Source: Acidobacteriota bacterium
GTDB lineage: Bacteria; Acidobacteriota; UBA4820; DSQY01
Direction of reading: 5' to 3'
Assembly (NCBI GenBank): GCA_040752915.1
Contig: JBFMHB010000007.1
Coordinates: forward strand, 1-64,000
DNA: 64,000 bases
A program made the position numbers and the translations under genes. Shown here piece by piece: positions 1-64,000 of this stretch. Every line of letters begins with the position of its first letter. The first letter of the stretch is position 1. The notes under the pieces were generated by a model. That model did no database searches, was not told the origin of the DNA, and was given only the letters and a program-made list of their open reading frames with translations.

Positions 1-869
1 CACCCGGAGAGGTCCTTCTCCTCGAAAACATACGGTACGAGCCCGGCGAGACCGTGGGCGACCCTTCGCTCGCGGAGGCCCTGCGCAACCTGGCGGATCT
101 CTACGTCAACGATGCCTTCGGCGCCGCGCACCGGGCCCATGTTTCCGTGTGCGCCCTCCCCAAGGCCTTCCCGAACCCGGCCATCGGGTTCTTGATGCAG
201 AGGGAGCTGGAGTACCTTTCGGACCGCCTGTCCGATCCGGTCCGGCCGTACGCCGCGTTCCTGGGCGGCGCGAAGGTGGCCGACAAGCTCCCGATCCTCC
301 GCAGGCTTCTTGCCAAGGTGGACACGCTGGGAATAGGCGGCGCCATGGCCTACACGTTTCTTCTCGCCCGCGGCGTCTCCATCGGGCAGAGTCGGTGCGA
401 ACCCGCGCTTCAGGAGGAATGCCTTCACATCCTCGAAGAGGCCGAAGGCCGGGGGATCCGCGTACTCCTCCCCCTGGACCACGTGGCCGCTCCCTCATTG
501 GAGGAGGCCGAGGCCGCCGTGGCCGTCGTTGGGCCCTCGGTGCCGGATCACCTGGCCGGGTTCGACATCGGCCAGAAAACGGCGGCCGAGTTCGCCTCCG
601 CCGCCGCCGCCGCGGGAACCGTCTTCTGGAACGGCCCCATGGGCGTCTTCGAACGGCCCCCCTTCGACGCGGGCACCGTTTCGGTGGCCCGCGCCCTCGC
701 GAATTCCCGAGCCGTCACGGTGGTGGGCGGGGGAGATTCGGTGGCCGCTGTCCACCGGGCCGGCGTGGCCGAACGAATTTCCCACATCTCAACCGGCGGA
801 GGAGCTACGCTGGAACTTCTGGCGGGCGAGGCTCTCCCCGGTCTGGAGGCCCTCCGGACCCGTTCCTGA
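1..869 (+). CDS. pgk: Phosphoglycerate kinase, C-terminal part (5' end outside window)
   Basis: Interconverts 1,3-bisphosphoglycerate + ADP and 3-phosphoglycerate + ATP in the cytosol. The frame is open from base 3, so about 288 C-terminal residues are present out of roughly 395 usual for the family. Visible family marks are LLLENIRYEPGE at the left edge, GGAKVADKLPIL, GIGGAMAYTFL, the FWNGPMGVFE segment and the nucleotide-binding VVGGGDSVAA and STGGGATLELL near the end. It is followed 40 bases later by a strong hairpin terminator, so it closes its transcript. Its substrate 3-phosphoglycerate is also the product of the RuBisCO at 4268-5542, but that gene is on the other strand in a separate unit. 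Confidence 0.97.
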   Translation, partial: PGEVLLLENIRYEPGETVGDPSLAEALRNLADLYVNDAFGAAHRAHVSVCALPKAFPNPAIGFLMQRELEYLSDRLSDPVRPYAAFLGGAKVADKLPILRRLLAKVDTLGIGGAMAYTFLLARGVSIGQSRCEPALQEECLHILEEAEGRGIRVLLPLDHVAAPSLEEAEAAVAVVGPSVPDHLAGFDIGQKTAAEFASAAAAAGTVFWNGPMGVFERPPFDAGTVSVARALANSRAVTVVGGGDSVAAVHRAGVAERISHISTGGGATLELLAGEALPGLEALRTRS

Positions 870-909
870 AGCAAGCCAGACAGCCGGAGGGCGGCTCCGA
901 ATGAAACGA

Positions 910-942
910 GGAGGGCGGCTCTGGCCGCCCTCCCCGTTTTTC
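910..942 (+). terminator. Intrinsic terminator after pgk
   Basis: A perfect 10-bp GC-rich stem (910-919 with 924-933) and a TCTG loop, followed by CCGTTTTTC. It sits 40 bases after the pgk stop and in front of the converging LysM gene. The T-run is on the plus-strand side only, so it acts mainly on pgk. Confidence 0.85.
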
Positions 943-959
943 AAGCTGGAAAGCCCAAT

Positions 960-2342
960 CTACTGGGGGAGGACCCTGTCGCCGATCCCAATCTCTCCCA
1001 GCGAACTGAGCACCTTCACGCAGGCCGTCTCCCGCTCGGTCGTGAGCACCACGCCCTCGCCCAGGAAATGCCGGATCGTGCCGAGGTCCCCGGCGCTGAG
1101 GTCGAGGACCTCCCCGCCCATGTCCCCGCCCTTCGATTCGTCGGCTTCCGCGACCGCCCCGGACTTGGCGCGCTTCTTGGGGCGGAAGAGGTCGTTATCG
1201 CTGACCTCCACGCTCTGTTGCCGGTAGAGGTCCTTCCAGGCGCTCGTCAGGCTTCCCTGACTGGCCGGAAAGCGGAAAAACCAGACCTTGTCTCCGGGAA
1301 GGAGCTGCCGATCCGATCCCATGTCGATGTAGACCGTGTTGTGCTGGCCGGTGCTCTCCATCCGATCCTCGGACCAGACGACCCTTCCGGAGGGCTTGTC
1401 GGTGGGAGGCAGTTCAAGCGGGATCTGGGAGCTTTTTTGGATGTTCCAGGGGATCGGGATGGGCCGGAACGGGACGAGAGAATCCCCCGGCCGGACGACG
1501 TCGCAGGACTGAACCACTTCGGCGATGGAGGCGTGCTCCTGGGCGGCCACCACGCGGACCTGGGCCGTCCGCCTGAGGATGCGGCCGAGGCCCTTGCCCG
1601 TGTCCGGATGGACCACCCTCGCGCCTTCCTGAATGACGAAGAATTGCTGCCCGTTCTCCAGACCCTCGGCCTTGCCCTCGTTGAGGTAGACCACGTCCCC
1701 TTTCGAAAGCGACTCCCGGCTGGGTATGGGACCGCCCGCCACGGACAAATGCGGCCGCTGGAAGTCCCTCTGGATGAACCCGGAGCAGTAGACGTCGTAT
1801 TCGCTGACGGGCGGAATCGGCGCCTCTTCCTCCAGCTGGAGAGCCTCCTCGGCCGAGGTCCCCTCGGGAACCGTCTCCGAGGGGCCCGCACCCTGGTCGG
1901 CCAGGGGGATCTCCTCTTGGATCACCTGAGGTTTCTGGATGTACAGGGGGTCTCCGGGATAGATCCAGTGCGCGTCCTTGATGTAGGGATTAAGGTCCCA
2001 GATCTGGGGCCAAAGAAGCCACGTTCCCAACTTCTGCTGGGCCAGACCCGAGAGGGTGTCTCCCGGTTGAATCGTGTACACCTCCGCACCCTCCGGCGGC
2101 TTTTCGGGCATGACGTAAGGGGTCCAATGGCCGTCCGCCTCACGCTTCAGATCCCGCGGCGGCGCGGGAGAACCCTTGTACGTCTTGGCCTTCTCCTGGA
2201 CCTCCGGGGGAACGGATTGCGGGGCAACGCCCTCGGATGGCTTCGGCTCCTCCGCGCTCTGGGCGGAAGCGCTCACGGTGGAGCCGAGCGCGAGCACCCC
2301 ACACAGCGCGAGGAGCAAGAGGTACCGCAACCGAATTCGCAT
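960..2342 (-). CDS. Secreted LysM-domain protein
   Basis: A 460-residue exported protein of unknown detailed role. I place the start at the ATG at 2342, because GAGAGGGGAG lies just upstream and the protein then opens with a clear signal peptide (MRIRLRYLLLLALCGVLALG...SASA). A longer in-frame start at 2378 would add 12 charged residues before the signal. One LysM domain lies at about residues 85-135 (VYTIQPGDTLSGLAQQKLG ... WIYPGDPLYIQ), which in this family binds peptidoglycan. The remaining ~320 residues are mixed and I recognise no catalytic domain. The LysM core LWPQIWDLN resembles that of the second LysM protein at 47460-48461 (LWPLIWDAN). It is monocistronic with its own promoter at 2382-2410. 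Confidence 0.85.
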   Translation of the reverse strand: MRIRLRYLLLLALCGVLALGSTVSASAQSAEEPKPSEGVAPQSVPPEVQEKAKTYKGSPAPPRDLKREADGHWTPYVMPEKPPEGAEVYTIQPGDTLSGLAQQKLGTWLLWPQIWDLNPYIKDAHWIYPGDPLYIQKPQVIQEEIPLADQGAGPSETVPEGTSAEEALQLEEEAPIPPVSEYDVYCSGFIQRDFQRPHLSVAGGPIPSRESLSKGDVVYLNEGKAEGLENGQQFFVIQEGARVVHPDTGKGLGRILRRTAQVRVVAAQEHASIAEVVQSCDVVRPGDSLVPFRPIPIPWNIQKSSQIPLELPPTDKPSGRVVWSEDRMESTGQHNTVYIDMGSDRQLLPGDKVWFFRFPASQGSLTSAWKDLYRQQSVEVSDNDLFRPKKRAKSGAVAEADESKGGDMGGEVLDLSAGDLGTIRHFLGEGVVLTTERETACVKVLSSLGEIGIGDRVLPQ

Positions 2343-2381
2343 CGTTCTCTCCCCTCTCACGCGAGACCTGTTCTCCATTAA

Positions 2382-2410
2382 AGTCTATCGAACGCCCTTT
2401 GAAAAGTCAA
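2382..2410 (-). promoter_or_regulatory. Sigma70-type promoter of the LysM gene
   Basis: On the minus strand TTGACT (2410-2405), a 17-base spacer, then TAGACT (2387-2382). The -10 ends 39 bases upstream of the ATG at 2342. The surrounding 160 bases (2343-2501) are distinctly AT-richer than the genome average and hold no gene. Confidence 0.7.
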
Positions 2411-2501
2411 GTTTTCGGGGTCATATCCAATCTAATGGGTTAAGTTTTTCGCCTGGGCCAGAGGTTCGTGGTTCGCTTCCATTCAAAGGACCGGCCTCCA
2501 C

Positions 2502-4271
2502 TCACATCCCCTTGATCGCCTTGCGGATAGACAGAGCCCGGGGGTGCCGCAACTCGATGGCCTGGGCCTTGTCGAGAAAGGCCCGGCAGCGGGCCAGGAG
2601 CCCGTTGTCCTTGTAAAATTCGGCCAGGTCCAGGAGGTAGTCGATGTTCTTTGGATCCAGTTGCGTGGCCTGGAGGTACTCCCGCTCGGCCATGTGCCTC
2701 GCCCTCTGAGAGGGATTCCTCTCGTAGATCTTGGCCATCAAAAAGTGCGCCGGGGCCGAGGCGGGGTCGTGAAAGAGGGCCACCTTGAGGTACTGGGAGG
2801 CTTCGTAGGCCTGGTCCTGCTCCAGGTATTCCCGTGCCAACCCAAGCATCTTGGCGGCCTCCGCCTTCCTGCTCTCCCCGGAGGCGCTCCCCTCGGCCGG
2901 GGCGGAGGGCTTGGAATCGGCCGGGGCCTCCAACCCTCCTTTCCGCGACTGGAAGTACGCGGTCTGGATCAGGAGCTGGGCTTCGTTTGCCTTCGCCTTG
3001 ATCAGCAGGATGTCCCTCTGGTGCCTTCGGAACACCTCCGGATGCAGCATCTCGGGGCTGAGGCGCCTCAGAAGGGCCTCCGATGCCCGCTGGGCCTCGG
3101 CGGGCGTGGCGTCGGGGGGGACGCCCAGGATCTGGTATGGATTCTGGCCCGGTACCTGCAGGCTCCTCAGGAGGGACTGGATGGCCTCGGATTGGCGGCG
3201 GATCCGACCTTCGGCTTCCTCCAGGGAAACGCGAAGGGCTTCGAGTCGGAAGGGGGGTTCCACCTCCGGTTCGGGGGACAGAAGCCCCAGCATGCACAGG
3301 AGATAGACCCCGGAACCGACCTGCTTGCGGGTGAGGATGCCGGTGACGGAGAGGTCCTTCAGGCTCCGGGGCTCGCCGCACTGGGACAGGATGAACCCGT
3401 GCTCCGGCCGGATGGCGAGGTCCTCCGGGATCGTGCTCCCGGAGGTCCGCACCCGAAACCCCTCGGACCACAGAACGTTGAGGGCCTCCTCCGGCGCGTG
3501 TTCCATGAGCGGGACCAAGATGGAGGGAATGTCCACGGGAACCAGGCCCTCGGGAATCACCGCGTCCTCGGTGCGGATTTCCAGGGCCTGGTGGGGCGAG
3601 CATCCTGCGAGGGTGGAGAGGAGCACTGACTGCTTGGCTGCGAGCAGCGCGGGGGAGGGACCGAGGCGCTCCTCGGCCCCAGCGACGGAAAGGTAGGGGT
3701 CCCCCTCATCCAGCCCGACCTCCAGGCCTCGCTCACGGAGCACCTGCACATACCGCTCTGGGTAGAGAACATGGCGGATGGTCCAGAGGCTTCCCTTCCC
3801 GAAGAGCAGGGAGAGGGTTCCGAACTCCCCCCCCAGGGTGATCTCCCGGGCCGTGAAATCGGTGAAACCGGCCCCCAGGCACTCCAGAAGGGACATGCGC
3901 AAAGGGACCTCCGCGGGGGCGAAGGGCGCGAGAACGGTCCTCAGGTCCTCCTGGGACAAAGGCCGATCGAGCAGGGCCAACACCTTGAGGGAGACCGCCT
4001 TGCGCCGGACGGATGCATCCGCCGCCGCGGGGGCCACGAGGACGAGGGGGAGCGGGGGGTCCGTCCGGCGGCAGACGGCGTCCAGAAAATTGAGACCCTC
4101 CACGCCGACCAGGTGCATGTCGGCCACCATGACCGTCGGCGTCGCGCCTTGGAGAAGCTGAATGACCATGGCGGGTGAGGTCGCTTCGAGGAGCTTCCAC
4201 CCCGTGGACGCGACGCTCTCCACCAGGCCTTTCAGCTCGGCGTCCTTGGAAACCAGAAGAAGAACGCTCAT
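2502..4271 (-). CDS. Receiver-like / J-domain-like / TPR protein coupled to RuBisCO
   Basis: A 589-residue cytosolic protein, probably a regulator or scaffold; its partner is unknown. Residues 1-117 look like a response-regulator receiver. The phosphoacceptor position is kept (D51 in VMVADMHL), but the N-terminal acidic pocket has only D10 and the usual Lys-Pro is Arg103-Pro104, so phosphorylation may be lost. Residues ~125-340 are a less recognisable middle region resembling the helical modules of bacterial gliding/pilus regulators. Residues ~376-445 (NPYQILGVPPDATPAEAQ...) resemble a J-domain with HPE (410-412) where HPD would be. TPR-like helices fill ~470-589. The ATG at 4271 overlaps the RuBisCO TGA by four bases (ATGA), so it is translated from the RuBisCO message. 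The longer open frame upstream is a shadow of RuBisCO. Confidence 0.8.
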   Translation of the reverse strand: MSVLLLVSKDAELKGLVESVASTGWKLLEATSPAMVIQLLQGATPTVMVADMHLVGVEGLNFLDAVCRRTDPPLPLVLVAPAAADASVRRKAVSLKVLALLDRPLSQEDLRTVLAPFAPAEVPLRMSLLECLGAGFTDFTAREITLGGEFGTLSLLFGKGSLWTIRHVLYPERYVQVLRERGLEVGLDEGDPYLSVAGAEERLGPSPALLAAKQSVLLSTLAGCSPHQALEIRTEDAVIPEGLVPVDIPSILVPLMEHAPEEALNVLWSEGFRVRTSGSTIPEDLAIRPEHGFILSQCGEPRSLKDLSVTGILTRKQVGSGVYLLCMLGLLSPEPEVEPPFRLEALRVSLEEAEGRIRRQSEAIQSLLRSLQVPGQNPYQILGVPPDATPAEAQRASEALLRRLSPEMLHPEVFRRHQRDILLIKAKANEAQLLIQTAYFQSRKGGLEAPADSKPSAPAEGSASGESRKAEAAKMLGLAREYLEQDQAYEASQYLKVALFHDPASAPAHFLMAKIYERNPSQRARHMAEREYLQATQLDPKNIDYLLDLAEFYKDNGLLARCRAFLDKAQAIELRHPRALSIRKAIKGM

Positions 4272-5542
4272 GCCCCCCCTTTCCAGGCGTCCAGCGCCGT
4301 CCTGAGCTCGGGGGCGGACCCGGCGGCTTCCTCGAGGGAGAGTCCCGCAAGACTCGCGTCCAGTGCCTGCCGCACCGCCTTGGCCCCCGCCGCCGTGCCG
4401 CCGGGGTGGCCGTGGATGCCTCCTCCGAACTGGAGGATGACGTCCCGCCCGAACATGGCCAAGACCTCGGGGATATGGCCCGGATGGAGTCCTCCCGAGG
4501 CGATGGGCATGGAGGCCGCCGTCCCTTTCCAGTTCTGGGGAACCGTGTCGGGCGCATCGTCCCTTCCCGTGGACGTGAGGGCTCGGATCGAGGCGAGCAC
4601 CTCGGCTCTGCCGCCGGCCATCTTGCCCACGGCCGTCCCCACGTGCAGCTGGTCGATGCCGGCGAGGCGGGCTGACCGTGACAGGACGGCCATGGCGATG
4701 CCGTGGTCGGGAAGTCGCGTGAAGGCGGCGTGCATGGCCCGATGCCCGTGGAGGATGAGCGGAAACCCGACGCCCCTCAGACTCTGGACGCCCGACCAGC
4801 CGGCCGTCACGAGGTCCACCATGGCGACCTTCCCTCCAAGGTGCGACACCTGTCCCGCCCGCTTGAGCATGACCTCCGTGGGGGCGGTGACATTGGGGAT
4901 GTAGGCCTTCGCCTGGCCCGTGGCGTCCTCGGCGCGACGGGTGGCGTCGAGACAGGCGCGCAGGCGCTCCTCGAAGGGACAGAATGCCTGCGAGGTGAGG
5001 TTTTCGTCGTCCTTGACCACGTCGCATCCAGACGCCATGGCCTCGTAGAGGACCTGGGCCTGTTCCTTGGGCGAGAGCCCGATCTTCGGTTTGACGATGG
5101 TCCCCACCAGGGGGCGGTCGAAGATCTGGAGGGCCTCCCGGATCCCGCGGATGCCCATCCCGGGCCCGGGGAAGGCGTCCCGAAGCGCCTCGGGGAACGA
5201 GATCGCCGCGAGCCTCAGCCGCCGAACGTCCTTCATGCCGAAGATGTTCCCGGCCACGGAAGAGTAAATCTGGGCCATGTTCCCGGGTTCGAACAGGCAG
5301 GCCCCGTACGCCACGCAGACCCTGGACTTATCGATGGAGAGGACCCTCGCCTTGAGCCGCTCACGCAGGTCGGGAGAGAGGGTTCCAACGTCCGTCCAGG
5401 TCCCGATGGAAGATTCGGCCGCGAGGGCGTTGCACGCCTTTTCCATGGAAACACCTTCGGCGGGCGTCACGTCGAACAGGCACAGCAAATCGTCTTCTCT
5501 CGGGCTCGCCCCAAGGTCCAGGTAGGGATGGTCGAAGGACAT
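4268..5542 (-). CDS. rbcL: Ribulose-1,5-bisphosphate carboxylase, form III-type large subunit
   Basis: Fixes CO2 onto ribulose-1,5-bisphosphate to give two 3-phosphoglycerates. Length 424 residues, typical of archaeal-type form III; no small subunit is nearby. All active-site residues of true RuBisCO are present (spinach numbers in brackets): E43 (E60), N99 (N123), K151 and K153 (K175, K177), the carbamylated K177 with D179 and E180 (K201, D203, E204) in the KDDENLTSQ motif, H267-R268 (H294-R295), H300 (H327), loop-6 K307 (K334) and S349 (S379). It is therefore not a form IV RuBisCO-like protein. I choose the ATG at 5542 because AGAGGAG precedes it by 6 bases; an upstream in-frame start at 5599 would add 19 unlikely residues. 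It lies directly after the R15P isomerase gene and AMP phosphorylase gene, which supply its substrate in the archaeal pentose bisphosphate pathway. Confidence 0.95.
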   Translation of the reverse strand: MSFDHPYLDLGASPREDDLLCLFDVTPAEGVSMEKACNALAAESSIGTWTDVGTLSPDLRERLKARVLSIDKSRVCVAYGACLFEPGNMAQIYSSVAGNIFGMKDVRRLRLAAISFPEALRDAFPGPGMGIRGIREALQIFDRPLVGTIVKPKIGLSPKEQAQVLYEAMASGCDVVKDDENLTSQAFCPFEERLRACLDATRRAEDATGQAKAYIPNVTAPTEVMLKRAGQVSHLGGKVAMVDLVTAGWSGVQSLRGVGFPLILHGHRAMHAAFTRLPDHGIAMAVLSRSARLAGIDQLHVGTAVGKMAGGRAEVLASIRALTSTGRDDAPDTVPQNWKGTAASMPIASGGLHPGHIPEVLAMFGRDVILQFGGGIHGHPGGTAAGAKAVRQALDASLAGLSLEEAAGSAPELRTALDAWKGGA

Positions 5543-5552
5543 GCGCGCTCCT

Positions 5553-6407
5553 CTAGGGCCTTCCGTCCCGTACGGGGTTCCACTCCTGGGCGAGGACATC
5601 CTTGACGAGCCCCTTCTCGGTGACGAAGGCGGTGATGTACTTCAAGTGTACCTTATCGAAGGCCGGATTGAAGACCCGGACCCCGGGCGGAGCTTCCGGC
5701 CAGACCTCTCGAGGATCCCGCTCCTCCACCCTCTCGTCCGCCCGGTCCCTGACCACCTTCAGGGTCAGGGTGGCGCAGTAGGTGGGCACGTCGTACCGGC
5801 TGGCGACCACGCAAAAGATCCCCGTGCCCACCTTGTTGATGAGGTACCCGGAGGGAAGGATCGCGTCGGCGCCGAAGAGGAAGAGATCGGCGCCGTCCAG
5901 CGCGTACTTGGCGGCGGAGTCCACCATGTGCACGACTTCCACGCCATCCGACGCGAGCTCCGAAGCCGTGATGCGCCCCTGGTACCGAGGACGGGTCTCC
6001 GTGTTCAAGACCTTGAAGCGCCTCCCTCGCCTGTGGGCTTCCCGAAGGATGGAGACGGCGGAGGAGGAATGGCAGTGCGTAAACACCGTCATCCCGTCGA
6101 GAACGAGGTCGGCGCCCGCCGCCGCCAGCGCCTCCTCGTCGGCCCGCACCCGCTCGAGAAGCTCCGCGGCCAGTTCAAGGGAAGAGGCCGGATCTCCGAG
6201 GGCCCCCAAGAACGCCGCCAACAGGTTGCGCAGCATGGGCTCGTTCGGGCGGGCGGAGACCAGCAGGGAGGCCGCCTCGCGCCGGTCCGTGGCCGGGTCG
6301 CGGGCGATGTCCCTCGCCAGCGCCTCGAGGGCCGCCTTGGCGATGGCGTTGGCCCCCTGGATCTCCAGGGAGCGGATCCGGGCCGCCGTTTCCGCCACGT
6401 GTCCCAT
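5553..6407 (-). CDS. e2b2: Ribose-1,5-bisphosphate isomerase (eIF2B alpha-like)
   Basis: Isomerises ribose-1,5-bisphosphate to ribulose-1,5-bisphosphate, the RuBisCO substrate. 284 residues with the eIF2B-alpha/MtnA fold signature: LDGMTVFTHCHSSSAVSIL, ETRPRYQGRITASEL, and FGADAILPSGYLINKVGTG. C112 and D181 correspond to the catalytic Cys and Asp of the archaeal enzyme (Cys133 and Asp202 in Thermococcus kodakarensis); the spacing of 69 residues is the same. The related methylthioribose-1-phosphate isomerase is the main alternative, but the position between AMP phosphorylase and RuBisCO argues strongly for R15P. Its stop lies 10 bases before the RuBisCO ATG, inside the RuBisCO ribosome binding site, so the two are coupled. 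Confidence 0.92.
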   Translation of the reverse strand: MGHVAETAARIRSLEIQGANAIAKAALEALARDIARDPATDRREAASLLVSARPNEPMLRNLLAAFLGALGDPASSLELAAELLERVRADEEALAAAGADLVLDGMTVFTHCHSSSAVSILREAHRRGRRFKVLNTETRPRYQGRITASELASDGVEVVHMVDSAAKYALDGADLFLFGADAILPSGYLINKVGTGIFCVVASRYDVPTYCATLTLKVVRDRADERVEERDPREVWPEAPPGVRVFNPAFDKVHLKYITAFVTEKGLVKDVLAQEWNPVRDGRP

Positions 6408-6432
6408 GGAATCCCCCGAGGATTTCTCGCGC

Positions 6433-7914
6433 TCACTCCACCACGAACATTTCCGGGTGGCGCTCCCAGTACTCCCAGGCGAAGCCGAGGTCCGCCTCCT
6501 GCTCGGCGTGGATCCGGAAGAGGGGCTCTCCCTGGCGCACCTCGTCGCCCACCTTCTTGAGAAGGTCCACGCCCGCGCCCATGTCCAGGGGAGCCCCCGC
6601 GAGTTTGGCGCACTTGGCCACGAGGTGGTTGGCCAGGGCCGCGATCCTGCCCGAGCGAGGCGACCGGCCTTCCCGGGTCAACGCCCCGGGGACCGCGGGT
6701 GTCCTGGGCCCTTGCGCGGCCATGATTCGCCGCATCTTGTCCAGCGCCTGGCCGGAGGTGAGAATCTCCTCGGCCAAGGCGCGTCCCGCCCCCCCGCGCA
6801 CCTTCGGGTCGAATTCGATGACCCGGCCGGCGAGTTCGAGCCCCTTCTCCCTCAGGTCGGCCGGCCCCTCGGGCGCCCCCTCCAGGATCCGGAGCACGTC
6901 CCGGGCCTCCAGGGCCGGACCCACGCCCCTGCCGATGGGCTGGGAGCCGTCGGTGATCAGAACCTCCACGTGGAGGCCCATCCGTTCCCCGACGTATTCG
7001 AAGAGCTTGCGGAGCTGAACCGCGTGGGCGGCGCTCGTGACCTTGGCGGTGGGCCCCACCGGGATGTCGAGGAGGACGTGAGTGGAGCCCGCCGCGGCCT
7101 TCTTGGAGAGGATGGAAGCGATCATCTGGCCGGGCGCGTCGATGTTGAGGGGACGCTCCACCGAGATGATGATGTCATCCGCCGGGGAGAGGGCGAAGGA
7201 GCCTCCCCAGGCCAGGCAACCGTTCTCCTCCCGCACGATCTCCTTCAGCCGGTCCAGGCTCAGGTTCACCTCCGCGATCGCCTCCATGGTGTCGGCCGTG
7301 CCCGCGGGTGAGGTGATGGCTCGGGAGGAGGTCTTGGGGATCGTGAGCCCGTACGCCGCCACGATGGGAACCACGAGCATGGTGGTCCGGTTTCCCGGAA
7401 CGCCGCCGATGCAGTGCTTGTCCACCACCATGTCCCGGCCCCACGAGAGCTTTTCCCCGGCGTCCACCATGGCCTGGCCGAGGTAGGCGATCTCGTCCCG
7501 GTCCATCCCGCCCTGGGCCGTGGAGACGACGAAGGCCGTGAGTTCGACCTTCGAGTACCGGTTCTTCACGATGTCCTGGACGATGTACCGGTAGTCCTCG
7601 GCGCTGAGCACCTCGCCGTGGATCTTCCGGCGGATCAATTCCACCGACCGGACCGGGTCGGGATGGCGCACCACCACCTCGGTGCCGGCGGGAAGCCCCA
7701 GCTTCTTGAAGGCGTACTCGCACAGGCCGATTTCGTCGGGGGCAAGGAACGGCTCGTCGACCACGTCGAGGACGCCCACGATGCTTCTTCCGTCGGCCAC
7801 GACCTCCACCTTCGACAGGGCCCCGAATCCCTGGGCCCGACACAGGTCCGAGTCCTTTCTCAGGTACAGGATGTACTCGCGGTAGGTGTCGATCTTCAGT
7901 GGTTTGATCCGCAT
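6433..7914 (-). CDS. deoA: AMP phosphorylase (nucleoside 5'-monophosphate phosphorylase)
   Basis: Phosphorolyses AMP, and in characterised archaeal enzymes also CMP and UMP, to the free base and ribose-1,5-bisphosphate. At 493 residues it is longer than bacterial thymidine phosphorylase (~440) because of an N-terminal extra domain of about 85 residues (MRIKPLKIDTYREYILYLRK...), the mark of the archaeal AMP phosphorylase subfamily. The phosphorylase core follows: KHCIGGVPGNRTT at ~166-178 and the family signature SSRAITSPAGTADTMEAI at ~196-213. It is first of the three pentose-bisphosphate genes; the isomerase begins 25 bases downstream. No strong ribosome binding site precedes the ATG. A perfect TATAAT lies 48 bases upstream of it. 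Confidence 0.93.
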   Translation of the reverse strand: MRIKPLKIDTYREYILYLRKDSDLCRAQGFGALSKVEVVADGRSIVGVLDVVDEPFLAPDEIGLCEYAFKKLGLPAGTEVVVRHPDPVRSVELIRRKIHGEVLSAEDYRYIVQDIVKNRYSKVELTAFVVSTAQGGMDRDEIAYLGQAMVDAGEKLSWGRDMVVDKHCIGGVPGNRTTMLVVPIVAAYGLTIPKTSSRAITSPAGTADTMEAIAEVNLSLDRLKEIVREENGCLAWGGSFALSPADDIIISVERPLNIDAPGQMIASILSKKAAAGSTHVLLDIPVGPTAKVTSAAHAVQLRKLFEYVGERMGLHVEVLITDGSQPIGRGVGPALEARDVLRILEGAPEGPADLREKGLELAGRVIEFDPKVRGGAGRALAEEILTSGQALDKMRRIMAAQGPRTPAVPGALTREGRSPRSGRIAALANHLVAKCAKLAGAPLDMGAGVDLLKKVGDEVRQGEPLFRIHAEQEADLGFAWEYWERHPEMFVVE

Positions 7915-7961
7915 CGGGAGTCCCCCAACCGAGATGCGCGGCCCCGGGGACCGCGGATTCT

Positions 7962-7967
7962 ATTATA
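7962..7967 (-). promoter_or_regulatory. Possible internal promoter (-10 TATAAT) before AMP phosphorylase
   Basis: A perfect TATAAT on the minus strand straddles the RNase R stop codon. No good -35 is found 16-18 bases upstream (the hexamer there is GCGCCG), so activator dependence or chance are both possible. It would let the AMP phosphorylase-isomerase-RuBisCO genes be expressed apart from RNase R. Confidence 0.35.
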
Positions 7968-10056
7968 CGCGAGTCGGGCCTCCCCGGCGCCGCCGGCCCG
8001 GCCCGCGAGCCGGAGGCGGCCACCCTTCGGGCGCGAAGTGCGCCTCCCCCATCAGACGGTCCACCCGGACCAGCCGCACCGGAAAAAGGTCGCCGACCTG
8101 AATCCGCGCCCCGTTGAACCGACCCCTGGCCGCCAGGCCGTCGCGCTCCACGGTGAAGTAATCCCCCTCCATGAGCGCAAAGGGACAGACCCCCTCGATG
8201 AGATGGTCCACCAGTTCGATGCGGGCCCCGAAGCGCGTGAAGCCGAGCACGATGGCCTGAAAGGTGTCTCCCAGGCGCCCGGAGAGGAACGCCATCTGGT
8301 GCCAGCTGACCACTTCCCGCTCTGCGAGGTCCGCCGCCCTCTCCGTCGAAGAGCAGTGGTTCGCGAGGTCCTCGACGGCTTCTTCCTTCTCGGTTTCTTC
8401 TCCCAGCAGGGCCCGGTGGACGATCAGATCGGGATAACGGCGGATCGGCGATGTGAAGTGGCAGTAGGTGCGAAATCCCAGCCCGTAGTGAAGCCTCGGC
8501 GCAGGTGCGTACCGGGCCTGCGCCATGGCCCTCAGGATGAGATAGGAGACGATCTTGGCGGCGCGGTGGCCCTCGCAGCGCCGGAGCAGGGTCTGGAGGG
8601 CCCTGGGATCGGAAAGGTCCCTCATGCCCGCCGCGCCGAGCCCCAGGGCGTTCAGCAGGGGCCGGAGGGCCTCCAGCTTTTCGGGGTCCGGAGGATCGTG
8701 GACCCTGAAGAGGGCGAGGCTCCCTCTCCTGGCCAGCTCGCGCGCCACGGCCACGTTCGCCGCGAGCATGGCCTCCTCCACCAGCCGGTGCGTCGCGAGG
8801 CGCACGGAGGGAAGGACGTCCTCGACTCGCCCCGTGAGGCCGAAGCGCAGGCTGGCCTCGGGGAGGTCCAGATCGAGGGAGCCCAATGAGAGCCGGTGCT
8901 TGAAAAGGGCCCTGGATAGGTCCCGCGCGTCCCGGAGGAGGCGCACGAGGTCCGTGGCTTCGCGGGGAGGCGCCTCCTCCAGCAGCGTCTGGGCCTCCTC
9001 GTAGGAAAGGACCTGGTCGGCGCGAATCACGCTTCGGTAGAAGCCCGCCCTTCGCACGCGGCCCGAGGGATCCACCGTGAGGTCCACGGTTACGGCGGGG
9101 CGGTCTCGCCCCTCGAGAAGCGAACAGGCATCCGCCGAGAGGGCGCGGGGGAGCATGGGGTAGACCGTTCCCGGAAGGTAGACGCTGTTCCCGCGGCGGC
9201 GCGCCTCCCGGTCCAGGGCCGTCCCGCGGCGGACGAAATGGGAGACGTCCGCGATGTGGACCCAGAGCCGGTACCCCTCCTTCTCGCGGCGGACCGATAG
9301 CGCGTCGTCGTGGTCCTTGGCGTCGGCCGGATCGAGGGTCAGGGTGGGCAGGTCCCTCAAGTCCCTCCGCCCCTCGATGAAATCGGCACCCTCGGCGGAG
9401 GCCAGGGCCTCGGCCTCCACCTCCGGTGGGAACTGGGCATCCAATCCAAACCGCCCTTCGGCCGCCCGAACCGGGGTGCTGGGATCGTCGAGGTCTCCCA
9501 GGAGGACGGCGGAAGAGGCCGCGGCAAGATCCGCCCCTGCCTCGGGAACCACGGCCACCACTCGACCCTCCAGTGAGGCCCACTCTCTCAGGGCGATGGA
9601 TGGCTGGGAACCGCCGAAGGGAAGGACCCTCCCCGACTGGACAATCCCGATAACTGGGCGGGCGGTTCTGGAAAGGACCCGCGCCACGTGGGCCTCGGGC
9701 CGGCCCCCTCGCCCCCGTCCCGGGACCACGTGGGCCGAGACCCGGTCTCCCTCCAGGGCCCCGCCCGTCTTCCCCGGAGGTACGAAGAGGTCTTCCCCGC
9801 CCGCATCCGGGGTGAGAAAGCCGAAGCCGCCCCGCGCCGCGTGAAAGGTTCCGGCGACGGCCCGGGGGCGGCGAGAGAGACGCACGAGGCGCCTCGCCCT
9901 CTCCACGAGGCCCTGGGCTTCCAGCGCGCGGACGATCCCCTCCAGGGCATACCGTTTCTTGCCCGTGAAACCGAGTTCGGAGGCCATCCGATTCAGGGTG
10001 AACCCCTCCTCGGGCCGGCTTTCCAGGAGCGAAAGGACTTCGTCACGCAGGCTCAT
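7963..10056 (-). CDS. rnr: Ribonuclease R (RNB-family 3'-5' exoribonuclease)
   Basis: A processive exoribonuclease that degrades structured RNA from the 3' end to nucleoside 5'-monophosphates. 697 residues. Order: winged-helix domain (~1-62), cold-shock domains (AAGTFHAARGGFGFLTPDAGGEDLFVPP...), RNB catalytic domain with metal-binding Asp residues in LTLDPADAKDHDDALSV and TSPIRRYPDLIVHRAL, and a short C-terminal S1 domain (DTFQAIVLGFTRFGARIEL...) with a basic tail. I choose the ATG at 10056 (MSLRDEVLSLL); the longer frame would add 37 residues coded inside the phosphatase gene. The upstream phosphatase stop is one base away (TGAAATG). Downstream, 48 bases separate it from AMP phosphorylase, whose substrates are the products of this enzyme. 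Confidence 0.94.
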   Translation of the reverse strand: MSLRDEVLSLLESRPEEGFTLNRMASELGFTGKKRYALEGIVRALEAQGLVERARRLVRLSRRPRAVAGTFHAARGGFGFLTPDAGGEDLFVPPGKTGGALEGDRVSAHVVPGRGRGGRPEAHVARVLSRTARPVIGIVQSGRVLPFGGSQPSIALREWASLEGRVVAVVPEAGADLAAASSAVLLGDLDDPSTPVRAAEGRFGLDAQFPPEVEAEALASAEGADFIEGRRDLRDLPTLTLDPADAKDHDDALSVRREKEGYRLWVHIADVSHFVRRGTALDREARRRGNSVYLPGTVYPMLPRALSADACSLLEGRDRPAVTVDLTVDPSGRVRRAGFYRSVIRADQVLSYEEAQTLLEEAPPREATDLVRLLRDARDLSRALFKHRLSLGSLDLDLPEASLRFGLTGRVEDVLPSVRLATHRLVEEAMLAANVAVARELARRGSLALFRVHDPPDPEKLEALRPLLNALGLGAAGMRDLSDPRALQTLLRRCEGHRAAKIVSYLILRAMAQARYAPAPRLHYGLGFRTYCHFTSPIRRYPDLIVHRALLGEETEKEEAVEDLANHCSSTERAADLAEREVVSWHQMAFLSGRLGDTFQAIVLGFTRFGARIELVDHLIEGVCPFALMEGDYFTVERDGLAARGRFNGARIQVGDLFPVRLVRVDRLMGEAHFAPEGWPPPARGPGRRRRGGPTRV

Positions 10057-10057
10057 T

Positions 10058-10819
10058 TCAGGAGCGCCAAAGCCCACGCTTCCGAACCGCGCAGAGGACG
10101 GGCTGAACGGCCTCGCCATCCAGGAGCCTCCGCGGATTGGCCACGCACAGGCGCCGGGCGGCCTCACGGCCGTACCGCCGGACCACGACCTCCACGGCCT
10201 CCCGGAAGACGGGCCTGCGGCCCGTTGGAGAATGCGCGTCGGAGGCCATCACGTGGACCCACCCTCGCTCCAGGAAGGCGAAGGAGGCCTTTTGAACCGC
10301 CGAGCCGAAGTGGCCCGCCACGCTGGCGCAGGTGAGCTGGAAGGGTATCCCCGCCTCGGCGATCCCCGAAAGGCGGCCGGGATCCCTCTGGGCGTAGGGG
10401 TAGCGCTCCGGGTGCGCCAGGACGGGTTCCGCGCCGGCGAGCCGAAGCCGGTACAGAACCTCCTCCACCCCGGGAGGACAAAGGAGAAGCGGGAGCTCCA
10501 CGAGGACGTAGGCGGCCCTCTCGCCCAGGGGAAGCAGGTCACCGGCCGACCACGCTTCGGCCAGGTCCGGCCGGAAATGGACCTCGCCTCCGAGGTGAAG
10601 TTCGATTCCCCGGCCGGAGGCCTTCTCCGACCAGGCGCGGAATGCCTCCCGGAGGTCCCCGGGGCGGTTCGGATAGCGGTCCGGCCACATATGGGGCGTC
10701 ACGCAGAGGGCCGACACCTTCTCCTCGCGGGCCTGGGTGAGCATGGCCGAGGATTCGGCCCAGTCCGCCGCGCCGTCGTCCACCCCGGGCAAGAGGTGAC
10801 AATGGACATCCACGTACAT
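10058..10819 (-). CDS. PHP-domain protein tyrosine phosphatase, CpsB/YwqE type
   Basis: A metal-dependent phosphatase of the PHP superfamily, 253 residues. Metal-binding motifs in order: VHCHLLPGVDDGA (residues ~5-17), VTPHMWPDRYPN, LGGEVHF, LAHPERYP and MASDAHSPTGRRP. The pattern matches CpsB/YwqE/Wzb-like phosphotyrosine phosphatases that act on polysaccharide-export tyrosine kinases; histidinol phosphatase HisK/HisJ is the related alternative. The start at 10819 (MYVDVHCHLL) is favoured because the PHP motif normally begins within a few residues and GAGGCGG lies upstream; an ATG at 10855 would add 12. No capsule gene is next to it. It is the first gene of the leftward string that continues with RNase R. 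Confidence 0.85.
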   Translation of the reverse strand: MYVDVHCHLLPGVDDGAADWAESSAMLTQAREEKVSALCVTPHMWPDRYPNRPGDLREAFRAWSEKASGRGIELHLGGEVHFRPDLAEAWSAGDLLPLGERAAYVLVELPLLLCPPGVEEVLYRLRLAGAEPVLAHPERYPYAQRDPGRLSGIAEAGIPFQLTCASVAGHFGSAVQKASFAFLERGWVHVMASDAHSPTGRRPVFREAVEVVVRRYGREAARRLCVANPRRLLDGEAVQPVLCAVRKRGLWRS

Positions 10820-10926
10820 ATCCGCCTCGCGCTCCGGCGGATCCCTTCCGGGCAAACGCTCCCCGTTCCCCCGACCCTTCCGGCCTAGGGGGTTCTGGCG
10901 CCCGCCCTGACGAGATCCGCCCCGGC

Positions 10927-10938
10927 TATGCTAGCATA
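10927..10938. promoter_or_regulatory. AT-rich 12-bp palindrome in the divergent intergenic region
   Basis: TATGCTAGCATA is a perfect palindrome in the 144-base gap between the PHP phosphatase (minus) and dCMP deaminase (plus). Both strands carry a TATGCT -10-like hexamer. A CTGACG lies 14 bases before it on the plus strand, too close for a good promoter. It could be an operator or overlapping -10 elements. Confidence 0.3.
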
Positions 10939-10963
10939 GGGGCCCATCGGCGAGGTCTGGCGC

Positions 10964-11389
10964 ATGCGAAAGTCCTGGGACGAGTACTTCATGGATATCG
11001 CGAGGGAGGTGGCGAGCCGGGCCACCTGCGACCGGAAACACGTCGGGTGCGTCCTCGTGAAGGACAAGTACATCATCGCGACGGGCTACAACGGGTCCGT
11101 GGCGGGCTTGCCCCACTGCGACGAAGCGGGTCACATGATGGTGAACGGCCACTGCGAGCGGACGAGCCACGCCGAGGCCAACGCCATCGTCCAGGCCGCC
11201 AAGCACGGGGTTTCCACCGACGGCGCCACGGCCTACATCACCGCTTCACCGTGTTGGACCTGCTTCAAGCTCCTCGCCTCTTCGGGGATCCGCCGCATCG
11301 TCTTCGGCGAGTTCTACCGGGACGACCGGATCTTCGAGGCCGCAAGGGACCTGAGCATCGAGCTGGTGGACGCCTCCGTAAAACCCTAG
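10964..11389 (+). CDS. Deoxycytidylate (dCMP) deaminase family protein
   Basis: Probably deaminates dCMP to dUMP for dTTP synthesis. 141 residues, the usual size of the ComEB/dCMP deaminase family. Zinc-site motifs: HAEANAIVQAA (His ligand and proton-shuttling Glu) and SPCWTCFKLL (two Cys ligands); the N-terminal extra zinc or dNTP-binding part is represented by CDRKHVGCVLV and CDEAGHMMVNGHCERTSH. GAGGT lies upstream of the ATG. prmC follows 15 bases later, so the two form a short operon. A general cytidine-type deaminase is the alternative. Confidence 0.88.
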   Translation: MRKSWDEYFMDIAREVASRATCDRKHVGCVLVKDKYIIATGYNGSVAGLPHCDEAGHMMVNGHCERTSHAEANAIVQAAKHGVSTDGATAYITASPCWTCFKLLASSGIRRIVFGEFYRDDRIFEAARDLSIELVDASVKP

Positions 11390-11404
11390 GGGAGGTGAGG
11401 GGCC

Positions 11405-12244
11405 GTGGACGCGGGGGAGTGGCTCCGGGAAGCTCACGGACGCCTGAGGGCCTCGGGCGTTCCCCACCCGGGACGGGACGCGCTGCTTCTCCTGGCGCAG
11501 GCTCTGCAGTCCGACAAGGCGGAGGTCCTCGCGCACCCGGAGAGGGCCATCCCGCCGTCGTCGCTCGCCCTGCTCCAAAGCCTCCTCTCCCGCCGCGAGA
11601 GCCGGGAACCCCTCCAGTACATCCGGGGATTCCACGAATTCTGGGGGCTGAAGGTGCGGGTGGGTCCCGGATGCCTGATCCCCAGGCCCGAGACGGAGCA
11701 CCTCGTGGAATCGGCCCTGCGCCTCTTGCAAGAACGAACCGCGCCGAGGATCGTCGAGGCGGGAACCGGGTCCGGGGCCGTTCTCCTCGCCCTTTCCGTC
11801 GAGAGGCCCGACGCCGCGTTCATCGGGCTGGAGCGGGAGCGGGAAGCGCTGGCCTGGAGCCGCGCCAATCTGTCCGGCCGACCCAACGTCTGCCTGGTCC
11901 AGGGGGACTTCCTTCGGCCTCCTTTCGCCGGAGGGCTGGACCTCGTCCTCAGCAACCCCCCCTACGTGACGGATCCGGAGTGGGATGACCTTCCCCCAGA
12001 GGTGCGCCGATTCGAACCCCCGCAGGCCCTGCGTTGCGGCCCCGACCCCCTGTCCCCTTACCGGGCCCTTGCGGGCTGGTCCGCCCGGGCGCTCCGGCCG
12101 GGGGGCCATCTCCTGTGCGAAATCGGAGCGGCCCAGGCGCGACGAGTCCGCGCCCTCAGGAGCCTGCACGGGGATCTGATCTGGAAGTTCTCCCTGCGCG
12201 ATCTCGCCGGCCGGGTTCGGGTCTGCGCGTGGGAACGGTCCTGA
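11405..12244 (+). CDS. prmC: Release factor glutamine methyltransferase PrmC
   Basis: Methylates the GGQ glutamine of peptide release factors RF1/RF2 using S-adenosylmethionine. 279 residues. N-terminal helical domain (~1-75), then the Rossmann methyltransferase domain: IPRPETEHLVE (residues ~96-106), SAM-binding VEAGTGSGAVLLALS, and the catalytic SNPPY motif at ~184. GTG start at 11405 supported by the strong GGGGAGGTGAGG just upstream. In many bacteria prmC is next to prfA; here no prfA is visible and the partner is dCMP deaminase. Confidence 0.94.
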   Translation: MDAGEWLREAHGRLRASGVPHPGRDALLLLAQALQSDKAEVLAHPERAIPPSSLALLQSLLSRRESREPLQYIRGFHEFWGLKVRVGPGCLIPRPETEHLVESALRLLQERTAPRIVEAGTGSGAVLLALSVERPDAAFIGLEREREALAWSRANLSGRPNVCLVQGDFLRPPFAGGLDLVLSNPPYVTDPEWDDLPPEVRRFEPPQALRCGPDPLSPYRALAGWSARALRPGGHLLCEIGAAQARRVRALRSLHGDLIWKFSLRDLAGRVRVCAWERS

Positions 12245-12283
12245 GGGGGACCTTCTCAATGGATCCGGGCTGGCTCGGGGGGC

Positions 12284-15200
12284 CTATTTTCCGGACAACC
12301 TCTTGATCCGGCTTCGGATGTCCCGGTAGTTGGCGTCGGAGGCGTACACCTCGCGGAAGAGGGCGCCCGCCTCCTCCGCGTTTCCCATTTCCTCCAGGGT
12401 GTCCGCGAGGTCGTACTTGATGCCCGTCATGACCTCCTCCGGGAACCCCTGGGCCGTAAGTCCCTTTCGATACCACTTCTCCGCCAGTTCCAGCAGCCCC
12501 TTCTGCCGGAAGCAGATCCCCAGCATGGAACAGCATTCCACGAAGTACTGCGGAGACCTCGCCGCCATCTGGAATTCGCCGATGGCCTCGTCCAGGAGCT
12601 CCATCTCCTTGTAGGCGATGCCAAGGTTGTAGTGGGTCGCGTAATCCTCCTCGCCGACCTTCTTTTCCACCCCCTTCTTGAACTCCTCGAAAACCTCCTC
12701 GAAGGACATCTCCTCGGGGGATTTCGGCGTCTCCTCGAAGAGGGATTCCTCCGAGGACTGGAGCCCTTCGAGGGCCGCGCCCAGTTCGTTGGCGAGCTCC
12801 AGGAACTCGTCCTTGCCGGACTCTTCCGTGAAGGCCTTCTGGTCGCGCTCGAGCACGTCGGGGGGCAAGAGTTCCTCCAGGCTCACCCTGAGCTTGGTCC
12901 GGCTCCTGGGTGAGGCCGCGGCAGGAGCCTCCTGCGGCGCCTCCTCCGCCTCAACCCCGGGCAGGGAGGGAGCTTCCTCCGGAAGGACCTCCGCCTCTTC
13001 CTGGAGCGGCGCATCGAGGGCCGCAGGTCCGACATCGGCCAGAGGCGCCTCCGGGAAGGCGTCCTTCTCCAAGAGGGCCTCCTCGGGCCCCGAATCCAGA
13101 ACGAACTCGTCGGCGGACCGGCCATCACCTCCGGAGGCCGATTCGGGAGCGGGGAACTCGATGAGCGGCGCCTCCTCGGGCGCCTCCACCAGGGGTTCGA
13201 AGGGGGCGGGAGGCTCCTGAACGGCCTCGTCGAATCGGCGCCTGAGGTCCACCACTCTCGGGTGACCGGCCCATCTCGCCTCGAGCCCTTCCAGGGCTCG
13301 CTTGGCTTCCCCGAACAACTCCTGACTGAGGTAGAATTCCGCCTCTTCCAGGCTCTCCGTGAGTTCGGCGTCGGCTCGGATCTCCTCCTCCGCCAGATGC
13401 AGGGAAAAAGAGGGGACCTCCGCTTCGGGCGCTTGGGGATGGTGCGGCTCCTCGGGAGACGGCTCCTCGGAAGGCGCCATTTCGCCCAGGAGCTCTTCCT
13501 GAACCGGCGGTTCCTCCACCGGCTCCACTCGGGGCTCTTCTTCGAGGGGCGTTCCGCCAACCTCGTCCAGAGAGATCTCGACTTCGAGGTCCGCGGGCTC
13601 CCGGCGGGGGGCCGCCGCCGCGGGGAGAAGCAGATCCAGATCGAGTTCCGGCAGTCCTGGCCGAACGGCGCTCTGGGCCTTGGCGGGCTCGAGGAACTCC
13701 CGGAGGGCCTCGCTGTTGGGGTCCAGGGCGCGCGCCTCTTCGACGAGATTGTCCCGGGTTTCCCGATCCCCCTGGATTTCGAAGACGCGGGCGAGCTTCA
13801 GAATCTGCCGCACGGCTTTGTCGGGCTTCTTCTGCTTCCGAAAAATGGAGATGAGTTTCTGGTGGGCGTGGACGTGGTCCGGCGCCTTGCGGAGAATGGC
13901 CTGCAGTTCGGCGATGGCCTTGTCCGCGAACCCGTATTTCAGGAAGACCTCGGCCTCCGTGAGCTGTTCGCGGATGGCCTCGGCCTCCCGGGGGGTGAAC
14001 ACCTTGCCCGAGGGTCCCGGCGGGGGCGTTTCGGAAGGGCCCTCCGGCCTCCCCGGCTGGGCCGGCGGCATCGGGGAGGGTGGAGGGGGCTCCTCCGCGG
14101 GAAGCCGCGGGGGGCCCGAGGAGAGGGAGGCGGTGACATCCGCCTGCTCCATCTGGAGGTCGCCCACGTCGATCTCGATCTCGAGTTCGCCCGTTTCCTC
14201 CGCCGATGCCGACAGATCCTCCGGTTCGGAAACAGGGGGGGCGGCGGCCGGAACCGGCCTCGGAGGCGCCGGGGGAGGCGCGGGAGCGACGGGAGCCCCT
14301 CCTCCCCGCAGGCGTTCGAGTCTCTCCTGGTAGAGGGGGTTGGCCGGATCGATCCGGACCATTTCTTCCACGGCCGCCCGGGCCTCCTGGTCGCTCCTCT
14401 GCTCCTCGGCCGTGGCGGCGAGGTTGGACAGGGCGGCGAGGAGTCGGCGGGCGTCCCCCGACCTCCTCGCCACATCGGCGAGCCCCTTGAGACCCTCCAG
14501 ATTGCCGGGAGCGTGGGAGAGCACCTCGTTGAGGAGGGCTTCCACGTCGGCCAGGCGGACTGGATCGCAGGTTTTCCCCCAGGTCCCCAGGGCGGCGAAG
14601 GCCTCGCTGTGGCGGTTTGCGCCGACCAGGAGCTTGATGTGCCGGCTATGAGCCGCGACGCTGTCGGGCCGGGACTTCAGGAGGCGCAGGCAAAGGCCTT
14701 CCGCCTCCTTGCCCCGCTGGGTTTCGCTCAGGGCGTCGATCTTGAGGAGGAGGAGGGACTCGGCGTCCGGGTGCTTCTCGAGGAGGGTGTCCAGGATTTC
14801 CAGGGCATGCTGGGCCTGCTGACTCGAGAGGAGCTTCTTGACCAGGCCCTCGAGCGGCCGGATGTTGTCCGGGCTCAGCTGAAGGGCCCGTTCGAAGAGC
14901 CTGGCGGCCTCCTTCAGGAGGCCCTCCGAGACGAGCTGGTTCGCGGCCTTCAGGTACTCTCGAACGCCTTCGTCGGTCCTCCCGAGCTTGAGGAGGTTGT
15001 CCCCGACCTGGACGCGGATTTTGATGTTCTCGGGCTCCAGGTCGAGCACCTTCCGCTGGACCCGGATGAGCGCGTCGAGGTTCCCGCTCTGGCCCACGAG
15101 CCGGCCGACCTGATCGTACGCGAGCCTCGCCTCCCGGATGAAGCCCTGCTGTTCCGACAGGGAACCCAGCATCTCCCAGGCCTGGAGGTTCTCCGGCTGC

Positions 15201-15463
15201 TCCCGGGTGGCGATCTTCAGGGAGGCGACGGCCTTCGTGGCGAAGCCGTCCTTCGCGTAGAGTTCCGCCACCTTGATGAGCATGGGCACGGCGGCGGTCT
15301 TGTTTCCCAGGCGAAGGTACAGGTTGCCGATCTGGTTGAGGGTCTGGATGTCCCGTGGATTGTCTTCGGCGAGTTTCTGGAGTTCGCGGACGGCGTCCTG
15401 GATGCGGTTGGCCCGCAAGAACTTGTCCACGTTGGCCTTGGTCTTCGCTCGGTCCAGGGCCAT
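12284..15463 (-). CDS. Large TPR-repeat protein with acidic Pro/Glu linkers
   Basis: A 1059-residue cytosolic protein, presumably a scaffold; no enzymatic domain is seen. TPR blocks occupy roughly residues 1-395, ~505-605 (LTEAEVFLKYGFADKAIAELQ), ~715-775 (LEEAEFYLSQELFGEAKRAL) and ~935-1059 (YATHYNLGIAYKEMELLDEAIGEFQ). They are joined by long Pro- and Glu-rich linkers (e.g. ~396-500, ~640-715, ~785-900). Many bacteria of this kind carry such proteins beside motility or envelope genes. The ATG at 15463 shares one base with the rnhB stop (TGATG), so it is the last gene of the rpsP operon. It converges with prmC, 39 bases apart, with no clear terminator between. Confidence 0.85.
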   Translation of the reverse strand: MALDRAKTKANVDKFLRANRIQDAVRELQKLAEDNPRDIQTLNQIGNLYLRLGNKTAAVPMLIKVAELYAKDGFATKAVASLKIATREQPENLQAWEMLGSLSEQQGFIREARLAYDQVGRLVGQSGNLDALIRVQRKVLDLEPENIKIRVQVGDNLLKLGRTDEGVREYLKAANQLVSEGLLKEAARLFERALQLSPDNIRPLEGLVKKLLSSQQAQHALEILDTLLEKHPDAESLLLLKIDALSETQRGKEAEGLCLRLLKSRPDSVAAHSRHIKLLVGANRHSEAFAALGTWGKTCDPVRLADVEALLNEVLSHAPGNLEGLKGLADVARRSGDARRLLAALSNLAATAEEQRSDQEARAAVEEMVRIDPANPLYQERLERLRGGGAPVAPAPPPAPPRPVPAAAPPVSEPEDLSASAEETGELEIEIDVGDLQMEQADVTASLSSGPPRLPAEEPPPPSPMPPAQPGRPEGPSETPPPGPSGKVFTPREAEAIREQLTEAEVFLKYGFADKAIAELQAILRKAPDHVHAHQKLISIFRKQKKPDKAVRQILKLARVFEIQGDRETRDNLVEEARALDPNSEALREFLEPAKAQSAVRPGLPELDLDLLLPAAAAPRREPADLEVEISLDEVGGTPLEEEPRVEPVEEPPVQEELLGEMAPSEEPSPEEPHHPQAPEAEVPSFSLHLAEEEIRADAELTESLEEAEFYLSQELFGEAKRALEGLEARWAGHPRVVDLRRRFDEAVQEPPAPFEPLVEAPEEAPLIEFPAPESASGGDGRSADEFVLDSGPEEALLEKDAFPEAPLADVGPAALDAPLQEEAEVLPEEAPSLPGVEAEEAPQEAPAAASPRSRTKLRVSLEELLPPDVLERDQKAFTEESGKDEFLELANELGAALEGLQSSEESLFEETPKSPEEMSFEEVFEEFKKGVEKKVGEEDYATHYNLGIAYKEMELLDEAIGEFQMAARSPQYFVECCSMLGICFRQKGLLELAEKWYRKGLTAQGFPEEVMTGIKYDLADTLEEMGNAEEAGALFREVYASDANYRDIRSRIKRLSGK

Positions 15464-16074
15464 CAGGCCGTCTCCTGCCCCACGCCGCGGAAGGTTCGCC
15501 GGTGCATCGGCGTGGGCCCCAACCTACGCAGGGCCTCGAGGTGGCCTTGCGTGGCATACCCCTTGTGCCGCCCGAGCCCGTATCCCGGGAACTGGCGGTC
15601 CAAATCCCTTACGAGCCGGTCTCTCGTGACCTTGGCCACGATGGAGGCGGCCGCTACGCTCGCGGAGCACCCGTCTCCCTGTACGACGGCTCGTCCCGTC
15701 AAGGATACCTCAGGATAGTGAGGGCCGTCTACCAGCACGAAGTCCGGCCGGGGCGCGCCCAGGCCGTCAAGGGCCCGGGCCATGGCTTGGAGGGAGGCCC
15801 TCAGGATGTCCGTCGCGTCGATTTCCTCGCAGGTGGAGAAACCGGTGGAAAAGCGGTGGCCGTCGGCCACCAACCGGCCGTACAGCCTCTCCCTCATTCC
15901 CTCCGAGAGCGTCTTCGAATCGCGGTAAAGGGAGAGGTCCTTCCGCCGGTCAAGAACCACGGCCGCGGCGACCACCGGGCCAAAGAGAGCCCCCCGGCCG
16001 GCCTCGTCCACGCCGGCCACCGCCAGATACCCCCGGGCCCAGAGGTCCCGCTCGAGCGCGAGAAGGTCGGGCAC
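15463..16074 (-). CDS. rnhB: Ribonuclease HII
   Basis: Cleaves the RNA strand of RNA/DNA hybrids and initiates removal of misincorporated ribonucleotides. 203 residues. Catalytic acidic residues are in GVDEAGRGALFGPVVAAAV (Asp and Glu), and further Asp in LVDG and ASIVAKVTRDR; RDSKTLSEGMRE is also typical. GTG start at 16074 with GAGGAGGG upstream, overlapping the rplS end. The L19-RNase HII order is a classic bacterial arrangement. Confidence 0.95.
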   Translation of the reverse strand: MPDLLALERDLWARGYLAVAGVDEAGRGALFGPVVAAAVVLDRRKDLSLYRDSKTLSEGMRERLYGRLVADGHRFSTGFSTCEEIDATDILRASLQAMARALDGLGAPRPDFVLVDGPHYPEVSLTGRAVVQGDGCSASVAAASIVAKVTRDRLVRDLDRQFPGYGLGRHKGYATQGHLEALRRLGPTPMHRRTFRGVGQETA

Positions 16075-16084
16075 CCGGCCCTCC

Positions 16085-16435
16085 TCAGGCCTTGCCCACC
16101 TCCTCGATGCGCGCCTTCTTGCCCTTGAGGGCGCGGAGGTAGTAAAGCTTGGCCCGTCGAACCTTTCCTTCGGACACGAGCTCGATCCGATCGACGATGG
16201 GGCTGTGGAGCGGGAAGATCCTCTCCACGCCGATCCCTCCGGAGATCTTGCGGACGGTGATCGTCTCGCGGATGCCGCCGTGCTTCCGGGCGACGACCAC
16301 GCCCTGAAACACCTGCAGACGCTCCTTTTCCCCCTCCCGGACCTTCACGTGGACCTTGACCGTGTCGCCGGCCTTGAACTGGGGGAGGTCGGCCCGAAGG
16401 CCTTCCTTTTCCACCGACCCGATTTTCTCACTCAT
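16085..16435 (-). CDS. rplS: Ribosomal protein bL19
   Basis: Large-subunit ribosomal protein at the 30S-50S interface. 116 residues, usual length. Family motifs [56 protein letters not shown] and [19 protein letters not shown]. Its ATG lies inside the trmD tail (8-base overlap), indicating translational coupling. The longer frame upstream of this ATG is a shadow of trmD. Confidence 0.97.
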
Positions 16436-17135
16436 GGCATGCCTCCCGCGCGGCCCGGCCCACGAGCAGGTCCGGCCGCTTCTTCCGAGTGGTCTCGATG
16501 GCCTGATCGAGGCGCCATCTCCGGATGGCCTCGTGGTTCCCCGAGAGCAGGATTTCCGGTACCGCCCAACCCCGAAATTCGGCCGGGCGGGTGTAGTGCG
16601 GATATTCGAGCAGATCTCCCCGGAAGGACTCCTCCTCCGTGGAGGCTCCGTCCCCAAGGGCGCCGGGCAGAAGCCGGACGACCGCGTCGAGGACGACGGC
16701 CGCGGCGGGCTCGCCGCCGGAGAGAACGTAATCCCCGATGGACACCTCCCGGTCCACGAGGTGGTCCACCACCCTTTGATCGAGTCCCTCGTACCGGCCG
16801 CAAAGGAGTCCCAGCCGGGGCAGGAGGGAGAACTCCTCCGCGAGGGTTTGGGTGAAGCGCTCCCCTTTGGGGGACAGGTAGACCAGCGGCATGTCCCCTC
16901 CCGTCTCGGCCCGCAGAGCCTCGACGGCGGCGAAGATGGGCTCGGGCTTGAGGACCATTCCCGGACCACCGCCGAAGGGCGAATCGTCCACCGTCCGGTG
17001 CTTGTCGGACGCGTGGTCGCGGAAGTTGTGCAGGCGGACGTCCACCACTCCGGCCGCCCGGGCCCTCTTCACGATGGAATGCGCGAGGAATCCCTCGAGC
17101 ATCTCGGGGAAAAGGGTCAGCACGTCAATCCGCAT
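16428..17135 (-). CDS. trmD: tRNA (guanine37-N1)-methyltransferase
   Basis: SPOUT-class SAM-dependent enzyme that methylates G37 of tRNAs and prevents +1 frameshifts. 235 residues. [13 protein letters not shown] at the start, [12 protein letters not shown], and the trefoil-knot cofactor site [13 protein letters not shown]...[40 protein letters not shown] near the end. GGAAGG precedes the ATG. Start overlaps the rimM end by 11 bases and end overlaps rplS by 8 bases. Confidence 0.97.
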
Positions 17136-17655
17136 CGCTTCCTTCCCCGAGTCCCGGGTATCCGTCCGGAAGGTCCACCCTGACCGCTCCGCCCGACCGA
17201 TCCACCGCCACTCCCAGCCCCTTCACGGCCGGCACCTCGAATTCACCCCCTTCGCCCCGGGCCCGGATCACCCAGTAGGCCTTCCCCGCATCGACCCCGA
17301 CGACGGTCCCGATCCGGCCCCTCCGGGCATCCGTAACCGAAAGCCCGAGGACCTCGTCGGTGAAGAAAGCGTCCGGGTCCTCCGAAGGGACCGCTTCCTC
17401 GGGCAGGAAAATTTCCAGTCCCCGGAGTCCCTCGGCTTCTTCCGGCGTTTTCACCCCGTCGAGGGCCAGAACGGACCCCTTGGCGTAGGTGAAGAACTCC
17501 TTGAAGGGCAAGGCGCGCGCACCTTCCGCACTGGAGCCGGCCCAGACCGGCTCTCCGGCGGTCTTCTCCTCCAGCCCTTCTCGGTACGGCTCGACCCACA
17601 TCTGGCCCCGCGCCCCGCGGGGACCCTTTACGCGGGCAACGGCAACGAGTCTCAT
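17125..17655 (-). CDS. rimM: Ribosome maturation factor RimM
   Basis: Assists late maturation of the 30S head by binding S19. About 176 residues from the ATG at 17655 (MRLVAVARVKGPRGARGQMWV). An in-frame TTG at 17667 adds four residues; neither start has a good Shine-Dalgarno sequence, so the start is uncertain. The RimM N-terminal barrel is followed by the PRC-barrel part (FFTDEVLGLSVTDARRGRIGTVVGV). It stands between rpsP and trmD; the small KH-domain gene often found between rpsP and rimM is absent here. Confidence 0.9.
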   Translation of the reverse strand: MRLVAVARVKGPRGARGQMWVEPYREGLEEKTAGEPVWAGSSAEGARALPFKEFFTYAKGSVLALDGVKTPEEAEGLRGLEIFLPEEAVPSEDPDAFFTDEVLGLSVTDARRGRIGTVVGVDAGKAYWVIRARGEGGEFEVPAVKGLGVAVDRSGGAVRVDLPDGYPGLGEGSDAD

Positions 17656-17721
17656 CGGAGCGGGCAAGGCCGGCAGCGGAACCCCGAAGGCGCGGAGGGG
17701 GCTCCAGCGCCGGGAGCGGGG

Positions 17722-17970
17722 TCAGACCTGGGCGTTCTTCCGGGTGATGTCGATGAGCCGCGCCACCTGGGCCGAGGGCCTCGCTCCCCGGGCCAGCCAG
17801 TAGTCCACGCGCTGAAGGTCCACCTTCAGCTCGGAGGGATCCGGCAGGGGATCGTAGTGTCCGACTTCATCCACGTTCTTCCCCCCGGGCCGGTTACGGC
17901 TGTCCGAAACCACCAGCCGGTAGTAGGGGCGGTGCTTCCTTCCGATCCTCTTCAAGCGAATGGCCAGCAA
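17722..17970 (-). CDS. rpsP: Ribosomal protein bS16
   Basis: Small-subunit ribosomal protein needed for 30S assembly. I prefer a TTG start at 17970, giving 82 residues beginning LAIRLKRIGRKHRPYYRLVV. It has GAGGAGG seven bases upstream and matches the normal S16 N-terminus. A GTG at 17994 would add eight residues and leave only about ten bases after the predicted transcription start. RNRPGGKNVDEVGHYDPLP and ARPSAQVARLID are typical. First gene of the rpsP-rimM-trmD-rplS-rnhB-TPR operon. Confidence 0.93.
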   Translation of the reverse strand: MLAIRLKRIGRKHRPYYRLVVSDSRNRPGGKNVDEVGHYDPLPDPSELKVDLQRVDYWLARGARPSAQVARLIDITRKNAQV

Positions 17971-18010
17971 AGGCGCCTCCTCGTCGGCGCGCACCCGCGC
18001 GCAACTGTTA

Positions 18011-18040
18011 ATAATACGGGATTTCGGCCTTATCTGTCAA
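18011..18040 (-). promoter_or_regulatory. rpsP: Strong sigma70-type promoter of the rpsP operon
   Basis: Minus strand: consensus TTGACA (18040-18035), 18-base spacer, TATTAT (18016-18011). Predicted start of transcription is near 18004, leaving a leader of about 34 bases before the TTG start of rpsP. Confidence 0.85.
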
Positions 18041-18042
18041 GA

Positions 18043-18081
18043 CAAAGGCGGGGGCGGACAGACGCCCACCCCCGACCTTTG
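18043..18081 (-). terminator. GC-rich hairpin after EF-G, abutting the rpsP promoter
   Basis: CAAAGG...CGGGGG pairs with CCCCCG...CCTTTG on the minus strand, with one bulged base. It starts 19 bases past the EF-G stop and ends two bases before the rpsP -35. There is no T-run, so it is a weak or Rho-assisted terminator, or an insulator. Confidence 0.45.
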
Positions 18082-18099
18082 GGATTCCGTTGGCGGTCC

Positions 18100-20187
18100 C
18101 TATTCCGCTTCGGCGGCCTTCTTGGCTTCCTCCACGATCTTCTGCTGGATCAGAGCGGGAACCTCCTCGTACTGGGAGAACTCCATGGCGAAGGTCCCCC
18201 GGTCCGCCGTGAGGGACTTCAGGGTCGAGGCGTAGGTCAGCATCTCGGAGAGCGGAACCTGGGCCTTGATGACCTGGTTCCCGCCCTTTTGATTCATGCC
18301 GAGGATGCGGCCCCTTCGGCTGTTGAGGTCCCCCATGACGTCACCCATGCACTCCTCGGGGACCACCACCTCCACCCCCATGACCGGCTCCAGGATCGTC
18401 GGCTTGCACTTCTCCATGGCTTCCTTGAACCCCATGTGGGCCGCGATCTTGAAGGCCATTTCGGAGGAGTCCACGGGATGGAACCCCCCGTCGAAGAGGG
18501 TGATGCGCAGGTCCACGACGGGATAGCCGGCCACAACGCCCTTCTCCAGGGATTCGACCATCCCCTTCTCCACGGCCGGGATGAAATTCCGAGGGACCGC
18601 GCCGCCGAAGATCTCGTCTTTGAACTCGAATCCTCCTCCCCGGGGCAGGGGCTCCATTCGGATGTGGATGTCGGCGAACTGTCCGTGGCCGCCGGTCTGT
18701 TTCTTGTGACGCGCGTGAACCTCCGCCTTGCCCTTGATCGTCTCCTTGTAGGGGACTTTGGGTTGCTTGATGTTCATCTCCACGCCGTATCGGCGCTGGA
18801 CCCGAGCGGCCACGACCTCCACGTGCTGGCTTCCCGATCCGGAAACGAGCATTTCGTGGGTCTGGGGGTCCCGGCCCACCTTGAGGTTCGGGTCCTCCTC
18901 CACCATCCGCTGGAGGGCGGCCATGATCTTGTCCTCATCCCCGCGGCTCTTGGGTTCCACCGCGAAGGAAATGGCGGGGATGGGATAGGCCACGGGGGGG
19001 AATTGGAGGACCCGCTCCTTGGCGGCCAGGGTGTCGCCGGTGAAGGTCTCCTTGAGCTTCATCACGGCCCCGATGTCCCCGGCCGCGATCTCTTCGCACT
19101 TCACGTGTTCCTTGCCCCTCAGGTGAAAGAGCCCCGCCATGCGTTCCTGGCTCCCGCGGGCCGGATTCGTCAGGACCGAATCCCCGTTGATCTTGCCCGA
19201 CACGACCCGGAAGATGGATATCCGGCCCTGCTGGGGGTCCGAGATCGTCTTGAAGACGAACAGACTGGCGGGGGCCGCCGGGTCGGCGGGCACCGTCTCC
19301 GGCTCCGCTCCCTCCTTGGGGGTAGCGGAGAAGAGGGGCCGTTCGGAGGCGGACGGAGCGAATTCAGTGAGGAAGTTGAGCACGTCGGCCACGCCCACGT
19401 TCCTTGTGGCCGAAAGGCAGAGGACCGGGAAGATCTTGTCCTGGGCCACGCCCAGCCGGAGGGCCGCGGTGAGCTCCTCGGGGGTCAGATCCCCGGCCTC
19501 GAAGTACTTCTCCATCAGTTTCTCGTCCAGTTCCGCGACCATCTCCACCAGTTCCGAGCGCCGGCGGGAGGCCTCCTCCTGGAGGTCGGCCGGGATTGCC
19601 TCCTCCTTGTACTGACCGGACTCGTCGGCGGCATAACGGTGGAGCTTCCCGTGGATGAGGTCCACCACGCCCTCGAAGTGCTTCTCCTCCCCCAGGGGAA
19701 GAAACACGGGGACGGCAAGGCGGCCGAAATTCTCGTGGATGGACTTCAAGGCGCGTTCGAAGGAGGCGTTTTCCCTGTCCATCTTGTTGACCGCCAAGAT
19801 CCTGGGTACGCCGAACTCCTCCGCGTACTCCCAGGCCTTGTTGGTCATGACCTCCACACCGGAGACCGCGCTCACGAGCAGGACCGCCGCGTCCGAGACC
19901 CGGATCGGGCCCCTGGCGTCGGCGATGAAGTTGCCGTATCCGGGCGTGTCGAGGATATTGATCTTGCACTTGTTCCATTCGGCGAAGGCGAGGCTCGTGG
20001 AGACGGAGAATTTCTTTTCGATTTCGTCCGGCTCGAAATCCGTGGGGGCCGTGCCCTCGTCCACCTTTCCAAAGCGGTTCACGGCCTTCGCCGTATAGAG
20101 AATGGCCGAGGCGAGGCTGGTCTTCCCGGTGCCGCCGTGGCCGAGAAGCGTGACGTTCCGAATCTCCTGCGGTCCGTAGACTTTCAT
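18100..20187 (-). CDS. fusA: Elongation factor G-like GTPase (EF-G2 type)
   Basis: Translocation GTPase family, 695 residues. G1 GHGGTGKTSLASAIL, G3 DTPGYGNF and G4 NKMDREN are intact; domains II-V follow through to the C-terminus (PKVPYKETI..., KEAMEKCKPTILEPVM, LNSRRGRILGM). The P-loop begins GHGGTGKT rather than GHVDAGKT/GHIDAGKT, and the switch I region (DEGTAPTDFEPDEIEKKFSV) has SVSTSLAF in place of the canonical GITI. These are traits of EF-G paralogues (EF-G2/FusA2), so a main fusA is probably elsewhere, in an str operon. AGGAGG precedes the ATG; monocistronic with its own promoter. Confidence 0.88.
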   Translation of the reverse strand: MKVYGPQEIRNVTLLGHGGTGKTSLASAILYTAKAVNRFGKVDEGTAPTDFEPDEIEKKFSVSTSLAFAEWNKCKINILDTPGYGNFIADARGPIRVSDAAVLLVSAVSGVEVMTNKAWEYAEEFGVPRILAVNKMDRENASFERALKSIHENFGRLAVPVFLPLGEEKHFEGVVDLIHGKLHRYAADESGQYKEEAIPADLQEEASRRRSELVEMVAELDEKLMEKYFEAGDLTPEELTAALRLGVAQDKIFPVLCLSATRNVGVADVLNFLTEFAPSASERPLFSATPKEGAEPETVPADPAAPASLFVFKTISDPQQGRISIFRVVSGKINGDSVLTNPARGSQERMAGLFHLRGKEHVKCEEIAAGDIGAVMKLKETFTGDTLAAKERVLQFPPVAYPIPAISFAVEPKSRGDEDKIMAALQRMVEEDPNLKVGRDPQTHEMLVSGSGSQHVEVVAARVQRRYGVEMNIKQPKVPYKETIKGKAEVHARHKKQTGGHGQFADIHIRMEPLPRGGGFEFKDEIFGGAVPRNFIPAVEKGMVESLEKGVVAGYPVVDLRITLFDGGFHPVDSSEMAFKIAAHMGFKEAMEKCKPTILEPVMGVEVVVPEECMGDVMGDLNSRRGRILGMNQKGGNQVIKAQVPLSEMLTYASTLKSLTADRGTFAMEFSQYEEVPALIQQKIVEEAKKAAEAE

Positions 20188-20235
20188 GACCCCTCCTGTT
20201 CAGGGACTCAGTGTTCCGGGGCGGTACAGTGGTTC

Positions 20236-20265
20236 AGTTTAGCGGTCCGCCCGCCCCGGCGTCAA
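20236..20265 (-). promoter_or_regulatory. Promoter of the EF-G-like gene
   Basis: Minus strand: TTGACG (20265-20260), 18-base spacer, TAAACT (20241-20236); the same -10 is used by the arsR-feoB promoter at 40262-40290. About 50 bases upstream of the ATG. Confidence 0.65.
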
Positions 20266-20328
20266 GTCTCGCGCCCTCACGGCGCAAGGCGGTGGGGCAA
20301 GGGTTTGGGGATGCGGCCCGGGGATTTT

Positions 20329-20368
20329 CCGGTCCCTCCTGGGGCCACAGGAAACCGGAGGGGACCGG
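20329..20368 (-). terminator. Hairpin directly after the zinc-ribbon response regulator
   Basis: CCGGTCCCCTCC pairs with GGAGGGACCGG (11 pairs, one bulge) immediately after the TAG at 20370. The following sequence is AAAATCCCC, without a T-run, so intrinsic termination is doubtful. Confidence 0.4.
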
Positions 20369-20369
20369 T

Positions 20370-21116
20370 CTAGCCTTCCGCTTTTTGGATCTCCTCCTCC
20401 ACCCTTCGAAAGACCCGGTAGAGGTTGGCGTGCTCCCGCTGGCCCTGGTGGAGGATGCGGTCCAGCTTCTTGACGTCTTTCTTGGAAACCGTGAGGTTCG
20501 CCCCGAGGATGAAAGCGGACCGGGTATCCATGGTAGACAAGTCCACGGATACGAAGGCCACGTACATGCTTCGCCGCACCTCGGGAGGAAGCCCGTTGAT
20601 GGCCTGCAGGATGGCGAATCCGCCCTCCGGGTCGTCTCCGTAGCAGTTGTCCACGGTCACCAGGCTGTAAGGCTTTCGCCCGAGCGCCTCGAGCGCCGCC
20701 GCCTTGGAGGCCGCCAGGTCCACGGCGTACCCCTGCCGCTCCAGGATCTCGGAGATGGCGACCTGAAAGAGCGCTTCGTCCTCGCAGACGAGCGCGGTCT
20801 TCTGCCCTTCTTCCCCGAACTCGGCGTCCTCGTCGGAGCCCCAGGGTCCCGCTGCGACCCCCAGGTGCCTCAGGACGTCGGCCGTCACCTCGCGGCGCAG
20901 ACGGTCCCAGGAAGGGGTCCCGGGCCGCAGGCCGTTCCCCTCTTCCGGAAGGTCATTGCGGGCCGGTCTCGCCCCTTCGGAGGGCGCGGGAGCCTCCTCG
21001 GGCGCCACGGAGATCCGGCCTCCACAGGCGGGGCACTTGAGGGCCACCGGACGGGCCGGGAGTTTGGCCTCGTCCACCCGGAAGGATTTCCCGCAATCGG
21101 GGCACGTGATCGTCAT
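20370..21116 (-). CDS. Zinc-ribbon (MJ0042-type) plus receiver-domain protein
   Basis: A 248-residue cytosolic protein. An N-terminal zinc ribbon (CPDCGKSFRV...LKCPACGGRISV, residues ~4-37) is followed by a Pro/Glu-rich linker and a receiver-like domain from ~105 (TALVCEDEALFQVAISEIL). The likely phosphoacceptor Asp is in LVTVDNCYGDD, and FILGANLTVSKK carries the conserved Lys region. No DNA-binding output domain is present. The ATG at 21116 is preferred over a GTG at 21131 because GGTGGGAG precedes it and the ribbon normally begins at the N-terminus. It starts 16 bases after the pilT stop, so it is probably co-transcribed and linked to type IV pilus function. Confidence 0.82.
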   Translation of the reverse strand: MTITCPDCGKSFRVDEAKLPARPVALKCPACGGRISVAPEEAPAPSEGARPARNDLPEEGNGLRPGTPSWDRLRREVTADVLRHLGVAAGPWGSDEDAEFGEEGQKTALVCEDEALFQVAISEILERQGYAVDLAASKAAALEALGRKPYSLVTVDNCYGDDPEGGFAILQAINGLPPEVRRSMYVAFVSVDLSTMDTRSAFILGANLTVSKKDVKKLDRILHQGQREHANLYRVFRRVEEEIQKAEG

Positions 21117-21131
21117 GGCGGTTTCTCCCAC

Positions 21132-22397
21132 CTATTCCATCAAGTCCTTGATGTCCACGTCCAGAGCGGCCGGGATTGGGGCCGGGGCCGCGGGCTCGGA
21201 AACCGATGCCTTCTTTGCGGGGACCTGAGTCTGAACGGCCTGACCCGCAGCGGCCCCTCCCCCCGGAACGAGCCGCTGGGCGACCTTGGCCTCCCCCCCG
21301 GTGGCCGCGATGCCGGACATCCTGAGGGCCAGGTTGGCCGCGTTGGTCGCGTAGGAGAGGGCCATCTCCCGGGTCACGGCTCCCTCTTTCCAGAGGCGCT
21401 CCAACTCGTTGTCGAAGGTCTGCATCCCGTCGAGGAAGCCGTCGTTCATCGCGTCCACGAGGCTCTTGCCCTCACTCTCGCCCTTCTGGATGTACTCCCG
21501 GGTCCGCTCGCTGGACCTCAGGATCTCGCACACCGCCAGGCGCCCCGTCCCGTCCGCCCGCGGAATGAGGCGCTGGGAGATGATCCACTTGAAGGTCTGG
21601 CCGAAGCGCGTCCGGATCTGCTGTTCCTCGTTTTTCGGGAAGAGCCCGATGATCCGGTCCACGGTCTTGCTGGCGTCGATGGTGTGAAGCGTGGAGAGGA
21701 CCAGGTGCCCGGTCTCCGCCGCCTCCAGGGCGATCTCGGTGGTCTCCACGTCCCTCATTTCTCCCACCAGGATCACCTTGGGCGCCTGGCGGAGGGCCGC
21801 CCGGAGGGCCAGGGCGAAGGTCGGAACGTCGGCCCCCAGCTCCCGCTGGTTGATGGTGGATTTCTTGTGACGATGGAGGTATTCGATGGGATCCTCGATG
21901 GTCACGATGTGATAGGCCTTGTCCATGTTGATCTTGTTGATGATCGCCGCCAGGGTCGTGGATTTTCCGTTCCCCGTGGGGCCCGTGACGAGGACGATCC
22001 CGTTGCGCTCCTCGGCCACCCGGTTGATCTGATCCGGAAGGCCCAGCTCCTCGACCGTGGGAACCCCGCTGGGGATGACCCTCAAAACGATGCTGTAGGT
22101 GCCCCTCTGGGAGAACACGTTGACCCGGAAGCGGGTCTTGCCCGGGATGGAGTAGGAAAGGTCCGCCGATCCTTGCTTGAGAAGCTTCCGGATGAGGTTC
22201 CGGTCGTTGCGCATGAGGTGGAGCGCGATCTGCTCCGTCTGGTAAGGAGAGAGCTTGCCCAGCCCCTTGATGGGGACTTCCACGAGCTGCCCGTTCACCT
22301 CGACCTGGGGGGCGCGTCCTACGGAGAAGTTCAGGTCGCTGACTTGGGGTGAGAAGGAAAGCAGAAATTCGAACAAGGCGTCCATTTGGCCGGTCAC
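21132..22397 (-). CDS. pilT: Type IV pilus twitching ATPase PilT
   Basis: Hexameric cytoplasmic ATPase that powers pilus retraction. 421 residues from the GTG at 22397, chosen for GGGAGG five bases upstream; an ATG at 22385 is the alternative. Walker A GPTGNGKSTTLAAI, the Asp-box IEDPIEYLH, Walker B ILVGEMRDVETTEIAL and the His-box GHLVLSTLHT are all present. Compared with ordinary PilT (~345-370) it carries a C-terminal Ala/Pro-rich tail of about 55 residues (GGEAKVAQRL...DVDIKDLME), possibly a docking segment. PilU is the alternative. Downstream is the zinc-ribbon receiver protein; upstream is hisG, 102 bases away. Confidence 0.93.
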   Translation of the reverse strand: MTGQMDALFEFLLSFSPQVSDLNFSVGRAPQVEVNGQLVEVPIKGLGKLSPYQTEQIALHLMRNDRNLIRKLLKQGSADLSYSIPGKTRFRVNVFSQRGTYSIVLRVIPSGVPTVEELGLPDQINRVAEERNGIVLVTGPTGNGKSTTLAAIINKINMDKAYHIVTIEDPIEYLHRHKKSTINQRELGADVPTFALALRAALRQAPKVILVGEMRDVETTEIALEAAETGHLVLSTLHTIDASKTVDRIIGLFPKNEEQQIRTRFGQTFKWIISQRLIPRADGTGRLAVCEILRSSERTREYIQKGESEGKSLVDAMNDGFLDGMQTFDNELERLWKEGAVTREMALSYATNAANLALRMSGIAATGGEAKVAQRLVPGGGAAAGQAVQTQVPAKKASVSEPAAPAPIPAALDVDIKDLME

Positions 22398-22499
22398 GGA
22401 ACCCTCCCGCGGCGTCCCGTGGGAAACCACCGCCTGTTCAGGATGGACCACCTGGAACCGCGATGCAACCGACCCGCGGGCTTGAGTTCACGGGGACCC

Positions 22500-23093
22500 T
22501 TACGCCCCTTCGTCTTCCCACCATCTCTCTCGGAGGAATCGGTAGGCCCCCCTGTTGGCCACCAGGTGGGACTCCACGGACCTCAACACCCGCCTCTCGA
22601 CAAGCCCGTTTTCCCTCAGGGTTCGGCCCGTGTCCACCACATCGACGATGACATCCGAGAGCCCCAGGGCCGGCGCCAGCTCGGCGGAGGAAAGGAGGCG
22701 AATGATCCGGACCCACTCCCCGCTTTCGCCGAAGATCCGCTCCACCGTGCGCGGGTACTTGGTCGCCACTCGGAGAGGGCCTTCGCGGGGCGGGTCCTCT
22801 CCATGGGGTCCGGCCAGGGACAGGCGGCAGGTCCCGAAACCGAGGGCCTTGAGGTCGTACACGTCGGGGCTCTGCTCCTCGAGGACGTCCGAACCGACGA
22901 TCCCCAAGTCGGCCGCGCCGTTCTGGACGAACACCGGCACGTCCGGGCCCTTGAGCAGCACGACCTCCCAGCCCGGACCGAGCGGGAGGAGAAGGGCCCG
23001 AGCTCCCAGGTCTGGGCGTTGGAAACCCCGGCTGCAGAGCCAGTTCAGGGCGGGTTCGAGGATTCTTCCCTTGGTCAAGGCGATTCTGGGCAC
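22500..23093 (-). CDS. hisG: ATP phosphoribosyltransferase, short HisZ-dependent form
   Basis: First committed step of histidine synthesis: ATP + PRPP to phosphoribosyl-ATP. 197 residues from a GTG at 23093 with AAGGAG six bases before it; the longer frame begins inside hisZ. VPRIALTKGRILE opens the protein, NGAADLGIVGSDVLEE and LSDVIVDVVDTGRTLREN are conserved. The C-terminal regulatory ACT-like domain of long HisG is missing, as expected when HisZ is present. It is the last gene of the his operon, 58 bases after hisZ, the only real gap in the operon. Confidence 0.94.
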   Translation of the reverse strand: MPRIALTKGRILEPALNWLCSRGFQRPDLGARALLLPLGPGWEVVLLKGPDVPVFVQNGAADLGIVGSDVLEEQSPDVYDLKALGFGTCRLSLAGPHGEDPPREGPLRVATKYPRTVERIFGESGEWVRIIRLLSSAELAPALGLSDVIVDVVDTGRTLRENGLVERRVLRSVESHLVANRGAYRFLRERWWEDEGA

Positions 23094-23151
23094 GGCCTTC
23101 TCCTTCCAGACTTCGTTTTCGAAAGCGCCTATCGGAATCTCCGGTCGGCCT

Positions 23152-24138
23152 TCATCGCACGGCCCCGCCGCGAGCTTGGCCGGCAGGGCCAATCCCGCTC
23201 AGATCCACGGCGAAACCGATGGCGCCGAAGGAGCGTCCCAGAGCCGGATACAGCCCGTCGTAGCGGCCTCCCGAGAGGACCGCGGACGGGTGACCCGGAC
23301 GAAACGCCTTGAAGGTGAGTCCCGTGTAGTAATCCCAGTGACGCACATCGGCGGGGTCCAGGCGCAGGGTCAGGCCGGGGAAAAGGGCCTCCAGCCGCGC
23401 GCCCTGGTTTCTCAGTTCGAGCCAAATCTCCCACGCCCCGAGGGCCTGGAGGTCCGGGCGGAGGGACTCCACCTCCCCGGGCCGATCTCCCACGTGGAGC
23501 AACCGTCTCAAGGCGCGGGACTCGGCCGTGGCTCCGTACCGGTCTTCGAGTCCGCCAAGGGCGGAAAGGCTCTTCGCGTTCAACGCCCGACCCAGTGCCT
23601 CCTTGCCCTCGGCGGGCCAGGCCACGGACTCGAGGAGCGGACCCACCAACCCCCAGTGGCCCAACTCCAAGACGGCGCCTTTCAAGTCGAAGGACAAGAG
23701 GCTTTCCGCGGCCAGGGCCAGGATTTCCTCGTCGCCCTCCGGACCGGGTGAGCCCGATACCCGCTCGCACCCGGACTGGAGGATCTCGAGTCCGGCACTT
23801 CCGTCTCCTCGGGGCCGGCGGACCACAACCCCCGAGTAGCAGAGCCGCAGTGGACCGTCCAGGCGTTCCACGCGGCGGGACACCATCCAGGCGACCCCCG
23901 ATGTGAAGTCCGCACGGAGGGCCAGAGGTCCGGCTCCTTCCGACCTGACCGGGAGGATCCGCGAGTTGAGGGCCTCGGGAGATGCCCTCCGCGCGGCGGC
24001 TTCCGGGACCAAGAGCGGAGGAACGACCTCGGAGAAGCCGCGGCTCCGCCAAAGCTCCATGAGCGCCCCTTCCACTTCCCGGAGTCTCTTCGTGGGCTCC
24101 ATCCACAGCCCGGCGCTCAGCCCTCCGGCGGCGATCAC
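23152..24138 (-). CDS. hisZ: ATP phosphoribosyltransferase regulatory subunit
   Basis: Histidyl-tRNA synthetase paralogue without aminoacylation activity; pairs with short HisG and confers histidine feedback. 328 residues. Class II core remnants: LRADFTSGVAWMVSRR (motif 2 region) and WDYYTGLTFKAF with LSGGRYDGLYPALG near the C-terminus. The anticodon-binding domain of HisRS is absent. GTG start at 24138 overlaps the hisIE stop by four bases; an ATG at 24102 is a possible alternative. Confidence 0.92.
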   Translation of the reverse strand: MIAAGGLSAGLWMEPTKRLREVEGALMELWRSRGFSEVVPPLLVPEAAARRASPEALNSRILPVRSEGAGPLALRADFTSGVAWMVSRRVERLDGPLRLCYSGVVVRRPRGDGSAGLEILQSGCERVSGSPGPEGDEEILALAAESLLSFDLKGAVLELGHWGLVGPLLESVAWPAEGKEALGRALNAKSLSALGGLEDRYGATAESRALRRLLHVGDRPGEVESLRPDLQALGAWEIWLELRNQGARLEALFPGLTLRLDPADVRHWDYYTGLTFKAFRPGHPSAVLSGGRYDGLYPALGRSFGAIGFAVDLSGIGPAGQARGGAVR

Positions 24139-24743
24139 GGGGAGCCTCCCTCTCGCGCCGCCAGGGCGCCGAGCACCTCTGCCAGCGACACACCCCGGTC
24201 CGCCCAGAGCACCAGGAGGTGGTAAAGGAGATCCGCCGACTCCTCCACGACCCTCTCACGGCTCTCCGAGAGAGCCGCCACGACGGTCTCCACGGCCTCT
24301 TCTCCGACCTTCCTTGCGATCCGGGGCGTGCCTGCCCGAAAGAGGGCGGCGGTCCGGGACCCCTGCGGGAGGTTCCCTTTCCGTGCCGCGATGGTCTCTT
24401 CCAGCCGCTCCAAGACCCCCCCAGAAGGCGCGCCGCCCCAGAGCCTCTCGTTGAAGCACGTGGACGCGCCGGTGTGGCAGGTGGGTCCCTTGGGGACCAC
24501 GGCGACGAGGAGGCAATCTCCGTCGCAATCCGCCGAGACCGCCGACACCTCGTGGAGGTTCCCCGAGGTCTCCCCCTTCTTCCATAGCCGGTCCCGCGAA
24601 CGGGAGTGGAGGTGGAGAAGGCCCGTGAGCCTCGTCGCCTCGAAGGCCTCACGGTCCATGTACCCCAGCATGCGCACCTGCCCGGTCCGGGCATCCTGAA
24701 CCACCGCGGGAAGAAGCGCGTTTCTCTCGAAATCGGGACTCAT
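24135..24743 (-). CDS. hisI: Bifunctional phosphoribosyl-AMP cyclohydrolase / phosphoribosyl-ATP pyrophosphatase
   Basis: Steps 2 and 3 of histidine synthesis in one 202-residue chain (HisIE). The N-terminal cyclohydrolase domain (~1-105) has the metal site SADCDGDCLLV and TCHTGASTCF. The C-terminal pyrophosphohydrolase domain (~108-200) has KVGEEAVETVVAAL and EESADLLYHLLVLW. ATG overlaps the hisF stop by four bases. Confidence 0.95.
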   Translation of the reverse strand: MSPDFERNALLPAVVQDARTGQVRMLGYMDREAFEATRLTGLLHLHSRSRDRLWKKGETSGNLHEVSAVSADCDGDCLLVAVVPKGPTCHTGASTCFNERLWGGAPSGGVLERLEETIAARKGNLPQGSRTAALFRAGTPRIARKVGEEAVETVVAALSESRERVVEESADLLYHLLVLWADRGVSLAEVLGALAAREGGSP

Positions 24744-25489
24744 GGGCGGACCTCCTGGCCTCTGCCGGAGAGAAAGCCTTTCAAGGCGGGGATCGTCAGG
24801 CTTCCCTCATGGAAAACCGACGCCGCGAGGACCGCGTCGGCCCCCGCTTCCAACGCTTCGAGAAAATGGGCAGGCGCCCCCGCGCCTCCCGACGCGACGA
24901 CGGGAAGGCGGGTGAACCCGGCGAGGGCTCGGTAGAGGTCCGTGTCGAACCCGCCCCGGGTCCCGTCGGCGTCCATGCTGGTGATTAGGAGTTCCCCGGC
25001 CCCGAGCCGCTCGGCGAGCTCGGCCCACTCGAGGGCATCCCGACCCGTTCGGCGCGACCCCGCCGCCGCCATCACCTCCCATCCCCCCCCGCTCCTCCTC
25101 CTAACGTCCATGGCCAGAACGACGCACTGGCGGCCGAAGCGCTCGGAGGCCTTGGAAAGCAACGAGGGATCGTCCAGGGCGGCGGTGTTGACGGCGACTT
25201 TGTCCGCCCCCGCCCTCAGCAAGTCCGCCACGTCTTCGGCGCTCCGGACCCCTCCCCCCGCCGTGATGGGGAGAAAGACCCTCTCCGACACTTTCTCCAG
25301 GACGTGGAGGAGGGGGCGCCTGCCCTCGAGGGTGGCGCCCACGTCCAGAAAGACGAGTTCGTCGGCGCCCTGGGCGTCGTACCGGGAAGCCAGCTCCACC
25401 GGATCGCCGACGCGCCGAAGGCCTTGGAACCGGAGGCCCTTCACGACTCCCCGGGAGTCCACGTCCAGGCACGGTATGACCCGTTTCAT
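24740..25489 (-). CDS. hisF: Imidazole glycerol phosphate synthase cyclase subunit
   Basis: With HisH converts PRFAR and ammonia to imidazole glycerol phosphate and AICAR. 249-residue TIM barrel. Catalytic Asp in IPCLDVDSRG near the N-terminus and in TSMDADGTRGGFD (~residue 170). Phosphate loops ITAGGGVRS and VASGGAGAP are present. Start ATG at 25489 overlaps the hisA stop (ATGA). The open frame extending upstream is a shadow of hisA. Confidence 0.96.
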   Translation of the reverse strand: MKRVIPCLDVDSRGVVKGLRFQGLRRVGDPVELASRYDAQGADELVFLDVGATLEGRRPLLHVLEKVSERVFLPITAGGGVRSAEDVADLLRAGADKVAVNTAALDDPSLLSKASERFGRQCVVLAMDVRRRSGGGWEVMAAAGSRRTGRDALEWAELAERLGAGELLITSMDADGTRGGFDTDLYRALAGFTRLPVVASGGAGAPAHFLEALEAGADAVLAASVFHEGSLTIPALKGFLSGRGQEVRP

Positions 25490-26241
25490 CGCCAGGTCTC
25501 CTTCATGTCCTCGACCCGGACCATTCCTTCGTAAAGGGCGCGGCCCACCACGGCGCCGCAGAGGTGCCCCATGGACGCGAGCGCCTCCAGATCCTGGGCC
25601 TGGCGCACTCCCCCCGACGCCAGGATCGACAACCCGCAATCGGAGAGGGAGGCGTAGAGGGCGTGGTTGGGACCCTCGCCGGTGCCGTCCCGCTCGATGT
25701 CCGTCACCAGGGCCTCCGAGTACCCCAGGTCGCTGGCGAGGCGCGCGGCCCGCCCCACGTCTTCGCCCGCGTCCCGCCTCCACCCGGCCACTCGGACCCG
25801 GCCGCCCCGCGAGTCGAGGGCCGCCACGGCGCGCGTCCCGAGGGCATCCGACACCGCCGCCGCTTCCGCGGGTCGGTCGAAGAGCAGGGTCCCGACGACG
25901 ACGCGGGCCGCCCCGGCCTCGGCCAGGGACAGGGCCGAGGCCGCGCCGCGGATTCCACCGCCCGCCTGGAGGGCGACTTGAGGGAATGCCCTGGCCGCGC
26001 GGCGAACGATGGGGACGAGGGACGGCTCCCGACCGAAGGCGGCGCCCAGATCCACCAGGTGCAGGCGGATCAGCCCGGCCTCGGCCCACCGGTCCACCCA
26101 CTCCTCGGCGGACCCGTAATCGGTGACGTCCCCCTCCTGCCCACGCCGCAAGCGGACGGCGCGTCCCGACAGGACGTCCACGGCCGCCCAGGCGAGAAAG
26201 GGCCGCCCGCCATTTCGGAGAGACCCCTGCGCCGGACTCAC
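25486..26241 (-). CDS. hisA: ProFAR isomerase
   Basis: Fourth-step isomerase of histidine synthesis, 251-residue TIM barrel. The GTG at 26241 is preferred: it overlaps the hisH stop (GTGA) and GAGAGG lies upstream. The catalytic Asp near the N-terminus is in AAVDVLSGRAVRLRRG; the second, VTDIERDGTGEGPN, is at ~residue 165. LQAGGGIRG and LASGGVRQ form the phosphate sites. The N-terminus is about ten residues longer than most HisA. Confidence 0.93.
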   Translation of the reverse strand: MSPAQGSLRNGGRPFLAWAAVDVLSGRAVRLRRGQEGDVTDYGSAEEWVDRWAEAGLIRLHLVDLGAAFGREPSLVPIVRRAARAFPQVALQAGGGIRGAASALSLAEAGAARVVVGTLLFDRPAEAAAVSDALGTRAVAALDSRGGRVRVAGWRRDAGEDVGRAARLASDLGYSEALVTDIERDGTGEGPNHALYASLSDCGLSILASGGVRQAQDLEALASMGHLCGAVVGRALYEGMVRVEDMKETWR

Positions 26242-26840
26242 CGCGCCACCTCTCGGAGAAGCGCTCCGAGGTAGGCGACCCCGGCGCGATGGGATTTCTC
26301 GGGGTGGAACTGGACGCCGGCGACCCGCCCGCGCCGCACGGCGGCCGGGAAGACCTCCCCGTGTCGGGCCCAGGCCGGAACGTCGCGCGCGTCTACGGGT
26401 TTCGCCGCGTAGGAATGAACGAAGTAGGCCCACTCCAGCCGGGCTTCGGGAGAGCCCTCCTGCGCCCCTTCCAGCTTCGCCCATCCTATGTGAGGCACCT
26501 TGGCCATCCGGGAGCACAGGCGCCGCACGCCCCCGGCGAACAGCCCGAGCCCCTGAACGCCGGGGCTCTCCTCGGAGCCCTCGAAAAGGAGCTGGAGGCC
26601 GAGGCAGATCCCCACGATCGCGCCGCCCTCGCTCGCCCACTCGCGGAGGAAGGACGCCCAGCCGGAGGCGTCGAGCCGCCCCATGGCGTGGCCGAAGGAG
26701 CCCACTCCCGGAAGGAGGATCACGTCCGGCGACGGCCCCCGAGGCTCGGTCCGCGTTTCGTGCGAGACCCCCAGGAGGGTGAGGGCGTTTCCCAGGGATC
26801 GGAGGTTTCCCGTGCCCGAATCCACGACGCAGACTTTCAT
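26238..26840 (-). CDS. hisH: Imidazole glycerol phosphate synthase glutaminase subunit
   Basis: Class I glutamine amidotransferase that feeds ammonia to HisF. 200 residues. Nucleophilic Cys in VGICLGLQLLFEGS, catalytic His and Glu in GVQFHPEKS, and the oxyanion-side LLPGVGSFGHAM. ATG at 26840 overlaps the hisB stop (ATGA). Confidence 0.96.
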   Translation of the reverse strand: MKVCVVDSGTGNLRSLGNALTLLGVSHETRTEPRGPSPDVILLPGVGSFGHAMGRLDASGWASFLREWASEGGAIVGICLGLQLLFEGSEESPGVQGLGLFAGGVRRLCSRMAKVPHIGWAKLEGAQEGSPEARLEWAYFVHSYAAKPVDARDVPAWARHGEVFPAAVRRGRVAGVQFHPEKSHRAGVAYLGALLREVAR

Positions 26841-27418
26841 AGAACCCCCTTGGTGCTTCGGACCTTTTGGGGCACCGGAGAACAGGCCTGGCGGAGGGCC
26901 ATGGCGAGGGCCTTGAAGGCCGACTCGAGGGCATGGTGGCCGTTCTCCGCGCGCAGGACGTCGAGATGGAGCGTGAACCGGCCTTCGGAGGAGAGGGACC
27001 GGAAGAAGTGCGCCGCCATGTCGCCCGGAAAGTCCCCGATTCTCTCGGGCAGGGGCGGGCTCGTGAAGGTGCAGCCAGGACGCCGGGCGAGGTCCACCAC
27101 GGCCCGGGCGAGGGCCTCGTCGAGGGGGGCGTAGGCCCATCCGAAACGCGCCAACCCTTCCCGCCGGCCCAGGGCCTCGTCCAAGGCCCGGCCCAGGGAG
27201 ATGGACACGTCCTCCACGCAGTGGTGCGCATCGACGTGGAGGTCTCCCCTGGCGCGAAGGGAGAGGCCGAAGTCCCCGTGGACGGCGAGGGTTTCCAGCA
27301 TGTGGTCCAGAAACCCCACCCCCGTTTCCACGGCCACGGGGCCTCCGCGCAGGCTCAGGCCGACTTCGAGCCTCGTCTCCCTCGTCTCCCGCACGATCTT
27401 CGCTCTCGCTCTCGTCAC
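26837..27418 (-). CDS. hisB: Imidazoleglycerol-phosphate dehydratase (monofunctional)
   Basis: Dehydrates imidazole glycerol phosphate to imidazole acetol phosphate. 193 residues, so the E. coli-type N-terminal histidinol-phosphatase domain is absent. Metal-binding motifs FLDHMLETLAVHGDF, DAHHCVEDVSISLG and ENGHHALESAFKALA. GTG start at 27418 with AAGGAGG upstream, overlapping the HAD gene stop (GTGA). Confidence 0.95.
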   Translation of the reverse strand: MTRARAKIVRETRETRLEVGLSLRGGPVAVETGVGFLDHMLETLAVHGDFGLSLRARGDLHVDAHHCVEDVSISLGRALDEALGRREGLARFGWAYAPLDEALARAVVDLARRPGCTFTSPPLPERIGDFPGDMAAHFFRSLSSEGRFTLHLDVLRAENGHHALESAFKALAMALRQACSPVPQKVRSTKGVL

Positions 27419-28278
27419 GACCCGGCCTCCTTCCCGCAAGACCTTCCACCGCAAATCAGGACGAACAACTCTCTCAGGGACGCCGCCACCCGGTACGCCC
27501 CGCCCGCACGAAACCGGGCCTCGCGGGCGCTTCCCGCCGGGGCGATTCCGGCGAAGGCCGCGTCCAGCCCCCGGGCACGGGAGGAGAGGGCGGCACGCAG
27601 GTCGTCCACCGTGTCCCCAACCACCAGGGGACGGACCGACCCCATGCGGAAGGCAAGCTCCAGGACACCGTCGGGGCACGGCTTGCGAAACCGGGGCTCC
27701 GAATCGGCCACGAGCAGGCTGGGGTCCAGAGTCAGGCCCAGGCGGAAGAGCCCCAGCCGGGCCTCCTCGGGGGACCGGCCCGTCAGGACCCCGAAGGGCA
27801 GGCCCGTGGATTCCAGTTCTCTCGCCGCGATCAGGGGGACCTCATGCTCCCAAAGTCCCCGTGATTCCGTGGGCGTCAGGCCGTACAGATCCCCTGCGCG
27901 GGGTCCGGCGTACAGGAGCTGGACGGTTCTTCGTACCCTCGGGTACACCTCGTCCCACGAGCTCTCCCCGGCGAGTTCCCGGACGGAGGCCGGGCCGCCT
28001 CCCCTCTCCGCCAGCCTCGCGCAGAGGGCCTCCCAGCCGGGGCCCGGCCCGGTCGCTGGGCCGAGAAGGGCCAGCGCCGTCGCCGCGTCCCAGTCGTTGT
28101 TGAAGCCGCCCGCGAGACGGAGGGGCTCCAGGTCCTTCTCCGTCCAGCCGGCTCCCAGACCGGGCTCCAGCGCGTTCTTCCGCGCCGAAGCGAGCACCGC
28201 CACGGGAAAGGACCCCGACGTGTCGAGGAGGACGCCGTCCATGTCGAGGATCAGGGCGTCGAAGGGAGGCCGGTTCAC
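27415..28278 (-). CDS. HAD-superfamily (IA) phosphatase embedded in the his operon
   Basis: A 287-residue HAD hydrolase. All four HAD motifs are intact: nucleophile DMDGVLLDTSGSF (residues ~12-24), motif II GVLTGRSPEEA, motif III Lys in FRKPCPDGVLEL and motif IV VVGDTVDDLRAA. A cap region lies between motifs I and II. GTG start at 28278 has GGAGGTGG upstream and overlaps the hisC stop; its own stop overlaps the hisB start, so it is translated in step with the pathway. No HisB N-terminal domain, HisN or HisK/HisJ-type PHP gene is in the operon, so dephosphorylation of histidinol phosphate is the obvious candidate role (inference). A phosphoglycolate-phosphatase-like housekeeping role is the alternative. 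Confidence 0.85.
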   Translation of the reverse strand: MNRPPFDALILDMDGVLLDTSGSFPVAVLASARKNALEPGLGAGWTEKDLEPLRLAGGFNNDWDAATALALLGPATGPGPGWEALCARLAERGGGPASVRELAGESSWDEVYPRVRRTVQLLYAGPRAGDLYGLTPTESRGLWEHEVPLIAARELESTGLPFGVLTGRSPEEARLGLFRLGLTLDPSLLVADSEPRFRKPCPDGVLELAFRMGSVRPLVVGDTVDDLRAALSSRARGLDAAFAGIAPAGSAREARFRAGGAYRVAASLRELFVLICGGRSCGKEAGS

Positions 28279-29336
28279 GAAACCACCTCCTTCAGGGCCT
28301 CGAGGACGGCGTCGTTCTCCGCCGGTGTCCCTACGGAGATCCGGAGGCATCCGCGCAGGGCGGGGTGGGCGGAGACGTCCCGGACCAGAACCCCTCGGGC
28401 CTTGAGGGCCGAATGCACCTCCGCGGCCTCCCATCTCTCCAGACGGACCAGGATGAAGTTGGCCTCCGAGGCATAGACCCTCAGGCCCTCGATCCTGCCG
28501 AGACGCTCAGAGAGTTCGGCGCGGGAGCGAAGGAGATCCCTCACCCGTCCCTCGAAGATCTCCCTCCGTGTGAGGGCGGCTTCCCCCAGGGTCAGGGCGA
28601 GGGGGCTGACGTTGTAGGGCAGGAGGGCCTTCGCGACCTGTTCCGCGACCGCCGGTGAGGCGAGCAGGTAGCCCAACCGAAGGGCGGCGCTCCCCCACGC
28701 CTTCGAGAAGGTCCGCAGGACCACCAAGTTATCCCTTCCGGGGAGGAGGGAGGCCGCCGAAGGTTCCATCGAGAACTCCCCGTACGCCTCGTCCACCGCG
28801 ACGATCCCCGGAGCGGCCTCCAGAAGGCGCTCCAGACCCGACCTGGGCAGGAGCGAGCCGGTGGGGTTGTTGGGAGACCCCACGAGCGCGACGGCTGGAG
28901 AGAAATCCTCGAGAGCCTGGACCCATGGGTCGAGGTCGTAGTCCATGTTCTCCGAAAGGGCCACCTCCCGAACCTCCCCCCGGGCGAGGAGGATGAGCTG
29001 CCTGTAAAGGGAGAAGGAGGGCGAAGGAATCAGGCCCGAGCGGCCTTCTCCGAGGCAGGCGGTAAAGAGGGCGGCGAGAAGCTCGTTGGACCCGTTTCCC
29101 AACAGGCAAGAACCTTCGGGCAGACCCCACCTCTCGCACAAGAGGGAGGCGAGACGCGATCCCCGAAAGGCGGGGTAGCGGTGGAAGGGGGTGGCGGCGA
29201 GTCGTTCCAGCGCCTCGCGCTTGAGTTCCTCGGGCCAGTCCCACGGGGACTCGTTCTGGTTCGCCTTCACCGGTAGAGGCGGCTCCTCCATGAAGTAGGC
29301 GCGCAGGGCCAGGACCTCGGGCCGGAAGGCGTTCAC
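28275..29336 (-). CDS. hisC: Histidinol-phosphate aminotransferase
   Basis: PLP-dependent transamination of imidazole acetol phosphate. 353 residues. Substrate-binding KANQNESPWDWP near the start, LVGSPNNPTGS, VDEAYGEF, and the PLP Lys in RTFSKAWGSAALRLGY. GTG at 29336 has GGAGG upstream and overlaps the hisD stop (GTGA). The much longer open frame upstream is a shadow of hisD. Confidence 0.96.
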   Translation of the reverse strand: MNAFRPEVLALRAYFMEEPPLPVKANQNESPWDWPEELKREALERLAATPFHRYPAFRGSRLASLLCERWGLPEGSCLLGNGSNELLAALFTACLGEGRSGLIPSPSFSLYRQLILLARGEVREVALSENMDYDLDPWVQALEDFSPAVALVGSPNNPTGSLLPRSGLERLLEAAPGIVAVDEAYGEFSMEPSAASLLPGRDNLVVLRTFSKAWGSAALRLGYLLASPAVAEQVAKALLPYNVSPLALTLGEAALTRREIFEGRVRDLLRSRAELSERLGRIEGLRVYASEANFILVRLERWEAAEVHSALKARGVLVRDVSAHPALRGCLRISVGTPAENDAVLEALKEVVS

Positions 29337-30643
29337 GGCGACCTCCGGGCGGACAGCGATTCGGCGTGGCCATGGAGTCCTTCCGACCTGGCCAAACGCT
29401 CCATCCACGGCGCGGCCCCTCGAAGGGCCCCCGCGTCCATCTCCAGAAAGGACTGGTACCTCACGAAATCCCACAAGGTCACCGGGGAGGAAAAGCGGGC
29501 CGTCCCCCCCGTGGGAAGGCTGTGGTTGGGCCCAGCCCCGTAGTCCCCGGCGGCCTCGGGAGAATAGGGGCCCAGAAAGACGGCCGCCGCCGTGGGCACC
29601 CGCGCGGCCCATGCCCGGGGACTCCCGGCCATGACGCTGAGGTGTTCGGGAGCCAGGATCCGGGCGGCGGCGCATGCGAGAGAGCGGCCGGCGCACGTGA
29701 GGATAGTCCCCATGTGCTTCAGGCTCTCTCGCTGAATCTTCCCCCTCGGCGAGCGGTCGAGGAGCCGCTCCATCTCGGCCTCCACCCGATCGCCTTCCAG
29801 TGGGTCCGTCGTGATCAGGACCGCCGAGGCGAGGACGTCGTGCTCGGCCTGAGCCAGCAAGTCCGCCGCGATCCACGAGGGAGGGGCGGTCCCGTCCGAG
29901 AGGATCACGAGTTCCGTCGGGCCGGCCACGGCGTCGATTCCCACGCGGCCGAAGACCTGCCTCTTCGCTTCGGCCACGTAGGCGTTCCCCGGACCGAGGA
30001 TCTTGTCCACCCGGGGCACGGTCTGGGTCCCGAAGGCGAAGGCCCCCACGGCGGCGGCCCCGCCCAGGGCGTACACCTCCGAGAGGCCGAGCAGGTGGGC
30101 CGCGGCGAGCACCGCCCCGTCGGGGACGCTCGAGGGGCCGGCCGGCGTGGCGACGGCGATTCGCCCCACTCCGGCTAGTTGGGCGGGAATGGCCAGCATG
30201 AGGAGGGTGGAGGGATAGGAGGCGCGTCCGCCGGGTACGTAGAGGCCCACGCTTTCCAGGGGAAAGGGGCGAAGACCCGCCCGCATCCCCCGTTTTCGAA
30301 TGCGCATTCCCCGAATCCGTTGAGCCGCGTGGAAGTCCCGGATCGACGCCGCGCCGCGCGCAAGGGCCGATCTTACCGGGGCCGGACACGCCCTCCAGGC
30401 CCGGTCGAGGACTTCCTCCCCCACTTTCAGTGCCTGGGCTCCCGGGCAGGCGGGCCAGTCGAAGGCGCGAACGGCCTCCACGAGGGCCGCATCGCCCAGG
30501 CGCCTGACGGACGAGAGGGTGCGTCGAACGCGCCCCTGCACGCCTGGATTCTCCTGCCTTCTCCTCTCCAGAAAGACCTCCACGCGGGCCAGGTCAGATT
30601 CCTTCTCGAGCCGGATTCTCCGCATCCGCTTCCGCGCCTTCAT
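29333..30643 (-). CDS. hisD: Histidinol dehydrogenase
   Basis: Last two oxidation steps to histidine, NAD- and zinc-dependent. 436 residues. GPGNAYVAEAKRQVFG, DAVAGPTELVILSD, AQAEHDVLASAVLIT, PEHLSVMAG and GPNHSLPTGGTARF are all present, including the zinc and catalytic His residues. ATG at 30643 with GGAGG five bases upstream, 18 bases after the attenuator T-run. First structural gene of the operon. Confidence 0.96.
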   Translation of the reverse strand: MKARKRMRRIRLEKESDLARVEVFLERRRQENPGVQGRVRRTLSSVRRLGDAALVEAVRAFDWPACPGAQALKVGEEVLDRAWRACPAPVRSALARGAASIRDFHAAQRIRGMRIRKRGMRAGLRPFPLESVGLYVPGGRASYPSTLLMLAIPAQLAGVGRIAVATPAGPSSVPDGAVLAAAHLLGLSEVYALGGAAAVGAFAFGTQTVPRVDKILGPGNAYVAEAKRQVFGRVGIDAVAGPTELVILSDGTAPPSWIAADLLAQAEHDVLASAVLITTDPLEGDRVEAEMERLLDRSPRGKIQRESLKHMGTILTCAGRSLACAAARILAPEHLSVMAGSPRAWAARVPTAAAVFLGPYSPEAAGDYGAGPNHSLPTGGTARFSSPVTLWDFVRYQSFLEMDAGALRGAAPWMERLARSEGLHGHAESLSARRSP

Positions 30644-30660
30644 CCGAACCTCCAGCCAAT

Positions 30661-30688
30661 AAAAAAGGCCCTCCGTTTCCGGAGGGCC
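30661..30688 (-). terminator. His operon attenuator terminator
   Basis: Minus strand: GGCCCTCCG (30688-30680), GAAA loop, CGGAGGGCC (30675-30667), then TTTTTT. It lies between the leader peptide and hisD. Its 5' arm can instead pair with CGGAGGG at 30733-30727, forming an antiterminator. Confidence 0.9.
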
Positions 30689-30711
30689 CTGCTCACGCGA
30701 GATACCGCGCA

Positions 30712-30792
30712 CTACGCGGCCGCGCGCCCTCCGGTCGCACCCGTCCCGTGATGATGGAGGTGGGTGAATAGGACGGAGGGTCTGGCGCTCAT
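30712..30792 (-). CDS. hisL: His operon leader peptide
   Basis: A 26-residue open frame, MSARPSVLFTHLHHHGTG..., with four histidine codons in a five-codon block (CAC CTC CAT CAT CAC at 30762-30748). GAGGT lies eight bases upstream of the ATG at 30792. The peptide has no function other than to let the ribosome sense charged tRNA-His. Segment 1 (CCCTCCGTC, 30780-30772) lies before the His codons and segment 2 (GACCGGAGGG, 30736-30727) after them, so a stalled ribosome masks 1 and frees 2 to pair with the terminator's 5' arm. It is too short to stand out by length alone. Confidence 0.88.
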   Translation of the reverse strand: MSARPSVLFTHLHHHGTGATGGRAAA

Positions 30793-30814
30793 GATTCGAC
30801 CTCGAAAGAGCCAA

Positions 30815-30843
30815 TGTGTATCACTGCTCAGGCTCCACGTCAA
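30815..30843 (-). promoter_or_regulatory. His operon promoter
   Basis: Minus strand: TTGACG (30843-30838), 17-base spacer ending in TGA, then TACACA (30820-30815). The TG one base before the -10 makes it an extended -10 promoter, offsetting the imperfect hexamer. Leader ATG is 23 bases downstream of the -10. Confidence 0.7.
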
Positions 30844-30867
30844 GGGGCGGGCCCGAAAGCCCGCCCC
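30844..30867 (-). terminator. Hairpin between the secreted kelch protein and the his promoter
   Basis: GGGGCGGGC and GCCCGCCCC form a 9-bp stem with a six-base loop, 23 bases after the stop of the 30891-35993 gene. The next bases are the TTGACG of the his promoter, so there is no T-run. Confidence 0.5.
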
Positions 30868-30890
30868 CAATGGGTCTCGAACGACGAATC

Positions 30891-33800
30891 CTACCGAGTG
30901 AAACTGTACGGCGCCGAATCCACTCCGTCGTCCGTGTTGGCGACCGCGATCTGGACCGTTGTTCCCTTCGGGCACGCGCTCTTGAGGTCCGCTCCCTTGG
31001 CCACGATCTTCGTGGCGCTCTTCCACGTCACCGTGCCGCGGGTCACCCCGTTCACCTTGACCGTGCAAGGATTGTGGAAGTTGGAGCCCAGGATGATGAG
31101 ACGGAACGGCCCCGACTTGGCCGAAATCGAAGAAATCGAAGCGGGCGTCACATAGGCAAAGGCCCCGGCCAAAGTGGCCGAGGGTTTCCCGGGAACGGTC
31201 ACCGTGACGTCCACGGCCCCTTCCGCGTGGGCCGGTGCGGTGCACGTGATCGTCGTGGAATTCACGAGGGTCACGCCGGTGGCGGCGGTTCCCCCGAAGG
31301 TCACCGAGGCGCCCGCCGCGAAGTTCGTGCCCGTGAGGGTCACCGCCGTCCCTCCGAGGGTGGAGCCCTTTGCGGGGCTTACGCCCGTGAGGGTGGGCGG
31401 CGGGCTCGTCACCGTGATGGACAGGTGGCTGTCCACACCGGAATTGGAATGGCCGTCCGTGGCTGTCAGGGTCACGGGGAAGGTGCCCGACGTGGAGTAG
31501 GTATGGCTGGGATTCTGCAGGTTGGAGTGGGCGGTCCCGTCGCCGAAATTCCAGTCGTAGGTGTAGGGCCCGCCGTCCCCTCCGGAGGCGGATCCGGTGA
31601 AGGAAACGGTGAGAGGTGCGCTGCCGGTCGTGGCGGAGGCTCCCGCCGTGGCGACCACCGCGCCGTATCCAACGGTCAGATTCACCGGGACAGTGATGGC
31701 GGGATAGGGGGTGTCCCCCGAAACCAGGAGCCACCCGTGGTACGTGCCATTTCCGAGAGCCGACGCGTCGAGGGTCACGGTGACGGGAGTGGTGCCCAGG
31801 GCGGCGACGGTCCCCGAGGTCGGGGAGGCGCTCAACCAGGAAACGTCCGGAGATTCGCTGCAGGCGGCGCCGTCGTCCAGGCGCTGCAGGAAATCGACCG
31901 TGGCCGTTGCGCCGGACCCACCGGCCGTCACAAGACCATCGTTCACGCAGTCGCACGCGGCCCCCACTACGGGTGTGGGGACGCTCTCCCCCTGGAAAAC
32001 CCAGGACCCGGCGGGCCAGGCCGACGTGTCGAGCTTGTACGTCTCGGGGTAGGGGTTCCAGATGTCGCCGCCCAAACCGCCCCCGCTGGAAACGTAGAGT
32101 CCGCTGCCGTACCAGGCGGCCTGGGGACTCATCCGGCCCTGGGGCAAGGCGGGACCGGAGACGTCCCACGTGTTGGAAACGGGGTCGTAGCGCTGGACGT
32201 CACTCACGGTGTCGATGCCGCTGGAACCTCCCACGACGAAGACGTGGCCCTGGACGGTCACCGCGGCGCCGTACGTGGTCGCCGTGGGAAGGGCCGCCAA
32301 GGGCCCCGTCCAGGAAGTGGTGCCGGGATCGTACTTCCAGGTTTCGGAACTCGGCCCTGGGTTGCCGCCGAAGGCGTAGAGCATCCCTCCCGCCGCAGCG
32401 GTCATGGGCGTTCGCGCGTTGGGCCATGTGCTGGCCGTCCAGGAGTCGCCGGGGATGTCGTAGATCAGGAAGTGGTTGGTGTGGGCGCTCCCCGTGTAGC
32501 CGCCCACGAGGTAGATCTTGGTCCCGATGGCCGTGGCCTCCATGTTCGTGAGGGCCACGGGCATGTCGGCGAGCTGGTGCCAGGAGTCCGTGAAGGAGTC
32601 GTACCTCCAGCTCTCGTTGAGCACCGTACCCGAGGCGTCCGCCCCACCGAAAACGTAGAGGTAGCGCCCATCCGGAGTGGTGCCGGCGGAGCGGTACCGC
32701 GCCCCGGTCGGGATGGGCGTTCCGGTGGTCCAGGTGTTCGGAAGTTCGCCGAGGCGGTCCTGGGGGGCCGTTTCGGAGGGATCCCAGTAAAGCTGCTGCT
32801 TGAGCTTGTAGGGCGTCCGGGCGGGAAGAGCCGGAGGGGCAGGCGCCTGTTCCGACTCGAGGATGGAGAAGTTCACGGTCCGCTCGCCTGAGTTCGAGAG
32901 AGTGAGGGTCCGGGTCGTGCTCCCGCCCGGGGAGAGGGACACGTCGATGGGCGAGGGTGAGGCGGAGAGCTGGCCGGCGGCGAGGTTGAAATTCTGTTCG
33001 ACGGTCGTACCGGCGGCCACGGCCGGCGTCTGGGTGGAGGAGGCGTAGCTCGAGCCTTTGGAGGCCTGGATGGCGTCGTTCCCGTCCGAATAGAGGCAGT
33101 AGAAGGCGTCGTCCACGTTGGGGTCGGCGGTCGCCGCGGCCGCCGTCGAGGCGCCGCTGTCGAGATTGGCCACCGAGGCCCCGGTGAGGGCGATCCCCGT
33201 GTTGGCGTCGTAGACGTTCCCCACCACGAGGCCGCCCGTCGAGGGCTCTCCGCACCCGGAGGTCACCTGGAGGTCATCGATGTGGACGTCGTTGCCGTAC
33301 TGGCTGACCCCGAGGAGCCCGATCCGCACGTCCGAGAGGGGACCCGTGATCCCCGACAGGACCACCACGTGCTGTTTCCAGCCCGTGGTCCCGTCGTAGC
33401 GGGGGACGGCGGACCCTACGCTCTGCCACGTGGATCCGCCGTCGGTGGAGGCCTGGACCTGGACCCGGTCCATGGATCCAGAATACCCGGTGTCGTGGTA
33501 CATCCAGAAGATCGCCGCGGCCGCCGGGGAGCCGGTCAGGTTGACGCCGCTGGTCCGGTACAGGCGCGTGTCGCTGCCGGACGCGGCCGTGTAGGAATTG
33601 AAGTAGGCCAGACGGGAGCCGCCGTGGGGGGAGACCCCCGAGGGGTGGACGGTGGAGGCGGAGGTCGCCCAGTTCCCCGAGGTGCCGCTCACGTCCGTCT
33701 GGGCCCAACCGGAGGGCAGGCCCGGCGGCGTGGCGCTCTCGAAGCCCTCGGAGAAAAAGACCGTCCCGTTGCTCAGACTGTAGCCGGGTGCGTTGCACGT

Positions 33801-35993
33801 GGTCCCGTTGGGCGTCAGGTGGAAGCTCATGTTCACGTCGCCCGTGATGGGACCCACGGTGGCCTGGTAAGTCTGGTAGCCGGGGACATACGCCGATACG
33901 GTGATGTCGTAACTCGCACCGGCGGGGAGCTGGAGGGTGCACGTTCCCGTCACCGGGTCCGTCCAAATCGCGCCGTAGGGGTAGCCGCTGACGGTGAGCG
34001 AGGCGTAGAGGGGCCAAGAGGTGTTGGTGTCCAGAACCCAGATGGAAACTTGGTGGAGCGGGGATGAAGACAGCGAGAAATTCTGGATCGTCACCGCCGA
34101 CTCGGTCACGGTGACCCCGTTGGCCGTCTGGGTCACGAACCCCCACCCGCTCACCGTCACCGTGTACGTGCCCACGGGAAGGGTCATGCTGTACGTCCCG
34201 TTTCCGTTCGTGGTCACCTGGACGGTGGTGCTGGCCGAAGTGGCCGTGACCCTGGCGCCGGGAATCGGCAGTCCCGAGGCGGAACTCGACACGGTGCCCT
34301 GAAGCGTCCCCTCCGGACCCGTCGTGCAGTTGGGGAACTTGAAGGCGCCGACCCTCGTGAGCCACGGCGCCGAGGCCGTGGTGGCTCCGATGTACTCCTG
34401 GGTGTACCAGAAGGTGCAATCGTCCGTGGGGTCGATGCTCAGGGTGCTGTAGTCCCCCCAGCGGTAGGAGCCGCCCGTTTGGACTCCCGGCCCGCCGACC
34501 ATGAGGGAAGATTCTCCCTGGGTCAACTCCCCGGGCGGATCGCCCGATAGCCTCCCCGCATAGCGGATCGAGGGATACACGGACCCCGAGGAGACGCTGT
34601 AGCCCACGGCCAGGTTGCCCATGTGGTCCATGGCGGCGCTGCCCATCCAGCGGTGTTCCGTGTCGGCGGGGGCAAAGGTGCCCTCCTGGTGGACGCTCCA
34701 CGAGCCGCCAAAGCGCCGCAGCTCGAACCAGCGCACGCCGGCCCGGCCGCTGCCCGCGTCCACGGTCATGTTCACGACCGCCGATTCGTAGGAGCCCTTG
34801 TTCCGGTAGTTGAGCCGGTACATCAGGCGGTCTCCGATTTCGTCCAGCCCCACCGAGGTCCCCGGCTGGGGGATGCAGTCCCGGGTGGAGGGGCACAGGA
34901 CCGTGAAGGGAGTCACGTCGAGGATCTGGTTGGGCTCGAAGGAGGCCAGGCCCAGCGTGGAGTTGGCCGGCGTGTCCCAATCCACGCGGCATTCCCAGAT
35001 GCGCAGGGCGTCGTTGGAATACCCGGGGATCCAGGTCCCGTCGTCCACCTCCATGATGTAGTTCGGCGTTCCCGCAAGGGGGGCGTTCCACGTGGATTCC
35101 ATGTGGGACGGGAGCATGCCGCCGTAGTTGAGGTTGACCGCCCCGATATCGAAGTACTGGAAGGTGGCCGAGGGGTCCCCGGCCAGCATCTTCTCCCTGT
35201 CGAAGACCACCACCCCGGCGCCGCCCCAGGAGCTGGCGTTGACGAACTGGTTGATCGTCATGTAGTAGCCGTCGGGCCACACGCCGAACTTGGGGTAGTC
35301 GTTCATCTTGGTCGTGCTGAGCTGGAAGCAGTAGAGATACCAGGAACCGAGCGGGTCGCTCGTGGCCGACACGGCGATGGCCTGATAGTAGGGCCCCGGA
35401 ACCACGAACTGGCTGATGAGCCACCGGTCCGCCAGGGCGTCATAGAGAACGATGGGGTCCCCGTCGTTGTTGGTGGCGCAGGCGCCTCCCAGGGAGGCCC
35501 AGATCGTGTTGCCGTCCACGGGGCCGAAGAGGGAGGTCCCGTTCTTGTCCCAGATCTGGAGGGACAGGTTCACCCACTGGATGTAGTGGTTCGGTCCCAC
35601 GTCGCCTTCGGTGTCGGGCGGGTAGACGCCGTTGAGGTTGCTGATCCCCTCCCACTGTTTGGAGGGCGCGGGCATGGAGCCGAGGCCGGGCCAGGACTGG
35701 ACCACCGCATCCGGAGCGGCGGGCAGGTGGGAGGCGCCGGGATTCTTCTGCTTGGGCAGCGGGGGGTTCTCGGGACCCTGCCTGGATTCGGCCTCGGGGT
35801 TGAAGGCCCGGGGGGGCGGAGGGGCGAGGTCTCTCAGGGGCGGGGACACGGCGAACTTTTGAGCCCGGCCCACAACGGGCGTGAGCGATGTGCGGGAACC
35901 CGCGCCCTGGTTGGGTTCGTCCGCCCAGGAGAAGGGCATTCCCAGAACCAGGGCGAACGCCACCGCGAGCCAGGTCAACCTGAACCGATGCAT
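30891..35993 (-). CDS. Large secreted multi-domain protein (kelch, PKD, IPT/TIG, carboxypeptidase-regulatory-like)
   Basis: A 1700-residue exported protein, probably surface-located; function unknown. ATG at 35993 with GGAGG upstream begins a signal peptide (MHRFRLTWLAVAFALVLGMPFSWA). The N-terminal ~550 residues hold an adhesin-like sensor/propeller region (VYPPDTEGDVGPNHYIQWVN, then YPKFGVWPDGYYMT). Then come carboxypeptidase-regulatory-like beta domains, a choice-of-anchor/MAM-like domain (FFSEGFESATPPGLPSGW), BACON-like domains, a kelch propeller of roughly six repeats coded by about 31960-32760, a PKD domain (DWNFGDGTAHS, near 31540) and two C-terminal IPT/TIG-like domains (about 31410-30900). 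No sorting signal or transmembrane tail is seen. It is flanked by its own promoter and a hairpin, hence monocistronic. Confidence 0.85.
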   Translation of the reverse strand: MHRFRLTWLAVAFALVLGMPFSWADEPNQGAGSRTSLTPVVGRAQKFAVSPPLRDLAPPPPRAFNPEAESRQGPENPPLPKQKNPGASHLPAAPDAVVQSWPGLGSMPAPSKQWEGISNLNGVYPPDTEGDVGPNHYIQWVNLSLQIWDKNGTSLFGPVDGNTIWASLGGACATNNDGDPIVLYDALADRWLISQFVVPGPYYQAIAVSATSDPLGSWYLYCFQLSTTKMNDYPKFGVWPDGYYMTINQFVNASSWGGAGVVVFDREKMLAGDPSATFQYFDIGAVNLNYGGMLPSHMESTWNAPLAGTPNYIMEVDDGTWIPGYSNDALRIWECRVDWDTPANSTLGLASFEPNQILDVTPFTVLCPSTRDCIPQPGTSVGLDEIGDRLMYRLNYRNKGSYESAVVNMTVDAGSGRAGVRWFELRRFGGSWSVHQEGTFAPADTEHRWMGSAAMDHMGNLAVGYSVSSGSVYPSIRYAGRLSGDPPGELTQGESSLMVGGPGVQTGGSYRWGDYSTLSIDPTDDCTFWYTQEYIGATTASAPWLTRVGAFKFPNCTTGPEGTLQGTVSSSASGLPIPGARVTATSASTTVQVTTNGNGTYSMTLPVGTYTVTVSGWGFVTQTANGVTVTESAVTIQNFSLSSSPLHQVSIWVLDTNTSWPLYASLTVSGYPYGAIWTDPVTGTCTLQLPAGASYDITVSAYVPGYQTYQATVGPITGDVNMSFHLTPNGTTCNAPGYSLSNGTVFFSEGFESATPPGLPSGWAQTDVSGTSGNWATSASTVHPSGVSPHGGSRLAYFNSYTAASGSDTRLYRTSGVNLTGSPAAAAIFWMYHDTGYSGSMDRVQVQASTDGGSTWQSVGSAVPRYDGTTGWKQHVVVLSGITGPLSDVRIGLLGVSQYGNDVHIDDLQVTSGCGEPSTGGLVVGNVYDANTGIALTGASVANLDSGASTAAAATADPNVDDAFYCLYSDGNDAIQASKGSSYASSTQTPAVAAGTTVEQNFNLAAGQLSASPSPIDVSLSPGGSTTRTLTLSNSGERTVNFSILESEQAPAPPALPARTPYKLKQQLYWDPSETAPQDRLGELPNTWTTGTPIPTGARYRSAGTTPDGRYLYVFGGADASGTVLNESWRYDSFTDSWHQLADMPVALTNMEATAIGTKIYLVGGYTGSAHTNHFLIYDIPGDSWTASTWPNARTPMTAAAGGMLYAFGGNPGPSSETWKYDPGTTSWTGPLAALPTATTYGAAVTVQGHVFVVGGSSGIDTVSDVQRYDPVSNTWDVSGPALPQGRMSPQAAWYGSGLYVSSGGGLGGDIWNPYPETYKLDTSAWPAGSWVFQGESVPTPVVGAACDCVNDGLVTAGGSGATATVDFLQRLDDGAACSESPDVSWLSASPTSGTVAALGTTPVTVTLDASALGNGTYHGWLLVSGDTPYPAITVPVNLTVGYGAVVATAGASATTGSAPLTVSFTGSASGGDGGPYTYDWNFGDGTAHSNLQNPSHTYSTSGTFPVTLTATDGHSNSGVDSHLSITVTSPPPTLTGVSPAKGSTLGGTAVTLTGTNFAAGASVTFGGTAATGVTLVNSTTITCTAPAHAEGAVDVTVTVPGKPSATLAGAFAYVTPASISSISAKSGPFRLIILGSNFHNPCTVKVNGVTRGTVTWKSATKIVAKGADLKSACPKGTTVQIAVANTDDGVDSAPYSFTR

Positions 35994-36091
35994 GGCCACC
36001 TCCAGACCACCGTGCGGCATGGAGCGCGATTCCCACGCCCTCTCGTGCCGCGGGGCCTTGCGGATCCCGTCCGGCGGGATGATCCACTTTC

Positions 36092-36120
36092 ATTCTAATG
36101 CCTCCGGTCGTCCGTGTCAC
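36092..36120 (-). promoter_or_regulatory. Promoter of the large secreted protein
   Basis: Minus strand: GTGACA (36120-36115), 17-base spacer, TAGAAT (36097-36092); five of six matches at each hexamer. It leaves a leader of roughly 90 bases before the ATG at 35993. Confidence 0.7.
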
Positions 36121-36175
36121 GGAATCCCATGCCGCCTCCTCGGTTCTGGATCTTCCGGCCCTCGCCCCCCCTTTT

Positions 36176-36204
36176 TTGTAACGGCTCCGGACCGGGGCTA
36201 CAAT
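36176..36204 (+). promoter_or_regulatory. Promoter of the OB-fold lipoprotein gene
   Basis: TTGTAA (36176-36181), 17-base spacer, TACAAT (36199-36204). It stands 18 bases before the ATG at 36223, so the leader is very short. Confidence 0.7.
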
Positions 36205-36222
36205 GCCGCGGTGGAGGCAACG

Positions 36223-36567
36223 ATGCGGAAAGCGATGCTTGTTTCCGGGGCCGCTCTTCTCTCTTCGGCGTGGCTCCTCGCCACGGCCTGCGCTCTCCTT
36301 CCTACCCGAATCGGCGACATCGTCCGGGAGCCCGGGCGCTTTGAGAACCACACGGTGACCGTGAGGGGGGAGGTGCTTTCGGCCACGAAGCTGCCCTTCA
36401 TGGACCAGGGGTTCTACGTCCTGAGGGACGCCACCGGTGAAATCACCGTGGTGACTCGGGGCGCGCTTCCCGCCGAGGGCCAGAAGAAGCGGGTGACCGG
36501 AAAGGTCCAGAGCACCTTCAAGGTGATGGGGAAATCCCTGGGAGTCGTCCTTCAAGAGGGAGGCTGA
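36223..36567 (+). CDS. Small OB-fold lipoprotein
   Basis: A 114-residue protein with an N-terminal signal (MRKAMLVSGAALLSSAWLLATAC) whose Cys fits a lipobox. The remainder is a single OB-fold-like barrel (ENHTVTVRGEVLSATKLPFM...FYVLRDATGEITVVT...KKRVTGKVQ), as in small periplasmic tRNA_anti/BOF-like proteins. GGAGG lies five bases before the ATG. Role unknown; DUF302 follows 95 bases later on the same strand. Confidence 0.75.
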   Translation: MRKAMLVSGAALLSSAWLLATACALLPTRIGDIVREPGRFENHTVTVRGEVLSATKLPFMDQGFYVLRDATGEITVVTRGALPAEGQKKRVTGKVQSTFKVMGKSLGVVLQEGG

Positions 36568-36662
36568 CCCCCCGGTTCGCCCTTCGCCTCTTCGGGTTAC
36601 AGAGCGCCCAAGGTTGCATCTCTGAAGGGGAGGCGGCGAGTCGGCGCCCGTGGGAGGACCGC

Positions 36663-37061
36663 ATGGCCACGAAACAGACCTATGGAATCTACGTTCGCTC
36701 CACCAAGACCTTCGAGGATGCTCTGGAGGCCCTCAGGGAGGCCCTGGGAGCAAACGGCTTCGGCGTCCTTTGGGAAATCGACGTGCAAGCCACGATGAAG
36801 AAGAAGCTCGGCGTGGAGTTCCCCCCGTACATGATCCTCGGCGCCTGCAACGCGCCCGTGGCGCACCAGGCCCTCTCGGCCGAGCCCAACATCGGCCTGC
36901 TCCTTCCCTGCAACGTGATCGTCCGCAAGGACGGAGACGGGATTCTCTTGGGGGCCATCTCCCCCCACGCCCTCATGGGGCTCACCGGTCGCGAGGGGCT
37001 CGAGCCTTTCGCGGACCACGTGGCTTCCGTCCTGGAGAAGGTCCTGGAAGCGGCCCGTTGA
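36663..37061 (+). CDS. DUF302-family protein
   Basis: A 132-residue cytosolic protein of the DUF302 family (conserved GFGVLWEIDVQATMKKKLG, YMILGACNAPVAHQAL, LLLPCNVIVRKDGDG). The conserved Cys in GACNAP and PCN are typical of the family, whose biochemical role is not established. GGGAGG precedes the ATG. It ends 18 bases from the converging DtxR-type gene, with no terminator visible. Confidence 0.88.
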   Translation: MATKQTYGIYVRSTKTFEDALEALREALGANGFGVLWEIDVQATMKKKLGVEFPPYMILGACNAPVAHQALSAEPNIGLLLPCNVIVRKDGDGILLGAISPHALMGLTGREGLEPFADHVASVLEKVLEAAR

Positions 37062-37079
37062 TTCGCCCGCAGGCGCGCC

Positions 37080-37715
37080 CTAAAGACGCCTGACGTACAC
37101 CTGGGAGGCGAGGTCCCGGTCCACGGCGAACTGGGATTCGCCGCTCCGGAAGACGATGGAAGGGGTCTTCCGGACGAGTTGGATGCCGTCCCCCGGGTGG
37201 ATGCCCATGGACAGGAACTTCTGAAGATCTTCCCCGTGGGGGGTGGCCAGGTAGGCGATGACCCCCGACTCCCCGGCCTTCAGGGCATGCAGGGGCGCCA
37301 CCACGGGATCCACGCTGGAGCGAGCGGCCCGGCAGCAAGGTCCTTCGGGGATGCGGTTTCCGTGGGGACACACGCGGGGGTGGCCGAGGAAGGTGCAGAC
37401 CTTCTCGGCGAGCCCCTCCACCAGGGAGTGTTCCAGGCGACAGGCATCCTCCTCGGCGTTTTCCTGCCTTTCCCCCATGAGGTCCGCCAGGAGTCTCTCG
37501 GCCAGGCGGTGCCTTCGGATGGCCCTGCGGGCGAGGTCCAGCCCCACCGGCGTGAGGGCTGCCCCGTCCGCACTCACCCACCCTCGCTCCGAGAAACCGA
37601 GGTCGGTCACCTGGGAGCGCGCCGAAGGGTCGAGGGCGGCTCCTTCCTCCTGGTGCTGCCAGAGCTGTTCCAGAAGTTCCTGTTCCGCTTCGGTGATTTC
37701 AGTTTGATGAACCAT
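37080..37715 (-). CDS. DtxR/MntR-type metal-dependent regulator with FeoA-like domain
   Basis: A 211-residue predicted metal-responsive repressor. The N-terminal winged helix (~1-62) is followed by the DtxR dimerisation/metal domain (RLEHSLVEGLAEKVCTFLGHPRVCPHGNRIP, ~93-123) and a C-terminal SH3-like FeoA domain (~140-211). GGAGGGG lies upstream of the ATG. It overlaps the zinc-ribbon gene by 17 bases at the end of the arsR-feoB operon. No separate feoA is seen; the FeoA domain here may cover that function. Iron or manganese is the likely ligand (inference). Confidence 0.85.
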   Translation of the reverse strand: MVHQTEITEAEQELLEQLWQHQEEGAALDPSARSQVTDLGFSERGWVSADGAALTPVGLDLARRAIRRHRLAERLLADLMGERQENAEEDACRLEHSLVEGLAEKVCTFLGHPRVCPHGNRIPEGPCCRAARSSVDPVVAPLHALKAGESGVIAYLATPHGEDLQKFLSMGIHPGDGIQLVRKTPSIVFRSGESQFAVDRDLASQVYVRRL

Positions 37716-37896
37716 GGATCAGACCCCTCCAGCGCTCCCTGATGGCGCTCCAGGCGTCCCGGAGGGGACGCTGGTTCTCGTATCCGCAGTGCGGGCACCG
37801 CGCCTTGCCGCACCCGGCGGAGACGAGGGCGCACGCCCGGCAAGCGTCCTGCGCACTGTCCGGTTCAAACTCACGCCCGCAGAGGCCGCACCGCAT
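37699..37896 (-). CDS. Small cysteine-rich zinc-ribbon protein linked to FeoB
   Basis: A 65-residue protein with Cys at 3, 6, 19, 22, 29, 34 and 37 (CGLC, CRAC, CPHC pairs), fitting a double zinc ribbon or rubredoxin-like site, followed by a basic helix. The ATG shares one base with the feoB stop (TGATG). It has no membrane segment, so it is not the usual FeoB-associated Cys-rich membrane protein. It may be a FeoC-like partner or a metal chaperone (inference). Confidence 0.75.
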   Translation of the reverse strand: MRCGLCGREFEPDSAQDACRACALVSAGCGKARCPHCGYENQRPLRDAWSAIRERWRGLIHGSSN

Positions 37897-39863
37897 CAAA
37901 GGACCACCCCCCACAAGCTCAGGCCGGTCTTGAGAAGCCACCCCACGGAGAAGGCCGCCACCAGGATGGTCGCGGACATGGCCAGGGTGGCGGGCCACCC
38001 CCGCTCCTTCCGCATCACGAGGAACTGGGCGATGCAAGGGAGGAAGAGAGTGAGGACCACCGTCGCGACGAGAAGTTGCGCTCCCGTCAACCCGCCGGCG
38101 GATTGGAGATCGTACAGGCCCGCCGCGCCGTAGTCCCTGCGGAAGAACCCGAAGAGAAACGCGGTGGCCGCCTGGGGCGGCAGTCCGAGGAACCCCACCA
38201 CGGGCTCCAGGGCCGCGACGAGGAGGGGGAAGAACCCTGTCACCGTCCCCAGCCAGATGAGAAGCGAGGCCACCAGGAAGAGGGGGACGATCTCGAGAAA
38301 ATACCATCCCATCCGGCTCGCGGTCTTGGACCACACGTTCTTGAAGGAGGGCCACCGAAGGGGCGGAAGTTCCATGAAGAAGGAAGGCCGCTCCCCCGGC
38401 AGGAAACGGGCCATGAGGGTCCCAGCGGTCAGAAAAACGGACAGAACGATGGCGGCCCACAGGAGCAGAGCCTTCGGATGGGCGGACAAGAGGCCGAGAA
38501 GCACCCCGATCTGGGCCGAACAGGGAATGGAGAGGGCCAGGAGGAAGGTCGCGATGACCCGCTCCCGGCGGGTTTCCAGAATCCGCGTCACCATCGTCGC
38601 CATGGTGTCGCACCCGAAGCCGAGGACCAGCGGGATGACCGCCCGACCGTTCAGGCCGATCCCCTTGAACACGCGGTCCAGCATCATGGCCAGGCGCGGG
38701 AGGTAGCCCGTGTCCTCCAGGACCGAGAATGCCAGGAAGAAGGTCCCCACCACCGGGAGGATGATGGCCGCCGCGTAGCGGAGCCCCAGCGTAAAGAGGC
38801 CGAATTCGCCCACGAAGAGCGAGCGGAGCCAGTCGGCGGGCACGAGGGACGCGAACGCACGCTCCAGGAGCGGATTGATCCATTCGCCGAAGACCGTACC
38901 CTCGAGGAAGCCCACGAGGGTACCTCCCCCGAAGACGCCCACAAACCGGTAGAGCCCCAGGTACAGCACGACGCATAGGATGGGGAAGCCCGTCCAGGGA
39001 TTCAGGAGGAGGCCGTCCAGCCGGTCCTGCAGGACCGAATGTCCGGGGCCCTCCTTTCGGTACGCTCCCTCGAGAATCGCCCTGGCCGCCACCGAAAAGC
39101 CCCCGGCGATCTGCGCCTCCAGCGACCGGCGCGACGCGCGCCCCTCCAGATGCCGAAGCGCCTCCTCCACCAGGCCGGGCGGAACGGGGGCCGCCTCCTC
39201 CGCCGCGGGATCCCCCTCCAGATGGCGGAGGGCCCAGAAGCGGCCGGCGTGGGGCTCGAGCAGGGCCAGGGCCGCCTCCAGGCGCCTTGGAAAGGCCACG
39301 TGCGGGGCGTTCGGTGGGTTGGGGGGACGGGACAGAACGCGCCGGAGCGCTTCCAGACCCTCGCCCCGGGTGGCGACCATTTCCACCACCGGGATGCCCA
39401 GGGCCTCCGAGAGCCGTGCGGCGTCCACCCGAATCCCTCTCTTCCTGGCCTCGTCCATGAGATTGAGGACCAGGACGAGGGGCCTCCCGAGCAGGGCGAG
39501 TTCCAGGGTCAGGGGAAGCATCCGCGGCAGGTTCTTGGCGTCCAGGACGTGCACGATGAGCCCGTCGGACTGCAGCAGGATATCGCGCGCCACGCGCTCT
39601 TCCTCGGTGATGGGACGCAGGGAATACATGCCCGGGGTATCCACCACCTCGCACCGCCGGCCTTCCAGGTCCGCGGTCCCCCTGGAGACTTCCACGGTCG
39701 TACCGGGATAGTTGGAGACGACCGCGTAGGAGCCCGTCAACGCCCCGAACAGGACGCTCTTGCCCACGTTGGGGCTTCCCACCAAGAACAGGGTCGACGG
39801 CGTCGCCCGACGATCCCCATCGGGCCGGCCGTCTCCGGGTCCGGGCGCCGCCTTCAGAGCCAT
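37896..39863 (-). CDS. feoB: Ferrous iron transport protein B
   Basis: GTPase-coupled inner-membrane Fe(II) importer. 655 residues, shorter than E. coli FeoB (773). G-domain: G1 VGSPNVGKSVLFGAL, G2 PGTTVE, G3 DTPGMYSLRP, G4 NLMDEA. The membrane part from ~residue 275 holds two gate regions, with VLGFGCDTMATMVTR and the Cys of SIPCSAQIG, and FFRRDYGAAG further on. ATG at 39863 overlaps the arsR tail by ten bases. Downstream are the zinc-ribbon and DtxR-type genes. Confidence 0.95.
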   Translation of the reverse strand: MALKAAPGPGDGRPDGDRRATPSTLFLVGSPNVGKSVLFGALTGSYAVVSNYPGTTVEVSRGTADLEGRRCEVVDTPGMYSLRPITEEERVARDILLQSDGLIVHVLDAKNLPRMLPLTLELALLGRPLVLVLNLMDEARKRGIRVDAARLSEALGIPVVEMVATRGEGLEALRRVLSRPPNPPNAPHVAFPRRLEAALALLEPHAGRFWALRHLEGDPAAEEAAPVPPGLVEEALRHLEGRASRRSLEAQIAGGFSVAARAILEGAYRKEGPGHSVLQDRLDGLLLNPWTGFPILCVVLYLGLYRFVGVFGGGTLVGFLEGTVFGEWINPLLERAFASLVPADWLRSLFVGEFGLFTLGLRYAAAIILPVVGTFFLAFSVLEDTGYLPRLAMMLDRVFKGIGLNGRAVIPLVLGFGCDTMATMVTRILETRRERVIATFLLALSIPCSAQIGVLLGLLSAHPKALLLWAAIVLSVFLTAGTLMARFLPGERPSFFMELPPLRWPSFKNVWSKTASRMGWYFLEIVPLFLVASLLIWLGTVTGFFPLLVAALEPVVGFLGLPPQAATAFLFGFFRRDYGAAGLYDLQSAGGLTGAQLLVATVVLTLFLPCIAQFLVMRKERGWPATLAMSATILVAAFSVGWLLKTGLSLWGVVL

Positions 39864-40222
39864 TCGCGCCTCTTCCGCCCTTCCTGCACGAAGTCGTTGA
39901 CGTGCTCGAAGGCCTCTTGAAAGAGGATGGCCACATGGGGGTCGTCCAGGGCGTAGATGGCCTGCTGCGCGTCCCTCCGGAAGCGGACGAGCCCCAACTG
40001 CCGGAGCATCCGTAGCTGGTGGGATACGGCCGATGGACTCACCGAGAGGTGTTCGGCGATCTCGTTGACGGACAGTTCCCCCGAGGAGAGGATGTGCACG
40101 ATGCGGGTGCGGGTGGGGTCGGCCAGGGCCCGGAAGGTCTCCGCCATGGCGTTGTAGGTCCGGTCGCTGTAAGCTTGGTGCCTGGTTCGCACCGCCTCTT
40201 TCTTCTGGGAAACCGAAACCAT
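39854..40222 (-). CDS. ArsR/SmtB-family metal-sensing repressor
   Basis: A 122-residue winged-helix repressor. HTH at ~50-78 (ELSVNEIAEHLSVSPSAVSHQLRMLRQLGLV). The alpha-3 cysteine site (ELCV) is replaced by ELSV, so it is not an arsenic or cadmium type. An alpha-5 site is complete: D94, H96, H107 and D110, the spacing of the CzrA zinc/cobalt site (D84, H86, H97, H100). GAGGGGG precedes the ATG. It is the first gene of the feoB operon and has a symmetric operator over its promoter start, so autorepression is likely. Metal identity (Zn, Ni, Co or Fe) is inference. Confidence 0.9.
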   Translation of the reverse strand: MVSVSQKKEAVRTRHQAYSDRTYNAMAETFRALADPTRTRIVHILSSGELSVNEIAEHLSVSPSAVSHQLRMLRQLGLVRFRRDAQQAIYALDDPHVAILFQEAFEHVNDFVQEGRKRREWL

Positions 40223-40235
40223 GTTGGCCCCCTCT

Positions 40236-40259
40236 ATACCTGAGCAACTACTCAGATAT
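40236..40259. promoter_or_regulatory. Operator-like inverted repeat before arsR-feoB
   Basis: ATACCTGAG...CTCAGATAT, with near-perfect 9-base arms around a 6-base centre (CAACTA), placed over the expected transcription start of the arsR promoter. The arms and spacing resemble SmtB/ArsR operators. Confidence 0.75.
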
Positions 40260-40261
40260 AC

Positions 40262-40290
40262 AGTTTACGCCCCCGCCCCGGAGGTGTCAA
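40262..40290 (-). promoter_or_regulatory. Promoter of the arsR-feoB operon
   Basis: Minus strand: consensus TTGACA (40290-40285), 17-base spacer, TAAACT (40267-40262). Transcription should begin inside the operator at 40236-40259. Confidence 0.8.
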
Positions 40291-40854
40291 GGGGCGCGTC
40301 CGGACCGCCCGGTTCTATTTATGGCTCCTGCTGAGAATCTGTGCATCTCGAAGGGTGGGGCAGGCCGCCCAAGCGCCTGCTGCGCTTGGCTCCGGGCAAG
40401 AGGCGCCGGTCCGAAAGGCAACCCCTCTTTTGCACTCCTCCCGAAGGCGTCTTCGGAGGGCATCGTGGGAAGGCTATCAGGAGGTCCTCCTTGCGCCTTT
40501 CTTCCCGGCGCCTCACCCGCCCGGCCGCCCTTCGGGCGGGCCGGCCTGCCTGGCAGGGTTTAAGTGTGCCTCCCCCCCACTCCTAATGGGTGCGCCGGCG
40601 GCGTCGGACCATCTGCTTTGTCAGGCTTCGCGGGCGGACACGCTCCACGTACTCAAGTACGAGTCGGAGTCCGCCCGCTCGCCTTTCGCGCATCTGGCCC
40701 AACGGCGCCGGGACGCCGCCATCCGCCTGCGGCGGACGGCGATTCAGCTCAGGGGCCTGCACAGATCCTCCAGACGAGCCCCGTTTCTTTCGCGGGCTCC
40801 CGTTCCTGGATGGGTTCCCCGGTTCACCGGTGCCCGGCTTCCCGGTCCCGACCG
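40291..40854. other. Gene-free region rich in palindromes
   Basis: A 564-base stretch between the 3' end of the DUF1028 gene and the arsR promoter. The six open frames here are overlapping, short and without recognisable products. It holds several hairpin-forming sequences: one near 40372-40397 (GCCCAAGCG/CGCTTGGC), one near 40438-40461 (CCTCCCGAAG/CTTCGGAGG), one near 40518-40545 (GGCCGCCC/GGGCGGGCC) and the long inverted repeat at 40597-40720. Confidence 0.6.
40597..40720. repeat. Long imperfect inverted repeat (REP/MITE-like candidate)
   Basis: Outer arms GGCGGCGTC/GACGCCGCC, inner arms GCGGGCGGA/TCCGCCCGC and a central CGTACTCAAGTACG hairpin give a 124-base element that can fold along its length. 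This looks like the dispersed palindromic elements of many proteobacterial and acidobacterial genomes, but copy number cannot be judged from one window. Confidence 0.5.
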
Positions 40855-41838
40855 CTAGGGCTCCACCTGGGAGAGGATTTTCCTCAGAAGCTCCGGATCG
40901 TCGGGAAGGAGGCCGACCGAGGGAAGACGCGGGGTGAGGTCCGCCCACTGGGGCTCCTTCGCGAAAACGTCCCGGAAGATGGGAAGGGCTTCTTCCAGCC
41001 GGCCGTTGGAGGCGAGGGCCACGGCCTCCCAATAGGGTAGTTCCAGCACCTCCGGCGCCAGGCGCGCCGCCTCCCCGTACTCCTTAAGGGCCTGGTCCAT
41101 CTTGCCCGCGGCGGCGTGCTCGTCCCCCGCCGAAGCGTGGTTGTAAGCCCGCTGCAGCCTGATGAGCCTTTTCAGCTCCGTCAGGGGCTCTGGGGAATCC
41201 TCAACGCGCAGGTTGAAGACCGTGTCGGACCAGGGCCGACCCGTGGACGTTCCCTTGACCACGAGAAGGGCGGCCGACTGCATGCCGCGGATGTCTCCCC
41301 CCGCGCCCTGGGCCGCCTCCAAGGCCGCGAGCATTCGCTCGGCGAGGTCTCCCTTGGACGCCTCGAAGGCCTTGGCCATGGCGGGCCACACGAGGGGGCT
41401 CTCCATGAGGTTGGCCTGGACGGAAAACTGGGGCCCCGTCACATGTCCCGCCGCGGGAATGCAGTTTGCTCCCGTGTGGGCGGCCACGCCCCCGCGCGCG
41501 TCCACCATGGCCACCTGGCGCACGGCCGCCCCCGAGTCCCCAGCCAGCAGGGCCTTGAGCGCTTCGGGCGCGGGCTTGCCCGCCCTCATCAGGGCGAGGC
41601 CCAATGGGCCGTAGGAGGGCTCCACGAAGGACTGTGTGGCCACGGCGCCCACACCCGCCTCCGCCCAGGGGACCACCGATCCCACGGAAAACCAGTGGGA
41701 TTGCACCGCCACGCCCAGTTCCCCGGTGGCGGGGTCCCTGGCCACGACGGAGTATGTGAAGGCGCGCGGGCCCGCCGCGGCCATCGCATGGAGGGACCCG
41801 ATGAACAGGAACGCGGCCGACAGGGTTCTTCGATTCAT
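40855..41838 (-). CDS. Exported DUF1028 (Ntn-hydrolase-like) protein with TPR tail
   Basis: A 327-residue secreted protein. ATG at 41838 with AAGGAG upstream starts a signal peptide (MNRRTLSAAFLFIGSLHAMAA). The DUF1028 domain follows (FTYSVVARDPATGELGVAVQS...WAEAGVGAVATQSFVEPSYGPLGL...NLMESPLVW), a family related in fold to Ntn hydrolases but with no assigned activity. A C-terminal TPR-like region (~235-327) replaces the peptidoglycan-binding domain seen in some homologues. It is the last gene of the phoH-to-DUF1028 string; the gap to the thiamine-binding gene is 106 bases. Confidence 0.88.
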   Translation of the reverse strand: MNRRTLSAAFLFIGSLHAMAAAGPRAFTYSVVARDPATGELGVAVQSHWFSVGSVVPWAEAGVGAVATQSFVEPSYGPLGLALMRAGKPAPEALKALLAGDSGAAVRQVAMVDARGGVAAHTGANCIPAAGHVTGPQFSVQANLMESPLVWPAMAKAFEASKGDLAERMLAALEAAQGAGGDIRGMQSAALLVVKGTSTGRPWSDTVFNLRVEDSPEPLTELKRLIRLQRAYNHASAGDEHAAAGKMDQALKEYGEAARLAPEVLELPYWEAVALASNGRLEEALPIFRDVFAKEPQWADLTPRLPSVGLLPDDPELLRKILSQVEP

Positions 41839-41944
41839 GGCAGGCTCCTTCGGGACAGGTTGAGGCTCTTTGGGAGCGCCCCCGTGGCCCCTCGGGATCT
41901 CCGGCGCCTTGACCCCCTCCTCCACGCGGAGGAACGGGTCGACC

Positions 41945-42265
41945 TCACGGCTTGCCGGGCGCGCCGTCCTCCAGGAGTCGGCGCACGTGCGCCACCTTGT
42001 CCTCCATGGATGGCTCCCGATCTGCGCGCGCGCTGACCTTGATGGACGTGGTCACCCGGGGGGCGCCCATCTCGAAAAGGCGGTCCTGGCAAGCCTTGAC
42101 CAACGCCATGACCTCCTCCCAGTTTCCTTCCAGGTTGGTCCCCATGCTGTGCAACTCGTGTTTGAGCCCGCTTGCCTTGATGATCCTGAGGCACTCGGCC
42201 ACGTACGGGGAGAGCGACAGGCCCACGCCCAGCGGGACGAAGGAAACCTCCACGATCACGCGCAC
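41945..42265 (-). CDS. MTH1187/YkoF-type thiamine-binding protein
   Basis: A 106-residue small alpha/beta protein of the DUF77 family, members of which bind thiamine or its pyrimidine. Markers: VIVEVSFVPLGVGLSLSPYV, LKHELHSMGTNLEGNWEEVMALV and the terminal RVTTSIKVSARAD. GTG start at 42265 with AGGAGG upstream. It lies 30 bases from corC in the same direction. No thiamine biosynthesis gene is nearby. Confidence 0.88.
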   Translation of the reverse strand: MRVIVEVSFVPLGVGLSLSPYVAECLRIIKASGLKHELHSMGTNLEGNWEEVMALVKACQDRLFEMGAPRVTTSIKVSARADREPSMEDKVAHVRRLLEDGAPGKP

Positions 42266-42295
42266 GGCCGCCTCCTGGGTTTCTCGCCGCCGGCG

Positions 42296-43570
42296 TCAGC
42301 CCGACCCCGGCGCCCCGTCGTCCTTCGACGCGGCGGGCGCCCGGGACACCTTCACCTTGTGGATCCGGCGCCGGTCGGCGGAGAGGATCTCCACTTCAAG
42401 CCCATCGAAAGCGAGCCGCTGCCCCGTGTGGGGGATGGCCCCGAGTCGCGTGCTGATCCATCCCGCCACCGAGTCGTAATCCCCTTCGGGCAGATCCGCA
42501 TCGAGCCGGGCCGCCAGATCGTAGACGGAGGCCCTACCCAGCGCCACGAGGGTACCGGGGGCCGCCTCGTGGAACGGCTCTTCCTCGGACTCCGCCGACT
42601 CCTGGATTTCCCCGACGATCTCTTCGATGAGGTCCTCGGTGGTCACCAGGCCGTCCACCCCCCCGTACTCGTCCACGACGATGGCCAACTGGAGCTTCCC
42701 GGCCTGGAATTCGCGCAGCAGGTCCGAGATGGGCTTGTTTTCGGGCACAAAGGGCACGGGACGGGCGTAGGCCGAAACGGGGCGGTCCCCCTCCCCCGCC
42801 AGGAGCGGCGCCAGGAAGTCCTTGAGATACGCCGCCCCCACCACGTTGTCGATCTGGCCCTCGTACAGGGGCAAGCGCGTGTGGCGGGCCTTGGCCAGGA
42901 TCTCTGCGGCGAGCCGCAAGGGCGTGTCCGACGGCGCGCACACCATGTCCGTCCGCGGCGTCATGACCTCCCTCGCCACGGTGTCCCCGAACTGGAGGAC
43001 CCCTCGAATGAGCTCCGAATCGTCGCTCTCCAGGATCCCCTCGCTCTGGCCCACCTGGATGAGGGCCGAGATCTCCTCCTCCTTGTCGTCCTCGCCCTCT
43101 CCGAGGCGCTCCTTGGCGGCGTCGATCCGCCGGGACAGGACGGCGTCCAGGGGCAGGGTCAGGACACCGAAGAGGAGCAGGGCGCCGCGCACCAGCGGGA
43201 GGGTGTAGAGAAGGACCTTGTGGGGGCTCAGGGAGGCGATCACCTGAGCCACCACGGCCAGCGCGGGAAGACCCGCCGCGCACCACGCGAAGCCCCACAG
43301 GAGGGGGTGAGGAGAGCCGAGCCGGGCCAGCAGGGCCGCCGCAAGAAGCGTGAGGGCCACGCCCGAAGTCAAGATGCCGAACTGGAGCGTGAGCAAGTAA
43401 GCCAGACGGCGGCGGAGGTAGTGCCGGACCCCTTCCACGAGGGGCAGGTCCTCTTCCTCCGCGAGCCGGCTCACCGCCATGAGGGAGAGCGCGTTGAGGG
43501 CGGAGCGCACCAGCAGGAAAGAGAAGAGCGCCAGGCCCGCGGCGGCCATCCCGGCCAGGATACCGGTCAC
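42296..43570 (-). CDS. HlyC/CorC-family transporter or regulator (CNNM, CBS pair, CorC domain)
   Basis: A 424-residue membrane protein. N-terminal CNNM-like membrane domain (~1-140, four hydrophobic helices), then a CBS pair (EVMTPRTDMVCAPSDTPL and AIVVDEYGGVDGLVTTEDLIEEIVGEI) and a C-terminal CorC_HlyC domain. The GTG at 43570 overlaps the ybeY stop (GTGA). The family acts in Mg/Co homeostasis or envelope functions; adjacency to ybeY is a common bacterial order. Confidence 0.9.
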   Translation of the reverse strand: MTGILAGMAAAGLALFSFLLVRSALNALSLMAVSRLAEEEDLPLVEGVRHYLRRRLAYLLTLQFGILTSGVALTLLAAALLARLGSPHPLLWGFAWCAAGLPALAVVAQVIASLSPHKVLLYTLPLVRGALLLFGVLTLPLDAVLSRRIDAAKERLGEGEDDKEEEISALIQVGQSEGILESDDSELIRGVLQFGDTVAREVMTPRTDMVCAPSDTPLRLAAEILAKARHTRLPLYEGQIDNVVGAAYLKDFLAPLLAGEGDRPVSAYARPVPFVPENKPISDLLREFQAGKLQLAIVVDEYGGVDGLVTTEDLIEEIVGEIQESAESEEEPFHEAAPGTLVALGRASVYDLAARLDADLPEGDYDSVAGWISTRLGAIPHTGQRLAFDGLEVEILSADRRRIHKVKVSRAPAASKDDGAPGSG

Positions 43571-43998
43571 GCGATCCCCCATTCCCGTCTCAGGCGCCTT
43601 TCCTTGCGCTCCATGACCCCTCCGTCGGTTTCGTGGTCGTATCCCAGGAGGTGCAGAAGACCGTGGAGGAGGAGGCGGCGCAGTTCCGTCTCGAGAGGCT
43701 GGCCCGCGGCTCGGGCCGCCCGGACCGCCACGGGGACGGCGATGAGGATGTCCCCGAGGTAGATCCCGCCTTCCTCCGCCGGCTCTCCCGAGGGGAAGGA
43801 GAGGACGTCCGTGGGGCCCTTTTTTCCACGGTATCGGCGGTTGGCCTCGGCCATGAACCGGTCGGAGCAAAAGCGGACTCCTACCTCGCCGGTTACCCCC
43901 AGACGGCTCATGGCGTCCAGGGCGAAAGAGACCAGGGCCTCCTTAGGAAGCGGGGGCTTTCGGAGCCGGCTGTGGAGCCGGACTTCGCGGCGGTCCAT
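43567..43998 (-). CDS. ybeY: Endoribonuclease YbeY
   Basis: Single-strand-specific zinc endoribonuclease used in 16S rRNA 3'-end maturation and ribosome quality control. 143 residues. Zinc motif HGLLHLLGYDHE near residues ~112-123 with three His ligands; TDVLSFPSGEP and YLGDILIAV are typical. GGAGA precedes the ATG. It starts inside the pgpH tail (56-base overlap) and is coupled to corC. Confidence 0.95.
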   Translation of the reverse strand: MDRREVRLHSRLRKPPLPKEALVSFALDAMSRLGVTGEVGVRFCSDRFMAEANRRYRGKKGPTDVLSFPSGEPAEEGGIYLGDILIAVPVAVRAARAAGQPLETELRRLLLHGLLHLLGYDHETDGGVMERKERRLRREWGIA

Positions 43999-46342
43999 CG
44001 GCTTTCTCCTTGTCGAAACTGAATCCGGGATAGGAAATCCGGCGGCTGAAGATGCCCATGAGCGTCTTGAGGAAGGCGTCCTGGAGGACGGCCAGATCCC
44101 GGAACGTGAGGTCGCACTCCTCGAGCTGGCCCTCCTCCTGCACCCTTTTCACGATCTCCTGCACGAGGGCCTTGAGCCGGTGGTGCGTGGGCTCCTTGAG
44201 CACCCGCGAGCCCGCCTCGATGCCGTCGGCCATCATGATGATGGCCGCCTCCCTCGTCTGCGGCTTGGGGCCGGGGTATCGGAAGTCGGCCTCGTTGATG
44301 GTGTCCTTCTCGGGGTCCAGCATGGTCAGGGCCTTGTCGAAGAAGTACCCGATCCGCCGCGTCCCGTGGTGCTGGGGGATGATGTCCAGAACCGCCTCCG
44401 GAAGACCGTGCTGGCGGCCCAGACCCAGGCCGTCCTTGATGTGCGCCGCCACGATGAGGGAGGACATGCGCGGGGCCAGGCGGTCGTGGGGATTGTGCGG
44501 GGGAGCCTGGTTCTCCACGAAATAGGGGACGTTGAGGAGCTTCCCGATGTCGTGGTAGTAACAGGCCACCCGGCAGAAGAGGCCGTTCGCCCCGATGGCG
44601 TTCGCGGCGGCCTCGGAGAGGGCCGCCATCATGAGGGAGTGGTTATAGGTCCCGGGGGCCTCGAGGGCCAGTTGTTTCAGGAGCGGGTGGTTGAGGCTCG
44701 AAAGCTCCAGGAGCCGGACGTCGGTCAGGATCCTGAAGAAGCTCTCAAAGGGCGGCAGGAGGGCCGAGACGAGCATCACCGTCAGGGGCAGTCCCGAAAG
44801 GAAGGCCAGGCCCAGGGGGAGGCCCACGTCCCGAAGAGGATGGTCCGCCCACCACGGGTCCGTCAGGAGAACTCCGAGGGCAAGCGGAACGTTGACTGCC
44901 CCGATGAGGAGCGCCCCCTTCCACTGGGCCGTCCTCTGCCGGAGCTTGGCCCCCGCGTAGATTCCCGTACAGCATGAAAGGAGGGCGTACAGGAGCATCC
45001 CGAAGCTGAAGTCCGCCAGCACGCCGAAGAGGACCGAAAAGAGGAGGGTGTACACCACCGCGATGTGGCGGTTCACCAGGAGCGTCATGAGCATGCTCCC
45101 GGCCGCCACGGGAGCCACGAAGAGGAAGAAGGCGGGGCGATCCAGGAGCGCCGATTTCCCTCCCTCCGCCAGGAGTCTCACCAGGAGGCCCAGAACGTGG
45201 GAGAGGGCGACGAAGACCATGGCCAGGACCAGCGTCAACACGAAGAGGCTGAGATCCGGGCAGTTCTCCTTCCGGTAGGTCTTCAAGTACATGAAGGTGA
45301 AGGCCAGGAGAAGGAGGAGGAAGGCCAGGAGCGCCCCCAGCAGGGGCAGGTTCACGACGCCCTTCTTGGACTGCCGGTACGCGGCGATCTTCTGGGAGGC
45401 CGCCGCGTCCACCATCTCTCCCGCCTTCAAGAGCACCTGCCCCTTCCGCAGGAAGATCACCAGGGGCTCGACCTGGGCCCCGGCGCGTTCTTTCCTCAGG
45501 TTGGTTTCGTTGCTCGAGTAGGTGAGGGACGGCTGGAGCTGGGAGCGGACGAGTTCCTCCACGGCCCCCCGGAGGGCGGGCGGCACGCCGGGCTCCTGCT
45601 CCACCATGCTCCCCACCAGGCGCCGGGCCTGTTGAAGGTTCACGACGTCCGCCGCCAGCGGGTCTTTCTGATCCCACTCGAAGCCCGTGCGGCGGATGTC
45701 TCGGATTCGGATCACCGAGGCGCCCTGGAACGAGTCGCCCGTCGAGACGATCTTCCGCTTCTGGACCTCCGTGAGAACGGACGCCACGGCCTCCTGGAGG
45801 TTCTCGCTGAAGCCCTCGGCGAGGAGTTGTTTGATCGTGAACCGGGAAAGGGAGCCTCCGAACATCTCCGAAATCCGACCCAGGAGCCGCTCCTCCTCTT
45901 CGTGGCGCGCGCCTGCCTGGACTTCCCCCGAGCGCAGCTTTTCCCGGAACTCCCCGGCCTCCGTCCGGGCCGTCGCGAAGGCCTCTCGCAGGTGCGCCGT
46001 CGCCGCCGCCGACCGGCCCGAGTCCCAGTCGTACACGGGAGGGACCTTCGCCCGCGCCTCCTCCCGCTTCTGTTCCGTGGCCACCGCATCGACGATCTGC
46101 AGGTCGAACGGCGCCCGGAGATCCCGGGTGGTGACCGCGCCGACGGGCAGGTCCGGAGGCGGCTGAACCTGGTACCGCTGGGCATAGATTCCGAAGACGA
46201 CGGCGAGGAAGACGGCCGCCCAGAACCAGGGGTTTTCCCTCAGAAAGTCCGCCGCCCGCTGGGCGCGGCCCTCCCTCAGGCGGGCCCGGAGTTCCATCCG
46301 ACTGGGCGGCGGCTCCGAACCGTTGGTCTGGGTGGGTGGCAT
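43943..46342 (-). CDS. Membrane HD-family cyclic-di-AMP phosphodiesterase-like protein (PgpH/YqfF type)
   Basis: A 799-residue membrane protein of the 7TMR-HD family, whose members hydrolyse c-di-AMP. After one N-terminal membrane helix (~36-55) there is a large extracytoplasmic domain (~56-345), then seven hydrophobic segments (~345-560) and a cytosolic HD domain. HD motifs: GTYNHSLMM, CRVACYYHDIGKL, NPHDRL and PQHHGTRRI. The start at 46342 (ATG) lacks a good ribosome binding site. The order phoH-pgpH-ybeY is widespread in bacteria. The longer open frame upstream is a shadow of phoH. Confidence 0.92.
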   Translation of the reverse strand: MPPTQTNGSEPPPSRMELRARLREGRAQRAADFLRENPWFWAAVFLAVVFGIYAQRYQVQPPPDLPVGAVTTRDLRAPFDLQIVDAVATEQKREEARAKVPPVYDWDSGRSAAATAHLREAFATARTEAGEFREKLRSGEVQAGARHEEEERLLGRISEMFGGSLSRFTIKQLLAEGFSENLQEAVASVLTEVQKRKIVSTGDSFQGASVIRIRDIRRTGFEWDQKDPLAADVVNLQQARRLVGSMVEQEPGVPPALRGAVEELVRSQLQPSLTYSSNETNLRKERAGAQVEPLVIFLRKGQVLLKAGEMVDAAASQKIAAYRQSKKGVVNLPLLGALLAFLLLLLAFTFMYLKTYRKENCPDLSLFVLTLVLAMVFVALSHVLGLLVRLLAEGGKSALLDRPAFFLFVAPVAAGSMLMTLLVNRHIAVVYTLLFSVLFGVLADFSFGMLLYALLSCCTGIYAGAKLRQRTAQWKGALLIGAVNVPLALGVLLTDPWWADHPLRDVGLPLGLAFLSGLPLTVMLVSALLPPFESFFRILTDVRLLELSSLNHPLLKQLALEAPGTYNHSLMMAALSEAAANAIGANGLFCRVACYYHDIGKLLNVPYFVENQAPPHNPHDRLAPRMSSLIVAAHIKDGLGLGRQHGLPEAVLDIIPQHHGTRRIGYFFDKALTMLDPEKDTINEADFRYPGPKPQTREAAIIMMADGIEAGSRVLKEPTHHRLKALVQEIVKRVQEEGQLEECDLTFRDLAVLQDAFLKTLMGIFSRRISYPGFSFDKEKADGPPRSPAPQPAPKAPAS

Positions 46343-46392
46343 CTTCGCGTCCCGCACGGCTGATGGGATTCTATCAGAGGACGCCGGCGGCG

Positions 46393-47400
<1,008 letters not shown>

Positions 47401-47420
47401 GGCGTGCGGGGCGGAGGCGA

Positions 47421-47451
47421 GCGGGGCGGAGGGAAACACCCTCCGCCCCGC
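47421..47451. terminator. Perfect 13-bp hairpin between LysM lipoprotein and phoH
   Basis: GCGGGGCGGAGGG pairs with CCCTCCGCCCCGC around AAACA. It follows the LysM stop (47460) by nine bases and precedes the phoH ATG by 21 bases. No T-run follows on the minus strand, so it could be a terminator needing help or a structure affecting phoH translation. Confidence 0.55.
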
Positions 47452-47459
47452 GTGAAAGG

Positions 47460-48461
47460 CTAATTGCCCTGGGGGGCGGGCGTCTCGGCGGGCGCCGTCG
47501 TGATGGTCTCGGGGGCCGCCGGGGCGGCGGGCTCCCACCGGTGGTATCGGGCCGTCTTCTCGGCCTTCTTGGCCTCTTCAGCGGTGTAGGTCCGGTTGAT
47601 CTTGAACTCCCAGTCGGGGTAGATGAGGTCCGGGTGGTCCTTCACGAGCGCCCGGTTGGCGTCCCAGATGAGGGGCCACAGGAAGGGGTTGTTGTAAATG
47701 AACTCCTTCGCGGCGATGCGCCAGAGGGAGTCGCCCTTCTGGACCACGTAAGTGCAGGGCTTGGATTTCATGGCCTGTTCGACGGCCGAAGTCTTGCGCT
47801 CGCGCTCGGCCTGGATGCGGGCCACCTCGGCTTCCGCTTCGGCCCTGGCCTTCTTGGCCAGGGCGAGGGCCTCGTCCGCCGCCGCCTTCACCTTGTAGTA
47901 GTTGCAGGCGGACTCCGCCATGAACTTCTCGGCCTCCGCCAGGCGCCCCTTGGCGTTCTGGTGGGCGGCGGGGGCCATCTGGGCCACCGTGATCTCCTGG
48001 CCGATCACTTTGAGCTCGGCCTGGATGCACTCACCCTCAGGCTTGGTCACCATGGCCACGAGGGCCTCGTTGGCCGACTTTCCGGCGGCGGTCTGGGCCG
48101 TCACGCCCTCCTCGGCGGCGCGCACGGCGGCTCGGGCGGCCTGAAGGGCGGACTCGGCCTCCCCCTTGGCGCGGGCCTGCTCGACGGCGGTGGCCTCGTT
48201 CGCGGCCTTCACCTTGGCCATGGCCGCCGGAGCCTCTTTCTTCGCGGCCCGGCACTTCCGGTTGGCCACCAGGTCGTTGAGGTGGTCGACGGCGCCCTTG
48301 GCGTCCTGGAGCTGGGCGGAGGCGTACGCCGGGGCGCAGGTCTTCATGGTGTCGTTCAGGGCCGCGTTGGCGTCCACGACTTGCTGTGGAGCCTTGCGGC
48401 AGCACGCCACCGTCGCCGCCGCCATGAACCCGACCGCGGCCACCTTCCAAAGGTTCTTCAT
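47460..48461 (-). CDS. LysM lipoprotein with coiled coil
   Basis: A 333-residue exported protein. The signal MKNLWKVAAVGFMAAATVACC ends in Cys residues fitting a lipobox. Residues ~30-225 are Ala/Lys/Glu-rich and form a long coiled coil (e.g. EAESALQAARAAVRAAEEG). One LysM domain lies at ~235-290 (TYVVQKGDSLWRIAAKE...LWPLIWDAN...LIYPDWEFKI). A Pro/Ala tail ends the protein. It may tether the outer membrane to peptidoglycan (inference). GGGGGAG precedes the ATG. It is the last gene of the acyltransferase-yicC-gmk-rpoZ string, 35 bases after rpoZ. Confidence 0.85.
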   Translation of the reverse strand: MKNLWKVAAVGFMAAATVACCRKAPQQVVDANAALNDTMKTCAPAYASAQLQDAKGAVDHLNDLVANRKCRAAKKEAPAAMAKVKAANEATAVEQARAKGEAESALQAARAAVRAAEEGVTAQTAAGKSANEALVAMVTKPEGECIQAELKVIGQEITVAQMAPAAHQNAKGRLAEAEKFMAESACNYYKVKAAADEALALAKKARAEAEAEVARIQAERERKTSAVEQAMKSKPCTYVVQKGDSLWRIAAKEFIYNNPFLWPLIWDANRALVKDHPDLIYPDWEFKINRTYTAEEAKKAEKTARYHRWEPAAPAAPETITTAPAETPAPQGN

Positions 48462-48496
48462 CGTCGCTCCCCCTTTCTGATGAGGAAACGGCCCGC

Positions 48497-48733
48497 TCAG
48501 GGCCCGACTTCCACCTGGAGCACCTCGCCCGCTTCCGGCGGAAGAGGCGCCTGGGATTCGCTCTGGGTCCAGGTCACGAGGCCCGCCTGGACTTCCTTCA
48601 TGGCCACGTGGGCCGGCTTCTTGCAGACCGTCTCCACGCGAGGGTCGGCGCCTTCCAGGAGCTGGCGCGTCCTCTGGGCGCAGAGGATCACGAAGCGGTA
48701 CTTGCTGCCGATCTTTTCGTCAACCTTGAACAT
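48497..48733 (-). CDS. rpoZ: RNA polymerase omega subunit
   Basis: Small RNA polymerase subunit that stabilises beta'. 78 residues. Conserved SKYRFVILCAQRTRQLLEGA near the N-terminus and KKPAHVAMKEVQAGLV. The ATG overlaps the gmk stop by 14 bases; gmk-rpoZ is a classic pair. Confidence 0.92.
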   Translation of the reverse strand: MFKVDEKIGSKYRFVILCAQRTRQLLEGADPRVETVCKKPAHVAMKEVQAGLVTWTQSESQAPLPPEAGEVLQVEVGP

Positions 48734-49361
48734 GTTCTTCCCTCAGCCATTCGGCGATGCGGCGCTTGAGATTTCCGGCGTGATCCTCCCGCCCGTCCGG
48801 GCGGAGGCGGGCCGCGTCCAGGATGCACCGGACCTGTCCGACGGCCCTGTCCAGGTCCTCATTTACGATATTATATTCGTAAACTCCGCTGAATTCAAGC
48901 TCTTTCTCGGCGGACCGCAGCCGCCGGACCAGGTCGAAGCCCGGCTCCCCTCCCCGTCCCGCCAGCCGCTCCAGGAGAACCTCCAGGGAAGGGGGAAGGA
49001 TGAAAACCGTCAGGGCCCTGGGCCGGGCCTTCTTCACCTGGAGCCCTCCCTGCACGTCGATGTCCAGGAGGAGGTCCAGACCCTCCGCACCGGCCCGGGA
49101 GACCTCTTCCGAATGGGTCCCGTAGAGGTGGCCGTGGACCTCCGCCCATTCCAGGAACTCGCCCGCCGCCGCCATGGCCTCGAACCGGGGCCGATCCACG
49201 AAGTGGTAGTCCAGGCCGTCTCGTTCTCCCGGTCTCGGCGCCCTCGTCGTGTGCGACACGGAGAAGCGGACCCTGCCGTCTTCGGCCACCACGCGCCGGC
49301 CGATGGTGGTCTTTCCGCCACCCGTCGGAGCCGAAAGCACCAGGATCACGCTCTCCCTCAC
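48720..49361 (-). CDS. gmk: Guanylate kinase
   Basis: Phosphorylates GMP to GDP. 213 residues. P-loop is SAPTGGGKTT (variant of GPSGAGKST), GMP-binding SVSHTTRAPRPGERDGLDYHF, LDIDVQGG and YNIVNEDLDRA are present. GTG start at 49361 with GAGGAG upstream, 25 bases after yicC. Confidence 0.95.
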   Translation of the reverse strand: MRESVILVLSAPTGGGKTTIGRRVVAEDGRVRFSVSHTTRAPRPGERDGLDYHFVDRPRFEAMAAAGEFLEWAEVHGHLYGTHSEEVSRAGAEGLDLLLDIDVQGGLQVKKARPRALTVFILPPSLEVLLERLAGRGGEPGFDLVRRLRSAEKELEFSGVYEYNIVNEDLDRAVGQVRCILDAARLRPDGREDHAGNLKRRIAEWLREEHVQG

Positions 49362-49386
49362 CGTTCCCTCTCCTCGAATGTCCTCT

Positions 49387-50259
49387 TCACGCCACGTTCT
49401 GCGCCTGCTCCCTCATCTGCTCCACGACCAGCCTCATCTGGAGGCCCGTCTGGGTGAGGGCGTAGGCGTCCGATTTGGCCAGGAGTGTGGAGACCTCGCG
49501 CTGCATTTCCTGGAGGAGGTGGTCGAGGCGGCGGCCCAGGTCCCCGCCGTTCCCATCGAGGAGGTCCGCCATGGCCTGCCGGTGCGCGGATAGGCGGACC
49601 AGTTCCTCCTGGACATCGGCCCTCTGCGCCAAGAGGGCCACCTCCTGCTCCATCCGACCCGGATCCACCTGGACTCCGAGCTGCTGGATCCTCTGATTGA
49701 GCCGCTCCGCCGCGGACTCCACCTGTTCGGCCGCGGCCCCCTCGGCCTCCGCCTTCAGCGCACTCAGGGCCTCCAGAGCCTGCCGGAACTGGACTTCGAT
49801 CCTCTCTCCCTCGGCCCGGCGGGTATCCCGGAAGCGCGACAGGGCCTCCGAGAGGGCCTCGAGGAGGACCTCGCCCGCCAGGGCTTCCACGCGGGGCGAA
49901 AGGGCCACCCGCACGGCGTCGGGAACGGTGAGGAGGTCTCCGAGGGTCATGCCCCGCGCCAGAAGGCCGTCCCGCGCCAGCGCCGCGGAGAAGGCCCCCA
50001 AAGCCCTCGCCGCCGCCTCGGAGTACCGGACCTCCACGGTTTCCTCGCCGAGCGCTTCCAGGAAGGCCCGCACCTCCACCCGGCCCCGGGCCACGGAGGC
50101 CCTCACGGCCTGCCGGCACGCCAGTTCGTGGGCCTGAAGCGCGGGGGGAAGGGAGACCTGCACGTCCAGGCCCTTGTGGTTGACCCCCCGGACTTCCACC
50201 CGAACTCTCAGTCCGTCCCGCTCGATCTCCGCCCGGCCGAAGCCCGTCATGCTCTCCAC
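49387..50259 (-). CDS. yicC: YicC-family endoribonuclease
   Basis: YicC/YloC-type RNA endonuclease. 290 residues. N-terminus MESMTGFGRAEIE and EVRGVNHKGLDVQVSLP are diagnostic, as is the C-terminal DLGRRLDHLLQEMQREVSTLLAKSD. GTG start at 50259 with GGAGGAGG upstream; an ATG three codons later is an alternative. Its start overlaps the acyltransferase end by 13 bases. The yicC-gmk-rpoZ order is widespread. Confidence 0.93.
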   Translation of the reverse strand: MESMTGFGRAEIERDGLRVRVEVRGVNHKGLDVQVSLPPALQAHELACRQAVRASVARGRVEVRAFLEALGEETVEVRYSEAAARALGAFSAALARDGLLARGMTLGDLLTVPDAVRVALSPRVEALAGEVLLEALSEALSRFRDTRRAEGERIEVQFRQALEALSALKAEAEGAAAEQVESAAERLNQRIQQLGVQVDPGRMEQEVALLAQRADVQEELVRLSAHRQAMADLLDGNGGDLGRRLDHLLQEMQREVSTLLAKSDAYALTQTGLQMRLVVEQMREQAQNVA

Positions 50260-50938
50260 AGGGCCTCCTCCGCAAGGGCCCCTTGGGCCCTTTTCACCGC
50301 TCCCTCCAGGCTCTCCTCCACCCGCCGGCGGAGGGCCTCCACGCCGGAGTCGTCCAGGTCGCGGGGAACGGGGATGGGGTCACCGTAGGCAAAGACCACC
50401 CGCGTGAAGGGCAGGGGGATCATGAAGCCGTCCCAGGAATCCAGCGTTTTTTTTTCCGGGCGGCCACGGCGATGGGGACGATGGGCAGGCCCGAGAGGCG
50501 GGCCGCCTGGACCACCCCCGCCTGGGCCACCCTCGCCGGCCCCCGAGGCCCGTCCGGGGTGAAGGCCAGATCGTATCCTTCCCTGACCTTTCGGAGCAGA
50601 GCGTGGAGGGCCCGGACCCCTCCCCGCGTGGAGGAGCCCCGCGTGGGGTCCATTCCGAAGCGGCGCATGACGCGGGTCACGAGCTCCCCGTCCCGGTGCT
50701 CGGAGACGAGAAAGGTGAGCCGCTGGCCCACATAGGCGTAGACCATGAGAAGGAGATGCCCGTGCCAGAAGGCCATGATGTACTGTCCGCCCGATGCCTT
50801 GAGGGCTTCCAGGGGCTCGCGGCCGACGTGGCGGACGCGCACCGAACGGTACAGGCCCTTGACGAAGAGGGCCAGGGGGCCCGGCGCCGCCTTCAGCAGC
50901 AGGCCCTGACCCATCCGCGCAAGGAGAGATTTGGCCAA
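50247..50938 (-). CDS. Lysophospholipid acyltransferase-like protein (DUF374), frame broken at an A9 run
   Basis: Predicted acyltransferase of the DUF374/LpxL-like family, membrane-associated. Frame 1 runs from a TTG at 50938 (GGAGG six bases upstream) through the catalytic FWHGHLLLM (HX4D-like region), RDGELVTRVMRRFGM and FTPDGPRGPARVAQ, then reaches TGA at 50420. The family's C-terminal third (LDSWDGFMIPLPFTRVVFAYG...) continues in the -1 frame to 50247. The switch lies in a run of nine A (50455-50447). A -1 shift or one added A gives a 230-residue protein of normal family length. It may be a pseudogene, a sequencing error, or a product of programmed slippage. It begins the yicC-gmk-rpoZ operon. 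Confidence 0.8.
50447..50455 (-). other. A9 slippery run at the frame switch
   Basis: Minus strand CGG AAA AAA AAA CGC, the only run of nine identical bases noticed in this GC-rich window. It contains the A AAA AAA heptamer of -1 ribosomal slippage and can also serve RNA polymerase slippage. Confidence 0.75.
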
Positions 50939-50959
50939 CGGACGCCTCCACGTGCGCCC

Positions 50960-50988
50960 ATTATGGCGGGCGCCGCGTCCCGCGTCCA
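50960..50988 (-). promoter_or_regulatory. Promoter of the acyltransferase-yicC-gmk-rpoZ operon
   Basis: Minus strand: TGGACG (50988-50983), 17-base spacer, CATAAT (50965-50960), 21 bases before the TTG start at 50938. Confidence 0.6.
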
Positions 50989-51108
50989 GAGGTCTGGATG
51001 CGGCGATCCGCGAGAAGGCCTCGACGGCGGCCTCCCAAACCCGCCCTTTTCCTGCCTTCGTCGGGCTTCCTCGCCTCTCGCGCGCCCCTGGGCCCGGCCC
51101 CGGAGCTC

Positions 51109-53100
51109 CTACCTTCCCCGGGTCATCTCGGAAACCAGAACCCTCAATTCGCTTTCGGCCCGGGCCAGCTCCGCCGCGGCGGCCTTGTAGTTGTGGACCC
51201 CTTTGGCCCGGTCCAGGTAAACGACACGGTCCGAAACCGCTTGCAGCCTCCGCGAATAGGAGGTCGTGGGCGCCTGACGGCGGGTCAGGAGACCCAGGGA
51301 GAGGCGCGCCTCGTCCTCCAGGGCCCTCACCCGATCCCGGCGCTCCGCCAGGTCTTTCCGCCAGGCCGCGAGATCGGCGGAGCCCTGGGCGTCGTGGCAA
51401 CCCTCGCAGGACTTGGCGACTTCGGCCAGGGCCTCGGATTTCGTGGGATCGTGGCAATCCGCGCACCCCACGGAGGCGGCCATGGTGTCGGGGACCGCCT
51501 TCATGCCCAGCCCGGCCGGAAGGGTCCCCTTGTAGAGGGCCTCCTGGCGAGGGTGGCACCGGGCGCACGAAGCCTGGGCGCTGTCGTGGTGGCAAGGGGC
51601 GCAGTCCTTGGGCGACCCCAGGACCAGGGCCTTGTGCTTCCCGGCCTCGTGGCAGGTGTCGCAGGTCAACCCTGCGGACTTCACGTGGTAGGAGTGGGGT
51701 ACGTCCACGCCCTGGAAGTCATACGGGTCCGGGCGCGCGATGAAGCCGTGGCAGGACTCGGTGCAGTAAGAGAAGTCGTCCTGGGCGAAGGCGGGGCGGA
51801 GGGACGGTTCTCCGGCGCGACCCGACACCTCGCCCAGCTTGCCGAGGAGGGAGCGGCTCCCCTGGAGGATCCGGATGGCGTACTCGATGTTGTGGACGGG
51901 GTGGCCCTGCTCCAGGAACCGAGCGTTGAATTCGAGGTCCGCGGCGAGGGAGGCGGCCTCGGGCGCCCCCTTCGACGCCGCGTAGAGGCGGGCTCCCTCG
52001 GAGGCGAGACGCCGGGCCTCGGCGGCCAGGACCTCGCCCTGCTGCTTCCACCGGGCCACCATGGGAACGTACCGGGCGTCGTGGCAGGCGGCGCACGCCT
52101 TGGGGTCGGCGGTCTTGTTGCTCTGGCCGAGGAAGGCGGCTCCCCCGCGAGTGAGCACCTGGGTATGGCAGCCCGTGCAGTTGATCTGGGCGGCGAACAT
52201 CCGGCTCGGCGTATCGGCGGCTCCCTTTCCGCCCACGCCGAGGTACATCTCCTTGGCCGCTCCGTGGAGGTTGGCATGGCAGGATTCGCAGGAGACCTCC
52301 AGGACGGAGGCGACCTTCACGTTCCCGTGCCGGATGGGCTCATGGCACTCCAGGCAGCGGGCCCGCATGCCCGTCACGTGCACCTCATGGACGAGCTTCG
52401 TTTCCCCGTACTCCTCGACCCTGGAGATGTGGCAGGCGTAGCACTTCTCCTTGCCCACGGCCCCGTCGCCCTCGTGGACCGAAAGGTGGCAGCGCGAGCA
52501 GGCCACCCCCGAATCCACGTACGTCTTCATGTCGAAGAGGAACCCGCCGTGGGCCGACATCCCCCCGGGCGCGCCGTGGCACGCGCCGCAGGCGCCCACC
52601 GTTTCGGCGGGCCGCTGGCCCTCGAAGTGGCACAGGAAGCAGACCCGCTGGTCCACCGCCACGTGGCCCGCCTCGTGCGTGAACCCGTGGCAGGAGGCGC
52701 AGTGCAGGCGAATCCCTCGGCGCTCCTGGGCCAGGTGCGGCGCGTGGGGGAACGTGATGCCCGAGAAGGTGACGGGCTTGGCCGCCGCCATGTCGGGATG
52801 GCAGTCCTTTTGGGAGCAGGCCGAATCGGGGACGTAGGCCTTGGGGCGGGGCCGGTAGGTCCCCGTAGCGTACTTTACCAGCTGGGCGAACATGTCCCGC
52901 CGCTGGGTCGGATGGCACTGGACGCAGTCCACGTGCAAGTGGGTGGAGGCCTTCCACTGATCGACGTAGGGGGCCATGTAGTGGCAGTTGTCGCAAAAGG
53001 AGGAGCGCCTCGCCGCGACGTCCACGAAAAGCCATCCGGCCAGCAGGACCGCGAGGGAGATCCCGCCGAGAACCAGCGTCCGTTTCCTTCCGAGCGCCAT
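51109..53100 (-). CDS. Membrane-anchored multiheme c-type cytochrome (NapC/NirT-like N-terminus)
   Basis: A 663-residue periplasmic electron carrier. One N-terminal helix (TLVLGGISLAVLLAGWLFV) is followed by a NapC/NirT-like segment (CDNCH near residue 36, CVQCH near 59). I count 16 CXXCH sites plus CSQKDCH and CTESCH, which are longer spacings; up to 18 hemes are possible. The last ~85 residues lack hemes and look like a coiled coil. ATG at 53100 has GGGGGAGGG upstream in the preceding gene, three bases away. It ends the cytochrome operon and could pass electrons from the membrane cytochrome b to an extracellular or periplasmic acceptor (inference). Confidence 0.9.
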   Translation of the reverse strand: MALGRKRTLVLGGISLAVLLAGWLFVDVAARRSSFCDNCHYMAPYVDQWKASTHLHVDCVQCHPTQRRDMFAQLVKYATGTYRPRPKAYVPDSACSQKDCHPDMAAAKPVTFSGITFPHAPHLAQERRGIRLHCASCHGFTHEAGHVAVDQRVCFLCHFEGQRPAETVGACGACHGAPGGMSAHGGFLFDMKTYVDSGVACSRCHLSVHEGDGAVGKEKCYACHISRVEEYGETKLVHEVHVTGMRARCLECHEPIRHGNVKVASVLEVSCESCHANLHGAAKEMYLGVGGKGAADTPSRMFAAQINCTGCHTQVLTRGGAAFLGQSNKTADPKACAACHDARYVPMVARWKQQGEVLAAEARRLASEGARLYAASKGAPEAASLAADLEFNARFLEQGHPVHNIEYAIRILQGSRSLLGKLGEVSGRAGEPSLRPAFAQDDFSYCTESCHGFIARPDPYDFQGVDVPHSYHVKSAGLTCDTCHEAGKHKALVLGSPKDCAPCHHDSAQASCARCHPRQEALYKGTLPAGLGMKAVPDTMAASVGCADCHDPTKSEALAEVAKSCEGCHDAQGSADLAAWRKDLAERRDRVRALEDEARLSLGLLTRRQAPTTSYSRRLQAVSDRVVYLDRAKGVHNYKAAAAELARAESELRVLVSEMTRGR

Positions 53101-53103
53101 GGT

Positions 53104-54087
53104 CTAGCCCTCCCCCCCGCCTCGCCCCACCGACCCCGGACCCTCCGCGGGAAGCCGGCCCTCCCTCACCCACTCCTCGTACTCCAGCGCGTGCTCCTCC
53201 TTGAATTCCTCCAAGGTGATCCGGCCGTTCCAGAAGGTGAGGCTCCCGGGGAAGCGCTTGGGATTGAAGTGGACGTTGTAGAAGTGCCAGATCACGATGG
53301 CCAGGGTGGCCAGGAGGGCCTCGTCCGAGTGGGCCTCGCGGCCGATGTCGTAGACCACCTTCCCGAAGCGGTTGATGGCGTCGTCCTTGAACCAGAGGAT
53401 GAACCCCGAGGTGATCATGACCACCATGCCCCAGTAAACGGCCCAGTAGTCGAACTTCTCGATGTAGGAGAAGCGCCCGAAGAGGGGCCGGTCCTTCTCC
53501 AGGCCGAGGAAGTACCGGACCTGGTGGAGAAAGTCCTTGATGTCCTGGAGTTTGGGGAGGAGGAGCCCGAAGTCCTTCCGGCCGGCGGCGGAGGAGATCG
53601 TGTAGAAGATGTGGTACCCGCCCACGGCGGTCAGCAGGACGGCGCCGATCCGGTGGAGGATCCCCGTCACCGACGGCCCTCCCATCACGTCCATGAACCA
53701 CTTGGAGAAGGCCGCCTCGTGAAACTTGATGGGAAGGCCCGTGACGATGAGGAGGATGCAGCTGGTAAAGAGGACCAGGTGCTGGGCCCTCAGGTGGAGG
53801 CTGAGGCGCTCCACGTGGCCGCCCGCTTCCGCCTTGGCCTCCTTTTTGCGGAGGGCTTTCGCGCGGCGGTGCTCCTCCTCAAGGAAAGCCCGACACACGC
53901 GGCGGACTCCCTGGTCCGCTTCCCGGTGGAGGGTGGAAAGGAGGAGGGCCCGAAGGCGCTCCGCCTGCTCGGGTGTCAGGTCCGAGGGAACCTCCTTTTC
54001 GAGGATCCCGGAGAGGGAGGCCGCCGCCTCCTCCACCACGGACCGGATCTGCGCCCGGCCCGCGTCCTTCCCGGCCTCCTGGCTCAT
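53104..54087 (-). CDS. Cytochrome b-type membrane subunit with N-terminal helical extension
   Basis: A 327-residue membrane protein. Residues ~1-90 are soluble and helical (many Ala, Glu, Arg). Residues ~95-310 form a four-helix cytochrome b561/FdnI-like domain with likely heme His in LRAQHLVLF, GILHRIGAV, GGYHIFYTI and AIVIWHFYNVHFNP. It resembles the second b subunit at 55193-55888 (IWHxYxVH motif shared). It is coupled by ATGA to the upstream c-type cytochrome. Confidence 0.88.
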   Translation of the reverse strand: MSQEAGKDAGRAQIRSVVEEAAASLSGILEKEVPSDLTPEQAERLRALLLSTLHREADQGVRRVCRAFLEEEHRRAKALRKKEAKAEAGGHVERLSLHLRAQHLVLFTSCILLIVTGLPIKFHEAAFSKWFMDVMGGPSVTGILHRIGAVLLTAVGGYHIFYTISSAAGRKDFGLLLPKLQDIKDFLHQVRYFLGLEKDRPLFGRFSYIEKFDYWAVYWGMVVMITSGFILWFKDDAINRFGKVVYDIGREAHSDEALLATLAIVIWHFYNVHFNPKRFPGSLTFWNGRITLEEFKEEHALEYEEWVREGRLPAEGPGSVGRGGGEG

Positions 54088-55196
54088 GGGTTCGCCTCCC
54101 CCTTGGTCTCCGGATTCGGCTCGGTCCTGCGGCGCCTCCTGGACCGGTACTGACGGAACAGGTCGAGTCCGATGTGGATGAACAGGCCGGTCAGCGTGCT
54201 GACCGTCAAGACCTCAAACCCCAGGGCCACCCAGTAGACGATCCCCGCCGACCGGTCCTTCGGGTTCAGGTGGATCCGGCCCTTGGCGAAATTGGCGTTG
54301 GCCCCTGGATGGCACTTCCCGCAGGTGGCGGGGATGTTCTTCACGTTCACCGAACTCTGGGGATCCGCCGAGGGCAGGATGAGGTGAGCCCGGTGGCAGG
54401 AGGCGCAGTTGGCCGCCTTTAGGTCCCCGAACTCGGTGGCGATGCCGTGGAAGGAGTCCCGGTAGGTGGCCACCTGCTGGACCTTCACGCCGTACTTCTC
54501 CATGATGAAGACCTTGGCGTGGCACTGGGCGCAGGTATTGCCCACGTTGGCCGGGCTCACGCTGGAGCCGCGGTCCTCCGGACGCGCGATGGTGTGCTCG
54601 CCGTGGCAGTCGGTGCAGACGGGGGCGTCCTTCGCGCCCCGATCCAGGGCCTTGCCGTGGATGGAGGCCCGGTATTCCCCGTACACCTTGAGGTGGCAGG
54701 CCCCGCAGACCTGGGTCACGTGGGCGCGGTTCACGGAGGATCGCGGATCGGTTCCCGGGGCGATCAGGTGATCGCCGTGACAGTCCTGGCACAGGGGGGC
54801 CTTCGGATTGCCCCCCGCCAGTTCGCGCCCGTGGACGCTTTTCTCGAACTCCGTGTACTTGGGGGTCTGGGGGACCCCGGCCGTGCTCCCTTCATAGTGG
54901 CAGCGCCGGCAGTTGACCCTCCCCGGACGCTCGGGGTGGGGAACCTCATCCACGTCGGCGTGGCAGTCCACGCAGGTGTTCTGGGCATGGACCGACTGGC
55001 GCAGGAGCGTGGGGTCCACGAAGAGCTCCAGGACCTCCCCCGACGGGCGCACCTGGCGGAATCCGGGTTTCCCGTGGCACGAAAGGCACCGGAGGTCTTC
55101 CTGGGCCGGCGTGGCCACCCACGCGGCGGAGGCCGCCAGGAGGACGGCCACCGGTCGCCACCCCCGGCGCGCCAGGCGATGAAGGCCTTTCCTCAT
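54084..55196 (-). CDS. Nine-heme c-type cytochrome with C-terminal membrane anchor
   Basis: A 370-residue exported protein. Signal peptide or anchor (RRGWRPVAVLLAASAAWVATPA), then nine CXXCH sites (CLSCH, CVDCH, CRRCH, CQDCH, CGACH, CTDCH, CAQCH, CASCH, CGKCH), and a C-terminal hydrophobic helix (AGIVYWVALGFEVLTVSTLTGLFIHIGLDLF) followed by basic residues. SVHGRELAGG and SFHGIATEFGD are typical of multiheme families with C-terminal anchors. ATG at 55196 overlaps the upstream cytochrome b stop (ATGA). The longer open frame upstream is a shadow. Confidence 0.9.
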   Translation of the reverse strand: MRKGLHRLARRGWRPVAVLLAASAAWVATPAQEDLRCLSCHGKPGFRQVRPSGEVLELFVDPTLLRQSVHAQNTCVDCHADVDEVPHPERPGRVNCRRCHYEGSTAGVPQTPKYTEFEKSVHGRELAGGNPKAPLCQDCHGDHLIAPGTDPRSSVNRAHVTQVCGACHLKVYGEYRASIHGKALDRGAKDAPVCTDCHGEHTIARPEDRGSSVSPANVGNTCAQCHAKVFIMEKYGVKVQQVATYRDSFHGIATEFGDLKAANCASCHRAHLILPSADPQSSVNVKNIPATCGKCHPGANANFAKGRIHLNPKDRSAGIVYWVALGFEVLTVSTLTGLFIHIGLDLFRQYRSRRRRRTEPNPETKGEANP

Positions 55197-55888
55197 GGCT
55201 TCTTCTCCTCCCTCTCCCGGGCTTCCACCTCTCCAAGGTGTTGTCGCCGGTACACGTCGGCCCGCATGCGCCCGGTGAGCCAGGCGGGGTTCATGGGGAA
55301 GTTCCCCGCGGCCAGGTGGACGTCGTAGATGTGCCAGAGGATGAGGACGATGAAGATGAGCTGGGCTTCCCGCGAATGGAGGACCAGCATGAGGTCGATG
55401 AAGCCTTTGGGAAAGAGGGTGAGGCTCGCTTGGGGTGACCAGAGAACCAGGCCCGAGAGGACCATGATCAGGCAGCCCGCCAGAATCCCCCAGTATTGGA
55501 ATTTCTGCCACGGGGTGAATCGGCCGAACCGGGGCGGCTCTCCCTTCCCCGTCCAGTTGAACCGCCAGCCCCGTGCGGCCTCGATGAAATCGGCCCGAAC
55601 GAAGAGGAGGTCCCTCAGATCCCTCTTGTACCGCTGGGAGAAGATCAGCCCTCCCAGGTGTAGAAAGCCCGCCCCTACGAGCCCTACAGCGGCCGCGCGG
55701 TGCAGCCAGTGGCGGCCGCCCAACCCCCCCATCCACCCGATGAGAACCTGGGCCCAAGCATGGTCGTGATAGGCCAGGGCGAGCCCGGACATGACGAGGA
55801 GGAGAACGCAGAGGGCGAGGAGAGCGTGGTCGACGCGCTGGAGGAGCGTCATCCGCTCCACGGTGGGATGGGGGTCTGCTTCGGCCAT
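55193..55888 (-). CDS. Cytochrome b561-like membrane subunit
   Basis: A 231-residue membrane protein with four hydrophobic helices. Likely heme-binding His in QRVDHALLALCV, YHDHAW, HWLHRAAAV, GFLHLGG and LILWHIYDVHLA. It is first gene of the cytochrome operon and would receive electrons from quinol (inference) for the following c-type cytochromes. Confidence 0.88.
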   Translation of the reverse strand: MAEADPHPTVERMTLLQRVDHALLALCVLLLVMSGLALAYHDHAWAQVLIGWMGGLGGRHWLHRAAAVGLVGAGFLHLGGLIFSQRYKRDLRDLLFVRADFIEAARGWRFNWTGKGEPPRFGRFTPWQKFQYWGILAGCLIMVLSGLVLWSPQASLTLFPKGFIDLMLVLHSREAQLIFIVLILWHIYDVHLAAGNFPMNPAWLTGRMRADVYRRQHLGEVEAREREEKKP

Positions 55889-56139
55889 CGTGAGGTCCCC
55901 TGCACACGATCAGGTTTTCGCCAAACGAACGGTTGGAACGCGCTGGTTTTACGGTACCGGGTTCGGGACATTCGGTGCAAGCCCCCCCGGTCCGGGGAAA
56001 CGGTAGCCGGTCCGGCGGGCATCGGACAAGCCGGCGTCCGCGCGGGCGCGCGCGCATTGGGGTATTTCACCTAGCACTCCAATCGAGGGGAGCCAACCAA
56101 TTGGCGCAGAGCAATTTACAGACTGAAAACACGGCCCCA
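55889..56139. promoter_or_regulatory. Upstream region of the cytochrome operon
   Basis: This 251-base gap has no gene. The best promoter candidate on the minus strand is TTGATG (56143-56138), 17-base spacer, TGTAAA (56120-56115), which overlaps the end of the deacetylase gene and leaves a ~230-base leader. A short inverted repeat GCCAACCAATTGGC lies near 56092-56105. Neither is strong evidence. Confidence 0.25.
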
Positions 56140-56940
56140 TCAAGCGGGTTTTTTCACCCAATTCTGTGCTATCCAGGTTTCCAGCCTTCTGTCTCCCGGT
56201 CCGATGAGGCGGTGCAAGCGTTCGGGAAGATTGGGAAGCCAGGAGAATCGTGCGAAGCGGCGGACCGGATCCAGGGTGAGCCGGGGGCCCGAGGAGTCCA
56301 GTTCCCAGGGGTGAAACCAGTAGACGGCCGGCACGCCCCGGCGGAGCGCGGCGTCCCGAGCCGCCTCCAGGAAGCGCAGGGGAAGGCGCCGAAGCAGGAC
56401 GGTCCCTCCCATCGGAAGGGCGACCCACCGCCAGGGGGCACGGAGGGCCGGCACCTCGAGGACCCCCGCGCCGGGCCCCGGAGGACCGGCGCGGGCCCCT
56501 CCCAAGAAAGGCACGGCCAGCCGGCTCGAGGAGTAGGTGAAGCCCTCCTCGGCGAGCACCTCGTAAGGCCAGGGAGCCGCGCCCATGGACCACATGGGCG
56601 CCCGGAACCCCCGCACCCTGCGCCCGCAGACGTCCTCCAAAGCCTGGCGCCCCTCCCTCGCCTCCCGTCGGAAGGCCTCGGGGGACAGCTCGAAGACTCG
56701 GCGGTGAAGGTTCCCGTGGCAGGCCACCTCGTGGCCCTCCTCCGCGATCCGTCGGACGGCCGTCCGATGGCGGGTGGCGGCCCAGCCGAGCACGAAGAAG
56801 GTGGCCCGGACCCTCCAAGAGGCCAGGAGGTCGAGCGTCGCGGCCAGGGCGGTGGGAAGCCGCGGAGGAAGCCCGGCCCACAGGCGGGGATCCGCGCCCG
56901 CCGGGTGGTCCGGGACATGGAACCACTCTTCCACGTCCAC
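56140..56940 (-). CDS. Polysaccharide deacetylase (NodB-type, PEP-CTERM-associated-like)
   Basis: Predicted metal-dependent carbohydrate esterase. 266 residues. Catalytic Asp in MDVEEWFHV (second residue), metal His in ACHGNLHRRV, and RGFRAPMWSM; C-terminal NodB-like features WFHPWEL fit the family with a DUF3473-like tail seen near exosortase systems. The GTG at 56940 is the first recognised start, but the conserved ILLTV before it is coded in frame up to the previous gene, so the true start may be earlier and non-canonical. It is last of the 62370-56140 operon. Confidence 0.85.
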   Translation of the reverse strand: MDVEEWFHVPDHPAGADPRLWAGLPPRLPTALAATLDLLASWRVRATFFVLGWAATRHRTAVRRIAEEGHEVACHGNLHRRVFELSPEAFRREAREGRQALEDVCGRRVRGFRAPMWSMGAAPWPYEVLAEEGFTYSSSRLAVPFLGGARAGPPGPGAGVLEVPALRAPWRWVALPMGGTVLLRRLPLRFLEAARDAALRRGVPAVYWFHPWELDSSGPRLTLDPVRRFARFSWLPNLPERLHRLIGPGDRRLETWIAQNWVKKPA

Positions 56941-56971
56941 CGTCAGGAGGATGCCGTCGGAGGCCGAACGG

Positions 56972-57481
56972 TCAATCGTCCTCGCTCCCCTCGTCGGAGG
57001 CCTGGTTCATGGGGATGGGCTTGTCCAGATTGAGATTGGGCCGGGCGAATCCCGCCGGCGGCTGGGGCTTCTTTTCCCCTTCCTTCTCGGGGGGAGGCTC
57101 GTCCTCCGTCGTGACCTCCTCGTCCAGATCCTCCTCCGGCTCCTCCTCCTCGGGCTCGGCCGGCGGAGGGGTTGGCGGCCTTTCGGGGACGAAGCCGGGA
57201 CGGGAGGGGGGCGTCGGGCCGGGGAATCCACGCTGGACCGCCGGCTGGGGCGCGGAGGGCGGCAAGGTGAGGGGCAGGGCGCCCTTCTCCTGTGTGAACT
57301 GAAGGATCTCCGAGGAGCGCACGGCCAGTTCCCCGTTGCCCACCCGCAGGTAGGTCCACTCCTTGTCCGTCCGGTGGCTCTGGATGACCAGGGAGCGGTG
57401 GTCCTTGAAAATCACCACCTCCTGGGCGAGGAGGGGCGCGGAGAAGGCCAGCGCGAGGACCGTCCAAACAAGGCGTTTCAC
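56972..57481 (-). CDS. Small secreted Pro/Glu-rich protein
   Basis: 169 residues. GTG at 57481 with GGAGGTCG upstream and a four-base overlap with the GHMP kinase stop. Signal peptide VKRLVWTVLALAFSAPLLA, a short beta-rich part (VVIFKDHRSLVIQSHRTDKE), then a low-complexity Pro/Glu tail. No family recognised; no cysteine pairs. Confidence 0.65.
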   Translation of the reverse strand: MKRLVWTVLALAFSAPLLAQEVVIFKDHRSLVIQSHRTDKEWTYLRVGNGELAVRSSEILQFTQEKGALPLTLPPSAPQPAVQRGFPGPTPPSRPGFVPERPPTPPPAEPEEEEPEEDLDEEVTTEDEPPPEKEGEKKPQPPAGFARPNLNLDKPIPMNQASDEGSEDD

Positions 57482-58473
57482 GGCACGACCTCCACGGCGA
57501 GCCCTTCGGCCGACGGCGGTGCGGCGAGGATACGGGCGCCGCACGCTTCGAGGGCCCGCTCCACATCCCATCGTGCGCCCTCCCGGACCAGGAATGCAAG
57601 ACATCCCCCGCCCCCGGCCCCGCACGCCTTGCCGCCCAGGGCCCCGGCCGCGAGGGCCGCCTCGCAGAGGCTCTTGAGGACCGGCGTTTCGATGCCCTCG
57701 GCGAGGCCTTTTCGAAGAAACCATTCCTTCGCGAGCAGGTTTCCGGCTTCGACCCAATCCCCAGCCAAAAGGGCCTCCCGCATGGACCGGGCCGCATCCG
57801 CGATGCCTTCCAGCCTGCGGGCCGTTTCACCGTCCCCGTCCAGGAAGCGGCGAACGAGGGCCCAGTTGGTCCCGGCCGAGATCCTGGACTGCCCCGAATA
57901 CGCCACGACCAGGCGACCGCCGAAGGCCTCCAGGTCGACTCGGAGGCTCTCCACCCGCTCGCCTCCCGGTTCGTAGTGCAGGGCCAGGGCCCCTCCGTGG
58001 ATGGCGGGCCAGAAGTCCTGGACCCCCGTCGGGATGCGGAGGTGGGCCGCCTCCACGTCGCGGCAGAGGGACACGAGCGCCTCTGCGGAGAATCGCCGTC
58101 CCGATGCCGTCTCCAGGGCCGAAGCCACGGCCACGGACAGGGCCGAGGAGCCCCCCAGGCCGCTTCCCGGGGGGATGGCGCTTCCCGTGGCCAGGTGCCA
58201 CCCGCCGGTCACGCCGAAGGCGGCGCAGTAGCGCTCCAGGAGCGCCAGGGGACCCGGCGCATCCCCGGGCTTCCAACGGTAGTCCGCGCCGAGGCTCGCG
58301 GAGGTGAGGCGCACGCCCTCCCCCCCGTCCTTCTTCAGGATCGCCTCGGCCCTCAAGTCCAGGGCCGCGTTGACGGTCATCGAGCCCGGCACCAGGAGGC
58401 CGATGGGCCAGAGGTCCAGGCTACCCCCCGCCAGGTCCACCCTCCCGCAGGCCCGCACGCGAACGGCTTTCAT
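57478..58473 (-). CDS. GHMP-family kinase (sugar kinase-like)
   Basis: A 331-residue GHMP kinase. CGRVDLAGGSLDLWPIGLL (motif 1), the ATP-loop PPGSGLGGSSALSVA (motif 2, ~118-132) and the C-terminal KACGAGGGGCLAFL (motif 3). This pattern resembles heptose-7-phosphate or other carbohydrate kinases of the COG2605 group; mevalonate or homoserine kinase is less likely. ATG at 58473 (MKAVRVRACGRVDLAGG) is preferred over an upstream start at 58527. Gap to the upstream sulfatase stop is seven bases. Confidence 0.83.
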   Translation of the reverse strand: MKAVRVRACGRVDLAGGSLDLWPIGLLVPGSMTVNAALDLRAEAILKKDGGEGVRLTSASLGADYRWKPGDAPGPLALLERYCAAFGVTGGWHLATGSAIPPGSGLGGSSALSVAVASALETASGRRFSAEALVSLCRDVEAAHLRIPTGVQDFWPAIHGGALALHYEPGGERVESLRVDLEAFGGRLVVAYSGQSRISAGTNWALVRRFLDGDGETARRLEGIADAARSMREALLAGDWVEAGNLLAKEWFLRKGLAEGIETPVLKSLCEAALAAGALGGKACGAGGGGCLAFLVREGARWDVERALEACGARILAAPPSAEGLAVEVVP

Positions 58474-58480
58474 GTCCGAC

Positions 58481-60631
58481 TCACTCCCCCGCGGCGGCGC
58501 TGGATTCCAGCCCCCGGACGATGTCACGCAGGTTCCCCGCTTCGGGACCGTAAGGATCGGCCGCCAGGGCCCTTCGGAAGTACGACAGGGCCGTGACCGG
58601 GTCCTCCTTGCCTTCGAGGTACAGGGAGCCGAGGGTAGCCAGGTAGGACACCTCTTTCGGCGCCGCCTTCAGGGCCCGCTCGTACTGAATGACGGCTTCG
58701 TCCACCCGCCCCTGCTGGTAGGCGATTCGGCCGAGGTTGGCGAGGGCCTGGTGGCGCAGGGGATCCATCGAAACCGCCTTGGTGAAGGCGTACCGGGCCG
58801 CCTCCCACTTGGATTCGCGGGCCTCCAGGAGCCCCTTCTCGAAGTACAGGTCGGCGCTGTGCAGACCGCGCCCCAGGGCCTCCTCCAGGACCTTCCTGGC
58901 CTCCGGGAGGCGGTCCCTCTGAAGCAGGATTTCGGCCAGATTGGCGGCGGCCTCCGCGAAGCCGGGCGAGATGGTCAGCGCCGCCCGATACTCCTTCTCG
59001 GCCAGGTCCAGGTTCCCTTTCCGCTTGTGGACCGTGCCGAGGTTGAGGTGCGCCGTATCCATCTGAGGCTTGAGGAGGACCTCCCTCTCGAAGCAGACAC
59101 GCGCCTTGTCGAGCTGCCCGTCGTTGAGGTAAGCGATCCCCAGCATGGAGAGGGCCGGCACGTTTTCGGGGTTCCTCTTGAGGATCGAGAGGAGGGCCTC
59201 CACCCCCCGGGCCTTCTCCCCTTGATCCATGAGGTCCGTCACGGCGCGGAGTTCCTCCTCGATCCCGATGGCGTCCTTGGGGTCGAGGAGACCCTGGGCG
59301 TCGGGACGCACGCCCCCCGCCGAGAGGTAGCCCAAGGACATCAGCTGTCTCAAGGTCTCCGCGTTGGAGGGGTCCTTGAGGAGCCGGTCCATCTCGGCCT
59401 TCTCCCCCGAATCGGCGGCGGGAAAGGCGGCAAGGGCCTTTTTCAGGGCCGCCGCCTGAGCGGGCCGGGCCGCGAGGAGGTTCTTGGTCTCCGACGCCTC
59501 CCACTCGTAGAGTTCCGGGCGGGGCGCCTCGATGTACTTCCAGGGCCCGTCCACCAGCCCCCTCAGGGGCGCCCACCCGTAAGTGAAGAAGCCGTGGTAG
59601 GACTCGGCGTAGACGGGCCGCGCCGCCAGCGTCTTGCCCTCGAGCAGGGGGCGCAGGCTCCTCCCGTCCGTCTCCCCGGACGGCAGCCCCAGGAGGTCCA
59701 GCACGGTCGGAGCCACGTCGCACAGCCCGCACAGGTCCGGGACCCGCCGGCCCCCTCCGATGCGGCCCTCCCAGGCCACGAGCAGGGGAACGCGGAGGGC
59801 GTAGTCGTACAGGAAGACGCCGTGCTGCCTCTCCCCGTGCTCCATGAGGCCCTCTCCGTGATCCCCCGCCACCACGACCAGGGCGCCTTCGAGAAGGCCC
59901 GAGGCGCGGAGGCCGTCGAGGAGCTCCCCGATCTGGGCGTCCATGTAGGCGATCTCCCCGTCGTACCGGTCCTTCGCAAAGGCCTTGGCGTACGGCTCGG
60001 GGGGCCGGTACTCGTAGTGGGGGTCGTAATAGTGGGCCCAGAGAAAGAAGGGGCCTCTGGTCTTTCGAACGACCTCCAGGGCGGCCCGCGTGACCTCCTC
60101 CGCCCTCCGTTCTTCCGGGGGCCCGCCCGACCGCGGGGCGAGGGTCATTCGGTCGTCGTACACGTCGAAGCCCGCGGCCAGCCCGCGGGCCCGGTCCAAG
60201 ACCACCGAAGAAACGAAGGCGCCCGTCCAGTAGCCCCTGGCCTTGAGGCGCGTGGCGAGGGACGGGACGCCCTCCTTCAGGGTGAGCCCGTTCACCCGGA
60301 GGTTCAGGGAGGAGGGAAGCCTCCCCGTGAGGAGGACCGCGTGGGAGGGAAGGGTCAGGGGGACGTGGCTGAGGGCCCTTTCAAAGAGGACTCCACGGGA
60401 GGCGAGGGCGTCCAGGACGGGGGTCTTGGCGGAAGCGTGGCCGTAGCATCCAAGGCGGTCCGCCCGGGTCGTGTCCAGGGTCACCAGGACGACGGAGGGA
60501 GACCGCGGCGGTCCCTCCGCCGCCGCCGAGACGACCGGGAGGAGGGCCGCCGCGAGCGCGACCCCAGCCCCCGACCGACGGAGCGCCGCGATCAGGGCGC
60601 CGGGACCTGCGCCATGGCCTTCTTGAGCCAT
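58481..60631 (-). CDS. Exported sulfatase-family protein fused to TPR repeats
   Basis: A 716-residue protein. An N-terminal signal or anchor (SGAGVALAAALLPVVSAAA) precedes an alkaline-phosphatase-superfamily sulfatase domain (~45-435): VVLVTLDTTRADRLGCYG, SHVPLTLPSHAVLLTG, GDHGEGLMEHGE, and SYHGFFTYGW. The expected Cys/Ser of CxPxR is Thr in TLPSH, so formylglycine cannot form. A TPR array of about six repeats fills ~475-716. ATG at 60631 has GAGGTGG upstream and lies inside the preceding gene's tail (40-base overlap). Substrate unknown. Confidence 0.85.
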   Translation of the reverse strand: MAQEGHGAGPGALIAALRRSGAGVALAAALLPVVSAAAEGPPRSPSVVLVTLDTTRADRLGCYGHASAKTPVLDALASRGVLFERALSHVPLTLPSHAVLLTGRLPSSLNLRVNGLTLKEGVPSLATRLKARGYWTGAFVSSVVLDRARGLAAGFDVYDDRMTLAPRSGGPPEERRAEEVTRAALEVVRKTRGPFFLWAHYYDPHYEYRPPEPYAKAFAKDRYDGEIAYMDAQIGELLDGLRASGLLEGALVVVAGDHGEGLMEHGERQHGVFLYDYALRVPLLVAWEGRIGGGRRVPDLCGLCDVAPTVLDLLGLPSGETDGRSLRPLLEGKTLAARPVYAESYHGFFTYGWAPLRGLVDGPWKYIEAPRPELYEWEASETKNLLAARPAQAAALKKALAAFPAADSGEKAEMDRLLKDPSNAETLRQLMSLGYLSAGGVRPDAQGLLDPKDAIGIEEELRAVTDLMDQGEKARGVEALLSILKRNPENVPALSMLGIAYLNDGQLDKARVCFEREVLLKPQMDTAHLNLGTVHKRKGNLDLAEKEYRAALTISPGFAEAAANLAEILLQRDRLPEARKVLEEALGRGLHSADLYFEKGLLEARESKWEAARYAFTKAVSMDPLRHQALANLGRIAYQQGRVDEAVIQYERALKAAPKEVSYLATLGSLYLEGKEDPVTALSYFRRALAADPYGPEAGNLRDIVRGLESSAAAGE

Positions 60632-62370
60632 TCCGCCACCTCGCCGGACACCTTCCCGTCCACCACCCCGCTGCCTCCGCCCTCGGTCTCCTGGGCCGTC
60701 AGGTAGTGCCCCACGCCAGGGAGCGACCGGACTTCCTGGCCTTCGTGGAGCGCGGGCGCCAGCACGTCCGCGTGGAAGGCCTGGATGACCAGTCCCCTCT
60801 CGGGGTAGGCGAAGAGACACGGGATCCGCAGCGCCCCGGCCAGGGCCAGGGGATCCACCGCCCAGAGCTCCCTCACGGCAGGGAGGTACACCTTCGCCCC
60901 GCGGAAGGTGGCCCACTCCTCCGTGGGCGTCTGAAGGGCGCCCTCCACGGCGGAAAGCTCGGTGTAGGCCGTCTGGCGGTTCTGCGGGTCGGCCATGGTC
61001 CCCACCTGCTCTTTCCACAGGCGCGCCAAGGGCTTGGCGGGATAGGCCAGGGCCGCCAGCGCCGCCGGGGAGACGCGGGAAGCGACGGCCGCCGCGATCC
61101 AACCGCCCAATCCCTGGCTCAAGAGGCCCACCCGTCCGGGTGCCGCCTCAGGGCGGGCCTTCAACCATTCGTAGAGGGCCTGAGCGTCCGCGGCGCGCTC
61201 GCCCGGAAGGGTCCGATGGACATCCCCTCCCGACTCGCCCACCCCCCTCGCGTCGTACCGGAGGGAGGCGACGCCGTTCCCGGCCAGGGCCGCCGCCAGC
61301 TGCTTCCACGTCCCCGACAGGACATACGGGTTGGAGGGGTCGTTCCCGTCTCGGTCGAGGGGGGCGAGGTCCTGGACCATGAGGACGGCGGGAAAGGGGC
61401 CCTCTCCCTGGGGCAGCGTCAGGGTGGCGCCGATGGTGATGGAACCCGAGGGAATCCGCACCCGCTCCTCCCGGAAGGCGCCGCCGGCCTCCACGACCTG
61501 GCGGACCATGCGCGGCGCTTCCCTCTCGAAGGGAACGGGCTCGTACTCGTCCCGGGAGGCCACCAGCCCCTCGTGGGGGTTGACCACGAGCACCACCTCC
61601 CCCTTCTGGTCCAGCCAGAAGGAGGCGAGAACCCCGTCCTCGATCAGGACGTCGAAGTGCTTCAGGAGCAGGGTGCGGCCCCGGAAGGGCGCCTGGTCCA
61701 CCCCCATGGCCTCGAGGGTGCCCGACCTCAGGCTCATGGCCTGCGGGAGGACGAGAGTGAGGGGATGGGAAGGCCCGCTCATGGCCAGAGCCGTCTTCGC
61801 CAGGTGGATGTACGGACAGAAGGTATAGGCGTCGATGATGGTGATCTCGTCGGGCAGGGCCTCGTCCTTCACCCGGCCGTCGGAGAATCGCGTCTGCTCG
61901 AAGTGGAGGGTCTTTCCGATCGGGAAGATCTTCCCCGAGTTGACGCCGAGGTCGATCCGGTTGGCCATCTCGTCTTCCTGGAGCTGGGCCTGGCGGTTGA
62001 AGAGGTCATAGGTGCGCCAGTCCTGGTCGAGAAACTCGGTGGCCGAGTCCTGGGCCTCCACCATGTCGGTTTTGCTGTAATCGTTGAAGGTGACTCGGTA
62101 GGAATACTGCAGGAACTTCCCCGTGGCGGGGTCCGTCGCCAGGGCCGGGTACAAGTAAAGCTCGATGTATTTCCTCTTGGCCTTTTCCATGGGGATCTTG
62201 AAACGGACTTCGGAGGAAAGCAGAAGCTCGCCCTTCTTGGTCTCGATTTTGAACTTCTCGAAGCCCTTGTTAACGCCGTTGAGAAAGAGGTCGAACTTCC
62301 CCTTGACCTGGGGACCCGCCAGGGCGGGCAGGGAGAAGAGAAGCGCGGCGGCCAGGATGATTCGGCGCAT
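60592..62370 (-). CDS. Exported alpha/beta-hydrolase-like protein with degenerate nucleophile elbow
   Basis: A 592-residue secreted protein. Signal peptide MRRIILAAALLFSLPALAGP. The N-terminal ~310 residues are beta-rich with no family I recognise; the C-terminal part (~320-592) is alpha/beta hydrolase-like (ITIGATLTLPQGEGPFPAVL, RYDARGVGESGG). Where the family has G-H-S-M-G-G it reads S-Q-G-L-G-G (VGLLSQGLGGW), so the nucleophilic Ser appears lost, while the His in GVGHYL is kept. GGAGG precedes the ATG. It is first gene of the envelope operon. Confidence 0.78.
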   Translation of the reverse strand: MRRIILAAALLFSLPALAGPQVKGKFDLFLNGVNKGFEKFKIETKKGELLLSSEVRFKIPMEKAKRKYIELYLYPALATDPATGKFLQYSYRVTFNDYSKTDMVEAQDSATEFLDQDWRTYDLFNRQAQLQEDEMANRIDLGVNSGKIFPIGKTLHFEQTRFSDGRVKDEALPDEITIIDAYTFCPYIHLAKTALAMSGPSHPLTLVLPQAMSLRSGTLEAMGVDQAPFRGRTLLLKHFDVLIEDGVLASFWLDQKGEVVLVVNPHEGLVASRDEYEPVPFEREAPRMVRQVVEAGGAFREERVRIPSGSITIGATLTLPQGEGPFPAVLMVQDLAPLDRDGNDPSNPYVLSGTWKQLAAALAGNGVASLRYDARGVGESGGDVHRTLPGERAADAQALYEWLKARPEAAPGRVGLLSQGLGGWIAAAVASRVSPAALAALAYPAKPLARLWKEQVGTMADPQNRQTAYTELSAVEGALQTPTEEWATFRGAKVYLPAVRELWAVDPLALAGALRIPCLFAYPERGLVIQAFHADVLAPALHEGQEVRSLPGVGHYLTAQETEGGGSGVVDGKVSGEVAEWLKKAMAQVPAP

Positions 62371-62392
62371 GAAGTCACCTCCAAGGACGGGA

Positions 62393-62398
62393 AGTATA
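62393..62398 (-). promoter_or_regulatory. -10-like element before the envelope operon
   Basis: TATACT on the minus strand, 22 bases before the ATG at 62370. No convincing -35 is found at 17-18 bases. Confidence 0.35.
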
Positions 62399-62473
62399 CC
62401 GCAAAGACGGGGCCATGAGCCGGAGAGGATCGGGTCGCGAGGCCGGGTCCGGAGGGACGCGCTTCCCCTCAGC

Positions 62474-63904
62474 CTACTCGGACATCCTCCTTTCCCTCCT
62501 GACCTGGACGGGTGCCGCCACCTCGGGGTCCACGAGGCCGAGGAGAACGCGGTCCACGTCCAGGTAGCCGGGCAGGCCGGCGGCCTCCGCCAAGTCCTCG
62601 GCCCTGCGCCACGCGGCGCGCGCCTCGCCCCCGTCCCCCAGGAGTGCGAAACCCAGGGCGACGGATGCCCCGTGGCTGATCTCCCGCGCCGCCCGCTGGA
62701 GAGCCCCGAGACCCGTCGCGGGCGCCTCCCCGTCGAGCCGGGCCTCCTTCAGCGAGTGCGGGGAGAGCAGGAGGAGGGTGAGGCCGTCCCGCTGGACGCA
62801 CCGCCCTGTGAGGTGGGAGGTCACGGCGAGCAGGGCGACGGGGCGGCGCGAGCTGATGTCCCTCTCGGCCGCCGCCAGAGCGTGGGCTTCCTCGTATCGG
62901 CCCGTCTCGAGGAGCCACAAGGCCCACAGCCCGGCGTTCCGGGCGAAGTTTCGGCCCGGGTGGGCCTCGACGATGCGCCGGGCTTCGGCCACCCGGCCCA
63001 GGCGGACCGCGATCTGGAAGCCCTGGACGGGGTTCTCTCCGCTCAGCCGGAGGGCCAGATCGCTTCGGCCGTTGAGAATGAGGAGGCGCGTCACCACGGC
63101 GCCGTCGGCCCCGTAGAAGGGCCCGGTGCAGAGCAGTTCCAGGCGGTCACGGATCTGGCGGCGCAGGCACGCCGCCTCCCGGCAAGCCCGCAAGGTGGAG
63201 AGGTACCGCATCCAGGGCCGGAACTCGGGGTGGCGGGTGGTAAATGCCATTTCGGCCTCGGGGTTCCCCGAGGCGAAGGTCCGGTAGGCCTCCACGCGAA
63301 GGTGCCAGTACCGCGCGTAGGGCCGGCTCAGTCCGTAGGCCCCCGCCACCAGAACGAAAAGGACCGCCAGAGAGGGGCTCGCCAGCCGGAGGGCCCAGAA
63401 GCCCCGGGTGGGAGCCGGCGGCGGCTTCCACTCCCTCCCCTCGGCGTTCACGTACCCGCGGGGCACGAACCGGCTCCGCTCGCCGTCCCCGATCCACCAT
63501 CCCCCCTCCGTGCGCACCGCCCACACCACCGAGGAGGGTCCCCGACCCTTCGGCCAGCTCAGTCCGGATTCGCCCTCGGGGAGGATCGCCACCTCGCACC
63601 GGCGCCAGAGCGCCTGGAGAACCGCCACGAGGGCCCCGAGGGCCAGAGTCGTCAGGCTCCAGGCCGGGAGCGCGCCGTAACGGACCGCGGCCTCGGTGGA
63701 ATACGCCCCGTGGATCGTGGAGAAGGCCCCCTCAAGAAGGCCCAGCCCAGGGCCCGGGACGAGCCAGAGGGTGAATCCGGCCCAGATCCCCGTCACCGTC
63801 CACTGCACGGCGGAGATCCACCGGGGGGGGCGCCCCCGGGAACCCGTCAGGAAGTAGCGGAAGGGGGAGGCCTCGCCCCCCCCTTCGTCGCGGCCCTGGC
63901 TCAT
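62474..63904 (-). CDS. Membrane protein with TPR-like C-terminus, function unknown
   Basis: A 476-residue protein. Two or three hydrophobic segments near the N-terminus (~33-60 and ~80-100) and one near residues ~175-195 (LASPSLAVLFVLVAGAYGL); the rest is helical with TPR-like periodicity (RVAEARRIVEAHPGRNFARNAGLWAL). I recognise no family. CGGAGGGA precedes the ATG at 63904. The next upstream gene ends 16 bases before it. Confidence 0.65.
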   Translation of the reverse strand: MSQGRDEGGGEASPFRYFLTGSRGRPPRWISAVQWTVTGIWAGFTLWLVPGPGLGLLEGAFSTIHGAYSTEAAVRYGALPAWSLTTLALGALVAVLQALWRRCEVAILPEGESGLSWPKGRGPSSVVWAVRTEGGWWIGDGERSRFVPRGYVNAEGREWKPPPAPTRGFWALRLASPSLAVLFVLVAGAYGLSRPYARYWHLRVEAYRTFASGNPEAEMAFTTRHPEFRPWMRYLSTLRACREAACLRRQIRDRLELLCTGPFYGADGAVVTRLLILNGRSDLALRLSGENPVQGFQIAVRLGRVAEARRIVEAHPGRNFARNAGLWALWLLETGRYEEAHALAAAERDISSRRPVALLAVTSHLTGRCVQRDGLTLLLLSPHSLKEARLDGEAPATGLGALQRAAREISHGASVALGFALLGDGGEARAAWRRAEDLAEAAGLPGYLDVDRVLLGLVDPEVAAPVQVRRERRMSE

Positions 63905-63920
63905 TCCCTCCGCGGCCCCC

Positions 63921-64000
63921 TCAGACGTCCACCGTCTCGCCGAAGCCCACGACCCGCACCTTCACGCCGCGGGCGGCGGCCTTGGCCGCGAAGGTTGACG
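63921..64000 (-). CDS. C-terminal end of an unidentified gene (start outside window)
   Basis: The frame is open from the right edge of the window to a TGA at 63921, giving a tail STFAAKAAARGVKVRVVGFGETVDV. It is too short to assign. It is the gene directly upstream of 62474-63904 on the same strand, so the two are probably co-transcribed. Confidence 0.6.
   Translation of the reverse strand, partial: STFAAKAAARGVKVRVVGFGETVDV

Follow-up and report, generated by a model that had tools for sequence, protein, structure and literature searches.

In all likelihood, the histidine operon of the window (the whole stretch of DNA analysed here, 64,000 nucleotides) is preceded by a class I, ribosome-mediated transcription attenuator, as judged from the sequence and from modelled RNA folds. 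Its leader and terminator would very probably switch the operon off when histidine is plentiful. The case is built on established elements, namely the leader, the alternative pairings, the terminator, the gene content of the operon and the conservation of these features. The first-pass annotation had already read the region as a histidine attenuator, and this reading is supported by the conserved leader and pairings, by the folds and by the his operon downstream.

Organisation of the leader region

Read on the minus strand, the leader ORF runs from an ATG at 30792-30790 through 26 sense codons to a TAG stop at 30714-30712, with histidine at codons 11, 13, 14 and 15, that is, at four of the five codons spanning 30762-30748 (Table 1). 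Direct reading thus confirmed the 26-codon minus-strand ORF with four His in five codons described at first pass, and the coordinates given there for segments 1-4 and the T6 run all proved correct. A long frame at 30712-32169, probably spurious, overruns the leader ORF and shows how a gene finder could overlook it. As a simple consensus promoter scan of the window gave no score to the TTGACG...TACACA pair ahead of the leader, this promoter is listed as putative.

The segment 2 stretch at 30736-30727 reads GACCGGAGGG, the segment 3 stretch at 30688-30680 reads GGCCCTCCG, and segment 4 at 30675-30667 reads CGGAGGGCC, followed by T6 at 30666-30661. Segments 2 and 3 share a perfect 9-bp match, in which 30734-30726 (CCGGAGGGC) pairs with 30687-30679 (GCCCTCCGG), and this pairing excludes both 1:2 and 3:4. 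The terminator-like hairpin AGGGCCCTCCGGAAACGGAGGGCCTT with its T run was recovered independently by a terminator scan and is located between the leader ORF and hisD, the first structural gene. The hisD ATG lies at 30643, about 18 nt beyond the T run, and its Shine-Dalgarno sequence, CTGGAGG at approximately 30653-30647, falls outside the 3:4 hairpin.

Table 1. Features of the his leader region, the his operon and the trp leader
Feature	Position	Strand	Evidence
Leader peptide ORF, MSARPSVLFTHLHHHGTGATGGRAAA then stop	30712..30792	(-)	Read from sequence; frame kept in 4/4 relatives with hisD
Regulatory codons His-Leu-His-His-His, codons 11-15	30748..30762	(-)	Sequence reading
Putative promoter TTGACG ... 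TACACA ahead of leader, 17-nt spacer, poor -10	30798..30842, approximate	(-)	Sequence
GAGG-type Shine-Dalgarno before leader ATG	30799..30805, approximate	(-)	Sequence
Segment 1, CCCTCCGTC, partner of segment 2	30772..30780	(-)	MFE fold without ribosome; pairing kept in relatives despite sequence change
Segment 2, core CCGGAGGGC, partner of 1 or 3	30726..30736	(-)	Sequence, folds, relatives
Segment 3, partner of 2 (antiterminator) or 4 (terminator)	30679..30688	(-)	Terminator scan, folds, relatives
Segment 4 and T6, 3' arm and U run of intrinsic terminator	30661..30675	(-)	Terminator scan, folds
hisD, histidinol dehydrogenase	29333..30643	(-)	TIGR00069 429.6 bits, over cut-off
hisC, histidinol-phosphate transaminase	28275..29342	(-)	TIGR01141 289.3 bits, over cut-off
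HAD-family hydrolase, candidate histidinol-phosphate phosphatase	27415..28278	(-)	TIGR01549 over cut-off; TIGR01548, TIGR01656 weak
hisB, imidazoleglycerol-phosphate dehydratase	26837..27565, start approximate	(-)	NF002111 214.5 bits, below cut-off 231
hisH	26238..26843	(-)	TIGR01855 175.1 bits, over cut-off
hisA	25486..26238	(-)	TIGR00007 165.5 bits, E 1.5e-48, below cut-off
hisF	24740..25489	(-)	TIGR00735 306.8 bits, over cut-off
hisIE	24135..24743	(-)	NF002747 234 bits, over cut-off
hisZ, HisG regulatory subunit	23152..24138	(-)	TIGR00443 E 6.2e-53, below cut-off
hisG, short form	22500..23114	(-)	TIGR00070 156 bits, over cut-off; PF01634
trp leader peptide, adjacent Trp codons (QLYWWHEG), terminator GGCCCACCGGAGACGGTGGGCCTTTTT	L232 (G000:C68), 709-792, reverse-complement coordinates

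The leader is followed by a ten-gene operon, hisD-hisC-HAD-hisB-hisH-hisA-hisF-hisIE-hisZ-hisG, with all genes on one strand and overlapping or separated by short gaps. Analysis of the profile matches placed hisB, hisA and hisZ under their NCBIfam cut-offs, yet none of the three has an E-value worse than about 1e-48. Its position in the operon suggests that the HAD hydrolase acts as histidinol-phosphate phosphatase and, if so, the histidine pathway is complete. The genes behind the leader make the very amino acid encoded by the regulatory codons, which is one of the criteria for a class I attenuator.

Just upstream of the his operon, the gene at 30891-36020 (-) encodes a large protein of 1709 amino acids that is probably secreted and seems to contain PKD, IPT and kelch repeats. 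Immediately past this gene, at 30845-30875 (-), another G+C-rich hairpin, GGGGGCGGGC-TTTC-GGGCCCGCCCC, extends into the TTGAC box and may be the gene's own terminator.

Folding of the leader RNA and proposed switch

Without a ribosome, the minimum free energy structure up to the T run combined 1:2 and 3:4, in the window and in its relatives, while a ribosome placed at the stop codon left 3:4 alone to form. When the ribosome was placed at the His codons and the RNA ended at segment 3, segment 3 paired upstream in 16 of the 18 stall positions, taken from five genomes; the exceptions were H18 in G005 and H13 in G004. Both the folds for the three ribosome states and the 9-bp 2:3 match agree with the earlier claim that 1:2 and 3:4 are mutually exclusive with 2:3. 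The folding check favoured the switch in its three states, but not at equilibrium: once segment 4 was allowed to compete, 3:4 beat 2:3 every time, stalled ribosome included. The two energies in the window are close, at -22.1 kcal/mol for the 2:3 duplex versus -20.4 for the 3:4 hairpin. Since 3:4 always wins at equilibrium, antitermination must be co-transcriptional and set by the order of folding. Switching in classical attenuators is likewise generally taken to depend on the order of co-transcriptional folding.

In the proposed switch, a ribosome would begin the leader peptide close behind RNA polymerase. With charged tRNA-His scarce, it would stall at codons 11-15 and cover segment 1, leaving segment 2 to capture the newly made segment 3; the terminator would then be blocked and hisD to hisG transcribed. 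With histidine plentiful, the ribosome would reach the stop codon and cover segment 2, 3:4 would fold, and transcription would end at T6 before hisD. Should the leader stay untranslated, 1:2 and 3:4 would form and transcription would likewise stop. Promoter use, ribosome stalling, read-through and the response to histidine are predictions of this model.

Conservation in same-family relatives

Of the eight same-family relatives of the window's genome (G000) in the collection, four have hisD, and in all four a His-rich leader is found shortly 5' of this gene, encoding MANQTFGRFTCKHHRGFHGGAGGCASAA, MANQTFGRFTCKHHLGFHGGARGCASAA, MASRLCAVLAILHHHHGISAAGGCGPAV and MASRLSAVLPILHHHHGISAAGGCGPAV. Although their upstream surroundings are unrelated, they share a common layout made of a TTGAC box, a Shine-Dalgarno sequence, a 28-codon leader with three to four His codons, segments 2-4 and a T run. 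The boxes lie about where they do in the window and are accompanied by TATAAA-, TATATG- or CATACT-like -10 sequences, and the Shine-Dalgarno sequences, GAGGAG or AAGGAG, are spaced similarly from the ATG. Segment 2 is CCGGAGGG near the end of the ORF (CCAGAGGG in G005) and, 25-26 nt past the stop, CCCTCCGG-AGA-CGG(A/G)GGGC-T(5-6) supplies segments 3 and 4 and the T run. The variants of segment 1 (CCCTCCG, ACCTTCG, GCCTCTG and GCCTCTCC) are all complementary to segment 2.

The first-pass annotation had staked its reading on conservation of the leader frame and of the CCCTCCG/CGGAGGG pairing in close relatives. The frame is conserved in 4/4 relatives with hisD, and 1:2, 2:3 and 3:4 are kept in the four, except for one 2:3 mismatch in G005 (L004), where the z-score of the 2:3 complementarity is near 0. 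In all four relatives, the 1.3 kb preceding the leader gave no match to the window's upstream protein, which indicates that the leader-hairpin unit goes with hisD and not with the upstream gene. Three other members of the family (G003, G006 and G008) and family f2 are without hisD; some of these assemblies are incomplete, and histidine synthesis has apparently been lost within the order.

A trp leader, MRGTSSLTVQLYWWHEGPGARAGEAFV, is also present in the window's genome, with a TTGACA box, a Shine-Dalgarno sequence and a terminator, GGCCCACCGGAGACGGTGGGCC-T5, directly before trpE. It carries two Trp codons, and its terminator is much like that of the his leader. Trp-rich leaders (...MNYWWY..., ...GYWWWRQ...) were also found in G001, G004 and G003, so class I attenuation seems to serve more than histidine in the family. 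No ILV-rich leader was seen upstream of ilvB-like genes in the family, and leuA had no match there at a strict threshold. Although it has his and trp genes, the window's genome itself shows no strong match to ilvB large-subunit or leuA models, which may reflect either divergent enzymes or auxotrophy for branched-chain amino acids.

Distribution across the phylum

The VWFA-related acidobacterial domain TIGR03436 was matched in 29 of 30 relatives, over cut-off in 15 and with up to 30 copies per genome, while none of 14 control genomes had it over cut-off. On this distribution, the surveyed phylum was taken to be Acidobacteriota, which it very probably is. The 80 best hits to the HisD sequence fell in Proteobacteria, Firmicutes and other groups, with identities reaching 49%. 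PF00815 identified hisD in 259 of the phylum's 396 genomes. The survey sample comprised 85 stretches of hisD upstream DNA, taken at 80 places, mostly in different genera, and in five family members; a leader was called His-rich when a short ORF lying no more than 2.3 kb from the end of its stretch had four or more His within a span of seven codons.

Such an ORF was present in 37 of the 85 stretches, mostly about 1.5 kb before hisD, a distance into which hisG would fit as first gene. Over all 85 stretches (~502 kb), 43 His-rich short ORFs in sense orientation stood against 1 in antisense; for other amino acids, no such sense-strand excess was seen in the same stretches. A terminator-like hairpin accompanied 36 of 37 leaders examined. 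Complementarity between the 5' arm of the terminator and the RNA that follows the His codons, corresponding to 2:3, reached p<=0.05 against shuffles in 21/36 (mean z -1.95); the combined Fisher p of 4e-18 is overstated, the shuffles being mononucleotide and the genomes related.

No 2:3 pairing was visible in the far leaders of G306 and G314. These leaders (L204 and L201, respectively), together with L206 (G116) and L203 (G359), are His-rich leaders from AT-richer genomes of one family, lacking either visible 2:3 (G306, G314) or a clear terminator, and may use another arrangement. We consider it rather probable that his (and trp) attenuation is widespread, possibly ancestral, in Acidobacteriota, seemingly undescribed so far, and that the attenuator heads the operon regardless of which gene leads it, hisG or hisD.

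Alternative explanations

The hairpin could merely terminate the upstream gene at 30891-36020, which shares its strand and ends 200 bases ahead of it, with the leader ORF a chance frame. One terminator-like site per region of this kind is indeed near chance, and the terminator scan is weak taken alone, with 0.7 such sites expected per shuffled region. However, the relatives have the same leader and hairpin without that gene, and the hairpin ends some 18 nt from the start of hisD. The 43:1 strand bias speaks against a chance frame and, together with the conservation in 4/4 relatives with hisD, places the hairpin beyond chance; we regard this explanation as extremely improbable. Alternatively, the leader might govern access to the ribosome-binding site of hisD; certain his attenuators in other bacteria are known to act at the level of translation (PMC9413887). 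This is very unlikely here, given the T6 directly after segment 4, the T runs kept in relatives and a hisD Shine-Dalgarno sequence that the 3:4 hairpin leaves out.

An additional function of the peptide, acting in trans or promoting reinitiation at hisD, deserves scarcely any credence. A role in trans has been reported for leader peptides such as peTrpL (PMC7298713), and the family's conserved Gly-Gly...Ala C-terminus might be taken for conservation of a peptide. Yet this stretch coincides with the segment 2 RNA, CCGGAGGG, and its conservation thus needs no peptide function, while the peptides of other families have little in common except the His run. Transcription attenuation by the translated leader remains the preferred reading.

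Comparison with known attenuators

Class I attenuation of his operons is known in Proteobacteria, and leader-peptide attenuation has long been documented mainly in Proteobacteria and Actinobacteria, with Firmicutes added later. The kind of attenuator found here is thus already known and its mechanism is textbook; its phylum-wide presence alone seems undescribed, no account of his attenuation in Acidobacteria having been found in the open-licence full-text literature. Here, a his attenuator is assigned in full and recurs across many families of a phylum that is very probably Acidobacteriota. The outcome is a set of uncatalogued small ORFs overlooked by gene finders, together with leader sequences for an Rfam-type model; for bacteria that are difficult to culture, it also predicts that histidine controls the his operon.

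In Rfam 15, no model reached its gathering score in the window or at the loci of 20 relatives. This holds for RF00514 (His_leader), also absent from the sub-threshold hits of the leader, and the T-box model matched neither the window, nor the 20 loci, nor those sub-threshold hits. The leader's own sub-threshold hits, among them ctRNA_p42d and anti-hemB, were taken as chance hairpin matches.

The closest known counterpart is hisL (RF00514) of E. coli, Salmonella and other gammaproteobacteria, which has the same His-rich leader, the same mutually exclusive 1:2/3:4 and 2:3 pairings and a terminator before the first his gene. In E. coli, the His codons form one long run, whereas the four in the window are split by a Leu (HLHHH). 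The operons also differ from each other, with hisD first and hisG last in the window. His-leader attenuators have been described in Firmicutes, in the Bacillus cereus group, Peptostreptococcaceae and Erysipelotrichales (PMC9413887, PMC2965389). They resemble the window's element in combining a leader with His codons and a terminator/antiterminator before his genes, in a phylum where this was unexpected, but differ in phylum and gene context; the likeness is one of arrangement, and no sequence similarity is claimed. The trp leader attenuators follow the same logic, with Trp sensed instead of His.
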